Below are positions 1 through 64,000 of a DNA stretch of 64,000 nucleotides, piece after piece. The notes beneath the pieces are model-generated. The model saw only the letters and a program-made list of their open reading frames with translations. It ran no database searches and was not told the DNA's origin. The position numbers and the translations under genes were made by a program. Location: NCBI GenBank assembly GCA_027946365.1, contig JAPEUQ010000004.1, forward strand, positions 2,170,001 through 2,234,000. Direction: 5' to 3'. Source of the DNA: Kalmusia sp. IMI 367209 (Eukaryota; Ascomycota; Dothideomycetes; Pleosporales; Didymosphaeriaceae). Every line of letters begins with the position of its first letter. Position 1 is the stretch's first letter.

Positions 1-1
1 T

Positions 2-262
2 TCGAGTTCAGCTGAGGCTTCCAACTCGCCAGCTGGACTGGACATTATGAGCGTTGTTGATACTGGAGTGGACCAGCAGACGGCGGATACGGTAATCAAG
101 AAACTGAAAAACTCGGATCTCGCGGAGATACGGGAACTTAGTGGCCGGGTTATTGGCACCATTCAAGATGGTGGGAGGCGTGGTATGGATCGCATCGATA
201 CGTGCGACGACGAGTGCAAGACCAACAAGGACTTGATTGATATTATTGGCGGTGGCTCTTGA
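2..262 (+). CDS. C-terminal end of an unidentified gene cut by the window edge
   Basis: The reading frame is open from base 2 to the TGA ending at 262, so at least 86 codons of a 3' exon are visible; the ATG at 47 need not be the start. The segment is polar and helix-forming, with a stretch running DQQTADTVIKKLKNSDLAEI and a short tail ending in GGGS. I do not recognise the family, and no catalytic motif is visible. It converges on the RRP41 gene 299 bases away. It could also be a chance open frame, because only the end is visible. Confidence 0.4.
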   Translation, partial: SSSAEASNSPAGLDIMSVVDTGVDQQTADTVIKKLKNSDLAEIRELSGRVIGTIQDGGRRGMDRIDTCDDECKTNKDLIDIIGGGS

Positions 263-561
263 GGGTCTACGTGGTCTGCGTCATGGTGGTCACGAAGGCC
301 GGGGTCGAGATTGATGATATGCTATGTAAGGGTCTTCGAAAAGTTAGCATTTGGTCGGTCCTTTGGGCGAGATACCCGTCGGCAATTTGATAACATGCGA
401 AATTACATACATACCTGGCTTTGGCTAGTTCTGCGAAATCCCGCTCGATCTTACATCTCTCTCTCGGTGCTAACCGAAACGTCTGTCTTAAAGATTCCTC
501 GTGTGTCCCATCATCATATGAAGCTGTAAATTCGAGGTTGCACTTTTCTTTCTGCACGGCC

Positions 562-1356
562 TCAAGAAAACCTTTTCCCGTACTCTTTGACTACGCCATC
601 TAGTATCTCCCTCATTCTCCTGCACCCATCAATACCAACGGCCAACATACCTTCCACGCGCTCCATTCTCACCCTGGTCTCCATGATCAACACCGACACC
701 CTATCGCTCCTGCCCAATGTGCCCACTGTGAGGAACGGCAGCTCTTGCTCTTCCAAATTGTTGAGGTCGAGGAGAGGGTCGGAGTTGTCGGAGTCGGCGG
801 AGGTTGCGGACGAGGCAGCTGTGCATGCGACGAGGTAGTCGGTCATGGGTACACCAGCATCGATCAGGGCGAGGGTTGATGCGTTGATACAAGCAGCAAG
901 CAGCGAGCCATCTTGCGAGAGGATATGGATGTTCAGAGTTATGGTCGAGTGTGGGTAGAGATGCGTGAGAAGGAGTGAGGAGTAGGCGGTCTCAAGTGTG
1001 TGCTGCATCTCAGACGTTCGTCTATCCGGTATTAGCATCCTAGTGATAGCCCCAGTCTACAGACATGCTTACTTATCATTCTTCCTCTTGCGCCTCTCCA
1101 GCCCGCTGAAGCCCGCAAAGCCGATCTCAACCTCGACTTTCGCCTCGTTGTCTTTGCCGCCCCGCTGGCCTGATTGACGCCCCTCTGCTGGCCCGGTGAC
1201 GGTGCAGAGGACCTTTGTGTTGCCCATTTCGAGATACGAAGAGCCATCTGCGGCAGCCTGTGTGCTAATTTGTGCGTGTATGTTGCGGAGCTCATTCCAT
1301 CGGCGGCCGTCTAAACGAAGGAGCGCGAGCGAGTATGTGGACGTGTCGAGCGGCAT
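562..1356 (-). CDS. RRP41: Exosome complex subunit RRP41 (SKI6), RNase PH fold
   Basis: Two exons, 1356-1073 and 1021-562, are separated by a 51-nt intron (GTAAGC donor, GCTAAT branch site, ATAG acceptor) and encode 247 aa, the usual RRP41 length. The start is the ATG at 1356, giving MPLDTSTYSLALLRLDGRR, where LRLDGRRWNELR is the family N-terminal signature. GNTKVLCTVTGP and LNIHILSQDGSLLAACINA are further RNase PH landmarks. Residues about 15-140 form the first and 150-230 the second half of the fold. In eukaryotes this protein is part of the hexameric RNA-exosome ring, which processes and degrades RNA in nucleus and cytoplasm, and the ring itself is usually not catalytic. An insertion rich in Ser and Asp (about residues 145-160) is a local variation. 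It is divergent from the helicase gene at 1757. Confidence 0.93.
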
Positions 1357-1756
1357 TGTGGTATGTTTCGATATATGGATTATGCGACAGGAAAGAAAGG
1401 TTCAAATGTAGAGAGTGGATGAGCTTTGAAAGCCCGCTCGTAACTATAGAAGCTGGGTCTGTTGGAAGGGCTGCGCAACACCACATCAATTGATATTTCG
1501 GCCGGTCAAAGCTCGCAAGGCCAGGACCAAAGGCTTAGCAGCCCCGCAGGTGCACGTGAAGACGTGTACGCGCATTCGATAGCGCGACTGACTCCTTCAC
1601 CTTTCATGACGTAACAGCAACTCCACCATATGCGCAGAATAACCCGCAATGCTTCCATACAACGGCAAACATTTCCACCAACCGCGCTTACCTCGATAGC
1701 TCGTCAAGTAGACGAATGTCTTTGACATCCACACCATCGCCCTTCAACTCGCCGTC
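1357..1756. promoter_or_regulatory. Divergent intergenic region between RRP41 and the SNF2 helicase
   Basis: This 400-bp gap separates two divergent start codons and must hold both promoters. A TATA box is not obvious. TGACG-type CRE-like sequence occurs at about 1607 (CATGACGTAAC). No other feature is seen. Confidence 0.5.
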
Positions 1757-4700
1757 ATGGCGCGCTACAAAGAAAAAGGCAACGAACACGAGAGGGCTCT
1801 ACGCGCATTCGCCGAAAGTCAGATGAGCAGCGACAGCGACGATGGGCTTGACATTGTTCAATCAACGCGCAAAGGTCTGGATTTGTCACAGTACATCGAC
1901 GGTCCACTTGCACCAGCTCTTCATCCCTATACAGTCTGCTGACTTTTGATAGAGCTCACACAACCACAGCAACAGTCACAAGATGCAGAAATAGGTGGAA
2001 CGCTCGAAAATGAGACCGACGATGAGGTCCAAGAAGTGACCGCTGCTGTTTTTCCGCAACGTCCGGGCAGCTCCAGCGGTAGGCAGAAGGGCAGGAAGGA
2101 TAACACGTCTGATGGCGGACAGGGGGACTCCGCTTCCTTCTCGGATTGGTCGGATGATGATGGCACGGCTGCGTACAATGCCTTCAAAAACCGCCATACG
2201 AACAAACGGAAACGTGCCGCTGCCGAAACGCACAGGCTCCGCGCCCAGAAGAAATCTCGTGCTGCTGCTACGACAAGTATAGTGGGCCGGAAGCCTCTAA
2301 AGAGGAAGACTAATAGAGATAGAGCAGCTTTCAGCACGGACACAGCGGCCGAGGATCAGGAGACCTACCTCGATGAGCCGATTCCAGAGTATATCGAAGC
2401 GCGTAAGGGAAAGCTCAAAAAGCTACACGAGGCTGGATTACGGTATCCACCGAGCTATGAGGAAATCGATTTCTCGGATTCAGATTCAGAAGAGAAACCT
2501 TTATTGCACAAGGCGATCAAGACTCAGCGAGCTAAAAATGACGTGAGGCTACGAGAGTCAGGTGCTACTATACCTGCGTCCATTGCACAGTGGTTACGAG
2601 GTTATCAGATAGAAGGCGTCCAGTTTCTGCACGAACGATTCGTGAAGCAGACTGGCGCTATTCTCGGCGATGACATGGGTTTGGGTAAAACCATCCAAGT
2701 CATTGCCTTCCTTACTGCTGCATTCGGCAAATTCGGAAGGAAACGCGACGCTAAATGCATGCGCAAGATTCGGCGCTATGGAGACGGTCGATGGTATCCG
2801 AGGATTATGATTGTGTGTCCTGGCACGCTGATGCAAAATTGGGAAGACGAGCTGGAAAAATGGGGTTGGTGGGAAGTGTACAGATATCATGGCAACCCTG
2901 CCGACAGGAGAGGTGTTCTCGGAGCTGCTCGCAAAGGCATGCTGGAAATCATGATTACGACGTACGATACTTACCGAAACAACGAAAGCGAAATCAACAC
3001 CGTTGACTGGGACTGCGTCATCGCCGACGAGTGCCATCAAATCAAGAACAAGAACGCCGAAATCTCGAAGGCGATGAACAAAATAAATGCACTATGTCGT
3101 ATTGGTCTCACGGGGACGGCTATTCAGAACAGGTATGAAGAATTATGGAACCTACTTAATTGGGCGAGACCCGGGGCTTATGGATCGGCCCAAGAATGGA
3201 AGCAGACGATCACTATACCGCTAAAGATGGGACAAGCCCACGATGCAAGCCATGCTCAGCTAGCCGATGCACGCAGCAAAGCGCAAGAGCTCGTCAAAAA
3301 CATCCTTCCAAGCGTTTTCCTCCGCCGCATGAAGTCACTCATAGCAGATCAGCTCCCAAAGAAGACCGACAGAGTGGTATTTTGCCAGCTTACAGAGACA
3401 CAAGCTGATGCCTACCGCGCTTTCATCGACAGCGAAAAGTGCGAGTTCATCCGTACAGCCAAACAACCATGTGATTGTGGGTCGGGCAAATTCCGAGGCT
3501 GGTGCTGCCACCAGGAGATACCGAGCGAAGGCGAAAAGTGGGCTAACTATATGTTCCCTTGCATGGTGACATTGCAGAAGCTCTCGAATCACCTCGCGCT
3601 CTTGCTACCAACCTCTACAGACAAGCCTGAAAAGCAGTCTAAAGACGAAGACAACCTACAAATTGCTTGTCCCGACACTTGGAAGGATTTACTCAGGATC
3701 AAAGACAGCATTCTCAAACAATCACAGCGCGAATTCTGCGGCAAGTGGAAAGTCTTGAAGAGGTTGCTCGATTTCTGGTATTCGAATGGGGACAAAGTCT
3801 TGGTCTTCTCGCATTCAGTACGCCTCTTGCGGCTCATGAAGACTCTCTTCGACCTAGACGGCACGAAGTACATGTTCTCGTATTTGGACGGTAGCATGAG
3901 CTACGAGGACCGTGCAAAAGCCGTCGCAGACTTCAACTCGGATCCAAATCAATTCGTCTTCCTCATCTCTACGAAAGCAGGTGGTGTAGGTCTCAACATT
4001 ACCTCTGCCAACAAAGTCGTCGTTGTGGATCCAAACTGGAACCCGGCGTACGACCTACAAGCGCAAGACCGCGCCTATCGCATCGGGCAAACGCGCGACG
4101 TGGAAGTCTTCCGTCTCATCTCTTCCGGCACAATCGAAGAAATCGTCTACGCTCGGCAGATCTACAAACAGCAGCAAGCCAACATCGGCTACACGGCGTC
4201 CGACGAACGTCGCTACTTCAAAGGCGTGATGGACAACTCAGATAAAAAGGGCGAGCTCTTCGGCCTGGAGAATCTCTTCACATTCCAAGAAAAGAACCTC
4301 CTCCTCCGCGACATCATGACCAAGACCAACATCGCCGAGACAAAAGCCGGCGTCGGCGCCCTCTCCTTCGATGTTGACGCCTCGCAACTCGATTCCGACG
4401 ATGAAGACGATATTCTCAGCAACAAGTCCTTAGGCCTCGCCGATGACGACATATCCATGTCCACGCAGATGAAGAAGATGGTCGAGTCCTTCACCTCCAC
4501 GACCACATCCGCAAGCGCGAAGAAGACCCTCGCGAAGCGCGCAGGGCCCGATCCTATAAACGCCATCCTCGCAAAAGCAGGCGTCCAGTACACCCACGAG
4601 AACAGCGAAGTCATCGGCCGCAGCGAGATCGAAGCCCGCCTCGGCAAGCAAGCAATGGAACTCCGCAACGACGTCGAGCTCGCGCGGAAGCGCGTCTTCG

Positions 4701-5029
4701 CCGCCTCGCAGTCGCAGTCCCAACACTCTCCGCATTCCGTGGACGATGACGTGCGCTACAGCGGCGACGAATCTGCGGACGATGTGCAGATGTTAGGGGA
4801 GGGCACCAGCGATGGCAAAGAGTTCAAGATCAATTATAGGTACATGCCTGACGAGAGGGTGCGGAGGCGCCAGTTTGGCGGAATGGCGAGGATGTGGGGG
4901 TATGAGGATCCGGTGGAATTTGCGTTGTGGGTGGAGGGGATGAAGCAGGAGGAGCGGAGGAAGATGTTGGAGCGATTTTACCGGGCGAGGAGGAGGCAGC
5001 TCATCCAGGAGTTTGAAGAGGGAAGGTAG
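1757..5029 (+). CDS. SNF2-family DNA helicase/translocase, ERCC6L2-like
   Basis: A short first exon (ATG at 1757) is followed by one intron and a long second exon ending in the TAG at 5029, about 1,073 aa. All SNF2 motifs are present: Walker A in GDDMGLGKTIQVI, the DEAH-box variant DECH, LTGTAIQN (motif III), and motifs V-VI in STKAGGVGLN and AQDRAYRIGQT. Between the two RecA lobes lies a Cys-rich insert (CDCGSGKFRGWCC), and after the helicase comes a GYTASDERRYFKGV segment resembling the HEBO region of ERCC6L2. This supports ERCC6L2 (Rad26-related) rather than a remodeller. Such proteins act in the nucleus in DNA break or transcription-linked repair. The N-terminus is acidic and Ser-rich, and the C-terminus has a conserved YRYMPDERVRRRQFGGMARM module. 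The exon 1 donor is uncertain: joining 1901 to 1953 keeps frame but uses a weak GTCCAC donor. Confidence 0.88.
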
Positions 5030-5273
5030 AGCGCAGGCGTATTGCAGCCGCTGGATTGAAAAGACCGGATGTTCACAGCCGGAGTTATCCAGGCGATACG
5101 ATAGAGTCGGGCTTCAAGGGAGCGGACGTTGGTTGATTTTCCATTTATCTTGATACCCCTACATCCTTGTAGTTCATAGTGCCATTTACACGCTCGAATC
5201 ACTTTCCGGGTATCATTGCTGCATCAAATACCCCCCGGGCTCAGATTCCACCCGCTACTCCCTCCAACCTCAC

Positions 5274-6401
5274 TCAAACACGTTGCTTGACCCTCAGCAC
5301 AACCACCGAATTCACAACATCAGTCCAAGGATGCATCTCAGCCAGCACCTCAAAGCCCGCACTATGCAACTCCTCGGAAAGCTCCAAGACCTAGTCGGCG
5401 CCCGGTCAGTCAATCACGCATCTCATCCGCAGCATAGAAGAGAAAGAAAGAAAGCACGCAGGCAGGCTCAGCTCACCGGATACAGCACGCCCCTCATCCC
5501 CCTCGCACTCCTGCACACGACCACAGTTCCCGGCCTCAGTCTCCGCGCCAACCCCCTCAGCACGCCAACCTTCTCCGTACTCCGCATGCCCACCAGCGCA
5601 GCGAGGAAGACGACGTCCAAGGCCGCCCAGTCTGTCGTCCCCTTCTCCGTCTCGGTGGCGTCTTCGCAGCTGAACGTCATCCGGGCGGCGCATCCCAGTT
5701 TCTGCGTGAGGGCTGAGGAGAGGGCCAGCGCGCGGGCGTCGCGGTCGATGTTGTGGATTGTGGCGGTGGGGAAGTGGGTGAGGAGGCAGAGGGATGTTAG
5801 GGGAGGGGCCGGAACCTATGAATGCGATGCTGTAGGGGTGTGAAGGGGAGTTGGGAAGGAAAGGGGTGAGGAGGGCGGCTTCGAGGGCTGAGAGGGAGAG
5901 GTAGTTGGAGTAGTAGGGAAAGGAGCGGACCAGGTTTTGGGCTCGAGCGGGGTCTATTGGGGAGTTAGACGACGGGCTAGGGGACGTGAAGAGGATCGAG
6001 AACTGCGAGAGTGGTATGGTATGTAACGTACTTGTGTTTGAGGGGGCGGCGGTGAGGATACTTTGGGCCCAGTGGCGCTCTAGCTCACCTTCTGCAGTCG
6101 CGCATAGTGATTGGAGGTCGTGGCAAAGTGTCTTCACGCCGTCGATACGGACAAAGTGTTCTACGATGTCTGTGCTGTAGGGTTCGATGCAGAGGCTGAC
6201 CAAGCGTGTAAGGAGGTTGTTGACAAGCTCGCATGGCGCTAGGCTCTTCAGAGGACTGAGCTGTTGGTGGATGCTTCGTATCTCATGATGGAGCCCGTGC
6301 GCCGTGATAGCTGTTGGTGTGGGCGTCGAAGGTGGTGTAGCGACAGGCGTGTCCACGCGCATCTCGCCATGCGCATACGCCTTCGTTACGTTCGATGCCA
6401 T
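5274..6401 (-). CDS. Nicotianamine synthase, with a 2-nt frame break in exon 2
   Basis: Three exons, 6401-6032, 5953-5477 and 5390-5274. Introns are 78 nt (GTACGT to CAATAG) and 86 nt (GTGAGC to GACTAG). Family marks are CELVNNLLTRLVSLC, the paired-aromatic SFPYYSNYL, the SAM-binding AFIGSGP and the C-terminal HSAGFEVLAEMHPWTDVVNS. The enzyme condenses three S-adenosylmethionine molecules into nicotianamine, a metal chelator; fungal forms are known from Neurospora. Exon 1, exon 2 and exon 3 sum to two bases short of a multiple of three. The loss maps just after GSGP, where the plus strand has GGGG at 5800-5803 and at 5805-5808. One more G in each run would restore the usual GSGP-LPLTSL junction, so two base-calling errors are as likely as a true null allele. 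Downstream of this point the frame is well conserved (LTHFPTATIHNIDRDARA). Confidence 0.87.
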
Positions 6402-7002
6402 GATTTCTGTTTGAGTATCGTGGAGTTTATTTGTTCTTCCTGGTGAAGGTAGTAGTTGAAGTTCGAGTTCCGAGCTTGAGGCGTATATGGCAGACGCCCA
6501 CACGGATTCTTATACGCCCATGACACAGTCGACTCTACGAAGCGGGGCTGTAGAAATTTTGCGTTCCCCACGTCGACTAATATCGATTGATGTCGTGCAT
6601 GGAGCATGTACAGCGCAGACAAAGTTTACCTGGATAATGGCTTGGTCGTGGTTGGTTGCCCTGCGTAGGGAGCACCATGATGTCCTCTGGGGGCGCGTCA
6701 AGCTTCACTGACGGGCGGCAGCTCCCCTCGGAACCGTAAGAGAATCAAGCAAAGGCAATCAGCTTGACGGGAACTTACTGCTTCAGTCATCGAGGTGGGG
6801 TGTGTACGTGGGTAGAACATATGGTATATATCTATGGGTGCCGCGCCTGCCTGATCGCGTGCATCGCATCTAGCTGCACCTGCCACTCTTTGATCAGATC
6901 CCCCACGAATCCGCATAGGAGAGGGGCTCGGAGCAACTCTACCTGCCCCTCTCAAACTCCACTTCGGCCTACTACATCTGACGATGGCTCGAATTAAAGC
7001 GA
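6402..7002. other. Intergenic, nothing recognised
   Basis: About 600 bp lies between the start of nicotianamine synthase and the stop of the amidohydrolase, both on the minus strand. It should hold the nicotianamine synthase promoter. Short ORFs here have no coding character. No repeat, RNA or clear TATA element was found. Confidence 0.4.
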
Positions 7003-8892
7003 CTACCAAGGAGCTTCCATTGGCCCTGCCCGCCTGTACACCAGCTGGCCACCCACCCACGTCTCGCGGACCTTGATATTCCGCAGTGACTCCGAATCCA
7101 GCGTCTCCAAGGGCTCATCCAAAACGATCCAGTCGGCATAAGCACCTGGCTCAATGACGCCAGCTTTACCCTCGAGGAATGCTGCATAGGCGGGGTTGAT
7201 GGTGAAGCCTTCCAGAGCGTCCTCGAGTGTGACCGTCTCGGAGTCGTACCAGCCTTTCAGTTGTCCTTCTGCATTGCGGCCTGTGCGAGGACTGAGCCGC
7301 GTGACAGCGGCGTAGATGCCTTGAAAAACGCTGACCGGCTCGACTGGGAAGTCGCTTCCGAAGACAGGCTTGAGCGGGAGCAGCGAGCGCATGCGATAGG
7401 CTTCCTCCTCCGTGCGGCGTTTCCCCAGCCTGGTCTCGGCATACGGCATGTCAGAGGTCGCATGTGTTGGCTGGATGGAGGGGATGATGCCGATTTCCTT
7501 CATCCGGCGCTGGTCATCCGGATGGATGATTTGGGCATGTTCGATGCGGAAGCGATGCTTGGCTTGACACTCGCGCAGGGTAGACCCAGGGCAGAGAGTT
7601 TTGAGGGCCTCTTCGAAGGCGTCGATGGCGAGACGGTTGGCTAGGTCGCCGATGGCGTGGATGTTGACTTGGTATCCTGCCTGGGCCCAGTCATGTGTGA
7701 TCTTAGTGAGCGTAGTTGCGTTGACGAGGAGTGAGCCGGAAGAGCTCTTTTTGTCACTATAAGGCTCAATCATGGCGCTTCCCCAGCTCCCGAGCGCACC
7801 ATCTATGATGAATCAGCAGGCAATTATAAAGATCAAGGGACAGAGTATACACACCTGCGAAAAGTTTGACGCTTTGCACATGCAGCTTTCCGTCAGATGT
7901 GCTGACTTTGGTGACATCATCAGGGCAGAATGTATTCCTGGTCTCGCACTCGATCATTGCATACACCCGCACTGACCAAGTGTCGTTCGCTGCAAGTTCC
8001 TCGTAGAGCTTCAATTCAGAGGGGAACACTCCAGCATCATGCATCCCAACAATGCCATGCTTATTAAGCTCAAACATTGCATCTTGGAGCCACTTCGTCC
8101 TGCGCGCCTTGCTGGGTTTAGGGTAGTACTTCATGACGATATCCATCGCATTGTCACAAAAGACTCCTCTGGCTGGGATCTCTCCGCCGGGAACTTGGGG
8201 GAAGGGTTTCGGAAGAAGAGACAAAACCTTCTCAGATACCCAGATGCAATGCACGTCTACGCGATCGAGCATCACATATAGATCCTTGAAGGATCCTCCG
8301 ATTTCGAGGTCTTTCTGTGGTGTTGTTAGTTTCTTACCATTACAACAATTCCCAAAAGGACAAGATTTTCGAAAAAAGACAAGAAGAAAGTCACACGTAC
8401 TGCTACCGGCCATTTACCGTTGAATTTTGCTTGATCCCAGCCAACTCCTCTCAGCCATTGTTCGCTCGTTCCCGCCTCTTTGTGGCTTTCCTTGTACTCC
8501 AGCAGCCACGTCCTCGTCTCATCCAACGATTCCGAGCCAAAGAGATCGGCAGAGTCCAGCGACTCCCCAAACTGCATCAAATGGCCATGTCCATCCCACA
8601 AGCCCGGAATCACGTGTCCCTTCCGCTTCTCCTTCACGATGTCATACGACGTCTCGTCCAAAAATACTCTTTTGAACTTGCCACCAGCGACGCTGAAGCA
8701 CTCAGCATGAGGAAGATCCGCAGAATTCGTCTTCACGGTGACATAGCAACGGGTGTCCTCGAAGATTTGCTGCAGGACTTTGTACGCTAGCGAATTTGAT
8801 ATCGGCTTGTACAGAGGCTCCGGATTCTGGTATATGAGCGACCCGAGGAGGACAACGACCGACAGGGTAATGATCCACCCAAAGGAAGGCAT
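7003..8892 (-). CDS. Membrane-anchored amidohydrolase, YtcJ-like
   Basis: Three exons, 8892-8401, 8314-7855 and 7802-7003, encode 583 aa. Introns are 86 nt (GTACGT donor) and 52 nt (GTGTGT donor) with consistent phase. The start at 8892 is chosen because it places a single membrane segment, GWIITLSVVVLLGSLIY, right at the N-terminus; upstream Met codons add unlikely sequence. Metal-dependent amidohydrolase marks are VIPGLWDGHGHL (metal-binding HxH), GMHDAGV, NIHAIGDLANRLAID, FRIEHAQI and FGSDFPVEP, ending with ADWIVLD. This is the amidohydrolase_3 (YtcJ) layout. Substrate is unknown; relatives hydrolyse N-substituted amides or formamides. The membrane anchor suggests an ER or plasma-membrane enzyme. 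Confidence 0.88.
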
Positions 8893-9661
8893 GATGCCTC
8901 CTGTGTGTGGGGATTGGCACGCGCGACTGGGGATGTGAAGCGTGGGAGGGAAATTCTTAGACGTGGATAGAAGAGAGGATCTTATCGATACGAAATCGTA
9001 ACCGCGGTATTCAGCCGAAAGAGGAAGGTGGTTCAATGGTGGCTATCGCATCTCCGTCAACCGTCCGTTCTCTATCTTCAAGGCTTTCGAAGACAAATCT
9101 GCTCCAGCTGTGAATTCCGTTTCAGGAAGCATATCAATGTGCAGAGGTGCCGGTGAACATGTGACCTGCCCGTTAGCGTTACCCACGACCCCGGCCCCCT
9201 TTTCAAGGCCTAGCTTTGCCACATGGCCGCCAGTCCGTCATTGCTTGATCCTTCTACCGAAGTGAATTCGCACATCTTCGACGTCTTTGCGATAGCAAAA
9301 GCGTTCTGTTCATGAATGTGCCAGGCGTTGCCCACCAAAAGGCGGTGAGCAATTGCATAGTGTTTGCTTGGACCTAGCCCACTATGCAACCTCTCGGACC
9401 AGCGAGAATTTCACGTCGCGGGCCCAAACACCTCTGAACAATTGCGCAAGCCTGCAGTCGACACGCCTTGGCCCAGCACAAGACTGGATGCCAATGTGCT
9501 CCTGTGTAAGCGTGAGGCTCGGCGTCTGGCGAGGCTAATGTGGGGGCCGCGTTTAAGTTGCGCACAGTCCCAGCTCGCAATGTTGGTCCTTGAGGTTTCG
9601 TTGTCTTCCACATAAATCTTTTCTCATTGCCTGCTGCTTCGAGGGCAGAACTCTAGGCCAT
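8893..9661. promoter_or_regulatory. Divergent intergenic region between amidohydrolase and CorA-like gene
   Basis: A 769-bp gap between two divergent start codons, expected to hold both promoters. I see no TATA box, repeat or RNA gene. The ORFs covering parts of it have no family signature. Confidence 0.4.
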
Positions 9662-11797
9662 ATGGCCACAAGTGATGTGGAAGAGCTTCGGAAGCAGCTA
9701 GAATCGCTGCAGCGAGCCCATGACGCACTACTAAAAACCCTGTCCGCTCCAAGCGGAGCTTTTGCGCCTCCGGAAACACCAACCTTCCACCGAACAGCTA
9801 CCCGAGAAGACCGGCCCAGCCATGCATTTGCAGACTCGTCCACCTTATCCGATGATTCCGAAGAGGAAGATGAATCATATTTCGTGCAAGAGGAATTGCC
9901 GTCGCGATCTTTCGATCACGAGCATCTACGCGAACACTTGAAGACGCATGATTGGAAAGAGCATGGAAGAGAAATTTTGGCGCCCATCATTACCGATCCG
10001 GGGAAACTATCCAAGCAGGGTCATTTATTCCACTTGGGTCCGGAAGTACCAGACGATCGCTCGCACTATTCGCACTTCCAAGTTTATGATGTTGGACCAG
10101 ATGGTATGGCAGAGCTCATCGAAGCAAGCGGAAGCCAGAACACCATGTCCAGAGCCACAGAAATTTGGCACAGCATCCGAAATATCGGCAATACCACGGA
10201 AAAGCCCACGGTCGGCCGCATCACCATAGCTCGTGAACCGGCCCCTATTCTCTTCGGCGCGCTGCACTTGACATTGAACGATACGTTTGACATGGATGAA
10301 CTGTTCAGACATTTGGTCCAGACGGAGGCATCCTCGGCACACATGCACCGCGCTTTCAAGGAAGACCGGAAACACCAGAAGACGTTCTTCTTCAACTTTG
10401 AGTATTATACCATTGTGGGTGAAGAATGCAAGCCAATGGATTGGCAGCGCGCCGATAAAGACACAGGTACTGGAGAGTCGCATCTACCCCTGTCACGATG
10501 CGGCGCTGTGGTAGCCTTGGCACTCTACGACGATAAACCCAAACGAATACGGAACAGGGGCCGAAGAGCGCGAACGCAGTATGGTTGGGTGCAGGATATC
10601 TGGTCTCCTTGGCAGGTGTTGCAGCTGGAGTGTTTCCCCGACTGGAGGGCAACAGCTGACACCTTCGAATCCGGACATAGATATCTGAACGGACCCGAGG
10701 CTTTTCTACATGCGCTGCTGACAGAGTACCGCGATGCGCGGAAGAGATATGATGAGATTTACAAGCGCATCACGCACCTTGTCACGCCTGCGTTGGGATT
10801 CTTGTTTGATGCTGAGCTGCGGGATCAACGGCTTTTCGAGGACAAAAATTTCACGTGGACGCGCAGATACTTTTACGCTCATCAAACAGTTCGTCTTCCT
10901 TTTCTCCGTGAACAGCAGTCAATGCTAAAACTATGCAGCTCGGAAACGTCAACGACAGTATAAAGTCCATGATCGATTCATTCGAGGACACGTTCACCGA
11001 GGAGGTCTGGGAAGGGAAAAGCAAGACGCTCTGGCCGCTCTTCGAAGAGTCTCCCAAGAACGACCACTGGAAGCGGCGCCTCCGCCTCCTCCGCCTCCAA
11101 TTCGAGCGCGAAATGAAAGAGCTCCGCATCCTGCAACGCGAAAACAACGAGCGTCGCCACGAAATCGAGTCTCTCCAGGACCACCTCTTCTCTGGCACCA
11201 GCATCCAAGAGTCACGCAAATCTGTCGAGCTCTCCGACATCACCGTCCAGCAAGGCCGCAACATCAAGCTCCTGACCATCGTCAACCTGTTCTTCATGTA
11301 AGCTCCTACACCCTCCTCAACCACGTCCGTAAAAAAAAAAAACACTGACCTGCACAAGGCCCCTCACCTTCGTCACCTCCGTCTTCGGCATGACCAACAT
11401 GCCCGCGGATCCATCGCCCTTCTGGCCCTTCGCCATCACCCTCGCCGCCGTCTGCGTCCCCTTCTTCTCGCTCATCGGCTTCCTCTCCACCGACTTCGGG
11501 TACCGCATCTGGGCCGCCAAGACCAAACAGGTGTACCGCTGGCTCAAACCCAAGCCCGCGCCCACGCCCGCCGCCTCCGACGACCCCAACTTCCAGCCCG
11601 AACCCGTCAACAGGACGCTGTCGTCGGAGGAGGGCATGCGATTGCGCATGGGCGCGCAGTCGTCGCTGGCGCATACGCGCCGGGAGCGCAAGATGGAGAG
11701 GAGGGGAAGCGAGCTGGGCGGGAGGGAGAGCTTGAGCCATCCGCATATCAGGAAGATGGTGGAGGCTATGGGCGAGGGAGGCAGAGCGGGTTGGTGA
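9662..11797 (+). CDS. CorA-like divalent-cation transporter with a GMT in place of GMN
   Basis: Three exons, 9662-10888, 10939-11297 and 11359-11797, give 674 aa; introns are 50 and 61 nt and phase is exact. The start ATG at 9662 opens with a coiled-coil-like stretch (VEELRKQLESLQRAHDALL). The large cytoplasmic part ends in a long helix (RRYFYAHQT-LGNVNDSIKSM, then FEREMKELRILQRENNERR), as in CorA stalk helices. Two membrane helices follow at about residues 520-545 and 553-575. The loop between them reads VFGMTNM, so the classical Gly-Met-Asn selectivity motif is Gly-Met-Thr. This is common in a fungal CorA-like subfamily whose ion is not firmly known. The C-tail is Pro-rich and then basic. 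Confidence 0.88.
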
Positions 11798-12438
11798 GGA
11801 TGGGGACGGTGGTCGGGAGCGAGGCGGGGGAAGAGGGAGAGTAGGGATACGGTTGTCGATGTGAAAGATGCGTAGAACAAGTGTACAATGAAAGAAGTAA
11901 ATGCTCTGTGCGGATGTCCTCTGGTCCGTCCAGGGTATGTTTGACTATAGATCATGCTGATATATCAGAAGAGGAGCCTAGAGATGCATTATGCACCACA
12001 TGACGTGGACGCATAATCGAGGAGATGTATGCGAAGTTTCATTTACCACGCCAGACACGGCCATCTTACGAAAGATCGATACGCTACTCATCGATACGAC
12101 CCCTAGATAGTGGGCATGCTGCAAGGCTACGAAGCGTCGATTTTCGACATTGTGAAATTCCCTCCGGCTCGAAAGAAGTGAGATACTTCCCCGAAACATT
12201 ATCACGACGACCGGTACTGCAGATATTGTATTATATTGGCGCCCAATCTTGCGAAGGTCGCTCTGGGGGATCGTAAATACGATCAATTGAGTGGGCTAAG
12301 CCGGTAAAGTTGGCTATCGATCAGATTCGCTCTTCGTTCATTGTGTCGGTCGACTGTTTTGTCGATTGTTAGCTATGGGAGCCATTGAATGCGGGTATGT
12401 ACCTCACCATTAATTAAGGTGGAGGATTGTTTAGGGTA

Positions 12439-12560
12439 AGGATCGATCAAGCTCGAGGATCGATCAACAACAACAATCGATCAAGCTCAGCAATCGATCA
12501 AGCTCAGCAATCGATCAAGGTCAAGGTTCGATCAAGCTCAACGGTCGATAAAATCAAGGA
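12439..12560. repeat. Degenerate tandem repeat of an about 17-nt unit
   Basis: Units resemble AATCGATCAAGCTCAGC. Copies run head to tail at roughly 12440, 12456, 12474, 12491, 12508, 12526 and 12542, the outer ones more diverged (AGGTTCGATCAAGCTCAAC and ACGGTCGATAAAATCAAGG). The frame that reads through part of it is not a convincing gene. Confidence 0.7.
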
Positions 12561-12730
12561 TTCATCCACAGCCTTTTTATTGCTAATCTTCTACATACGA
12601 GTTTTTGTGCTAGTCTTGAGGGGGACTAAATTTTTGTTTTATTTACTTTTTGTAACATATGCTCAGATGCCCTTTGCGCCAGTTTCAATATTATCCATCA
12701 CGTTCCCCCTTCCTGGACAAATCCAATCGA

Positions 12731-12746
12731 CCGATTGATCAATCGG
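12731..12746. repeat. Perfect 16-nt palindrome
   Basis: CCGATTGATCAATCGG reads the same on both strands. It lies about 170 bp after the GATCAAGCTC repeat and shares its GATCAA core. It could be a dyad protein-binding site or chance. Confidence 0.5.
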
Positions 12747-13383
12747 GCGTCCCATTGATCTGCTTATCGAATAATGCACTAATTAGGCGATTGGCTATTC
12801 AAAGTATGAAGCAAGCGACCGTTGAAAGAAACTAATGCCTGATACATGAGGAACTAGTCATTGGGGACACCAGGCGATTAGTAGCGTAAGCTATTGAAGG
12901 ATTCGGCAAGTAACTCATTGGCTCTTCGCTAAATGACCAAGAGATGAAGATAGGGGTGACCGTGCCATTGAGAGGCAGGATAATGAACATACGCTATCAT
13001 GTAAGATTCACTACCTATTTAAAACAATGAGAAAACCTTGCGACTTCCTCCCACCCAATCTAATTTTATAATAGAGTCCTGAACACTCATCGATAAAGCG
13101 CCTAGCTACTCTCATTGCACATTCAGCCGCTGAGTAGTATTGCTGTGTAAGTCTAGGCTTTGGATGGCAGGTCGAGATGCTCAGATGGGGATTTTAGTGG
13201 TGGAGGACTCTTCTTTTGGAAATATTGTTGAAGTTTTATATTACTTTGATTCGCTAGCCCTTGGCCGAACTTCGGACTGGTTCGCTAGTTATCGGATGTC
13301 GAGGCCCACCACTCAAGTTATGTGCCCCGCTTTCTAGCGCAATTAGCGGGATTACCCCTCTCTTTGCCTTATCTGCATGCTTG

Positions 13384-13390
13384 TATATAA
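13384..13390 (+). promoter_or_regulatory. TATA-like element upstream of tRNA-Leu
   Basis: TATATAA lies 36-42 nt before the first base of the tRNA. A TATA element at this distance helps place RNA polymerase III on tRNA genes in some fungi. It would also suit an RNA polymerase II promoter. Confidence 0.4.
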
Positions 13391-13443
13391 ATTTTATGAT
13401 CAAGAGAATTTTCATCAGTCAAGTCGGTGAGATGGCCGAGCGG

Positions 13444-13492
13444 GTACGTTACAATTACTGCAGCAATCACAACAACGACTAACAGACATCAG
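13444..13492 (+). other. 49-nt spliceosomal-type intron in the tRNA-Leu D-loop
   Basis: It begins GTACGT, has ACTAAC at 13478-13483 and ends ACATCAG, with about 10 nt from branch A to acceptor. These are the signals of the introns in neighbouring protein genes (GTACGT also starts introns of nicotianamine synthase, the amidohydrolase and the seven-helix protein). It splits the D-loop between G19 and T20, where tRNA-splicing endonuclease has no known substrate. Confidence 0.8.
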
Positions 13493-13505
13493 TCTAAGGC
13501 GCTAG

Positions 13506-13556
13506 GTTAGTAACCAAGTATACCATGTATGAATACGTCCACTAACAATCGGATAG
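13506..13556 (+). other. 51-nt spliceosomal-type intron in the tRNA-Leu anticodon stem
   Basis: It begins GTTAGT, has ACTAAC at 13541-13546 and ends CGGATAG. It sits between tRNA positions 30 and 31, not 37/38. Removing exactly this segment creates the perfectly paired anticodon arm CTAGC-TTCAGGT-GCTAG. Confidence 0.78.
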
Positions 13557-13614
13557 CTTCAGGTGCTAGTGTAGAAATACGCGTGGGTTCGAATCCCACT
13601 CTCATCACCATTTC

Positions 13615-13619
13615 TTTTT
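13615..13619 (+). terminator. RNA polymerase III terminator of tRNA-Leu
   Basis: TTTCTTTTT begins 4 nt after the discriminator base; its T5 run is a sufficient Pol III stop signal. This argues that the tRNA is still a Pol III gene. Confidence 0.6.
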
Positions 13620-14994
13620 GGCTGCGTTGCTCTTGCGAAGGGCACAGTCTGATGATATTCGCAGACGATGTGGGCAAATGGGGATTTTTTTTGCTAAGCG
13701 AGGGGTAAGGACACTATGGAACTTTACTCAGGGTCTTATGATTGCAACACCCATCCATGTAAGACCTGAAATATTGAAATTCAAACATTGATATCCATAG
13801 CATTCTTCTCGATCCAGGAACTGTACTTTGTTCTACGTTCTCTCCCCGCGCAAGTCTCCCAGCAATAACTATTTCGACGTTGTCATGCGACACGAACGTC
13901 CGAGCTTTGAAACTCTTTCTGAATTTTATCTTCATGCCGCGACACGATAGTCAAAGCTTCTGCTTGACTTCCTGCTTGCACTAAATTTTCAAAGTCTGTC
14001 TATTGGATATCTCGACGCTGTTACGGGGAAAGTCTCGTTACTCCGCCCTTTCTCAACCCGGCCGTTTCCATCGCTGTTCTCGACCCATTCATCGTGAACT
14101 CTACACAACATCACCCAATATGTTCAATCTCTCGAACAGGATCTATCGATTGAATCGTGGCTGCCTCGCCGTCAAACCACGTTCGAAGCAATGCCAACTA
14201 TCTCAAGGACTGGGCTCCTTCGCATCGAACCACGAACCATGTCCCTACGTGAATGGCAAGAGCTTGGAACCGATTATCGCAGCTGGCCTAAGTTTTCGTG
14301 TCTGTTCACCGAGTCTCGGATCGAAGGCATACACTCCGAAGCTTTGGCTTAGTGATACGTCCCGTCCTTGTATTATGACGTTTGCATACAGTGCCTGTTA
14401 TTGTGTACCTGCTGCCATCCAAGAGACTTTGTCTACTGACGAGAAGTATTTCAAGACCACAGTGACTGATTGACAAGACTGCGAAATGCTTTTTCATAGC
14501 TGAGGTCGACGTTTAGCGGAAAAGTACATTTTCTGCCGCTACAATGGCTAAGGCCGGGTCATCGTTGTGGGTACAAATGCCGTCTTCCAGTTTGGATACT
14601 GCAGACCTCTATGACCTTTCTGCAAACGCGCTCCAGTCGAACAACAAGCAGATTCTGAAACTTACACATTCGCATGGATTTAGTTCGTAAAAGCCACTAG
14701 GAAACGTATGACTTGCAGGCATGGCATTAAAACATAATTGTGAGGATAGATTGTCGACGGAGATACTTCAATCACACGGCACGCACAAATAATATTAAGG
14801 CTTTGGAACCATCGCGGAAAGGAAATCACATTCGCTTGTACGTCTGTATTATCAATAAAAGAATCTTGCCACCACACCCAAAGTAATCCACATCGTAAAA
14901 GCAAAACTCCACCTTACAATCTAGTTCACCAGTTCCACCACTACTCAGTCTAGTCTTGAACCCAGATTGACTGTTTCACACACTCTTACTGAGT
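13620..14994. other. Stretch between tRNA-Leu and the small membrane-protein array
   Basis: Apart from the coding-like fragment at 14095-14355, I see no gene, repeat or RNA in this 1.4 kb. A minus-strand frame at 13714-13935 has no family signature. Confidence 0.4.
14095..14355 (+). pseudogene. Unassigned coding-like fragment
   Basis: One frame is open for about 85 codons to the TAG at 14355 and has protein-like composition (for example MSLREWQELGTDYRSWPKF and CLFTESRIEGIHSEALA). The overlapping longer frame starting at 14003 has poorer composition. There is no convincing start codon or upstream exon in this frame, so it is either an internal exon or a remnant. I do not recognise the family. 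Confidence 0.3.
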
Positions 14995-15356
14995 CTAAAC
15001 CCATACACGCTGCCCATCACCGTTCCCAGTGGCTGGAGTGCTGTTCAGGTTCGGACCCGGTCCAGATGCGGAAGGATACGTACCATATTGAGGCTGATCC
15101 TCATCGTGGTGATGGCTACAGACAGAAGTGGGGATGCTGTTAGCCTGTTGAAGTGGCTGTCTGTGAATGTCCTCGAGTTCACGATCATCGTTGCCTGTGA
15201 AAGGTCACCTATTTAGTTAAATGAGAAGGTGAACTTGAGATACGCACCTGTTCCACGGCGAGCTCGAGACTTCCGCCATGATAGAAAGTCAAGAATCAAG
15301 GATCCAAATCCGAAAAGTGCGTTGAAGAGAGAGGAAATGTCAGATAGAATAGACAT
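14995..15356 (-). CDS. Small membrane protein, member 1 of a tandem family
   Basis: Two exons, 15356-15248 and 15194-14995, with a 53-nt intron (GTGCGT to TTCACAG), encode 102 aa. The protein starts MSILSDISSLFNALFGFGS with one hydrophobic helix, followed by a basic WRKSRARRG stop-transfer motif. Then comes a polar, Ser/Pro/Gly-rich tail that begins NDDRELEDI and ends GDGQRVWV. The same layout, exon length (109 nt for exon 1) and intron position recur in the copies at 16.9, 18.3 and 20.2 kb. I do not recognise the family. An upstream in-frame Met at 15395 would add 13 residues. Confidence 0.6.
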
Positions 15357-16744
15357 GATGCTTCGAGGGTATACTAGGAGTATCGATCGTGCCAAGTGTT
15401 TGACGAATTAGAACTCGATGACCTAAACAGTTGATGCTTCTTTCTGCACTGATCTTACGATGTATCGCGTTAGTTCACACACTTCTGACTTCAGAGACTT
15501 GCTTACCGACTAAGAGTACCGATCCGATGTGATTGGCTGATGAAGACGCGTCGGATGCCGTTCGCCTTGGCAAGTGACAGAAAGTGATTTCGACTCGAGT
15601 GGAGGAGCTTGAACTAATGATCAAAGAAACACTATACGTGGTCAAGATTGATGAGCTAGACACGTAAAGCAAGATTTTTGTCCTAAGCAAAGAGGTATGG
15701 AATGTAAGTGAGTCCACCATCAGAACGAACTATGTACCCACTGTTTGAGCGCCATGCCGCACGTGACATAAGCGCAAAAACCACTCCGTTCGACCCAGCC
15801 TAAGGCAACCACTCTCTACATCCTGTCAAGTAGCGTCCAATCAGCTGCAGCTTCGACACCGTCCAATCACAGCTACTTTGGGCAGCAGTACCTTGTCTCT
15901 TGACTACCCCAGGCTCCAAATTGCTCAGATCATTTGATGCGTCGTTCTATTACTTGAATGTCTATCTACTAAGGTCAGTCCGCGATAGGGTACGCTGATC
16001 TGTTAGGCGTGGGTTCGTACGGGGTTTCAGTAGGCTTAGAGGACGAACATAAATAGAGAAGCTTCCATGCAATTAGCACGTGCTGTATAGCTATCGAGGA
16101 TGAAGTTGGCAATGGAGTATAAAACGATTTCAAGCAATCGGGCACGAAGAAGAGAAAGATAATAGGGAATGTCCATATCTATATACCGTCCGTCCCGCGA
16201 TTAAAATCTCGCAGCTATGCCCTAATCCTGGCGGATGGGCGGTATATACTATTCTTAGCGAGACGGTGGACTTCCCATCGCGGCTATCCGTTCTTCTTGG
16301 CGCGATTCTTGTCACGTGACTATTCACTACTCTCCTCCCTATCTCAACGTTTAGGACCGAAACAAGTAGCGCCAATGACTACCTAGCCTACCTAATAATA
16401 CTATGTGTTCCTTGTGTATCCCCATCTGATGCATCTTAACGCTATATCTAAAATAGTAGCTCTATTTCGTGTATAGCTCATTGAGTTACGTCTAAGTCTA
16501 AGTGCGATCTATGTTCTCAGCCAAGGTGCCCCGAAATGCAGAACAGGGTAAACGAATGATTATCCATCACGTTCAAAATTCACTAATTAAAGCGGGTTAT
16601 TTCTCTTTCAAATCAATTCATATCATAAAAGAAGAAGTCATGACATACACTACCGAATGCTAATCACCAGGTTGCCATCTGATCCACTATATAGTCACAA
16701 AACCAAACATACGCATCTGTAATACATGATATCACCATGTAAAA
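15357..16744. other. Spacer between family members 1 and 2
   Basis: No supported gene. A minus-strand frame at 15475-15720 contains a hydrophobic, Ser-rich stretch and could be an upstream exon of member 1, but I see no splice evidence linking it. Two CCAAT boxes occur near 15840-15865. Confidence 0.35.
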
Positions 16745-17089
16745 AAACCTGCACATCTTGCCTGTCATTGAAAACGACGGCGAGATTACCACTGAAGTGC
16801 CGTGACCCATTGATCTCGCTCGGCACGTGTCACTGAGGTGAAATTCCTTCAGCTCGAAGAATGTGGGAGCAAAGAAAGATTTTTTACCCACACCAATACT
16901 AATGGTTGATTCTGAGCTCGACATCGTTGTCTCCTGCAAGGTCAGTGATTCGATTATGGGCACGGACGAGGCGCACGAACCTGGTCTGCGACTGGCTCGG
17001 ACTTCCCACAATCTCAAGACAGCAATGATGAGTAAGGAAACATTATTTATGATATCGTTGACGGCTTCGATGACGGGGACAATCCACAT
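16745..17089 (-). pseudogene. Decayed or truncated member 2 of the small membrane-protein family
   Basis: Exon 1 (17089-16981, 109 nt, the same length as member 1) encodes MWIVPVIEAVNDIINNVSLL and then LRLWEVRASRRPG. The intron is 47 nt (GTTCGT to CTTGCAG). Exon 2 begins GDNDVELRINH and meets a TAG at 16899-16901. The conserved C-terminal motif survives downstream in another frame (GNLAVVFNDRQDVQVF, about 16745-16795). The family tail is therefore separated from the start by a stop and a frame change. Homologous sequence extends upstream of the Met (TLTLGYRIVIAVFSFKPLL), suggesting an older, longer form. Confidence 0.5.
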
Positions 17090-18134
17090 TATTTGATTGT
17101 TAAGGGCGTGGAATGATCTGACGGATATGAGTAGAGGCTTGAATGAGAAGACAGCGATGACAATTCGGTATCCGAGCGTAAGCGTCCGCTTTATATTTCG
17201 CGCCGGCACTTTAAGAGCACAGTTCCGGCCAAAGTCGTATGAAACACTGCACTTGGACGCGCGCAACGTTGTTGGAGAATATGGCACCACAACACCGTCA
17301 GCACACATTAGCATGCTCAAGGTGAAGATGATGGGCGAATAAGCGTAATGGGCTGGCTACGCGCCGAAGTACCAAAGCTCCGGTTTCTTGGTCACGGGGC
17401 AAAGATTCAACGAGCGAATCAGCCCAAAATCTCTTTGTTCTCGACACAGGAATGCAGCGAGCTAATGTGGGGACGGCTCGTCCAACCCGTCTCAACCGCA
17501 ATTCCTCCCGGCAAATGGGCCCGCTTGAGCTGAAATAATTGAAGTCAATGATGCGGGCCTTGGAAGTGACTTCTACGCGCCCTTGCAGTTATGGCTGCAG
17601 CCATGCGACTCCACCTTTCAGCGCGCCAGCCTGTCAGATCACGGAAGCTATTTCCAGCAATGGATCATGTGTTGGGGAAGCAGCCTGGTGCATACCAATT
17701 GCCGCCCGCCCATCTCCACGATGTGGCGGTCTGTCCTGATTGGCAAGCCGTGGCCTCGACAGGTCACCGCCGCAAAGGGTCACTGCCAAGACGGGCCACG
17801 ACACTGACCGATCACGTTCATGATAGGTTGCGACCCCGATAAGTCTACGTCCTAGCACCTCCCACATTGCTATTTCAGGCATAAACTTCGAAACTATGGT
17901 GACATCCCCTCCTGTCAGACTACTGCCATTGAAACACCTGTCTAGCGCCCAGTCCGCCTCTTCTTTTCATCGCGGGTTCGCTGTAAAGGTAGAGTGAAAC
18001 GATAGTGGAGGCAATTAAGATGACAAATGAGCAGACTTGTGGAATTTTTAATTGAAATAACTGGTGTAAAGATATGCCCATCGATCACTGAATAGTCTAG
18101 CGTAAAGGAAGTCTATTCCGCTCTACACCTGCAC
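17090..18134. other. Spacer between family members 2 and 3
   Basis: The first about 230 bp contain upstream homology of member 2. The rest, about 17.3-18.1 kb, has short frames without family signature and a GC-richer patch at 17.5-17.85 kb. Confidence 0.35.
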
Positions 18135-18490
18135 CTAATTAGCCCACACTCGCAAATTCTGTCCGCCGCTCAAATAATTGCGAGATTGTTATTAATACGT
18201 CGAGATGGCCAGTATATTAGGTGTTGCTGAGATACATGATCTTCAGCGTGGAGACCGTGAAAGCGAGGAACATTCGTTTCGTTCCGATTCTCGTCATGGT
18301 TGCCCCCTAAATGGTCAGTAATTTCATCATTTTGAATGGCTTGAGGAGCCTGGATCTCTCCGTCTACTATGGGCTCGAGTTTCCCACCGTGTCAAGACAA
18401 CAACGATGAGTGACGGAGTGCCGGTTAGGATGGTCGTGATGACGTCGACTGTGAGAGGTCTTATGGTGACGAGATTGTATAGCGTGAAGT
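18135..18490 (-). pseudogene. Decayed member 3 of the small membrane-protein family
   Basis: The hydrophobic exon reads VDVITTILTGTPSLIVVVLT followed by RWETRAH. A 61-nt intron (18367-18307, GTAGAC to TTTAG) leads in phase to GNHDENRNETN and onward to RINNNLAII. There the frame hits TGA, while the neighbouring frame continues as SGGQNLRVWAN and stops at 18135. The break falls at the AAATAATT stretch near 18171. No in-frame start codon is seen, and a TAG lies just upstream of the hydrophobic exon. These two defects make it a likely pseudogene. Confidence 0.5.
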
Positions 18491-20047
18491 GATGGACCTA
18501 ATGAATGGTTGCGTGCAGGCTCCGGAGATTTAAAGCAGAAGAATGGCCATGACAACGATATGCCTAAGTCTTGCGGATCCAAGGCGTAATTCGACATGTA
18601 GCACCTACTGAGCGTGATAAAAGATAGTTTAGATGCCGTTTCGATGCCCATAGAAGATGGAAACACGTACACAAAATGTGACAATGATGGAGAAGGCAGC
18701 ACTGGTGAATAGGGCTAATGACGATGTGAGATGATCATCTTTGAGGCGATATAATTATGTGTATCACGCCAGAGGAACGTACGCAGACAATCAATCTACC
18801 GTAGTAAATAGCTAGTAACTCGACAGTTAATTTTGTACTGCAATTAAAAGTACGTCCAACAGCATCTAACACCGGCCGATATCCTCGATAGCCTGCACGA
18901 AGCCTATCATTCTCAGTATCATGCCTCTGTTGTACTGCATCAATCATCCGTGTAAGGATCAAAATAAATAGGACCTCGCAACTAGTTCAACCAATTGTTG
19001 ATATGACTCAGTAATTAAGTGATTGGATCATATTCGCTTGCCGGACCTATCGATGTCCTATTTATATCTTGTTCTGTGGTACATCCTCGCCTGATGCGGC
19101 CCCCGCCCTAAATGGCGGCGGCGACGACGACGAACGTCGTCCGGCTATACTCCGCCGGTGTTGCATGTTTTTGTACTCGATCCGCTCAATGTCTCGACCT
19201 TCAAATGAATCTTTTCGAGAGACACTTGAATCGCTGCGGCTATTTTACTGTTACCAATGACAGCCTGTTCTAATATGATTGTATCACGTTCAGTCTCGTC
19301 CGCTCCCTCTTCGAAGCGATTATGAAGTATGATTCGTGATAATGGGCCTAACAAGTGGATACATACAGATCCTTAGAGAGTTCATGAGGTCAAACATAGC
19401 CGTGGCAATGGGCTATCAGTCCACAGTCTACGATAAAGTGTAAATGATCACCCGTTGGTTAGAGACTGGCGGTCGACATCAGCTTTAGTCGATCTAATTA
19501 ACGAACTAAACTACGCACAGCCACACTCGACCTCCGCATCGAACTCCTTATGCTGTCCCATTTTTTACTTGACCGTCGCGTCGAATATCTTGCACTGTCC
19601 CATTGGCATCGTACATGTGCGAATGCCCCATCGCATGATTAGACACGTGGGAAATACCCCTTCCGCAGTGGAACCAGTTCTTCCGTATGCCTGTTAGGCT
19701 GATAAAATGGCAGACATCTCGCAATGAGGGTCGCGACCCTTCGTCTTATGGCGTGGCAGGTTGTCGGATTTTACTAGGTTTTTCGGGTCATGCAGCATCG
19801 AAATCTCGTGGCTCTCGCCTTTCAGGTCTCAGGACTGATTCTGTGAGGCGCAATCTCTTGTAATCTGACCGGTTAGCTGTCAAGCACTCGTTCGGTACAT
19901 TATTCGCGTTCCTTGTTGTGACCAGCATTCAATTGAGTATGTAGGCGAATAGGTTGACCAATGCATGGAGAATAGAATTGCTTAGCCCTAGAACTGCTAG
20001 AAAGATTACTAATGAGAAAATATAGTATTAAATATGCGTATTCATTT
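18491..20047. other. Spacer between family members 3 and 4
   Basis: The start contains upstream homology of member 3 (a frame reading LRHIVVMAILLL). A minus-strand frame at 19145-19354 is mildly coding-like (RFEEGADETERDTIILEQAV) but has no partner exon. A short GGCGGCGGCGACGACGACG tract occurs at about 19112. Nothing else is recognised. Confidence 0.35.
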
Positions 20048-20431
20048 TCACGCATGCTCCTGCTGAGTCCAGACCCGCACATCTTGCCCTCCATTCACGA
20101 TAATTGCAAGGTTGCTACCCATATATTGAGGCGGCGCATACAGTCCACTGTGCGAATATTGTCTCAGAAGATGGTCATGGGCTCGAGGCTCGCGGAATGG
20201 TAGAAGGGTAGTATTATGTGAGGTTCGCCGAGTGGTACCGAGTTCGATTTCGTTGTTGTCATCTGCTAGTGAATGGAATCATATATTAATTACAGGGATG
20301 CGTGTAGAAGTAGACTTAGGCAAAACACCTATCTGGCGACGAGCTCTCGATGCCCACCATGCCAAAGTCGCAACGATGAAGGATGGCGTACCAATTGCGA
20401 TAGTTGCAATGAATATGATAGATAATATCAT
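20048..20431 (-). CDS. Small membrane protein, member 4 of the tandem family
   Basis: Two exons, 20431-20329 and 20265-20048, with a 63-nt intron (GTGTTT to CACTAG), encode 106 aa in perfect phase. The protein begins MILSIIFIATIAIGTPSFIV as a single membrane helix, followed by WWASRARRQI. The tail starts ADDNNEIELG and ends with the family motif GSNLAIIVNGGQDVRVW. Together with member 1 it is the best-preserved copy. The function is unknown. Orientation (N-out or N-in) cannot be told, but the basic RARR cluster after the helix suggests that the tail is cytoplasmic. Confidence 0.6.
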
Positions 20432-21169
20432 ATTGGATATGGCATCCGGATGTCAAAAGGGAGTCTTTGTTGATGTTGCCCACGCTGCCGTGCCTTATAT
20501 GAGATGCGCGCCTCCCCTCGCACGGCTGTCAGGTAGCCAGACTCGTAGATTGGGAATGCGACCGGTATTGTAGCTTGTCGTGCTAGTCAAACAGATTAGG
20601 AATGCGATTGGGGGGCCTTTAGCCCCATGCACAACACCATCTTGTTCCAACGTCGCCCGATGCGGCAAGTCATGAGACCCTAGAGCTGCTCATCTGCACA
20701 CCCTCTCACACACTACGAGCGCTTGATCGAATCAGTCCAGGTGTAATGGCTAGACGACGGAGTCATGCTCGGCTCGGCGAAAGCAGCCGGGGCCCTAGTC
20801 GTGGCCATATAGTGATAGATGGCTAAACCCCATTCACATACTTGGCTAGCGGCGTCTTACCTCGTTAAGGGAAGAGAAAAATCGAGAGGTGCGTAAACTA
20901 CTCGTGTGTTCGCCTTTTTGGTCAGCTGCCCGCTTCCACAAAAATCATGCGCGAAGGGTTACACTTTGTGTGGTTGTACACGCCGGAATAATCAATGCAC
21001 GAAACCACACAACTGCCTAAGCAAAGAATCGGTATATAACATGACCAATTCCATTCACCCTCTACGTCCCACACCTGTCTAATGCTCCGTCTAATGCAAA
21101 CCCAAACCTAAAAATAAAACGCCATTCCACCTCGCAGAATGACTAGACATATCTACATCTCTCCCCCTA
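20432..21169. other. Intergenic, nothing recognised
   Basis: This 740-bp stretch lies between member 4 and the stop of the EDEM gene. No coding character, repeat or RNA gene was found. Confidence 0.4.
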
Positions 21170-24100
21170 TCACAAAACTATCAGATTATTGATCCTCACG
21201 CCCTGGCTAAGAAAATAATACCTCCGCCTAACGCCCACCGCAGCAGCCCTCCTCAGCGACGCCATCGTCTCATCGCCGCCGCCAACCATAATGAGTGGAA
21301 TAGGATGCGGTCGTGGTATGCCGGAGGGTGTATATTGCGTTTCGTCGAGGAGGGGCTGGACGAGGTTGAAGGGAGCAAACGGCGGTGAACTCGCCGGCTC
21401 ACGCGGTGGTTGTTTCGACGACATCTTCGAACGAGGGCGCGCGTTGTCAGAGCTTGAACTGCTCTGCTTCGATGATTTGTCCTGCTGGGCGGATTGTGGA
21501 CCTTTCTTCTCGCTGTGCTGTCTGCCCATTGCTCGGTCCTGGGGTGGATGGACCACATCTTGTTCGTGGGTGTCATCGTCCTCGGCCTCCTGCATTGTGG
21601 AGGGGAAGTCGTACTGGGGCTCTTCATGCTCTGGATAGCTTACGATAACTACCATCTGTAGACTCGAGCTCTTTGGCGGATAGGCGGGGATATTTCGCAG
21701 CTTGGCAGAGAATGAGCAACCACCCCGCGGGATGACAATGATCTGGTAGCTCTTCGGGATCTCCAGCGGCAGGCGTTCATCACACAGTGGGTTTGGGTGA
21801 ATGTAGACCGACGACCAACTTAGCGCATGATCCTCGCTGTAGGTGAGGTCTGGATCAGGCACGTCTGGAAGAGGCGCGGAGCCGGGGCCTAGGGGCAAGG
21901 TACCTTGGATAGCTGACCGTTGGGTTGACTGAGGGTTCTGAGTACTAGAAGCAGAGGACGGCGACGCCGTTATCGACGAGGAAGGCGCTGCCAGCAACGC
22001 TTGGAGGGAGTGGAGGAGAGATGATAGATAAGACGATTCACTTTCCATCGACTGTTCGTCGATATCTAGATCCACTATTTCCAAATTGGTCAAGTTGCCC
22101 ATGCCCTCCAATGCATCGTCAAGGAGTTCTGAAAGAGCACCTGAAGATGGCGTAATTGTAGGTTTAGGAGGAAGGTCAATAACCAAGTCCACCATCTGCC
22201 CATCGCGCGTACGTGTGAAGAATGGATCCGTTGGGTTGAAACTCTCGATAGTCGAACGAGACATGTAAACCTTTTCGTCGCGACCGAGGGCCACATTTGA
22301 TATGGCATAAATGCGGAATTGCTCATCCATAGATATCTCCTGCTGGAATGGCAGCGTCTCCGGCTCTCTCACCATTCCTAGACGAACTCCGCTCATAGAG
22401 TTAACGAGGATACCCTCGTGTACCCTCTGCAGGGTTCCCATCTGGATATTATTTGGTAGATTGGGAAACGAGAGGTCGAACGTGGCACGGACAGCTAGTT
22501 TTGAGCTCATCGCATTGTGAGGGACGAGCTCAGGCGGAAGTGTCCATGGATAGTACGTGTAATTTGAAGGCGATTGAATGTCAGCCGCCGAGATACTTGG
22601 ATGGTCGGCATTAAACTCCACTAAAGGCGATTCGAGCGTCTCTCTTGTGGGCATGAGGTGCAATCGCGCCAGACTTGCGGCGTGGAAGATGTCTGGTCGA
22701 GCAGCTGTCGCTGAGATGCTAAAAGGAAGCGCCTTCGGTGGGAGGGCGCACATGCCAATTACAGGCTGCGGTTCCGGGTCTAGATCGTTACGTTTGACGG
22801 ACTTTGACGGTCGCAATCGTTTCGGAATGATCAACGGATGACCTTCAGTAGTGAAGACGAATGGCGCATCCCATGTATTGAGTGGATGCGAAGGGTCAAA
22901 GGTCAGAAAGAGGTACTTGGCCGTTTCGCCCAGGAAGAAACTCTCCATGCGGTCACTCAATTCTCCACTTCGCACGTCATGCAGCCCAGCCCAGCCACAC
23001 TTGGTCCAGCATCGCCGTTTAATGTCTCGCAAAACCATTTCAGCAACATACAGGTACCAAGGGTCTTTCGTTGCCCGATACAAATACCAATTGGACTCGA
23101 TAAACTCAGGCCGTCCGGGCCACCAACGCAGACCACTCTCAATGTTCCCTGTTGCTGTCGACCATCTTTCAGGCATCGCAGAATACCGGGTCCACAGAGC
23201 GGTATACAGCAGATGTGTCTCGATAGCCTCATCCAGCTCCCCTGCCATGGTCAAAAGCCCCTGATAGTAAGCGCTCAGGCTGTCAATCCAAAAGGCTCGC
23301 ATAGCCCCAGTGTAAAGGTCTACTTGGAAATAGTGCGGATGTTGGTGTTGTGGCCCGCGGTAGATTTGACGCTTGATTGCTTCGTGAGCATCCTGCCACG
23401 TCCGAAGAAAAACATCTGGCGAATCGAGATGCGCGTGCTCGGCCTCGTAGGGCAACCCCGAGAGTAATATGTGCGATTTGAGAGCGTACTCAAAGAAGCT
23501 ATCAATACCAGCTCCAATGCCGGTATACGGCGATACCCATTGTCCCGTCTCCGCATCTATACCAGCTCCAATCAGGCCTATGGTGCTGCGACGCGACCAG
23601 ACGGCCCAGAAGGCATCCTTGGCTGCAATTTCAAAGCGAGAATCCCCCGTCAGTCGGCTAAGAGTGGTGAACTCTAACACGAGACTACCTGCACCGGCAC
23701 TGCATGTTTCGGTAATCTCAGTTCCTTGATCTTTTGGGTCCTTGCTGCACTGTCCATGCTCCGCATCGTTATTGTACGGTGAGTTCGCATAAAATGGCAC
23801 ACCGTACCGCAGGTTGACGCGAGGGTATGGGAGACCAGTCGGGGTATGAAAAGCGGGTATCAGCCGTTCAGCAAGGTCGGTAGCCAAGCGGAGCAGCTGG
23901 CCGTCGTACACCAACCCGTTGCGCCAAAAAATGCCTTCTTTCCCCTTTTTCTTCTGCACTTTTGCGTCGTAGCCACGGATAGGCAGATCCCCTACTGCAA
24001 ATTGATGTGCGCTCAGCAGCCCTCCAACCCCACGTATGACCGTCTCAAAGACCTGCACCTTGCTATCCAGATCAAAGCCTCGCGATCTTTTCCCCTGGCC

Positions 24101-24597
24101 TTTGGGACCCTTCGAGCCGTCTCCATAATGCTGCACCAGCGACTTGACGCCATCCTGGAAATCGTCTAGCGGCTTGTTCCGACCACGCTTCACAGGTGGG
24201 GGTGTGGAAGCGAGGATGGCGAGAGTCGACAGACTATCGATCAGTGTCAACGAGTAATTCCCCAGAACATCATTCACTTCGATATGCGTAGGATTGTGGC
24301 GGTCGCGAGTGAGGGGGGTGCAGCTGAGCGGGCGCAATTCATCCTCGGGAAAGGCGTATTTCATGTAACCATCGTAGCCATGGTAGAAGATGTCTATCGT
24401 CTCTTGTCTAAGGAGATCAGCACTTGAACCCTTATATTAAAGCTTCACCAAGGATACCTCAGACTCGCAATTGTGTCATCTGTCATGCCACGCGCGAGCG
24501 TACACCAGAGACACAGCAACAGCATCCATGTCAGGCGAAAGGAAGCTCCCCCGGGCTCTGGGGCGCATCGCCGTGCCGGCCGTCCAGAGGAGTGCAT
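21170..24597 (-). CDS. ER degradation-enhancing alpha-mannosidase (EDEM/Htm1/Mnl1), GH47
   Basis: Two exons, 24597-24458 and 24407-21170, with a 50-nt intron (GTATCC to CCTTAG), give 1,125 aa. Exon 1 carries a signal peptide (hydrophobic core WMLLLCLWCTLA). The GH47 catalytic domain starts with IDIFYHGYDGYMKYAFPEDE and runs to about residue 520, with SAGAGSLVLEFTTLSRLTGD and ESNWYLYRATKDPWYL as landmarks. A protease-associated-like segment lies near the C-terminus (IVIPRGGCSFSAKLRNI and IPLIMVGGGDE), as in EDEM3-like proteins, and is split by a Ser/Gln-rich disordered insert. The enzyme trims mannose from misfolded glycoproteins in the ER lumen to mark them for degradation. No C-terminal KDEL-type signal is seen (the end is NNLIVL). 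A further in-frame Met at 24681 would lengthen the N-terminus. Confidence 0.9.
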
Positions 24598-24904
24598 GCC
24601 CAAGAGAGCCCCGGTGCGGCGACATGGGGTTTGGCCAGAGTGCAGGAGAGAAACACAGGCGGCGGGGTCAGCAAAGAGCACGTCTCATGGCGTCGATAGC
24701 CGGGATTCGAGTTCGGCCACCTGGTCGTTTCGCTGGGGCCCGGCCGTGCGCATCGCTTGGCGCGTGTCGTCAACTTTTTGTCGGGAGACCGCATTTAGCG
24801 TCACCATCTGCGCGCCTCTCCGTGCCAGCTCCAATTCCTTCACTTCATGTATTGTATCCCTGCATTCGCCTTGTAATTTGTAGTTTCTATCTTCCTCCAT
24901 CACA
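24598..24904. promoter_or_regulatory. Divergent promoter of the EDEM and TIM50 genes
   Basis: 307 bp separate the two divergent start codons. The sequence is GC-rich with CGC-type CpG runs. No TATA box is clear. Confidence 0.4.
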
Positions 24905-26635
24905 ATGCTGTCACGCGCAGCTTCCCGCGCCCTACGCACCGCGCCTGCCCTGCAGGTCCCACGCATCGCTCCCGTAGCCTTGACCTCGCAGCGCATACGC
25001 TTCTACGCTAAGCAGTCTGGCCGCGACAACACATGGAAGCGCAATGATCCCGTCAAGTTCGATAGCTCGAACAAGTCACAGCCAAATCCCGTCCATCCCA
25101 ACGAGCAGCCCGAGTTCGATGCGGCAGCGGCACCAGAGCGCAACACCACCCCATCAGGGTCACCAGGGTCCGCTAAAGAGAACACAGAGCCTACCACAGA
25201 GGGCCAACAGCAACCACAAAAGCCTCTGCCTGATCTGCGCCAGGGCATCCCATCCACCTTCGGGGCAGAATTTGGCGGCGCCGAAGCAAAGTCGCAGCAC
25301 GACCCCAACATCACCGAGGACCCTGAGAAGGAGCCTGCGCCTGGGCGCGAAGGTGGAGAGCTACCCAAATCTGCATACGAAACAAGCACCGATAGGAGGC
25401 GCAACCGCGTCGCCAACTGGTCATACATAGCCTTCGCGCTCTTCGGAACCGTGAGTGGGGCGTACTTATGCAGGAATTGGGAGACGGAAGAGGAAGAAAA
25501 GAAACACCCAGATGCACCTTCGGGATGGAGCCCGGGCCTGATGTACAAGCGTGCGCAAGCTCGTGTCACTGGCGAAATGGGTTACTATACCGAGCCGACT
25601 TTCGAGAAACTTCTACCAGAGGTCGAGATGATGCCCCCACTGACTCTAGTCTTGAGTCTGGAGGACCTGCTGGTGCACTCTGAATGGACAACAAAGCACG
25701 GCTGGCGGACGGCGAAGCGTCCTGGCGTAGACTACTTCCTCCGGTACCTAAGCCAATACTACGAGCTGGTCATTTTCACATCCGCCAAATCTATGGATGC
25801 CGACCCCATTATTCGAAAACTCGACCCCTATCGCATAGTCATGTGGCCGCTGTTTCGTGAAGCCACTCGCTATGAGAAGGGTGACTACATCAAGGTATGT
25901 AAATTGCGTGTAACGATAATCACATGCTAACACTCGCAGGATCTCTCCCATCTGAACCGCGACCTATCGAGAACCATCATCATCGATACTGATCCTTCAC
26001 ACGTGAAGCTACAGCCCGAGAATGCCATTGTTCTTCCGAAATGGAAAGGACAACCCGGCGACAAGGGCCTTGTATCCCTGATCCCCTTCCTCGAATACCT
26101 CGCTATGCTGCAACAAGGTGGCGGCAACTTTGATGTGCGAAAAGCAATCAAGTCCATGGAAGGCAAGGACATACCGACGGAATTTGCACGCCGTGAAGCA
26201 AAATTGCGCGTCGAATTCCAGAAAGAGCTTCAAGCGGAGCAGGCGAAGAAGGGCAAGCATAGCGCTGGGGGTTTTCTGATGGGCGCCCTCGGGATGGGTA
26301 GCAACAAGGGGCAGATGATCCTTTCTGACGGTACCAACATGTCCGAGGGCATGGCACAGGGAAAGATGATGATTGACATGTTCCGCGAAATCGGCCAGAA
26401 GCAGTATCAAACCATGGACAAGGAGATTCGCGAGAACGGTGAGAAGTGGCTAAAGGAGATGGCCGAGGAAGAGAAGAAGTTTCAAGAAGAGCAGATGAAG
26501 AACATGAAGAGCGGCGCGCTGAGCTGGTTTGGAGGTAGTGCTGCGGCTCAGGAGGCTGCTCACAACGCACCGCCAGCTACATCACCACCAGCGCCATTAC
26601 CTGAGGCGGCTCGACTTGAGGGAAAACCGTCGTGA
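24905..26635 (+). CDS. TIM50: Mitochondrial inner-membrane translocase subunit Tim50
   Basis: Two exons, 24905-25894 and 25940-26635, with a 45-nt intron (GTATGT, GCTAAC, GCAG), encode 561 aa. The N-terminus is a mitochondrial presequence (MLSRAASRALRTAPALQVP). A Pro/Gln-rich region follows, then one membrane helix (WSYIAFALFGTVSGAYL, about residues 175-192). The intermembrane-space FCP1/NIF-like domain starts at LTLVLSLEDLLVHSEW. The phosphatase motif DxDxT is replaced by SLEDL, as is usual for Tim50, so it is a receptor rather than an enzyme. It guides presequence proteins from the TOM to the TIM23 complex. The C-terminus has a charged helix (MAEEEKKFQEEQMKNMK) and a Pro/Ala tail. Confidence 0.93.
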
Positions 26636-27004
26636 GTTTCTTGTGGGACGGCGTTTGGGATGTAAAATCATGTACCGTTTCCACTCTTGTCTAGAAGAGA
26701 CACAATTGCATCTGGGTGGTATGGGGAATGTATTATATATTGCATGTCAATGGGAGATCGCTTGTCTGATATGAAAGTTTAGCCGTGTACAACTCCGATC
26801 ATATCTTTGCGTTGATGATGCGTGTGAGCGGTTCGCATTATGATTGAAAATACAGCTACTCGACGGACTTAGAGCCCTCACCGGAAATAAGAGCACCAGT
26901 ACTGGCGGGGCTGCCGCGGCATCTCAATTGGTCGTTTCAATTACACCGCGTCGACGACAGCTGCTTCTCGACGTAACACATAGATCCTACACAATAAATC
27001 AGAC
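26636..27004. other. Intergenic between TIM50 and the F-box-like gene
   Basis: About 370 bp should hold the TIM50 3' end and the promoter of the next gene. Nothing distinctive is seen. Confidence 0.35.
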
Positions 27005-28833
27005 ATGGCGACTCCTTCCTCGAGCGCCCAAGAGCTGTACCAGAGCAGTCGCACTAATGTCACGCTCGCAAGCCCTCCCTCACCGCCGCCCACCTATAGT
27101 CCTCCCCACGACCAGCTGGGCCCCGAACCCGCCGACGTCGCTCTCGGCACCATGCACACCATCAACCCCGAGCTCTTCGAGCAGTTCAGCATCGATGGTG
27201 ACGACATCGACGACGATAGCGGCGAAATCGAATACGAGGACGACATCCCCGCCAGTGTCCTCGAACATTTCCACAAACTCGACGAGCAGCTAGATCAAAG
27301 ACCAGTTCCGCAATCCTCGCAGCCTGTTCCTGAGACCCCGTTCCCACTCTTGCGCCTGCCCCTTGAGCTGCGGGAGCAGATATACGCGGAGTATTTCAAT
27401 CCAAGGGATAGGCTGGAGACGTTTGAGCTAGATGTTGGGCCAACAGGGAATAGTTCGTATAGGAGGTATAACTTCGAGTTTGGGCTGTTGAGGACAAGTA
27501 AGCAGGTTTATTTGGAGGCGGTGAAGGTGTGGAGGATGAGGAACGTGTTCTTGAGGCTGGAGACGCCGTGGCCGACTGCGGGAATGGTGCATCATATTTC
27601 TTCTGAAGGTACGTGACCTGGCATACTACTGCACATGTTGCATGTGTATTGCATATCCCAAGAGAAATGGCTAAACGCAATATACTGACTCGAACTCCAA
27701 TCGTAGGTCACGTACCCATTGTTGCTGCTGGAGCTCGAGCAGACTTGTTCAATCAACACACATCTCTCGTTCAGATCACTGCTCCTCTGCACTCTGTCAT
27801 CGTTCCAGAGCATACCCTTATTCTACTTTTAGACGACCTCCCTCTGTTTACAAAAGTCTGGTAAGTCACGTCACTGCACGTGATTCCCCTGCAACTTGCG
27901 CTCATACACCCGATTTGCAGGTATTACTCGGCCCTCAGCTACGCCAACCTCAATCCACAAATATGCCTTTCGTTCATATTGCGAGATCCATATTATCCCG
28001 CAGACCCCAAGCCGATCTCCTTAGCGATGCAAAGGAAGCTTTTGCTTCCGTTCGGGGACGTAAAAGGTCTTTACGAGACGAAATTCGAAGAATATGACGA
28101 AGGCATCGCTGCGGAACTTCGGCAACGCATGGCTGTCCCCTACCCCACGATCCAAGAATGCTGCGAGCAGTCCGCAACCATGATGGAAGAAGGCGACCAC
28201 TTGTTCGCCGAAAAACATTTCCAAGACGCTCTAGATACCTACGTAAAATCCTTCGACGCAATCCACATCAAAGTCTCCGGGCGCAGCAGGCGCGTGCTCG
28301 CAGACCATTTCTTCGCCGACGACATCACTGAAGGACGATTCGCAGGCCAGGCTGGCATGACAGTGCGTGTTATCCTGCGCATTCGTCTTGTTGCGCGCGT
28401 TGTACGCACGTATTTGCACCTTGGTCGACCGGAAGAAGCTGCGTTTTGGGGGATCCGCAGCATTAAGATCATGCGCGAAGATAGGGGAACCGCAATGGAG
28501 AATTTCTTCACTGAATTCATGCAGACGACCGACGTGGCACAAATTTTCATTTGGACTGCCACCGCACTTACACAATTGCGCCAGGGGTACGAATGGGTCG
28601 AAGAACGCAAGGAATATGAGGGCGATGAGGTGGCGAACTGTGACCATATGTGGAGGAGAGCAGGGAGGTACCTGGCGAAACTCAAATTTGATGGGGAGAG
28701 GAGGAGCATGTATAATGAGGCGAGGGAGTTTGGGGTTACGATTCCGGATTTTGCGAAGTTGACTGATAACGAGGATGACGATTTCGATGTCAGTAGTATG
28801 AGTCATTTGAATTTGGGAGCTGCGGAGAATTAG
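27005..28833 (+). CDS. F-box-like fungal protein of unknown target
   Basis: Three exons, 27005-27608, 27707-27860 and 27921-28833, with introns of 98 and 60 nt in consistent phase, encode 556 aa. The N-terminus is Pro/Ser-rich and then acidic (DGDDIDDDSGEIEYEDD, about residues 60-80). The segment FPLLRLPLELREQIYAEYF (about residue 115) matches the short F-box-like opening of many fungal proteins; it is followed by the RTSKQVYLEAVKVW pattern typical of that group. A helical stretch beginning near residue 325 (EEGDHLFAEKHFQDALDTYV) resembles a TPR unit. It may be a substrate adaptor of an SCF-type ubiquitin ligase, which is inference from the motif only. Confidence 0.75.
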
Positions 28834-29960
28834 GACAGCCTGGGATGGTTACTGGGTATGTGGTGGATTTGTGGAGGCGAAGTTCGTGAAATGCAGGTTT
28901 GACGAGAGCTGACGTCTTGGTACTACAGATTTGGAGGTGCGTTTTAGCGATAGGGGCGTAGTGCTTGAAGTCAATATTGTGAGCTCGTTAGTATGAAACT
29001 CGATCCTCGACCGCTTCAGTAAATTCATTGATTGATGCCTTAACCTCTTACTACGTCGCAATCATCCGCTGCCAGCAATAACCCTCACGAAAAGATTGAG
29101 ATGGAACGGATAGTTTTGTGACCGGGCGCTGAAACAAGTGCCGCAGGCGGTGAACTTTATCAATTAAATGCGTCCATCTTGTCGCATACGTACGTTGACT
29201 CGTAGAAGGAGCTTTGGTTTTTGGGAGAGCGCCTCACTTGCCGATAATACACTAGTGTACCTTCACCGACACTTTCGTCCTACTTCCCGCAGTGCGACCG
29301 TGCACACTACACGTAACCAGCCACAGTATACCTCCAACACACCATCTTTCATTATTGAATAGTAATGCGCTACATAGGTGTACAATTCTCTGCTAGGGCT
29401 CTTTATGAAAATGATCTCATACCATATCAGTATCTATTGTCGGTAGTGCCACTGTTCAGCATACCTCTTCATGCAGGACAGCTTAGGGCCGAAAGTTTCG
29501 AGATTCGCGAAACATTCCTCGACGATCGATATCGTTAGCCCTTGCGCGGCCCGCCACTTCAGGCTCATATGTTACACAGCGATGTTCTTATAGGCTCCAA
29601 TGAAACATACCGGAGCCCTTCCGGCCACGCCTCCAGTCACCCCGCTTTCATCATTCGCGCGTCTCTTACGTCCTAAATTCATATGCTTTCAGCTGCTTCT
29701 TCCGGGCCGCTCGAAGGGATCCTGCTTGCGTCCAAGACATGGTCATCGCGAGAGGTGCCATTGGCAAGTGGAAATCGTCCATGCGTGCATTTGCAAAGAC
29801 ACTGGTGCTCGACGTAACAGAGCTCCCGCGGAACCGAATCACCACTCGGACTCGCCGCTGATCCTAAAATCCAACAAATTCCATATCATGAATCCGCTCT
29901 TCGCACAACTTTGCCATACCATGCCGCTCCACAGTCCCTTCCCACCGTCGACTTTTCGGT
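28834..29960. other. Intergenic, nothing recognised
   Basis: 1.1 kb without a supported gene. Frames at 29168 and 29600 lack start context, exon partners or family signature. No repeat or RNA was seen. Confidence 0.4.
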
Positions 29961-31411
29961 ATGGGTACGAGCGTCTTTCATCCGGATGCTAGCTTCACCG
30001 CATGGGGTCCGTTCATCCACCAGCCGTACATTATTCAGCCAACCACAAAAAGTGATCTCATCATCGCGAGCATCGTGTTCGGTCTTACAATATCCCTCGC
30101 CGTCCTCGCCGCCTACCGTGGTATCAAACAGACGAAAGCGTCGCGCAGGCCATTGAAGAGTATATATGTATGGATGATATGGCTTGAGTTGGCGGCTTGT
30201 GTCGTCATCGCCATCCTATGTTTACTCTACCTAGTCAAAATCGTCAGACCTAGCTTCTATTTTTACATGGGCATTTGTACGTATTGCGTTTCTCTTATCC
30301 TAGACATGAACTCCTTGCATTCCGACTATACTAATTCAATAGTATTTCTCTGGTCGATCCAAATTCAACTACTACTGCAGATTATCATCAACCGGATTAG
30401 GATAATCTTGCAGGATCGAAGAAAAGGCAGAATCATACTCATCAGCGTAGCTATTTTCGTCACCTTGATCAACGTTAGTGTCTTCTGTATCTGGATGCCT
30501 GCTCGTTTAGAGATCAGCGAGAGGTGGGTGTTCCCTTTCCATAATTCACTTAGCCATCAAGTCAATTCAAAGTGTCAAATTTAGCGCCTAACGTTATCCT
30601 AGATACATCCAAATAAACAATGTCTGGGACCGAGTAGAGAAGGTCCTCTATCTGCTCGTCGACGGCTGCTTGAATTGGTATTTTATCCGTGTGGTCAAAA
30701 AGAACCTTGTTGAGAATGGTCTCCATAAGTACAACCGCCTTGTGCGGTTCAATCAGCGTATCATCGTCATCTCTTTGCTTATGGATGTCATGATCATCGG
30801 GTCCATGAGCATCCCGAACGGATTCGTGTACGTACTTTACTCCCTCCTTTATTGTCCTCGTCCTACGTCGCAGCGATATCGTTGCGATTACTTCGTATCT
30901 TCTGACACAATCTCGCAGCTACGCTATTTTTCACCCGCTCGCCTTCCTCGTCAAGCTGAACATCGAAATGACAATGGCCACCCTCATCCGCAAAATCGCG
31001 CTAGACAATCGTGGCACTCAAAACAGTTTCCTCGTTACGTTCGCCTCCGCGTCTACTGAGGGCCCGCAGGCCCCAATGATAAGTCGCAGCGTCTCTCAAA
31101 GAAGGCATCCACGATGGCTACCCTCCCTGATCGGTGCAAATTCGAGGTGGCGCCGGCATTCGCACCAAGAAGATGGCATCCGCAAGACGGAAGAGTTCTC
31201 CGTGCTGAGTAGACGCAGATCACAGCTTTCGACGCAGCTACTCTGCGGACAGAGCGAGAAGCTGATGCGCAAGCGGCGAAATAGTCTAGGGCTTGAGGAG
31301 ATGAGTTTGGGGAGCGCGGAGGAGTGTTCGAGAGGGTCTGGCGCGGGGAGCTTTGATGAGGTGGACTTGGTGGCGCCGGAGCCGGCGGTGAGGAGATGGG
31401 AGGAAAGGTAG
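29961..31411 (+). CDS. Seven-transmembrane fungal protein, unknown function
   Basis: Four exons, 29961-30276, 30343-30523, 30603-30827 and 30919-31411, with introns of 66, 79 and 91 nt (GTACGT, GTGGGT and GTACGT donors), encode 404 aa in exact phase. About seven hydrophobic helices fill residues 30-280, including IIASIVFGLTISLAVLAAY, LAACVVIAILCLLYLV, FVTLINVSVFCIW, IVISLLMDVMIIGSMSI and IFHPLAFLVKLNIEM. The loop RPLKSIYVWMIWLE after helix 1 is typical of a widespread uncharacterised group of Pezizomycotina integral membrane proteins. The last 120 residues are a basic, Ser-rich cytosolic tail. A receptor role is possible but nothing here proves it. Confidence 0.75.
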
Positions 31412-33023
31412 ACAGAAATAGATTTCTTTTTCCTTGCTCTATCTTGCTTTTGTTGGGATAGTACATCCCATGTGCTCCCTGCCTAAACCGTCTCACACAC
31501 TTAATGACATCGCACCCTGATGATGCCGAAGGATATATACGCATCAAAATCCGCGACCATGTGGAGACTATTGAGACTTTGATTCGGTGGACGGTAGGCC
31601 GAACCGATTTCTGCGACAGGTAACGGGATGATGGCGATAGCCTTTGCACCAGTAAATATATGATGTGTTCTTTGATATAGGGGACATGTACATGTTGCGC
31701 CGTGTGGGCAGAGTGCTCTACTTGTCTAAAGGAGGAGAATATTGAGCTACGGAAAATGTGTTGTAGAGTAGTAAAGAGTAATGAGTAATGTCAAAAATGT
31801 AAAATATATTGCATTGAGATGAATTCTAGTTCCTTGGTTACAGCTGAGAATAAGACTTACTACACAGATGCCATCAATTTCAGCCGGGGATTCTTCACTG
31901 CCCTCGGATATGAACGGACTTTTGAGGGCAGCTTTGGGAGAGTTAGAGATGCAGTGAGGTTGGACAGTTCTCAATTGGAGCCACACATTCTGAAAGCACA
32001 CCCCGGTGCACCTATAGCTCAGCAGCCAACAACCATACTACCTCTATCAGTCCCGTAGCCCTAAAGCGCAAACACAGAGGTACGGGCTTTTGGCATTGTC
32101 TTGCTTCGAGTGTGGTCATGCTTGAGGCGTTGTTTCGTAACCCTACGGCAAGGTTATCGCCCCTCTAGGGTCGCAGATTACATCACTTAATGCGCATCAG
32201 TCCTCAGAGTGTTTAATCCATACATGGATACAATTCTTTGCAACAGTCTTGAAGAAGACGGAATTCTTACTCAATTTACTTCTTAAAACGTATGCTCAGA
32301 TATCCCTGCATAAAAAGCCCTACTAGAACACGTATTTGAAAGATGTAACGACTATAGGACATACTCAATAAATGATCTAGCTATATACCTCCAATGGATG
32401 GTGATCGTCCGCGTACGCTTGAGCTTTGTCTTTGGCTGGCACCAGAGAGTCATACCTATAGCGTGTGCAAATGTGTATGCAGAGCGTTGGAAAAGTAGAG
32501 TAGTTTAGAGAGGGGAAGGATGTGCGAGGGAAGGTTCTGCACAGTGCAAGCTCTTATGCAGTCTCTTTTCGTGTTGCGAAGTATCCTCCTAGCTCCCTTC
32601 GGTACCAAGAAATCTTTACCATAAAGACCTCATAATCAGAGGCAAAGTCCTCCAGATGCGGAAGCACTTGAGCCAACCCTTCGTCGTTTAGGAGAAAAAT
32701 TTAAGAGTCCACTCCAATATCTTCTGACAATATAAAGTCTATGAGCGGGCTTCATCTGCACCTCTTACACCCAGATCTCCTCTCCCCTCACCCCTTCGCC
32801 TTTGCTCATTCACCCACGCCCCTCTTTCACCACTCCCAACGCATTCCCTCGCACGGACCACCAGTCCCCACTAGCGCCCACTAGCGCGCCTCCCCCCAGT
32901 ATATAAAATCGCGCCAGCTCCCGCCTGCCCTCCTCTTTTCTCCCCCATCCCGGTGCATGGGCTTTATCTGCAGCAGTGAAGATTCGTCTGAGCTCAGATT
33001 TTTGCTAGTTGAAAACTACAACT
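31412..33023. other. Intergenic with a strong-looking core promoter at its end
   Basis: No gene is supported in the first 1.4 kb. From about 32760 to 32990 the plus strand is pyrimidine-rich (TCTCCTCTCCCCTCACCCC), with a TATA box at 32902, a layout seen in front of highly expressed fungal genes. Confidence 0.4.
32902..32908 (+). promoter_or_regulatory. TATA box
   Basis: TATAAAA lies 116 bp before the ATG at 33024, followed by a CT-rich tract and ACAACTATGACC start context. It suggests a real transcription unit begins here. Confidence 0.45.
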
Positions 33024-33611
33024 ATGACCGCTTCTGTTGAGTCTTCGGATCGGCAGGGAATCTTTGGAAAGCTTTTTTCTCTCGGGGGGCATTTGTTGGC
33101 CTTTTCTGTTTACCTTTCATTGCGTGCGCTGGTGTGTGCTGGCGGCGTGAGGAAGAGGCGTTGCGGGCTTGTGAGCGAGGTCGGGGAAGGATTGAGAGAG
33201 GTGCGTGTTTGTTTGGTGGTTGTTTGCATAGGCGCTGGGCTTACCTTGTGTTTGCGACCGTTTGGGAGGTCTGCGCCAGTCGGTGGGACTCATACGGTCT
33301 TCTTTGCTGTCGATTGTTGGCGGCGTGGTGGTATCGATTTGTTTTGTAGGCAGGCTCGAGGGGCTGTGGGTACGCTTCGAGGAATCGAGGAAGGAACCAG
33401 GCATGTATGTCAAGATAGCAAGTATATGTTTCTACAGTATTTGACTAGGTTTCAGGGTCCAGTACCGCCAGAATGTGAAGATATATGGGAACACGCAATT
33501 AGCAATTCAGATCTATCCTGGGCTATTCACCACAGACCAATGACTGAGGGAACCCTAACGGCTCCCCATGCGCTATCGCCTATTCACAGCTCGTGTGCAC
33601 AAAAACGTTGA
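33024..33611 (+). CDS. Possible small gene of unknown function
   Basis: A frame of 195 codons opens with MTASVESSDRQGIFGKLFSL and a hydrophobic helix. Its start context and promoter are good. Its second half is poor in coding character and contains possible intron signals (GTGCGT near 33201; TTGTAG near 33347), so the true product may be a short spliced protein. I do not recognise it. Confidence 0.3.
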   Translation: MTASVESSDRQGIFGKLFSLGGHLLAFSVYLSLRALVCAGGVRKRRCGLVSEVGEGLREVRVCLVVVCIGAGLTLCLRPFGRSAPVGGTHTVFFAVDCWRRGGIDLFCRQARGAVGTLRGIEEGTRHVCQDSKYMFLQYLTRFQGPVPPECEDIWEHAISNSDLSWAIHHRPMTEGTLTAPHALSPIHSSCAQKR

Positions 33612-33721
33612 GGTGAGGGTATAAAACTAGCGACTGTCCTCTCGCAGGGAATATGCATCCTAGGTACGTTGCACAATGTGCCTCCAATCTGCTCATCGTG
33701 CTAAGTTTTGCGAATCACCGC

Positions 33722-34892
33722 CTACGACCTGTATGGTTCCGAAGAAAGCTCTGCCGTGTGCGATCCGCCTGTCGGACTACTGAGACCTCCAAGCTCCGCC
33801 GCTTGAGGATGGTGCGGCTGAGCGGTCCCAAACTTCGCGTCTTGTGCGGCGTACGCGCTCTGATGGGGCGGAGGAGAGGCTGGCGCACCGTACGGCTGCT
33901 GGTATTGCGCCACTGGCGAGATAGGCTGTTGCGCATAGCCTTGTTGATTGTACGAGTCTGCAACCCCAGGAGGAGACTGGCCGTAAGCCGGGTTGTTGAG
34001 CTGCGGCTTTGCGTCAGTGTAGCCGGGCGGGGGTGCCATCGCGGCGGCTCCGGCCTGAGATAGATTGTTGTTGTTCTTGTTCTTCCTGCGGCGCATGAGG
34101 AAGAAGATGATGCCTGCGATGAGGGCAATGCCAACAATGGGACCGACGACCGCGCCCGCAATCCACGCTTTAGATGAGGATTTGCCTCCCGATGCCCCGG
34201 ATGTTTCAGAGGGATTGCTGGAAGCAGCTACAAGCCATTAGTTGACTGGATTGTCTGTAGCGACTCTACTACACTTACTAGCCGCAGTCACCGACGCCGG
34301 CACTTGCCGATAGTAGCTCCAATTCTGTGAAGACGCTCCGCATATGATGTCGGTCTTGGGATTCGAATCGCCGAAACTCTCAAAGATGAATGCCGTGTTG
34401 CAGATACTGTATGTAGCGTTGCGGTAGTTTTCGGTGCTGCCGCGACCTTAGCGCCCTGGAAATTGGCATGGACAAGTAGCTTACCATGCTGTAGTTATGG
34501 TCGTGCTTGCGAGTGGGTATATTTGAGATCCGCCTACGCATGCGGTCGGGGCGGGGCAGGCAGTGACGGTATCTGGGCAACATTGTGCGTAGTCACCTGA
34601 CTGTAATCAGCTTCCATCTGTGCTGGAGTTGAAGGAGAATATAGTTACCGGACTGGTACCAGGTGAGGCCTGAATCGCAATGTTGTGAAGTCCCTAGACT
34701 GATTAGTCGAGTTTTGTAGCGGGAACGCAAGTACATACAAGTGCCATTGTCTTGAACCCAACCTACGAAGCCAGCATCAGCTTGCCTCGGTAAGAGTGCA
34801 GCAGGAGTGATTGTGGGATCAGCTGGTATGGCATTCGCCATCACCACCCAGGCAATGGCGGACAAAAGTGAGATGGGCAGTCGTGAGAGCAT
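33722..34892 (-). CDS. Single-pass surface protein with Cys-rich ectodomain and Pro/Gln-rich cytosolic tail
   Basis: Five exons, 34892-34739, 34693-34649, 34596-34485, 34436-34279 and 34227-33722, with introns of 45-52 nt, give 324 aa in exact phase. A signal peptide (MLSRLPISLLSAIAWVVMAN) is followed by an ectodomain with about eight Cys, including GDYAQCCPDTVTACPAPTAC and YSICNTAF. After a Ser-rich stalk, one membrane helix (IAGAVVGPIVGIALIAGIIF) ends in the basic stop RRRKNKNNNN. The cytosolic tail is rich in Pro, Gln, Tyr and Gly (PPPGYTDAKPQLNNPAYG). This layout is common among fungal cell-wall sensors and uncharacterised surface proteins, but the ectodomain is not a clear WSC domain. 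The start at 34892 is chosen for the signal peptide; an upstream Met exists at 34943. Confidence 0.75.
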
Positions 34893-35953
34893 GATTGAGC
34901 GCAATGGTACGCAAGAGTCAGAACGAGGGCTACGTCGGAGCATATACGACTGACAATCGATTAAATAACAGTCTCAGCTACTCCAAAAGTGACCCACAGC
35001 GAAGCATCCACGCGATACCTTAAGTCCTAGCTCCATGTCAAAGCCTCCCTCGGCCGTCCAGACATCTGGTAGGCACACTGTCCGTAGCCAGTCATGACAG
35101 TCCTTGTGTCAAACCGGTGAACTTATTCGAAGCAGACAATGCCTTTTCAGGCGTAGCCGTGTTCAGGGTTAGGCGATGTCTCTTCGTGTGGCGTACATAA
35201 AGTGGCCGTAGTGCCGCTTGGCTTGCATATTCCATTTTGGGGAACGACGGCTGAAAGAGAGGGATGGACCCGGAGGAGCAATACACAAAATGACAGCGTC
35301 GAGACCTACAAAATCACAGAATATTCGTGGTCTTGACGGTGATGGCTCTGGGCTGCGTGTGGTGAAAGGCGCTGGCTAGGGCATCTGGAATAAACCTAAC
35401 TCTTTTAGGCAACGCTAGGCGAGAGAATACGAGAACGATGGAGGGTGTTGTTCGAATTCAGGAGGGTATCTCCACTTAAAATAAGTAGCTCATCCCGCCT
35501 TTGTCCGCCTCGAGCTGTCGGCTGTCGGCAGCAACGTGGTCCCGGTAGACAGGGTCCAAGAAACACCGCCATAAGAGCGGGAGCAAAGCTTGAGGCAGCC
35601 GATCCATTGGGCTGAAAGTTGGAGAAGGCGTGAGAGCTACGGCACGGACCTTCTTTGTTCGCTTGTTACACAAGAGCTTCCGAGGGGCAGTTACGCAGTG
35701 CACCACTTTTGCCATCACCATGCTCATCCTCGGCTCCCTTACTTCCATCGCACACTACGGCGCGCGATCAATCTAGTCGTGATGTACTCATAGTTCCAAT
35801 ACCCTTTGCAGCATGAGCCATTGCTCCTTACACCTCGTCCCGTTGTATAGCTACTAGACAGACGTTCGTGCGCAGGCTTCCCTAGTACATATCCTGGAAC
35901 ACGTCGAAGTCTCGCCAGACTCTCCCAAGATCCGACTGTTTCTTCCGCCGAGA
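34893..35953. other. Intergenic, nothing recognised
   Basis: About 1.06 kb between divergent genes. It should hold both promoters. ORFs on the minus strand at 35092 and 35476 show no family signature. Confidence 0.4.
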
Positions 35954-37135
35954 ATGCGACCTTTGACGCGCCGCAAGCAACTGCCAGCCTTGTCTGGACC
36001 GCTCCGCTTCGACGAATTGCCCGACGACGTCCTGATCCTGATCCTGTCGCAATGCCGCATTGATGAGATTTTCGCGCTGCGTTTGACTTGCTCGACGTTC
36101 CGCAACGTCTTCTCGGTCTTCTCGACGACCATAATCCCCTCTGTTGCGCGTTTGACCTTCCCAACAAGCAAACTCCTTCTACGAGCCCCGCAAGATGCTC
36201 CCGCTGGGTATACTTTCGCGTGGCTGAAGGGCCTGGTCCCCCAGCAGCTGGCAGCTCTATTGGTGGATAGACACCGGTTCATACACAGCTATCAGGGAGG
36301 TGATCGGTATGGCATTCCAGCCGAGGACGTATTCGGCGACGCGCTGCGCCTCCGAGTGGCGAATGGCTGGTGTGTGCTACGCTGCCTCTCGAACATAGCA
36401 GAAGATGTATACAGCCTGGATGCGAAGGATATTCTCGACCTCAAGTCCACAAGGGACATGGCTTGGAAGCTGCTACAACCATCGCGCTACAGGTTTGAGC
36501 TATCTCAGCTGAGAGAAGACATGATTCTTGAGCGACGGATGCAGTACATCGATAGCATGCCCCCAAGTTCGGCACAAAATTATGCGCTCATGTTAATACT
36601 ACTCTCGGGAACGTTTCGAGTAGGCAAAGGCAAGAATTCGGACAATGCCCCTCCATGGATCTTTGATTGGGATTATGGCACTGATGGGCCTCGTTCGGTG
36701 CGCTGCGGGAAGTCCTGGCTGACATGGTTCGTCCTCCGCCGCGGACCCCAGCTATTCTGGGAGCAATGGTGTTCTTTACCTTGGGATGCACCTGAGACCA
36801 AGAATCACATCCGCAACCACGCGATTGAAGCCTACTTTGCCGATACCGAGCTGAATGCTGAAGATTTCATGCAACGACCGCCGAAAGAATGGAAGGATGT
36901 GAACGAGAAATGGCACAAGGTGCAACGCGATCGTGTTGAGACGCTACAGAGAGCCATATCCGACAAAAGCGGCCGGATGACGCACTTCAAACGTGTGGAT
37001 CCGTACTCTTATTTCGTAGTGTATGCGGAGCATCGCCGAGAGAGACGAGAATCGGGTGAGCCTGTGATCGAGGAGACTCTGAGCCATGTTCCCTTCTTCG
37101 TCGATTTTCGCGCCGTGTATACGGATGAGCGATGA
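35954..37135 (+). CDS. F-box protein
   Basis: A single exon of 393 aa. Residues about 18-55 form an F-box (LRFDELPDDVLILILSQCRI, then LRLTCSTFRNVF), the Skp1-binding module of SCF ubiquitin ligases. The remainder is not a known repeat. It includes a long mid-region with GGDRYGIPAEDVFGDALRLR and ends with a segment in which VPFFVDFRAVYTDER closes the protein. Substrate is unknown. The start is the first in-frame ATG, preceded by a gene-free region. Confidence 0.78.
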   Translation: MRPLTRRKQLPALSGPLRFDELPDDVLILILSQCRIDEIFALRLTCSTFRNVFSVFSTTIIPSVARLTFPTSKLLLRAPQDAPAGYTFAWLKGLVPQQLAALLVDRHRFIHSYQGGDRYGIPAEDVFGDALRLRVANGWCVLRCLSNIAEDVYSLDAKDILDLKSTRDMAWKLLQPSRYRFELSQLREDMILERRMQYIDSMPPSSAQNYALMLILLSGTFRVGKGKNSDNAPPWIFDWDYGTDGPRSVRCGKSWLTWFVLRRGPQLFWEQWCSLPWDAPETKNHIRNHAIEAYFADTELNAEDFMQRPPKEWKDVNEKWHKVQRDRVETLQRAISDKSGRMTHFKRVDPYSYFVVYAEHRRERRESGEPVIEETLSHVPFFVDFRAVYTDER

Positions 37136-38564
37136 GAGAAATAGGTCTAAGGCCGGAAGCACGGCATGGGCAGAGTTGCCCTAGGCCGAATCATGCACCG
37201 TTGTATCCTAACCATTCGACTTGGGACCACGGCGATTGTGGTCATTTTAGTACGTGCACACCACTGTATTATCAAATCACTGGCTATTTGGCAGAACGCA
37301 TGTTGTTGTTGAGCCGTGCAAGCATGCTCGTGCACCCTATCTAACATGTTCCTCTTCGGATATAGATATACGAAGCAGCGTCCTCAACCGTATTCCCATG
37401 GACTTTCGCCTTTAGGATACGCGCGACAAAAATAGGACATCAAGCGATTCGACAGTCAACCTGCAGGCGGATATGAAAGATCGCCGGGGCGTTGACACAG
37501 TTGCGAAATGGCACAGATTGCAGATTGCAGATGCATGCGCGCGCCGTTTTGCAACAGCATTGCACTTGCAGTGCGATGGCATTTGCAGTGGTGGCGAGGG
37601 GAAGGATTCTCTCTGTCCTGTTTCATCGGGGTCGGCACCAAACGGCAAGCTGCTGTAGCCTGTCCTGCAATAATGGCACGCTGAAAGCAGCGATGGCGCT
37701 CGTATCCAGCAATGCGGCAAATGGGCAGCTGCGCGGGACATTTGCCTCATTGGTGCAACGTGCCTCTTGCTGATGGCCGCGACGGAGGCCTGAGGATGGT
37801 GCAACACTGACTGCGAACGAAGCAGCGAAGCACACGGGCGCTGAGCGCGCATCATCTGCGAGATGGACGTTCAACGTAGCGATTCACGCGCGGAGGCCCT
37901 ATCAGTGCAGACGCTGGCGGTGTGGGATGGTGTGCAACCCCTCAGTCTCATTGCAGCCGTCAGCCCTGCTCGCCGCGTAGCGTTTCGAGGCGGCAAGGGT
38001 GCTACTTTCCAGGGCCGTTCTAGTGCAACAGGACCCGCGCCATTCGCTGGCCTTCGTTCGCCCGTCGAGGCTCTGTGGGCGGGTGCGCGCTGGGGAGCTC
38101 TAAGCCTTCAGGAGTGCAGCTGCGAGAAGTGTAGGTGTGAAACCGCAAGACGCAGGACCGTCTCGAGGTTACATTGCGCGCGCAATGGGGAAATTCAGGT
38201 GCGGGTTTGTGGGCGGACGGTTGGCTGCACGTGAGGACGTCTATAATTAACCGTGCTAGCTGCTTGTTTGGGCGCCATGGATCAGCGCCTGGGTGGGTCC
38301 AGCAGACGGCAAAGAATGGTGATCTCGCGGCCAGGATCTGACGCTACCAAGTGAGCTGTGAGTTGCCTCGGACACTGACTTGACGCCTCGCAAAGTCTCG
38401 TCGTGATGTCTGTTGCCTTCCCCAAGAGTCGCTGAAATACACACACGCCGGCATGCTCCCACACAGTCTCACCTCCGCCGCCCTGAACCCACGCCCACGC
38501 CCACGTCCACGTCCACGTCGCCCACGGCCATCGCACGCCTCGCTCGCCCGCCCGCCCCCAGAAG
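37136..38564. other. GC-rich intergenic region
   Basis: 1.4 kb without a supported gene. Long open frames at 37492-37874 and 37863-38234 reflect high GC, not coding character. A CCCACG/TCCACG tract lies at 38493-38524. Confidence 0.4.
38493..38524. repeat. Hexanucleotide repeat CCCACG/TCCACG
   Basis: About five near-perfect 6-nt units sit just before the beta-propeller-like gene, probably in its 5' untranslated region. Confidence 0.6.
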
Positions 38565-41333
38565 ATGGTGGGGAGGAGAGCACCGCAGGACGAGGGACGC
38601 CATCTGGCCATCCAAACCGACTGCAAGGGAAAGGCCGCTGCGGGCTATGACAGAGGCGGGCCAGCGCGAGCCGTCTACGGGCGCTCGCGCACCGCTTCGG
38701 TGAGCTCAGCAGAGGAGGAGCAGGTCCACACGCACCTGTCGGCCTCGTCTGCGGGCAACACCGACATCTCGTCGTCGTCTGGCATGTCGGGACATTCGAC
38801 GGCCCGCACCTCGACCATGGACGACGACGACCGGCCCAGCGCTGCCAGTCCCACGAGCCCTTCGCCGCACGCCCACCCCGCACTCACCGTCCTCGAGCTC
38901 GTCTCCAACACGGCGTCGTCGTCGGCGCTGCCCGATGCCTTCGACTTCAATGTCTCGCGCAAGGGCAACTTCATCGCCGTGTACTCGTCGTCCAACATCT
39001 GGCTGGTCAAGACGACCCAGCTGCCACGACTGTGGGCGCGCACGCTGCAGGTCAAGCGCAAGCCCGTGGCCATTGACATCACAGAAGATGGGTTTCTGCT
39101 GGCAGTCTTGTCGCGGCCGTCGCAGGTTGACCTGTACGAGATCCATGGCGAGCACGATCGCCAGATCAAGAAGAGGCGGACCGTCTCGTTGGTGCACGAA
39201 GCCTCGTCCATTGCAATCTCCCCAGACGGCCTCGTCATCATCACCGGGAACAAGTTTGGTATCGAGGTGGTAGCCATAGGTCCCAATGCCCCTGAGACGG
39301 CTCGCCGCACCCTTTCCGGTCCGGTCGGCGACACCCTCGAGTTTTCTGACGACGGCCGTACACTGCTCATCACGAGCTACGCACGCAAAGCCATCAGCTC
39401 TTCTCTCTACATTCTGCCCGGACTCTTCGATGGACCGCTCAACGAAGAGGGCGTGCCTATCCCTGAATCGCCAGACACGCTTTGGACGGGGTCGATGCTC
39501 TTTCCCGAAACCGCGAAAATAGCGCGTCAAGCCACGCTCCTTCCAGATGCAGACACGGGCCACGTCAGTGAGCTATTTGCATTCAACTCCCAGGAAGACA
39601 CATGGGGCGTCTACGATTTTGCCACCCAGCGCTTCACCCAGCGAAAGATGTTCCTGCCCGATCAGCAGCGATGGACGCGATCCGAATTTGTCGACGATGC
39701 AATGCCTGCCGTGTCACCAAATGCCGACCTTGCTGCCGTTTCTCTAAGGATGCGGGGTACTACCAGTATCTGGATCTATCAAGTTCCCGAGTGGGATTTT
39801 CAATCGACTACCAAATCCGACCTTTCGCCTATCCAGCCTTGCTTTTGCATTCCCATCTTGAGCGATGGCCCAGATACCTACCAGGAGATTTCCGCGCTTC
39901 GATGGGTGACCATCAGTTCCAAAGTACAGCGTTTGATTGCCGTCGGTAATTCTAGCACGGTATCTGCGAGTGAAGTACCGGATGCTCCAGCGGGATCCAA
40001 AGGCATTGTAATTGTTCTGGATTTTGACAAGTCGAAACCCGTTGGCAGCCCTGTGCCACGACCTACAAAAACAGAGTACGATTTAGATCCACTTTGCCCG
40101 GGGGAGATGCTCCCCGAAGGCTCAATCGACTTCGAACGGGAAGTAGAGCTAGTGAGGACAAGAACGCTAGCCCAACGAAGAGCTCAAGATGGTGACGGTC
40201 GGCGGAACTCAAGAATCGGCTCTGCGCCAATCCGTGCTCGAACTACGGCCAACAGAGACCGCCCTGCATCTATTCGTAGGCCTACTGACGAGGATGAGCT
40301 GACGGCTGAAGAAGCCCAGGCTGCCTTCGAGATGCCCTATGACAACCAGCAGCCAAGATCGCAAATGTCACTGGCCAGAGCCGCAACGGTAGCTGCCGTG
40401 TCTCCTGCCAACAGACGGCATCTCCGAGCCCTGCCTTTCCGACCTTTGGAGTATCGACGTGCGGATGGCATGCGCGAAATGCCTCACGAAAGTGACGCTG
40501 ACAATTGGGTCCCACCACCGCCAGCATACACCGCCACTGCAGAAGCCGCCCAGAGTGTTAGCCTCAGTCACCCTAACGGGGCACCGGTTTCAGGCCCCTC
40601 AGGCACCAATGTTGGATCCTCGATTCCGCCTGTTCCTGCACTGCCAGCAAATCTGGCTCAATTCATACCACCGATGGCACCGACCCATCCCTATCAATCT
40701 CGCGGTGCTATGCAATCACAGTCATCAACCGATTTGACCTCAACCAGGGCCATTTCGCCAACTTTCGTCACACCTCCACAACAGCGTCGTCCATCCCTGC
40801 TACATCCTACTACGTTTCCCAGTCCAGAGAGCATTGGTCCAAGTCGAAGACGTAGTTCTACGAGTCGAACGCCTCAACCACAGATCCCAAGAGTCCCTTC
40901 GCAACACCAATCTGCGTATCGAGCCACGGCAGCGCACTACAACAATGCAACCCGACCAAATACCCGACCGAGTCTCCGAGCACGCAGAGCTGTAGAAAGC
41001 AGCGTCGATCTCCGCCCTCCACCCATCATCGATCCTGCTAACGGTCGCCGAGGCTCCGCTCCAAACGTAGGGATTCCGCGTCGTCCCCTTCCCGCAGGTG
41101 CTTCGCCTAACAGGGTGAGCATGCCGTTGCCGCAAGCCAACACCAGGCGCAACCTACTCCCACGAATAACTACGCGCGGTGATGCGATACCGCAACCAAG
41201 TGTCGGGCCGCTTTCCGCACCACCACGGACGACTGCGGGACACGCGAGAGCGCCGTCGAGACTGAATCTGAGGGGCAATGCCGGAGAGAAAGCGAGCAGC
41301 CCGAAAAAGAAAATCAACTGTATTGTCATGTGA
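38565..41333 (+). CDS. Beta-propeller-like protein with a C-terminal CaaX box
   Basis: A single exon of up to 922 aa; the first strong start context is CGACCATGG at 38817, which would give 838 aa. Residues about 100-480 consist of WD-like blades, for example FDFNVSRKGNFIAVYSSSNI, EASSIAISPDGLVIITGNKF and MPAVSPNADLAAVSLRMRG. The second half is Ser/Pro/Arg-rich and disordered. The protein ends SSPKKKINCIVM: a polybasic stretch plus Cys-Ile-Val-Met, a textbook farnesylation signal (Met favours farnesyl over geranylgeranyl). This predicts a membrane-tethered scaffold. The family is not recognised by me beyond the propeller fold. The lysines next to the Cys fit plasma-membrane targeting. Confidence 0.75.
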   Translation: MVGRRAPQDEGRHLAIQTDCKGKAAAGYDRGGPARAVYGRSRTASVSSAEEEQVHTHLSASSAGNTDISSSSGMSGHSTARTSTMDDDDRPSAASPTSPSPHAHPALTVLELVSNTASSSALPDAFDFNVSRKGNFIAVYSSSNIWLVKTTQLPRLWARTLQVKRKPVAIDITEDGFLLAVLSRPSQVDLYEIHGEHDRQIKKRRTVSLVHEASSIAISPDGLVIITGNKFGIEVVAIGPNAPETARRTLSGPVGDTLEFSDDGRTLLITSYARKAISSSLYILPGLFDGPLNEEGVPIPESPDTLWTGSMLFPETAKIARQATLLPDADTGHVSELFAFNSQEDTWGVYDFATQRFTQRKMFLPDQQRWTRSEFVDDAMPAVSPNADLAAVSLRMRGTTSIWIYQVPEWDFQSTTKSDLSPIQPCFCIPILSDGPDTYQEISALRWVTISSKVQRLIAVGNSSTVSASEVPDAPAGSKGIVIVLDFDKSKPVGSPVPRPTKTEYDLDPLCPGEMLPEGSIDFEREVELVRTRTLAQRRAQDGDGRRNSRIGSAPIRARTTANRDRPASIRRPTDEDELTAEEAQAAFEMPYDNQQPRSQMSLARAATVAAVSPANRRHLRALPFRPLEYRRADGMREMPHESDADNWVPPPPAYTATAEAAQSVSLSHPNGAPVSGPSGTNVGSSIPPVPALPANLAQFIPPMAPTHPYQSRGAMQSQSSTDLTSTRAISPTFVTPPQQRRPSLLHPTTFPSPESIGPSRRRSSTSRTPQPQIPRVPSQHQSAYRATAAHYNNATRPNTRPSLRARRAVESSVDLRPPPIIDPANGRRGSAPNVGIPRRPLPAGASPNRVSMPLPQANTRRNLLPRITTRGDAIPQPSVGPLSAPPRTTAGHARAPSRLNLRGNAGEKASSPKKKINCIVM

Positions 41334-42043
41334 AGAGAAGATGTATTTCCTTTGTTTGGATTTTGGAATTGTAACTGGGATTCGGCGTCAGAGTGCATTA
41401 TATACCCATGGGTGTTAGGGCGCGATAGTGAGAGAATTCCTGGAGCAGCACGCGGAGGATGGGGGGGTTTACGAGTGCCTTTTGAAGGGGTAACCTCGTG
41501 TGTGTGGTCATTAGATGAGATAAAGATGTCGAAGCGAATTCACCAATTTTCTTTTGTGAGAGGTTTCAGCACTTGGGCGTAGCTTCAGCGTGACTTGTGT
41601 GATGCTAACGCTTCGATTGCTCGAGGATGTACGGAAGAAAGGAGTGTATGATTTGACTTCTACAGCAGAACAGCCCGGGCGGAAAGGATTGAAGGAGAAA
41701 TCTTGATGTCGATGTCAGAATTGCAACCAGAAGTAGGGCAGCAATTCAAGGATAGAATAACATGAAGCGCTCGTGTGCTCGTCTGAAGCTTCCCTATGAG
41801 CAAAAAGAGCCGCAAGCAAATACCAGCACAAGAAACAGCCGTGCAAAAGCTGCCAAACAGGTAACATGAACAACAAGGTCCTGCCGAGCGCGACAAGCCA
41901 CGCGTCGATTGCGCGAAGCCCACCATTGCGCCATCCGCGCAAGAAACGCGCAACGCTGTGCACATATAAAAAAGCGAGCGCCGCCACCGCTTGCGGGTAG
42001 GGTTACGCGGTCCAAAAAAAAAAGGAATGGAGGGTAAAAAGCC
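41334..42043. other. Intergenic between the CaaX protein and tRNA-Cys
   Basis: No supported gene in 0.7 kb. Minus-strand frames across 41660-42045 have no partner exon or family signature. An A-run at 42014-42023 lies further downstream of the tRNA. Confidence 0.4.
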
Positions 42044-42055
42044 AAAAAAAAAAAA
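42044..42055 (-). terminator. Pol III terminator of tRNA-Cys
   Basis: A run of 12 A on the plus strand is T12 in the transcript, starting about 11 nt after the tRNA 3' end. Confidence 0.7.
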
Positions 42056-42066
42056 TGATGATTTGA

Positions 42067-42152
42067 AGCGGTGAACCAGAATTGAACTGGTGACCTTCAG
42101 GACTCCGGTGAGGACACTGCAGCCCGCTGCTCTACCACTGAGCTACCACCGC
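42067..42152 (-). tRNA. tRNA-Cys(GCA) with a 14-nt canonical intron
   Basis: The 86-nt gene folds with acceptor GCGGTGG/TCACCGC and D-arm GCTC-AGTGGTA-GAGC. The anticodon loop starts CTGCAG (anticodon GCA) and the T-arm is ACCAG-TTCAATT-CTGGT. The discriminator is U73, the cysteine identity base. The 14-nt segment TGTCCTCACCGGAG lies between positions 37 and 38, the normal site for tRNA-splicing endonuclease. The mature length is 72 nt. Pair 27-43 is a G-A mismatch and 29-41 is G-U. Confidence 0.88.
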
Positions 42153-43171
42153 GGGGATATTTGTTTATATCCGATTGAGAGAAGTATGAAATATATATCC
42201 TACAATGAACGAGAAAGAGATAGAGGGGAGAAGGTTGCACGGAGGCGTACGGAGGGGCTAGCAGGCTAACGTGGCGTTTGGGGCACAGTCAGGAAAAAGA
42301 AGCGAGGGGTAGGGTGGCGAGTGTGGGGCGCTGTGGGGAATCGGCGGTTGATTGGTTGGGAAGGTGGACTCGGCTACGACTGACGGCTGGAGAAGCTACA
42401 GCGACACTGCTAGCGCAAGAATTCTGTGTCGACGATATTCGTGTTGGTGGTTGCTGTTTTGGATTATTCAAGGCACAATGGGACATGAGGCTGTTGTGCT
42501 CGTTTAAAAAACTGAGATACAGCGGTCGGTCTCGGAATCCATCGTCGATCACGTGCAGCCTGTTGAGATAGTAACAATCATGAGGTTAGCACTATACGGT
42601 GCCTTGCTAAACGTTCCGGAATATCATGAATTCCGTAATCGGGTTGGAAGCAGGGCTAGTTTTTTGAAAGCTCTAGCACTTGCTTTACCAACTAAACAGT
42701 ATCAGCTGCAATCGGTTCCCAACATAGCCTTGTAAGTTTTCAAGATGCGGTGAAAGCACCGCTATGCATTCTTCCGAAGCTTGCGTGATAATGAGCTGGA
42801 GAGGAATCAACGATGGGTTTAGAGAGCCGCCTGATAATACTTTTTGGCTTCTATACAAATGTCTCATTTCTTGTGTATGTTGAATGCTAGTATTCACCAG
42901 CGAGAACTCGTTGCATCCCTTAGAGCATGCTAGTAAAACCAAACCTCCCTGCTCCCAATCCAGCATAGGATTTCATCATGTCCTGAGCGCTGGCTTGATA
43001 GTCGTCTTGGTATCCTAGCAGAATTCACGAATAACCCCAGTCTCAGTGCTGTCTTTCAAATCGCATAAGCAAAACTGAGCAGTATAGTATTCTATGGGCC
43101 ACAGGTACTCATATAATCTCTCGACGTTTGATTGGCATGGAAAGGCCAAAGTGGATGTTCAGGATGAATGA
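42153..43171. other. Intergenic after tRNA-Cys
   Basis: 1 kb with no supported gene. It includes the upstream flank of the tRNA. No repeats or RNAs were recognised. Confidence 0.4.
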
Positions 43172-44120
43172 GTGACTGCCCTCCTCAGCTCCCTCCCTCC
43201 CTCGGTGGCTCACCAAAATCGCAGGAAACCAACGCCAACATGCCGGCTTTTGGTAATATATCCACGACCGGCCCAGCTGGCTCCCGACCAGATCTACAAG
43301 ATGCTCGACAAGGTGCGCGGCAAGGACATATACGGGCGCATTTGCTCGTCCGAGCGCATCGACGTCGGCCCCATCGCGTACAATGCGAAGTGCAAGTTCG
43401 CGACCAACAGCCACTTGACCTTCTAGGTCGAGAGCGATTGCACGCAGCCGTTCACGAAGAGCCTGTGCGAGCTCTTCATCAAGAGTCTCGTGGACGCGGC
43501 ACGCTCGACGATTAGCTCGGTGAAGAACTGCTATCAGGTTCGTGTAGTATATATACATAACTATTCAGTCCACGCTAAAGGCAAATAGGTCCTACCTGGG
43601 TGGCAAGTGCAATTACATGTGCAACGGGTACGTGCAACTGAATACACGGGCATGGTGTACCCTCGCTGACGTCTCCAGTCCCGAGGTCTTCCAGGTCGGT
43701 CTGAATAATCGCCAAGACGACTTCCCTCACATGAGGCTCAGAATGCAATTCAACGGCAATACGCTCGAATGCCACTTCGACTGCATCGGCTCGCAAACGC
43801 CCGTGTGGGACTCTATCGAGGAGCCTGAAGGACTACGCGGATGTGCTGGAGTCTCCGGTGCGTATTTACCTGGTCTTTCTACAACTTTGAGTGTCTTTCA
43901 AAGTTGGGATTGATGAGCTGACTTGTCTTTGTGTGATTAAATCAGAGCGTGGGTCGATTTTCCAAATAAGCATATCAGTGGTGATCGTAACGCGGGATTT
44001 GGTAAGTGTCCTGGGAAATGCGAGGATACTTACCCAGGACAGAAGTTCGGAGATCCAAATTTAGGACCGACGCCCAATCCGACACCTATTGGACCACCTT
44101 CAGAGCCTGAAGTGAAGTAG
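43172..44120 (+). pseudogene. Cys-rich, probably secreted protein gene with broken 5' part
   Basis: Coding character is strong but scattered. Segments are YKMLDKVRGKDIYGRICSS, a Cys-rich middle (VKNCYQ, then CNYMCNGYVQLNTRAWC) and a stretch with MQFNGNTLECHFDCIGSQ. A final exon from 43948 reads WVDFPNKHISGDRNAGFG and then has a Pro-rich end. An in-frame TAG lies at 43425-43427 after TNSHLTF. It could instead be the AG of an intron acceptor (TTGACCTTCTAG), but then the well-formed coding stretch before it would be intronic. The last intron (GTGCGT at 43859 to CAGAG at 43947) is clear. No signal peptide is visible at the 5' end, so the gene seems truncated or degraded. The family is not recognised. 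Confidence 0.45.
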
Positions 44121-44572
44121 GAGTGTAGTAAGCGGCTTCGAAGCGTTAGGTCGGAGAGATTGGGTTATATGCGTGAGATGTTGGATCTCATATGAAGGAG
44201 ACTGAAGGCACGGCAGAGGCCATGATACAGCAGGGCTATTGAGATCTGTTGGTTGGTAAATGAAACTTCATTTGGCCAGATTCTAAATCTGTTGATCATG
44301 AGAAGACAGTTGATATAGGCAACGTTACTGCGACTGCTTTCACAGTGCTTGGACCGAAGTATACATCCTCATAGTGACTAAAGTTACCTCGAAATGCACA
44401 AAGACTGCCTTTCAATCTCTGTCCTGTGACTGTTACGTGAAGTGTGTTATCCTAGGGCACACAACGCAAATACAAATTTGACGAATGATCGAGCGTCGAA
44501 CAGTCTCCAGTTCATCACCAACTGTGACTGTGGATATATTTGTCCTTCCACCAAATCAAGGATCATGGTCCC
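44121..44572. other. Short intergenic region
   Basis: 450 bp between two convergent genes; nothing distinctive. Confidence 0.35.
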
Positions 44573-46228
44573 TCACGCCCACTTCCCCAACAAACTCATT
44601 AATGCCATACCAGCAATCAGGAAGAAGAGAGCAACCGCTGTCTTCACTATCCCCGCATTCAAAAGCACACCATGCAACCAATCTCTTGCTAGCATTTCAT
44701 GAATGCCCACCCATGCTAAAATACCCGCGCTCAGCGCGTCTAGCGTACCGATTGCGACAAGCGTCGACGGGTCACTACCGTTGAACTTATCTAGGACGCC
44801 GATACCAATGGCCATACCAATGGGCGTGACGAGCGCAAAACCAGTCGCCATGATACATTTCCACAGCGTTGATGCGGCGGTCGGTGCGAGGCCGGCGATA
44901 CAGGTGCCGAGAGCGAGGCCTTCGAACATTTGGTGGAAGAGGATGACGATGAAAAGGGTGATGAAGAAAGAATCGCCTGCTACAACAAGGGTGATGCCAA
45001 TTACTATTGCAGTGTTAGCTTCAGTGGCATTTATGAAGAGACATACGATACATACAGAGAGAGTGAAAGATGATGCCCGCTTCGAGCACGAGGACGTTGA
45101 CCTTCGCATCCGTCTCGCCGTGGATGCTGATGTGTTCAGCATGCCCATGAGGTGGGATGACGGCGCTGTTCGTAGGACTGACAGACTTTGCATCAGCGTT
45201 AGGAGGAGTTGCTTCGGTGTCATGCCCACTCCTTTTACTCTGACGCCATAGAAGGAATCGCTTGCTAATGTAGTCGACTAGGAATGACAAGAACAGCCCG
45301 GCCATGAAGATAGCGGCAGTAGTAGCCTCGTAGGACAATTCGCCCAAGCATTCGTTACTGAACATTAGCCCCGCGTGAGTGAAAAGCTGTTCTTAGATTA
45401 GCATCAGCTTTGTAATCAAGTATAAGAACTAGACTTACGTGCACAAAAGCAGTCGACAGAATGACACCAGTACCAAATTGCTTTGCAGCTACGAAAACGA
45501 TGCTACGCTGACTCATGCGTGTGAACCTCGTGGCGAGAACAGGGGCAAAGACTCCTATTGCGCTAGTTGCGAGGATCACGAAGAGGAGGCCAATGCGGAG
45601 AGGTTTGTTATAGTCACGATCTGTACGCTCACAAGTGGCTGCCTCTGCTGTCTCGCCCACGCAGTGCCTACAAAGATTAGCATAGGGTATTTATGACCCG
45701 TACAATATAAAAACTTACTCAACGCCTGCGTGGAAATGGCAGTTCTGGCCTGCATGTGCATCCCCCTCGGCTTCCTCAGTTTCAGTTTCATGTTCATGAT
45801 CATGACCTTCCTCGCCTTCGGCACCTTCTGCGCCTTCGACAAGAATTTGGACATCGTCACCGGCTGAGTTGACGCAGTAGCTACCAACATTAGCGGAGGG
45901 GATATCATAGTAGTGCAATGTCTCACGTGTCACTGCCGTGTGTATGACATCCTGTATATTGTGCTTCCATTTCTTCGGTTGCAGTAGGCCCGACTACTTC
46001 GTACTCCGCCGTACCGACCACACAATATCTGTGCGTATTAGCCATGTGCCGGGTCGATACTGAAAGGACTCACTGAGCCGTGCCGTGAGCATGGCAATCT
46101 GATACTGCAGTGATCGATGGCGTTGCTACAGATGCCGTCGATGGAGCCTGGGTTGTAGTCTGTGCAGTGACGGATGCAGAGAGAAGAGCCAAGGCTGCTG
46201 AAGCCGCGATCTTTGTAGCGGACAACAT
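44573..46228 (-). CDS. ZIP-family zinc transporter with Cys-His-rich N-terminus (ZrfC/Zrt1-like)
   Basis: Six exons, 46228-46074, 46028-45927, 45880-45719, 45667-45439, 45386-45056 and 45003-44573, with introns of 45-52 nt, encode 469 aa in exact phase. A signal-peptide-like start (MLSATKIAASAALALLSASV) leads into an extracellular N-terminus. It has three Cys-His motifs (CHAHGTAQYC, CHTHGSDTYC, CHFHAGVEHC) and an acidic His stretch (EEGHDHEHETETEEAEGDAH). ZIP hallmarks follow: KQFGTGVILSTAFVH, the His-bearing cytosolic loop (HGHAEHISIHGE), and the metal-site helices AGIIFHS and LFHQMFEGLALG. It imports zinc across the plasma membrane. The long Cys-His N-terminus matches alkaline-type transporters such as Aspergillus ZrfC. 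It is divergent from a Pra1-like gene. Confidence 0.93.
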
Positions 46229-47052
46229 GTTTTGAATGAACACAACTCAAGCAATTTGAGCTATATCGACACTGAATCGAAGTCAGAGAAGACGATAAAA
46301 GATATAAGTCTCTGCTTGTAGCGGCTAACGAAGAAATGGTATTTCCGCCCACGCAAGGCTGTTCATGCCAAGCGCAGCGCATACCGTGATGGCCGTCTAA
46401 GAACTTGGCGGAAAGAGCTTGATTCGACCGGAACCCTAGTTTCTCTCTCGGCTTGTCCGAATGTTGGCCTTACCTTCCCACGCGGGAGACTTAGCGTCCG
46501 CTATTGACCAAGTCTCACCTCTTGGCAGTGAATGTGGACACCCGTGGTGGAGACTGTTCGGCAATACCTTAGTGGACTCTCGGGTGACTATGCACGTGTT
46601 TTAGTAGAAATGTGTGTCATCGAGCTGTATGGTAGGGTTCGCGGGGTCGGTGTTTCCTGGGCGTGAAAAAATCATCGCTGTTCGCTCGTCCAACATGGTA
46701 CTTTCCCTACCGCCACATTCGACATTGAACAAGACTTCCTTGTACTTCAAGTCTTGGCTGATCGTGATGAGCTTAGTGAAGCCGAACGCTATACCGTTAT
46801 TTGGTGTTCAGCTGCCCAACACTTGACCTGGCTCGTGGCAGGAACCACTATGGTGGACAAACAGGTAAATTGAGAGCATGCCCAGCGAATCCGTCACTCT
46901 CGGCGTGGTGGTGAAGTGACGTGACGTGAGGATAGAGGGGGTAGCAAGGTGTATTCGTGCGTCAAGGTATAAGAAGCATGGTACCTGCAGCAAAGCTCAA
47001 TCACCATCGTTTCGATTCGCCGCTCCAAAGGTCCCTTCAATTGGTATCCAAT
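46229..47052. promoter_or_regulatory. Shared divergent promoter of the zinc transporter and Pra1-like gene
   Basis: 824 bp separate the two starts. CAAGGT occurs twice, at 46945-46950 and 46963-46968, 18 nt apart, with TATAAG directly after the second and about 85 bp before the Pra1-like ATG. CAAGGT is the core of the motif bound by the Aspergillus zinc regulator ZafA. A GATAAAAGATATAAG element near 46295-46309 could serve the transporter. A GTGACGTGACGTGA stretch lies at 46915-46929. Confidence 0.5.
46945..46968 (+). promoter_or_regulatory. Two CAAGGT sites, candidate zinc-regulator binding motif
   Basis: Direct repeats CAAGGT at 46945 and 46963. The assignment rests on the known ZafA core motif and on the target genes; a 6-nt match can occur by chance, but two copies within 24 bp in this promoter make it more likely. 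Confidence 0.4.
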
Positions 47053-48088
47053 ATGGTTGTGCTTCGGTCATCTGTCCTCTTCTTTGCCTCCTCGGCCCTG
47101 GCCTCGCCAGCTTTTGTCCCCCGTCAAGCTAGTACTGTGACTGTTACTCAAGTCGCGTCTGCACCTGCGCCTACCTCTACGGCTTGGGATTTTGGAAAAG
47201 TGGACTCATTCCCCATCCACTCATCATGCAATGCGACCGAGGCTGCTCAGATCAAGAAAGGTCTGAGTGAGACATTGACCCTTGTCCGGCACGCGAGGGA
47301 TCACATCCTACGATGGGGTAATTCGTCCGAGATCTACCAAAAGTACTTTGGCAACGCAAGCACGGGCGAGCCCATCGGATGGTACACAAAGATTGCGGAC
47401 GGCGATAAGGCAGGCGTATTGTTTCGCTGTGACAACCCTGATGGCAACTGCGAAAATGAAGGTAGAGCTTTCCTTACCCCCCTCGACAAGACGAAAACAT
47501 CTGACGCAGAATAGGTTGGGCTGGCCACTGGCGCGGTGAGAATGCTACCTCTGAGACCGTGATCTGCCCGCTTTCCTATGAAATTCGCAGGCCCCTAGAG
47601 GCGTTATGTGGCTTCGGCTGGGATGTCGCCAACGGAAAAACCAACTTCTACTGGGCGTCTGACCTCCTCCACCGCCTTCTTCACGTCCCCAAGGTTGGAG
47701 AGGGCATTGTTGAGCATTACGCCGAGGACTATGCCAGTGTGGTTGAGCTTGCACAAACTGAGTCGAGCCTGTCTGTGAGGGATAGCGACACTCTGCAGCT
47801 ATTTGCGCTTGAGGCATATGCATACGACATTGCTCTTCCCGGTGAGGGTTGTGCCGGAAAGTTGTCTGCAACAAGCTCGGAGGCTGCAAGTGCCACTAGT
47901 GCAGCTGTGAGTGCGAGCAGCGAGGTGGCCGTGAGCGCGACCGAAACACCTTCCCCAACGTTGAGCGAAGCCCCATCTGCGACTTCTGCGGCAGCCTCGG
48001 TAAGCTATTGAAGGAAATTAGATAGGACATCACTGACAGTGTATAGGAATGCCATACTCACTCTGACGGTGTAGTTCACTGCGTTTGA
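47053..48088 (+). CDS. Pra1/Aspf2-family zinc-binding secreted protein (zincophore)
   Basis: Three exons, 47053-47461, 47515-47999 and 48047-48088, with introns of 53 and 47 nt, give 311 aa. The last exon is only 42 nt but essential: it encodes ECHTHSDGVVHCV, the Cys-His zinc motif that ends this family. A signal peptide (VLRSSVLFFASSALASPA) is followed by the family domain with HARDHILRWGNSSEIYQKYF and GKTNFYWASDLLHRLLH. The putative metalloprotease motif reads HRLLH, with Arg in place of the catalytic Glu, which fits a zinc binder rather than a peptidase. Before the C-terminal motif lies a Ser/Ala-rich spacer. In Candida and Aspergillus the homologue captures zinc outside the cell for the divergently encoded ZIP transporter, and the same arrangement is seen here. 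The start at 47053 is chosen for the signal peptide. Confidence 0.92.
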
Positions 48089-48927
48089 GTAGCGCCAGCC
48101 TCGACAAGCCTACTATACCTCTAATAGATAATGAATTAGAGATCGTCTCTCATAATCACAATGCTTTGTAGTTGCTGTTTGAACTTTGCCGTTGACCGTG
48201 CGCCATCGCTAATGCATTCCCGAGCCTGTCTACTTAGTCATCAGCCAACTTCTAGAGACTACCTTGATATTGAAGCTCAAGCTGTTGATCGTCACTACGA
48301 TTACTCCTACTAGATAACGTGAACGAGGAGAAAATCATTATCGATATCTGCTACAATTCAATGTAACATACCTTAGGATGTGTGAACCGTAGAGGACATG
48401 ACGAAGACTCCAGGATAACCACGCTTCGACCTTCGTGGGGCTACACATAATTCTACAACCCAACATGAGACAGCAGTGGGGCCTCACAATTGACACCAAT
48501 GTACAAACCTTGTGGACAGGGACTAGTTTTAGCGAGCGGGACCTATATTACCCTTGATTAGTTTCATATGTAACTATCGTGGCAGGCCCATACCAACGCT
48601 GTGTAACGTTTCCAATTTCATCCGATTGGCTTCGCGATCCTCAGGACGAACGGCAAAGTTCTGATAATCGGGCGTCTGATATGAACTCATCAATACCAGC
48701 GATAGGCAGCTAGCATATGGAGTTCTCAACGAAAAGTCGTGACCTCCAGTATTGGCAATCGAAGACAAGTAAATTGCTCCAAATGTAGGCTCCACATGTG
48801 GACAGACATCGAGTATTGTGTACCCTGGGGCAGCTCAATCTCTAGTACGAACGTCTGCAAGTTCTTCATTCGTATTCTGAGAATCCGTCATTTCTATTGA
48901 CCTGTGGAAAACCTATCATCAGCGAAG
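48089..48927. other. Intergenic with a minus-strand coding remnant
   Basis: Apart from the remnant at 48574-48891, no feature is seen. It includes the promoter of the DUF1996 gene. Confidence 0.35.
48574..48891 (-). pseudogene. Possible remnant of a small gene with one in-frame stop
   Basis: From the ATG at 48891 (MTDSQNTNEELADVRTRD) the frame meets a TGA and then continues open for about 85 codons with protein-like sequence (GYTILDVCPHVEPTF and SSYQTPDYQNFAVRPEDREA) to the TAG at 48574. The stop could lie in a very short intron, but only 28 nt fit, which is too short. The family is unknown. Confidence 0.3.
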
Positions 48928-50293
48928 ATGCGGCTATTCTCGACACTTGCGCTCGTCGCTCCTGCTAGCGCTATGCTGCGCTTCTCGTGCTCGACGCTTG
49001 TCACCGATCGTATCGATCCGTGAGTACTCATCTCGAATTAGCAAACTTTGTAATGCTTCGGGAGACCCCTTTCTGCTGTTTCTAGCCTGGGTTACATCGC
49101 AATCCTCAAAAGCTCGGTAGAGTTCAGCTACGAAACTTTGCTAATTGTTCCAGTCTTGTAAATCCTGGGGAGGCCCCTTCCCCCCATCTTCATCAGTTAG
49201 TCGGAGGAAATGCCCTCAATACTACCATGGATCCGAACAACGAGCTCCCAGATATAGCGACATGCACTTCATGTCAATTCACCGAAGATTTCAGGTAAGC
49301 TACTTCGCTATAGCCGTCCACTGTTCAGTGGACGTTAATGAATGATAGCAATTATTGGACTGCGGTGCTCTTCTTCAAGGCACGCAACGGAACATACAAG
49401 AGGGTACCAACCTTCGCCAACGAATATCTTGAGCCAGCAGATGGCGGTATCACAGTATATTACATCGCGCCGTACGATGGAAAGACGAGGGTCAAGGCGT
49501 TCCAAAAGGTCGGTCAGTCCATTGCAGGAATACGCATATTGCAGTAATATGCAATCCTAAAACTTTTGGACCAGCACTGGAGGCACACTTTGTTAGCAAT
49601 CGCTGAACGAACGCAGGGGTTCCGTATGATCGTAGGCGATCCAGTTCGACGCTCAGATATGCAGGACCACGACGCTCGCGGTCTCAGTTTCCGTTGCTGG
49701 GGAGAGAACTTTACAAACTCGATTGGCGCGCCGGGTACGAACCAGGACACTAGATACTTCCCAAAACAGCCTTGCAAGGGCGGCATTCGTGCAAATCACT
49801 TCTTCCCAACGTAAGAAACCGCATCCAAGCTCATTCTGTTCAGTTCCTGACATACACAGCTGCTGGGATGGAGTGAATCTCGACTCGCCTGACCACAAAT
49901 CCCACGTAGCCTATCCGACAAGTGGCTCATTCGAGAGTGGTGGCCCATGTCCAGCATCTCATCCGGTCAAGATTCCGCAGATCCTGTACGAAGTTGCATG
50001 GGACACGCGCCAGTTCAACGATCCGAATGAGTGGCCTGAAGACGGATCGCAGCCTTTTTGTCTTCTCTATGGGCGATGGAACAGGATACGGGACGCATGG
50101 TGATTACGTCTTTGGCTGGAAAGGCGACGCGCTTCAGCGAGCGATGGACCAGAACTGCCAGGTCAACTGCCCGACGCTCAAGATGCAGACAACACAGGCG
50201 GCCAATAGATGTACCGTGAAGAGAAAGGTGGAAGAAGACATTGATGGGTGGTTGACAGAGTTGCCAGGTGGAATGCCAGTGACATATTCCTAG
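48928..50293 (+). CDS. DUF1996 secreted protein, with a 1-nt frame break in the last exon
   Basis: Five exons, 48928-49019, 49154-49294, 49349-49508, 49617-49810 and 49860-50293, encode about 340 aa. A signal peptide (MRLFSTLALVAPASA) is followed directly by the DUF1996 domain (CSTLVTDRIDPLVNPGEAPS and HLHQLVGGNAL), typical of fungal cell-surface proteins often linked to WSC domains. Later landmarks are CWDGVNLDSPDHKSHVAYP and GDYVFGWKGDALQRAMD. In exon 5 the frame up to GSQPF must shift by one base to reach VFSMGDGTGYGTHGDYVF. The genome has T5 at 50055-50059 where T4 would keep frame. It is either a base-call error in the T-run or a real frameshift that removes the last quarter of the domain. 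Introns are 134, 54, 108 and 49 nt. Confidence 0.82.
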
Positions 50294-50848
50294 ACGAATA
50301 GACAGTGTAGATGGCGTGGTGGTTTTTGCACAAACGCCAAATGTTTACAAGGTTTATGATGTCGTTTATCCGTGTTATGATCGAAGCAGCATCTGCAAGG
50401 ACATTTACATTGATTACTGCTTAGTCGAACATAGTATGGATGTTAGAGGTTAGAACTTAGGGTTGTAGACGCGCGGGGAATTTGGCGCGTGCGACGTTGC
50501 GGGGCGCGCTAAATCCTGCAAGGTCCCGTTCGGGCACGGCATGGTACTTCGAAACCTTCTAAAATGTGTACAAAGACCATTCGAAAGAAACAACCTAATT
50601 CAAATTGAACTTTCAATTGTCGCTCATTCGTCATGACGAGTTCGTTGGACAGTCGCTTCTCCTGCGACATGCTGATCGGGAAGCTGCGAGGCGTTCCTTT
50701 CGGCTTGGCCAGGCTTGGATAACCTCATCACTCCATGCGCCCAAGCTTCCCCTCATTCAGCCATGCTCGGTCTCCACGGCATTAAGATCGGACTTCCCAT
50801 TTGCACTCTCGCTCCGAATCGTCGCCTGGTGCGCTCTCTCGCTACATT
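50294..50848. other. Intergenic between the DUF1996 and GH76 genes
   Basis: 555 bp with nothing recognised; it should hold the GH76 promoter. Confidence 0.35.
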
Positions 50849-52876
50849 ATGATACTTCGAAACGCGTCATGGGGGCGACCGGTAATGGTCCTATGTATAT
50901 TTCTAGGCTTTTTGGCTTTATTCACAACAGCTCTCGCGGATGACGAGACGATCCAGAACCGTGAGCTTTCCGCACTTTCTCCGTTCAATCATTCACCTTA
51001 TGGCCACTCCGATACCCTACAACAGTCGCTAGCTTCAGTTTTATACCCTGATTTCGAGTAAGCTACTAACTTCCCACCAGACCATGACACAGCCTCCGAG
51101 GCCGATCACCAAAATGTCGTCGGACCAGCTTTTCCAGCTACGTCGAATCCATCAGGGACCACTGAGGATGAGCCCACATACTCCCCTGCTGATACCCACG
51201 CGCTCCAGAACCTCCACGCCGCGCTATCGGTAATGCAAAACCAGTACTTCTCTCTGTGGCTCGGACAATGGACTACAGCGATAGACTGGACAGCCGCAGT
51301 CATAGGAACGCATGTCGCTGCGACCCTTGGCACCCTCTCGCGCTCGCTCTCGTATACAATGCCAGGTACCTTCGATAAATCACGGAAGCTAGACGTAGAA
51401 GCGCAGATGGTGGAAAGCGAAATAAACAAATACTTCGGACATCTTATAACATATTACTTCGGACAGGACTATTTCTCGATCCGCAATGAGGCCTTCGACG
51501 ACATGCTGTGGGTGGTGCTGGGCTGGCTGGAAGCGATACAACTCATCAGGACGCACTCGGAGAGGCATTACCCGGATAATGGAGATGGGAGAGGAGACTG
51601 GCATGCACAGCAGTTTATACCTGCATTTGCGCACCGTGCGCGCGTATTCTACGAGTTAGCTGAGGAGGGTTGGGATTGGAAGCTTTGCGGCGGAGGCATG
51701 ACGTGGAATCCGCGATTATTGCCCTACAAGAACGCTATCACAAATCAGCTTTTCATTTCAGCCAGCGTGAGCATGTACCTCTATTTTCCGGGTGATGACA
51801 ATTGCTCGCCCTTCATGGGCGTGACGCAGCGCGAGCACCCTGACTGGAACTCATTCTACGCAAAACAACAAGACTCTGCATTCACATGCTCTGAATCCGA
51901 AAACGAGCCAATATACGACCCTATCTACCTTGCTAATGCGGTAAACGGCTACAATTGGCTTGCAAATAGCGGCATGCTCAACGACCAGGGCCTCTACACA
52001 GACGGCTTCCACATCAGCGGCTATGCCGAGAACAAGAGCAGAACCGAGTGCGACGAACGCAACGAAATTGTCTACACGTACAATCAAGGCGTCATTCTCT
52101 CCGGCCTCCGCGGCCTCTGGGAAGCAACCGGCAACCTAAGCTACCTCAACGACGGCCACGCCCTCATCAACAACGTAATCCGCGCCACAGGCTGGTCCGA
52201 CACGACCCTCTCCACCGCACCATTCGCTCCCCCTCCGCCATCACCATCTCCAACCACGCAAAAGGCCTCCCAAACAAGCGACCCCTGGGCCGGCCTCGGC
52301 GCCCACGGCATCCTCACCGAACTCTGCGACCCCGACGCCTCCTGCAGCCAGGACAGCCAGACTTTCAAAGGCATCTTCTTCCACCATCTGACTTCATTCT
52401 GTACCCCGCTGCCTACGTGGCCCGTTCGCCAGGGGAAGACGCACCATGCTGTCCACGAGATACACGTCCTGCATCAGAAATCGTGTGCCAAATATGCGCC
52501 GTGGGTGGCGCACAATGCGAACGCTGCGCTCAAGACGCGCAACGAGGAGGGCAAGTTCGGCATGTGGTGGGGTGCAGAATCCGGAGACGAAGGTCTTTTG
52601 GGTGAGGTCGTGCTTCCGAGGGGTGCGTTGGACTATATGAATGATCCGGGGCTGTTGGGGACGTTGAATTTTACGGCGGCGCCAGGGAGACTTCGAGAGA
52701 GAGGGGAGGAGAGGATGGTGAGGCTCGGTAAACGCGACGAAAGCGACTTGAATGATCGGGGGCGAGGGCGGACCGTTGAGACGCAGGGCGGGGGCGTGGC
52801 GGTCCTGCACGCGGTGTGGGAGTTTCTTCGGCGGGCTGGGAAGTATGATGACGATGTTGCTGTGCTTGAGTTGTAA
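50849..52876 (+). CDS. Secreted GH76 alpha-1,6-mannanase-like protein
   Basis: Two exons, 50849-50960 and 51081-52876, with a 120-nt intron (GTGAGC to CACCAG, branch CTAAC) and exact phase, give 635 aa. A signal peptide core (MVLCIFLGFLALFTTALA) is at the N-terminus. The GH76 domain has the paired catalytic aspartates in EAFDDMLWVVLGWLEAI (about residue 177) and GGMTWNPRLLPYKNAITNQL, ANAVNGYNWL and YTYNQGVILSGL as landmarks. A Pro/Ser linker (PPPPSPSPTTQ) interrupts the domain near residue 445. Unlike Dfg5/Dcw1, no C-terminal GPI-anchor signal is seen (the end is DDDVAVLEL), so it is likely secreted. The family acts on alpha-mannan or cell-wall GPI glycans. The start at 50849 is chosen for the signal peptide over the in-frame Met at 50801. 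Confidence 0.87.
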
Positions 52877-53239
52877 GTCTTGCTGTGTGTATAATGGGGA
52901 GCCTTGTCTCCTCTAGTCTGGCTGGAACTAGGCAGTACTTGTATATACCGTTGGAACGATGGGGGTTACGACGCGACGCAATACGACAGTTCAATGACGC
53001 CTGAAAACGCCTCGCCTTGAGAAGACCTTCGTTCAACCTTTACTTGATACATGGGTATATACGTTCTAAGCCATATTAATACTTCTCAGGATGACCATCG
53101 CGTGGAGCACACCCTGGAACTCGACAGCGCCGCCTCGTATCGCTCTTCCGTTCTCCTTAACCCCATTATGCCGCTCCTTTCGTCGCTATTACTTTTTTAG
53201 CATCACCAATTCCGTTTCCCCCCGTCTTTGTTGCATTCT
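52877..53239. other. Intergenic between convergent GH76 and KAP120
   Basis: 363 bp of shared 3' region; nothing recognised. Confidence 0.35.
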
Positions 53240-56200
53240 TTACATAATGCCCAAGTCACCAAATCCCTTCAGTACATCCTTGTCCACACGACTCAACCAC
53301 TCTTCTTGGAATCTAGCTTCGCCACCGACGGATTGAATAGCTTGCTGCAAGTGTTCGCGCACGAAGACGACGAGATTTAGGCGGTGAACGGGGTCGGAAT
53401 AGATGAGAATGCGTTTGCGGGAGTCCTCGGGGGCTTCGGGCTCGATGGGATTGTAAGGATCCTGTTCATCAGGCCAGTAGAGCGAGCTGTAATGGTTAGT
53501 AAAGAGTAACCCATTTCCATTTTCAAGTCAACATGAAAAGAACGAGTACTTACTCCGCGGTCTTGTCATCCATACCATCGAGTAGCTCGCCCAGGACATC
53601 CGTCCACGTTGTCACTAGATTCTGCAAGCGGCCCAGAATCCATGGCTGTCCCGTCTCAAGCAGACGCGTCAGGACGAGCGTCATAAGCTTCTTGTTTGGC
53701 GAATCCCCAATATTTTCGATGTGTCCAAACCATTCTTCCAGAAGCCAATCCAACGTCTTCTCTAATTCCGCACCGCCCACCGAAGACAAGGCCTCAAGCA
53801 GGACCGCCGGAGATGCTAGCCCGATTCGTGCTAGCACAGTGAAATAGTCAGTCTCAACGACACCGTCGACAGCTCGGGAGGGCAATTCACGTAGTGGACC
53901 ATGGGATTGGTGGTGAGTCCAGGCGCCATGTAGTCCTTCCAGCACTTTGGCAAGGAAATTGGTTGAGATAAGGTCACCAACTAGAACTTTGGTAGCTTGT
54001 TCGCCACCAAGACCATCTGCACCACGGATGACGCACATCATGAGATGCGATACCGTGCCACTAGCTTCAGGTTTCAGGTTGCCCAGCAGTTCGGATAAGC
54101 AGCGGAGGAGCTCAGGGCGGAAGTTATCTGCTAGGACAGCCGCAGGGGCGAGCAGGATGTATGCTTCCGTGATCTCGATAGCCTTGCGGAGTGTATCGTT
54201 GTCCATTGTGAAAAGTGGGAGGAGGTACTGAAGGAGGTTTAAGAGCTCGGGTGGGGTAGGTTCAGGGGCGGATGGTGTTTGCGCGATGATGGAGGACCAG
54301 AGGTCGAGGGCGTCTTCGAGGAGATAAATCTGTGTTTCTGAGCCTGGCTCGATGGCGCTCTGGATGATAGGGAGGAAGGAGAGATGGAAGGAGCGGGATT
54401 CGGCTTTCATGGCGTTTGTTAGACGGGAGAGGATGGTCAGGATGGCCTGTTTCATAAGGTGCTCTTCGCCAGACTGCTCCCATAGTGGCGGGAGGAGGGA
54501 GATGATGCTGTTTGCATAAGGTGTTATCTGTATCATGTTAGTGCATTGCCTCTCGATTTGTCTGTGGATACCTACGTTATGCTCCAGGCGTTGCACAACG
54601 ATGCTGATGGTATTTAGTAGCGCCATCTTCGTCTCTTGAAGCTCAACCTCTTGCACCAGCGCCATCAACCTATCCAAAATGCCCGGTGCATATGGCAAGA
54701 AGTTCTCGGCCATAAATTCCCATTCGTCCGCCACCGCATTGAACTTCCTTCCAGCAGTGACTCGTACAACTTGATCGTTGAGAGGGTCGCTCTGGTCCAT
54801 TAGGTGCTGATATATTTGGTAAACAATGGGCTTCTTGTCCTTTGCAATTTTGATTGATATCCACTGCGAGAGAATGATGGCAATGCGGCGCCTGATGATG
54901 TTGTACCCTGGCTTCTGCTTCTGAGCCTCTTGAACTAGAGTATTCGTGATGAAAGAGTCAAAGTCCACATGATCATGTAGAATGTCCGCGGCCAGGCCAA
55001 TCGCGGTATACACGGAATCTTTGAACAATACATCCTCGTTATCCGGTGCTGTTATCAGTTAGCTTATGGATTGTACGGGGTTGAAGTGAGTACTCACTCG
55101 CGACAGTGTGAAAGACTTGAAGCAGAGGCTGGGTGATCAACTCCTTGAAATTCTTGGCAAGATCTAGGAACAGTTTTTCTGCACAAGGCCGGATCGAGAA
55201 TTCCCAGTCCTCAGCGCCCTCTTCCATCTTCTCCCACTCATCGGGCTCTTCCTCCCACATGCGGAGATCGCTTGGTCTGAAGACGAAGAAACGAGTGACG
55301 AGCGTAGACACCATCTCGCGAACAAGGTCATCGGTCAAGAGATCTTGTTTGATCATCTGCGTAGCCTGGTTGCGCTCGTCTTTCTCCTGTTGTTGGCGAT
55401 AGCGGAAAGTTTGAACTGGGTAGAAGACCATCTTCACGCATGCGCGAACAATGAGCAGCCCTTTCAAACCTAGACGCTCAAGAATGGGTGCATCATCGTC
55501 CTGATCGCCATCGGTGCCGATTCGGGCATCATCTACTGACTTGGAGCCCCATGTCTCGCCGAGGCGAGAGACCAAACCCCAGTACGAGCGGACTAGACTT
55601 AGTGATTCGGGTAACAGAACGAAGTCTGCCGGATGCGTTGTCGCCATGAAATTGTGAAATTTGGCAAGTTGCATCAGATGCTTCTCCACAAGTTTGCGCA
55701 CGGGTGTCGCAAGTGGAGAGCCTTCATCCATCACGTACGGGATGAAGTCTCCAAAAAGATTGCGCGAAAGTGCCCAGAATTCTTGTACATCCTTCTCTCG
55801 CCCTGGGAAGTCATAGCTGCTGATAATAAGTCGTCGCAGGATCTTGATGGCGAGCAAGCTATTTTCGATATCCTCGAGAGCTCCACCTTCGTCGTCTCCG
55901 CCATCACGGAAGAAAGACTGCCAGCTCTGCACCTTCTTTACATATATGGTTCCCAGCACGTTCAGTATCTCGGGCGCAACGTTCTGGAGGTTCTGCCGTG
56001 TCCTCAACAGCCTTCCAGTGGATAGTTCCTTAACAATGTATAAGAGTACGAGGAGTGTTCGAGGTAGTTGAAGCCGGAATGCGTTAGGATCGGTGGAAAC
56101 ACGGAGGATCTGGAGGAGTTGTTCGAAGAGGTCAGGCCTATTAGAAGTTAGAAGCTGCCACAAACGTGACCACGTACCCATTTACCAGTCATTGGGAAAC

Positions 56201-56695
56201 TCGAAGCGGGCGATCTTGGCGATCACCAGAGCATTCTGCAACGCCAGGCGCTGGTCTGCCTCGTTGATTGCACTTTCGAGCAAGCGGGCTCGTATCGTGG
56301 CTTTGTCTTCCTTCTTAACTGCACTAACAAGCGTCAGGTTATCTGTATTTGATAGTCGGCGAAGGAAGCATACTTGATAGCTGTCTTTCGCCAGTACTTG
56401 TCTATGCCGTTCTTGAGCTGGATGATGGCGAGGTATCGGACCTCATACGGAAGATATTTGTCCAGGAAGACAGCCTGTGAATAATCAGCTTCTACCCTAT
56501 GTTCATTGGCGAGCTTCTCACTTGTAGCAAGGGATAGAATCCCCGCGCTTTCTCCCACTCTTGCAGCTGCTTCGTGCCCGTCTGTATCTGGTTCGGATCT
56601 GTGGAAGAGGCCGAGCGCAGGACATGATACAGAATACCTTCCGTTAAAGGGTTCGCCTCCCCCGGCACCTCAATGGCGCTGAATTCAACGTTCAT
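53240..56695 (-). CDS. KAP120: Importin-beta family karyopherin, Kap120/importin-11
   Basis: Seven exons, 56695-56522, 56474-56374, 56323-56186, 56137-55098, 55048-54576, 54527-53554 and 53486-53240, with introns of 47-67 nt, encode 1,048 aa, close to yeast Kap120 length. The N-terminal importin-beta repeat is visible as NPLTEGILYHVLRSASSTDP, with VRYLAIIQLKNGIDKYWRKT and FEFPNDWPDLFEQLLQ further on. These match importin-11/Kap120 better than other karyopherins. The rest is a HEAT-repeat solenoid with an acidic loop (DDEGGALEDIE). It carries cargo, such as ribosomal or assembly proteins, through nuclear pores under Ran control. The stop is the TAA at 53240. It is divergent from PEX2. Confidence 0.92.
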
Positions 56696-57293
56696 GGCTC
56701 AACTCTATCGAAGTCACAGTGGTCTCAAAATTTGGTGTCGTGGCGGGGTCATGCGAGCGTTTGGTGGATGATGCGGCACTATGAGTGGGGTGGAGCAGGC
56801 CACGAGAGTGCAGGCAGCTGCGCGGTGAAAAGGGAAGGTGTCCTGCTCACCCAGGAAGATAAAATGACCATGAAGCAGCAAGCGTTCGAGATTGTTTACT
56901 CTTGGGCCCTTGAAGGTTCGAAAAAGCTCCCCGCTGTGCTCCGTATCAACGCCATTCGTCACAGCCCGCTCCAAAAGGCATGCGCGTCGGAACGCGGTTC
57001 CGCAGGCGTGTATGTTTGTGGCACTTGCCTCCCATCGTGCAAATATAGAAACATATAGACGACAAGCAGACCATACATCTTGTTTTGAATTGCAGTAAAA
57101 TCATCTGCGCTATTCTTGACCTCTTCTTCAGTAAATATGCACGTTGTCAGGCGATCGTAGCGCATATGCCGACAGCCCTACACTGAACCTCGGCCCAGCT
57201 ATCTCAAGCCCTGGATATCACGCTATCACGTTGTCCAGCTCCAACATATCACCGCCGTCGCCCACGCCGCCATCCTCATTTCCTGATGCCCCA
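56696..57293. promoter_or_regulatory. Divergent region between KAP120 and PEX2
   Basis: 600 bp. The frame of PEX2 is open back to about 57144 and preceded by a possible splice acceptor (GTTGTCAG at 57143-57150), so part of this may be coding if there is an upstream exon; none with a start codon was found. Confidence 0.35.
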
Positions 57294-58808
57294 ATGCCCT
57301 CCGCCGACTTCGCCGCCGCTCAGCAACGCATAGCGGCCCGCCGCGCCCAACGCGCCCGCGCAAACAACGCGGCCCCATCCATACCAACCTCCCGCCTACC
57401 GTTCAGCACCTCTATTCTCTCGATATGGGATTCGATAAAGGGCCGGGAAGGCAGCCGCCCCGCCTTCCGCGTCGGCCAAGTCGATGCCGAACTCCTCGAT
57501 GAAGAGCTATTAGCTCTGCTCAAGGGTCAAGTTGGTGAAGGACTCAAGTACTTTGGTACAAACCTCACAGATGCATGGGCGTCCGAGATACTACTAGCAC
57601 TACGACTGATATTGTTTAAACTGAGCATATGGAACAACAATGCGAGCTACGGCGCGCACCTCCAAGGCCTTCGGTACACCGACGCGCGCAGCAGCGCCCC
57701 AGACCGGCCGCCGCCAGGGAAATGGCAGAAAATCGGGTATGGTCTGGTAACGGTGGGCGGGCGATACGCGTGGACAAAATGGGAAGAGTACTTGCTTGCC
57801 GCGCAGGAAGACTACACTCGCCCGCAAACGGATGCCATGAAGTTCGCAAGCCGAATAACAGAATACCTAGACTCAGCGCACGACATCGCCTCCCTAACCT
57901 CCTTCCTCGTTTTCCTTGTAAACGGACGATACAGAACACTTACCGACCGATTACTTCGGTTAAGATTAACGCCTACATCACATTCCACTAGCAGAGAGGT
58001 TTCGTTTGAGTACCTCAATCGCCAACTCGTCTGGCACGCCTTCACAGAGTTCCTCCTCTTCCTCCTCCCGCTCGTCGGCATATCGCGCTGGCGCCGCATC
58101 CTAGCACGTACATGGCGCAAAGCCAAAGCCTCAATTCTCTCTCTTTTCGGCCGTGCCCCTGCCTCCTCAGAAGACGAAGAAGAAACTACCAAGCAAGGCG
58201 AGCTCGGCTTCCTCCCCGAGCGCACATGCGCCATCTGCTACCGCGACCAGAACCCCACCACTGCCACCGAACAAGACATAATATCGCAGTCTGCAGGCGG
58301 TGGCGGTGTCGTGGGCTCCGCCGCGACGGATATAACGAACCCGTATGAGGCGGTACCGTGCGGGTGTGTGTACTGCTTCGCATGCCTGGCGCAGCGGATA
58401 GCGAACGAAGAGGGCGAGGGGTGGACGTGTCTACGGTGTGGAGCGCTTGTGAAAGAGTGCAGACCATGGAACGGTGATGTATTGGAGAATACGCGGAGGA
58501 GTGGGTCGCAATCAAGCGGGGTAGGGAATGCGAAGAGTGTAGGCTTCGCTACAGTGGGGAATGGCGAAGGTAGTCGGTCAGACGAGAAAGCTGCGTTGAG
58601 GGAGGTAGATCCCATGCCTGAGCAGGAGGACGAGGAAGGGGAGTCATTTGCTGATGAGGGGGCCAGGTCTGGCTTGGACTGGGGGCAGACGCTAGATGAG
58701 AGCGCGGAGTGGGCACGCGCGAGCGATGATCGGAGTTCAGATGAGCATAGCGAAGAGTACGACGAGGACGAGCAAGAAGAGGGTGAAGAACTAGATTTTG
58801 ATCAATGA
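57294..58808 (+). CDS. PEX2: Peroxisomal RING E3 ligase Pex2
   Basis: From the ATG at 57294 the product is 504 aa in a single exon. The start gives MPSADFAAAQQRIAARRAQR, typical of fungal Pex2. The Pex2/Pex12 membrane domain follows (LDEELLALLKGQVGEGLKYF, then several hydrophobic helices to about residue 280). A C-terminal RING holds CAICYRDQNP, VPCGCVYCFACL and WTCLRCGALVKECRPW, with the zinc Cys residues in order and a 25-residue Gly-rich loop between the first two pairs. With Pex10 and Pex12 it ubiquitinates Pex5 for receptor recycling. The last 110 residues are an acidic tail (DEDEQEEGEELDFDQ), unusual in length. An upstream exon could add residues. Confidence 0.88.
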   Translation: MPSADFAAAQQRIAARRAQRARANNAAPSIPTSRLPFSTSILSIWDSIKGREGSRPAFRVGQVDAELLDEELLALLKGQVGEGLKYFGTNLTDAWASEILLALRLILFKLSIWNNNASYGAHLQGLRYTDARSSAPDRPPPGKWQKIGYGLVTVGGRYAWTKWEEYLLAAQEDYTRPQTDAMKFASRITEYLDSAHDIASLTSFLVFLVNGRYRTLTDRLLRLRLTPTSHSTSREVSFEYLNRQLVWHAFTEFLLFLLPLVGISRWRRILARTWRKAKASILSLFGRAPASSEDEEETTKQGELGFLPERTCAICYRDQNPTTATEQDIISQSAGGGGVVGSAATDITNPYEAVPCGCVYCFACLAQRIANEEGEGWTCLRCGALVKECRPWNGDVLENTRRSGSQSSGVGNAKSVGFATVGNGEGSRSDEKAALREVDPMPEQEDEEGESFADEGARSGLDWGQTLDESAEWARASDDRSSDEHSEEYDEDEQEEGEELDFDQ

Positions 58809-59105
58809 ATCAACTAATTTGCATATTGATGAGCTCGCAAATCTCGCTGGCACTGCTGGTCTGCAAGGATGACAATGAGAATTGATCCTTGTCCAATCTG
58901 TTTGAGGTCCAAGATTCCGGTCGTAATTCTGCCATTTCCTAGGCTGATATGTTACAAAGTGAGGAGCGACATGCCCCCTAGATCAAACCTGATGCCATCC
59001 CCCACACGCTCCATATAATCATACTCATGATCCTCCCCACAAGCAGCTGAGCAGCTTCATGCCGCTCCTAAATAAATGGTGTCGTAATACTCCCCACACC
59101 GCACC

Positions 59106-60103
59106 TCACGTCCGCATGAATTCCGCAAATCTGGGCAATGCCGCCATCTTTTCCTCCGGACTCACAATCTCATCAAAGAACACCAACTTGATATTCTTAT
59201 CTTTCTTGCTCTTCTTCTCCGGCGCCGGTACCTCGGCCGCAGCAGGACCTTTCTGCACATCCGCAATAAGGTCATCGAGCGACGCATTGAAGTCTGCGCC
59301 AGGCGGACCGCCGTTGGGAGGAAATACGCCTGGCGGCGGTGCGCCAAAGCCGGGTCGTTGCGGAAGCCCTGAAGCGGGTATGCTGCCAGGCTGCGCAGGG
59401 TATGTGGGAGGGAACTGGCCAGGGGGGAATTGTGCGTTGGCGCCAGGCGCCGGGAACGGTTGGGCGGCTGGCGGAGTCTATCGTGACAATATATTAGCAA
59501 CACGTTCACCGTTCCATAAAGTAGTGGTACTCACCGGCTCGGGCTTGACTTCCGCGACAGGCGGCGGTAGCACACCGTTCGCCCTGTCGACTCTGAACTT
59601 GGCTGCCTTCTCCTCGATTTCTTCGATCGTCTCGTTCTTCTTTGCGCGCTTGTTCGGAACCCCATTTAAGGCGCCCCTAGCTGGATTCCCCGTCGCAGCT
59701 TGTCGCTCTTGCTCTTCTCTGAAGTGCTGTTGCGTCACCTGCTGATTGTGCTGGTCGATAACATCCTGCGGCACGCCCTCCATGCCGAAGATCTCGATGT
59801 CAAGACCCTGGCGTCCAGGGATCGCGTTGTCGACTTGCGAGAGCTGCTCCTTGTGGACCTGGGTCATATGCACATTGAGACCTGTGCATGATCATTAGCG
59901 ACGAACGAGTGGGAAGAAAATCTTTAGGGATAGGTACCTCCAGCGGTGTTCAAACGGCGACCGCACTTGTCGCATTTGAAGTGCTTCGCTTTCTGGTGCG
60001 ATATGAGGATCTTAAGGTCGTCGAAGTCGCGCTCGCAGTAGAAGCACCATGGTCGCTCGAGCTTCTGGTTAAGGTCTGGATACCTCTTCCTTTTCTTCGT
60101 CAT
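59106..60103 (-). CDS. BuGZ/ZNF207-like C2H2 zinc-finger protein
   Basis: Three exons, 60103-59938, 59881-59535 and 59477-59106, with introns of 56 and 57 nt, encode 294 aa in exact phase. The N-terminus has the BuGZ signature: [20 protein letters not shown], then [20 protein letters not shown] and [10 protein letters not shown], two C2H2 fingers with a fixed linker. [20 protein letters not shown] follows, another family hallmark. The middle is charged and the C-terminus Pro/Gly-rich, which is where BuGZ forms condensates. Human BuGZ binds Bub3 and microtubules and also splicing factors; the role in filamentous fungi is not settled. The start ATG at 60103 is followed by TKKRKRYP. Confidence 0.87.
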
Positions 60104-61476
60104 CGTGTCTATTTTGCGCGCTGTAAAGCGACGGGCGTTTGGTGAATTGTCTGTGCAAACACGGATGCTGGACTCGTGGTCGTCGAACGTCTGGAGCTGG
60201 AGGTGAGCTCGCGGTTCAGGGCTTAGCGTCTTGGCACGCTGTGCGTGAACTTTTCTCCGCAGAAGTTGCGATCTTCCACCTTTACTTAACAACTCCCCTA
60301 GTGTCTTACCCGCAGATTCAAAGGCGTTGTCCATGAAAAATGTGTTATATTTGCTCTTGCTGCCGAGTTTCTGCTCAAGACGCAGGCACAGGGACTGTCC
60401 TACTTCTGTACGGCGCACAACTCCGTCGTCTCAACGAGGTCACGAAGAAATTAGAAACGCAACCAGCACAACAGCCACTTGGTCTCAGACACATCCCACA
60501 AGTCCCCTTGGGGAGCATCCTTCATCAGCGCGTCTTGCGTTTGATGTTGTGATTGCGGCTGCACAATTATTCGTGCATTACGTTGCCAGAAAAACCCACC
60601 GAGAGGTCCTTCATAGTTCACACTGCCTCGCTCTTCACGAGACTCTCCTACGAAGAGTGTGACTCCTTGCGCACCTACATTACCACATTGAGAAACAATG
60701 AGCATATCCACTCCCTATTGTGTGCCCCTTGTGACGATTCTAAGACCTGCATTGCGTCGATGGTTTTGGGCCAACACGGGTAATTTCTCCCGAAGTCTGC
60801 ATTCACCTCAATTCTATCTATAAATTGTGCTCAGGCAAGAGTATTAGATCCAAGCTAGAGGTAGCTAGTTTCGAATCCGGGTACCAATATACAGCTCAGA
60901 CTGATTGACTACGGTACAAGGAGCATTAACATAGAGTATATTGTATAGGACAGCCTGTCATGACGTAAATTTCAACGCCTTTGCTTCTTTGGCATACACT
61001 AGTTAAGGCAACAGCTTCATAGTTCTATTTCTCAATAGGAGGGGGAGAAGCATGCGGTGGATGATCAGAACCGGCTGATGATGTTGCGACAGGGCACATG
61101 CCACATGGGTGCAAGGTAATACGAAGAGCCAAAGATAGCGTTCACATATCGTTATAGAAGGCAAGTATGAGTGCAAGTGAATATGCCTGTAGATCTGTCT
61201 ATTGAAAAATTTATCGCCCGCATCCTACTACCTCCTTGTTTAACAACAATACCTGCAATCACCCCCGCAGCATCTAAAGATGAGACTAATATTGGAATGT
61301 ATTCCCCCATAGATAGCATTAGTGAAAATGACTTATGCCGAAAAATCAATGATCTGAAAGTGCTACATATTGTAGCATTGACCGGAATCACTCATATACG
61401 TAAGCGCGCGAAGCCATAGCACAGCGGGTGTACTCACATGATGAAATCTTCACGAGATATACAAATGGTTCCCAGT
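60104..61476. other. Intergenic, nothing firmly recognised
   Basis: 1.4 kb. Frames on both strands between 60330 and 60780 lack start context and exon partners. The frame upstream of the BuGZ start (to 60418) is open and mildly coding-like but is probably 5' untranslated sequence. Confidence 0.35.
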
Positions 61477-62076
61477 CTATTCGTACTCCTCAACTGGCAC
61501 CTCATACTCATCCACCGACGCCCCAGGATTGCGCTCAAACGTCGTCGCAGGGTTATTAGATAAGGCAGCGATCTCGAGGAGCTTCTCAGACTTATCGCGG
61601 TACGTCTTATGCGCCAACGATATCTTGACGGAGGGGGGAACCTTGACGCCAATTTCCATGATCAGACCGAGACGCTCCTCATACATATCTCGCCAGTACT
61701 CCGAGTTGGGATCCTTCTTGTCGTTGGCTCCGTCGATGTCCTCGCCAGTATTGCTATCGGCGGTCTTCTCGGGGGCAGCCTCTTGCGTAGTGGTCGTTTC
61801 CCAGGGCAGCTTGGAAATTAAGCCTGCCTCCTTGAATTCGTGGTAGGTGTCTGGCCGTGGGGGTTCCGTTGGACGCCCGAGAGGACCATGCTCGGTGAAG
61901 TCGTATTTGAGACTGACTACTGGCTTACGGACTTGTGGAATGTCAGTGAGGCTGGACTGTGTGTTGATTCGATGTAGAAGGACAGTGTACTTACTCGGGT
62001 CTGGCTTGCCATATCTTCGTTGAGCATCAACGGCGAAGATTGAGGCTAGGGCGACGAGGATATAAGCTGCCTTCAT
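61477..62076 (-). CDS. Small secreted protein of unknown function
   Basis: Start ATG at 62076 gives a signal peptide (MKAAYILVALASIFAVDAQ). A 63-nt intron at 61994-61932 (GTAAGT, CACTGAC, ACAAG) is a multiple of three, so the frame reads through with or without splicing; splicing gives 178 aa, retention 199 aa. The mature part has no Cys, is polar, and contains a Glu/Thr-rich linker (TTTTQEAAPEKTADSNTGED) and the motif WRDMYEERLGLIMEIGVKVP. It ends VPVEEYE. It could be an effector-like or cell-wall protein, which is speculation. Confidence 0.65.
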   Translation of the reverse strand: MKAAYILVALASIFAVDAQRRYGKPDPSKYTVLLHRINTQSSLTDIPQVRKPVVSLKYDFTEHGPLGRPTEPPRPDTYHEFKEAGLISKLPWETTTTQEAAPEKTADSNTGEDIDGANDKKDPNSEYWRDMYEERLGLIMEIGVKVPPSVKISLAHKTYRDKSEKLLEIAALSNNPATTFERNPGASVDEYEVPVEEYE

Positions 62077-63412
62077 TGTAAGGAAAGAGGCAGGAGAGTC
62101 GAATGCTGTAAACGGGAGCGAGATAGGACTCAGTGGCTAATGCGTAAAGGGAATGCGAGTTGCCCGATAAAACCAAGCAAGACTCGAGTTTATATACTAA
62201 AGACAAAAGCTTTGAACTCAACGTCTCCATGTTGTACCAAAGTAAATTTTGGTGGGATATTGCCCCACCGATATGGAGAAGCTCTACGGTTACCGCCCAT
62301 ATAGATAACCGCCTACAAACATCTTGAGGGGAGCCAAAGATGCGCTAATCCTCTCCGACCCATGGATGAAGCATAACCATAAACACAATTTATGACCGGA
62401 AAATCATAGATACGTTACGAACCGAGTTACTCTAAAATATTAGCGCTTTACAAATCTCTGTGTTCCACTCACAATGGCTAAGTCCATCGAATCGGGAACT
62501 CTTAGTATCGTATATCTACACACCATACTATTAGCTATAATGAATCAACTGGGTACTTGGTACGGGTCTGCGTTGCAAACTTTTGTACCAAAGCCAGATT
62601 CTTATACTCAACACAACACAGCCAATAGCAGGATAGATATATTTCCATAGATTGTGATAATGCTCCTTCGTGAAAATGATGAAATCAATAACAGGCGGGT
62701 GGCTCACACACATTTGTAAACAATAACACATTACACGTACAAGGGCTGACTCTATTTTTGATGGGATATGGTAGCTGAAAGCACCTGGTTCTATGATTTA
62801 CAATAGGTTCAGTTGAAACTCAGCGTAAACTCCATGGAAAGGCTATCATTTAGCAATTCCATCTCTACCTCGGATATTCGTTCAGATTTTGGACGATCAT
62901 TATGTAGTACAGCAATGTGGGGCGGTGTAGGTAGTGCAAGGACCTATCGTATTCCTACATTCCTCTCCATAGTAAAACATGGGTTTGGTTCGCCAGAGCT
63001 GCATAGCTGCCGATCTCCTTCCCACTCGGAAGCTTAGCTATCGCAATGGTTATAAGTGAGTAGATGACGAGGCTGAGGACTCACTTGACGTGAACCAGAG
63101 TCTCCTCAGCTTCATAATGGGTCCTGTCACCGCAAGCCTGCTCGGTATTTCGAGCTCCCACTCTCGATCTGCGCTCTTGGGGCCTCTAACAACGGTCTCC
63201 AGCGCTCCCACCAGCTGCGACCAACCCCTCGTTCCTATTGTGACTTCAAAAACGCTTCCGAATATTGTCTATAGAGGGGGTTTCTGCTCGCCTGACTACC
63301 CCTTTTTAGGCACGATCATTAAGGACGACTATCGTTGCTAGCCGCCTGCAACGTTGCCTAGCGCGCTCCGTACGTCACCGTTCTTCGGTTAGGGATCCCA
63401 TTCGCCTGGCTT
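62077..63412. other. Intergenic, nothing recognised
   Basis: 1.3 kb, AT-richer in its first half. A TATA-like element of the secreted-protein gene may lie near 62190-62200 (TATATAC on the plus strand). Frames at 62813 and 63090 are low-complexity Ser-rich and not convincing. Confidence 0.35.
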
Positions 63413-63857
63413 TTGGTGTCCGGCTGGATATTCAGAGGCTTATCGTGTCATGCAGACGGCGTCCACACCGACTTCGTCATCTGCAAACACGGCAACGTCG
63501 AGTGGTACGTCCAAACGGGCGTTCCAATTCACGCTGGAGGGGTCGGAGACTGCAGTAAGATGTTGTCCAACGTAGGTACTCGAGTCCACCATCTGCTGTT
63601 GGCTACCCGATTGGAATCATTTGATAAAGTGTCTGTGGCCATCGCTGGAAACGATTAGAGAGCGGCAACTCGCTGGGCAATGGTGTGAGACCGTGTACTA
63701 TGTACTTGTATGTGTATATAAGGGAATCGAGTTCGTCTTCTTAGGCCACAACCGAAGACCCCTTTCTCCATTACCGACCAAAGAGCCACAGGAGCTGGTA
63801 AAAATGAGAATGAAGTGCCGCATTATCAGCCAGTATCGTTACGACGAATGTAAGTAG
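63413..63857 (+). pseudogene. Possible broken coding remnant
   Basis: Two overlapping frames each look protein-like: one reads HADGVHTDFVICKHGNVEWY and VQTGVPIHAGGVGDCSKML up to a TAG at about 63658. The other takes over with RERQLAGQWCETVYYVL and LSPLPTKEPQELVKMRMKCR to 63857. A single shift near 63645-63655 would join them. No start or splice sites link them. The family is unknown, and the rest may lie outside the window. Confidence 0.3.
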
Positions 63858-64000
63858 TCATCTAATTCATATCCTCAATCGTGACTAAAATCCTGTGAAA
63901 GAGTAGAATGCAATCAGCTATAACAACAAGTACGACTCATACCAACAAAATCAATTGCTCTATAATTGGACTCAAATAAGATGATCCTGAAACCAAGAAA

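What the first reader, a model, noticed from the sequence alone, without database searches (positions are those of the whole stretch)
13426..13607. A nuclear tRNA-Leu(CAG) interrupted by two spliceosomal-type introns
Seen: removing 13444-13492 and 13506-13556 yields a perfect 82-nt class II tRNA-Leu with full pairing in all arms. Both inserts carry GTNNGT, ACTAAC and AG at the spacing used by protein-coding introns in this window and are the same size (49 and 51 nt). They sit in the D-loop (19/20) and anticodon stem (30/31), not at 37/38. Known: nuclear tRNA introns are removed by the tRNA-splicing endonuclease at 37/38, as the tRNA-Cys at 42067 illustrates. Inference: this tRNA needs the spliceosome, or is a dead copy hit by intron (introner-like) insertions. 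Either way it would be a rare case of intron gain in a Pol III gene. I know of no described equivalent, but cannot search the literature.
Basis: partly seen in the sequence, partly recalled or inferred. Interest (0 to 1): 0.92.

Follow-up and report, generated by a model that had tools for sequence, protein, structure and literature searches.

The report
mRNA-type introns inside fungal tRNA genes
In this fungus several transfer-RNA genes, including the only two histidine tRNA genes that could be found, are interrupted by short introns of the kind found in messenger RNAs, which suggests that the cell needs its mRNA-splicing machinery to make some of its tRNAs.

Summary
In detail: removing 13444-13492 and 13506-13556 leaves a perfect 82-nt tRNA-Leu(CAG). 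It is not a lone oddity. Among 71 nuclear tRNA genes collected (incompletely) from this 42.8-Mb ascomycete genome, 7 genes carry 8 inserts of 49-71 nt with GTNNG(T/A)...CTRAY...YAG, none at the tRNA-endonuclease site 37/38; the other 64 have none. They are Leu(CAG) (two inserts), Ser(AGA), two His(GTG), two Ala(CGC) and one Pro(CGG). Lengths and branch-site spacing match eight introns of protein genes in the window. Removal restores a standard tRNA each time; in Ala and Pro an ordinary 37/38 intron also remains. Dead copies are disfavoured: exons of paralogues are identical while inserts diverge, Pol III terminators persist, and no uninterrupted His(GTG) gene was found. Most likely these are spliceosomal introns in Pol III genes, in some precursors combined with an endonuclease intron. 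Ten searches of an open-access library listed no report of this. There are no RNA data, no relatives to compare and no measure of assembly completeness, so splicing is strongly inferred, not shown.

The parts
13426..13443 (+). tRNA-Leu(CAG) exon 1 (nt 1-19), holding the Pol III A box TGGCCGAGCGG at 13433-13443
   Evidence: sequence; spliced product tRNA-Leu(cag) by ARAGORN; A-box placing is from general knowledge
13444..13492 (+). intron 1, 49 nt, at 19/20: GTACGT, branch-like CTAAC at 13479-13483, CAG
   Evidence: no second copy in the genome by DNA search
13493..13505 (+). exon 2 (nt 20-30)
13506..13556 (+). intron 2, 51 nt, at 30/31 in the anticodon stem: GTTAGT, branch-like CTAAC at 13542-13546, TAG
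   Evidence: no second copy in the genome by DNA search
13557..13607 (+). exon 3 (nt 31-73) with anticodon CAG, variable arm, T arm and the B box GGTTCGAATCC at 13586-13596
13615..13619 (+). TTTTT, probable Pol III terminator
   Evidence: sequence

Best explanation
The two inserts are U2-type spliceosomal introns inside a working Pol III tRNA-Leu(CAG) gene, and this fungus has such introns in several tRNA genes at varied positions outside 37/38. Proposed path: Pol III transcribes the interrupted gene from its preserved A and B boxes; the spliceosome removes the short GU-AG introns; in Ala(CGC) and Pro(CGG) the tRNA endonuclease and ligase also remove an ordinary 37/38 intron; the tRNA then matures as usual. 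SHOWN by sequence: inserts, signals, exact restoration of tRNAs, conserved exons, no intact His gene detected. INFERRED: transcription, removal by the spliceosome, order of steps, charging and use.
For: Excision restores a tRNA in all 7 genes: Leu, Ser and His, both His, both Ala and Pro. All 8 inserts have GTNNG(T/A), CTRAY with A 9-12 nt from the end, and YAG, like eight window mRNA introns; the motif is absent from the other 64 of 71 genes. Exons of the His and Ala pairs show 0 substitutions in 143 positions against 10 in 110 aligned insert positions, Fisher P = 2e-4. TTTTT or longer within 45 nt downstream of all 7. No uninterrupted His(GTG) gene. U4 and U6 genes exist. Precedents: U6 mRNA-type intron of fission yeast (PMC10484740, passages), spliceosomal introns in rRNA genes (PMC8527467, passages).
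Against: No RNA evidence. The U6 genes seen here have no intron, so the genome gave no independent Pol III precedent. Pair 27:43 of the spliced His tRNA is not standard in either copy. The His pair alone is only borderline for exon constraint (P = 0.051). Ser(AGA) and Pro(CGG) have paralogues without the insert, and a Leu(UAG) gene exists that might read CUG, so those genes are not provably essential. Assembly completeness is unknown and the tRNA census is partial.
Confidence: 0.85

Rival explanations
1. Dead copies: the inserts are insertions in tRNA pseudogenes and are never removed.
For: PMC4090602 (passages) says arm insertions in eukaryotic tRNA genes are usually seen in one of many synonymous genes and taken as pseudogenes. 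Ser(AGA) and Pro(CGG) do have copies without the insert. No RNA data exist.
Against: Both His(GTG) genes found are interrupted. Exons of the His and Ala pairs are identical while inserts diverge. Ser differs from its intact relative at four sites, two of which exchange one base pair for another. Every insert has splice signals at the exact tRNA-restoring boundary.
Confidence: 0.06
2. The inserts are removed by the tRNA-splicing endonuclease as ectopic introns, as in Cyanidioschyzon or cryptomonad nucleomorphs.
For: Ectopic tRNA introns, also at 25/26, 30/31 and 53/54 in archaea, are known (PMC4090602, passages), and many nucleomorph ones form no defined BHB motif (PMC3978253, passages).
Against: None of the 8 inserts forms the full 4-bp central helix of a bulge-helix-bulge in any allowed register; the best is 3 of 4 (a simple test of mine without a positive control). 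Endonuclease cutting would not explain GT...CTRAY...AG in all 8.
Confidence: 0.05
3. Origin by recent spread of one mobile intron family (introner).
For: Several tRNA genes are hit, and Pro(CGG) and Ser(AGA) occur with and without the insert.
Against: The Leu inserts match only themselves in the genome. Of 28 insert pairs, the His pair is clearly alike and the Ala pair weakly so; of the other 26, three reach P < 0.05 with scores of 10-11, little more than chance. The Ala inserts share their site but are diverged, hence not recent.
Confidence: 0.03

Closest known systems
Spliceosomal introns in rRNA genes of ascomycetes and lichen fungi (Bhattacharya et al. 2000, cited in PMC8527467; passages of the latter seen)
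   Same: mRNA-type introns in a structural RNA not made by Pol II, in ascomycetes
   Different: Pol I rRNA, not Pol III tRNA
mRNA-type intron of the fission-yeast U6 snRNA gene (PMC10484740, passages)
   Same: mRNA-type intron spliced out of a Pol III transcript
   Different: An snRNA that belongs to the spliceosome itself, the intron being thought to come from reverse splicing; no tRNA structure
Ectopic tRNA introns of Cyanidioschyzon merolae and the Guillardia nucleomorph (PMC4090602, PMC3978253; passages)
   Same: Nuclear-type tRNA genes with introns in D, anticodon and T arms, sometimes several per gene
   Different: Described as endonuclease substrates or of unknown removal, nucleomorph ones 3-24 nt; no GT-branch-AG signals described in the passages seen
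Ordinary eukaryotic 37/38 tRNA introns
   Same: Present in many tRNA genes of this genome, and beside the new type in Ala(CGC) and Pro(CGG)
   Different: Other position, other signals and presumably another enzyme

Membership tests
U2-type spliceosomal intron | GT at the 5' end with extended consensus and AG at the 3' end | tested here: met
   8 of 8 inserts: GTACGT x2, GTTAGT, GTAGGT x2, GTAAGA, GTAAGT x2; CAG x3, TAG x5
U2-type spliceosomal intron | branch-site motif CTRAY at the spacing used in this genome | tested here: met
   8 of 8, branch A 9-12 nt from the end; 9-16 nt in 8 window mRNA introns, a search that itself required the motif
U2-type spliceosomal intron | removal through a lariat by the spliceosome | not testable with these tools
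   no RNA data
canonical nuclear tRNA intron | position 37/38 | tested here: not met
   inserts at 19/20, 30/31, before 48, 53/54, 25/26 and 34/35 (numbering mine)
BHB (archaeal-like or ectopic) tRNA intron | bulge-helix-bulge with a 4-bp central helix at the junctions | tested here: not met
   0 of 8 inserts have 4 of 4 central pairs; a simple geometric test without a positive control
introner / introner-like element | near-identical copies at many sites | tested here: not met
   Leu inserts: one genome match, themselves; pairwise comparison of the 8 inserts; the other inserts were not searched genome-wide
nuclear class II tRNA-Leu | Leu anticodon, long variable arm, A73, full pairing after excision | tested here: met
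   ARAGORN; acceptor stem and T stem shared with the genome's Leu(AAG) genes
tRNA pseudogene | exons decaying like neutral DNA | tested here: not met
   0 of 143 exon against 10 of 110 insert substitutions in the His and Ala pairs; no such pair exists for Leu(CAG)

The most novel reading that the evidence does not exclude
In this ascomycete lineage translation depends on the spliceosome at the level of tRNA: all cytosolic tRNA-His must pass through it, and some pre-tRNAs (Ala-CGC, Pro-CGG) are processed by two unrelated splicing systems. This would be a class of nuclear tRNA intron that standard tRNA finders miss or misread.
Probability: 0.65. Interest if true: 0.95.

Novelty: new variant of a known kind. 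Interest (0 to 1): 0.88.

Why it matters
Nuclear tRNA introns are normally tied to one enzyme system and one site. Spliceosomal introns in several tRNA genes, at varied sites and sometimes beside an endonuclease intron, would show that the spliceosome can act on tiny, structured Pol III transcripts, would couple tRNA supply to splicing capacity, and would offer a clean system for studying intron gain outside mRNA. It also means that tRNA annotations of such fungi can be wrong: the Leu gene was not reported as a tRNA by Rfam at gathering scores, and ARAGORN gave false anticodons for unspliced genes such as Leu and Pro.

Tried and rejected
Introner family: rejected for lack of copies. BHB introns: not met in a simple geometry. 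Intact second Leu(CAG) copy: none by DNA search or by a 3' pattern with 3 mismatches; one search also failed to show the similar Leu(AAG) genes, so its sensitivity is limited. Uninterrupted Leu box A: three matches that do not look like tRNAs; the pattern missed the genome's own Leu(AAG), Leu(UAG) and Leu(CAA) genes, whose D loops differ, so it says little. Box A followed by GTANGT: one further place, not tRNA-like. U6 as an internal precedent: four matches, three that look uninterrupted and one that is shortened at its 5' part. Relatives outside the genome: viral contigs and genome contigs patterns gave nothing, or bacterial or viral tRNAs and unrelated sequence. Organism: protein searches gave no close named match; best named are Cryomyces minteri, 56%, and Acrocalymma vagum cytochrome b, 92%; I infer a pezizomycotine ascomycete, probably Dothideomycetes (their taxonomy recalled).

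Limits of the census: the 71 genes are the 43 nuclear RF00005 matches (61 minus 18 on contig C22; only 63 of 1270 first-look candidates were scored) plus 28 found otherwise. Of 308 GGTTCRANYCC places the first 100 were listed; GGTTCGANTCC listed 100 of 108 and GGTTCGANCCC 75 of 75. I fetched 13 places, 129 regions with 135 places and 11 further GGTTCAA places. Most GGTTCAA places and T arms of other sequence were not examined, and an insert inside the T arm would escape my finder. Rows dropped before counting: a two-gene chimera in L052, the tRNA-like sequences in L159, and L081.

Full report
OBSERVATION. The stretch 13426-13607 reads as stated. Excising 13444-13492 and 13506-13556 leaves an 82-nt tRNA-Leu(CAG) with all arms paired. 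Unspliced it is hard to see: ARAGORN on the window reports only the tRNA at 42067, Rfam at gathering scores finds only U4 and that tRNA, and a permissive Rfam scan of 13300-13750 lists from the tRNA clan only an 18-nt tmRNA fragment of 12.6 bits (one lower-scoring overlapping clan match is left out of that list). The A box (13433-13443) and B box (13586-13596) are uninterrupted and TTTTT follows at 13615-13619.

SIGNALS. Insert 1 is GTACGT...CTAAC (A 10 nt from the end)...CAG, insert 2 GTTAGT...CTAAC (A 11 nt from the end)...TAG. For comparison I looked for introns of the window that join two long reading frames: eight, 45-86 nt, median 54.5, nearest branch A 9-16 nt from the end. That search required GTRNGT, CTRAY and YAG, so it shows the range of length and spacing, not the share of other intron types.

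THE REST OF THE GENOME. The window is C25:2170001-2234000 of an assembly of 42,784,582 bases in 30 contigs; C22 is the mitochondrial contig (my reading). RF00005 gave 61 matches, 18 of them on C22. I fetched the nuclear ones not already held as loci and a large part of the B-box places and searched them with ARAGORN and with a finder that needs a perfect T stem, a perfect acceptor stem and a box A but allows any insert; its strict form gave 0 hits in 20 mononucleotide shuffles of the window. Of 71 nuclear tRNA genes, exactly 7 hold GTNNG(T/A)-CTRAY-YAG of 42-90 nt; they are seven of the eight longest, the exception being a 151-nt Trp(CCA) gene. The other 64 have none. In shuffled gene sequences the motif appears in 173 of 14200. 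The census is incomplete; see Tried and rejected.

THE SEVEN GENES. (a) Leu(CAG), this locus, 19/20 and 30/31. (b) Ser(AGA), C11:717554-717688, 54 nt, just before nt 48. (c, d) His(GTG), C27:659754-659893 and C1:1650189-1650330, 69 and 71 nt, 53/54. (e, f) Ala(CGC), L090 on C1 and L102 on C3, 50 and 53 nt, 25/26, each also with a 37/38 intron of 14 and 12 nt. (g) Pro(CGG), L173 on C25, 54 nt, between anticodon bases 34 and 35, again with a 37/38 intron. Excision gives Ser, His, His, Ala, Ala and Pro tRNAs by ARAGORN; for Leu both inserts must go, since removing one alone gives false calls. Rfam's tRNA model, given the six other unspliced loci, aligns them as tRNA at 35.1-47.4 bits and puts the extra letters at or around the same places; in the Ala genes it lumps both introns together.

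ARE THEY ALIVE? The exons are identical in the two His genes (71/71) and in the two Ala genes (72/72), while the inserts show 4 substitutions in 66 and 6 in 44 aligned bases, besides gaps. Pooled: 0 of 143 against 10 of 110, Fisher P = 2e-4; His alone P = 0.051, Ala alone P = 0.002. Ser(AGA) differs from the intact L038 at four sites, two of which exchange one base pair for another; Pro(CGG) differs from the insert-free L067 only inside the 37/38 intron. All seven genes have TTTTT or longer within 45 nt downstream. Two places in the genome match the first 28 nt of the His gene within 3 mismatches, the two interrupted genes, and none matches a 31-mer across the uninterrupted 53/54 junction within 3 mismatches. 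His codons are read by one anticodon (general knowledge), and 158 occur in ten long reading frames of the window, so the cell should need these genes. For Leu, CUG is 138 of 595 Leu codons in those frames, but a Leu(UAG) gene exists (C27:1245936; the anticodon is my reading, ARAGORN says taa), so Leu(CAG) is useful, not provably essential. A blemish: pair 27:43 of the spliced His tRNA is not standard in either copy.

MECHANISM. The simplest reading is a Pol III transcript spliced by the spliceosome. Precedents: the mRNA-type intron of fission-yeast U6, a Pol III RNA (PMC10484740, passages), and spliceosomal introns of lichen-fungal rRNA genes, which yeast removed from Pol I transcripts (PMC8527467, passages). 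By my placing of the boxes, inserts spare the A box in all seven genes; in His the intron splits the B box, but its 3' end supplies AG in front of TTCGATTCC, so a B-box-like element remains. In Ala and Pro the precursor would be handled by two splicing systems.

ALTERNATIVES. Dead copies, endonuclease-cut BHB introns and introner spread were tested and are disfavoured; see the rivals. PMC4090602 (passages) notes that arm insertions in eukaryotic tRNA genes mostly occur in one of many synonymous genes and are supposed to be pseudogenes; two interrupted His genes with no intact one found break that argument here.

LITERATURE. Ten searches of the open-access library listed no paper whose title or abstract start reports spliceosomal introns in nuclear tRNA genes; three listings were cut (20 of 38, 12 of 136, 12 of 82 papers). 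Passages seen of PMC5499181, PMC11782384, PMC3978253 and PMC3990503 mention none. Most subscription papers and all bioRxiv preprints are not held, so it may be described elsewhere.

VERDICT. Observation confirmed and enlarged: mRNA-type introns occur in at least seven tRNA genes of this fungus. Sequence evidence says strongly that they are removed; removal by the spliceosome is inferred. New variant of a known kind, because the intron type and its machinery are known while the host gene class is new.

Noticed in passing
L159 (C23:1747420-1748145): Two tRNA-like sequences whose middle holds related insert sequence, in one of them a long near-perfect palindrome that looks like a MITE.
   Followed up: partly
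L081 (C25:3534987-3535010): An odd tRNA-like sequence with a long variable arm, called tRNA-Thr(cgt) by ARAGORN; its 3' end resembles the Leu family at 3 mismatches. Left out of the census.
   Followed up: no
window 32947-33090: A full-length U4 spliceosomal RNA gene, 89.4 bits.
   Followed up: no
L208 (C28:665708-665780): A shortened U6-like copy that lacks the normal 5' part and has a GC-rich hairpin-like stretch in front.
   Followed up: no
window 13607-13610: The Leu(CAG) gene is followed by genomic CCA, which eukaryotic tRNA genes do not normally encode; possibly chance.
   Followed up: no
L169 (C23:3758096, minus strand): tRNA-Trp(CCA) with an unusually long anticodon-loop intron of about 80 nt, without the spliceosomal motif.
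   Followed up: partly
L071 and L076 (C1:609642-610252, C8:708655-709265): Two similar B-box-bearing repeats that resemble a tRNA-derived SINE.
   Followed up: no
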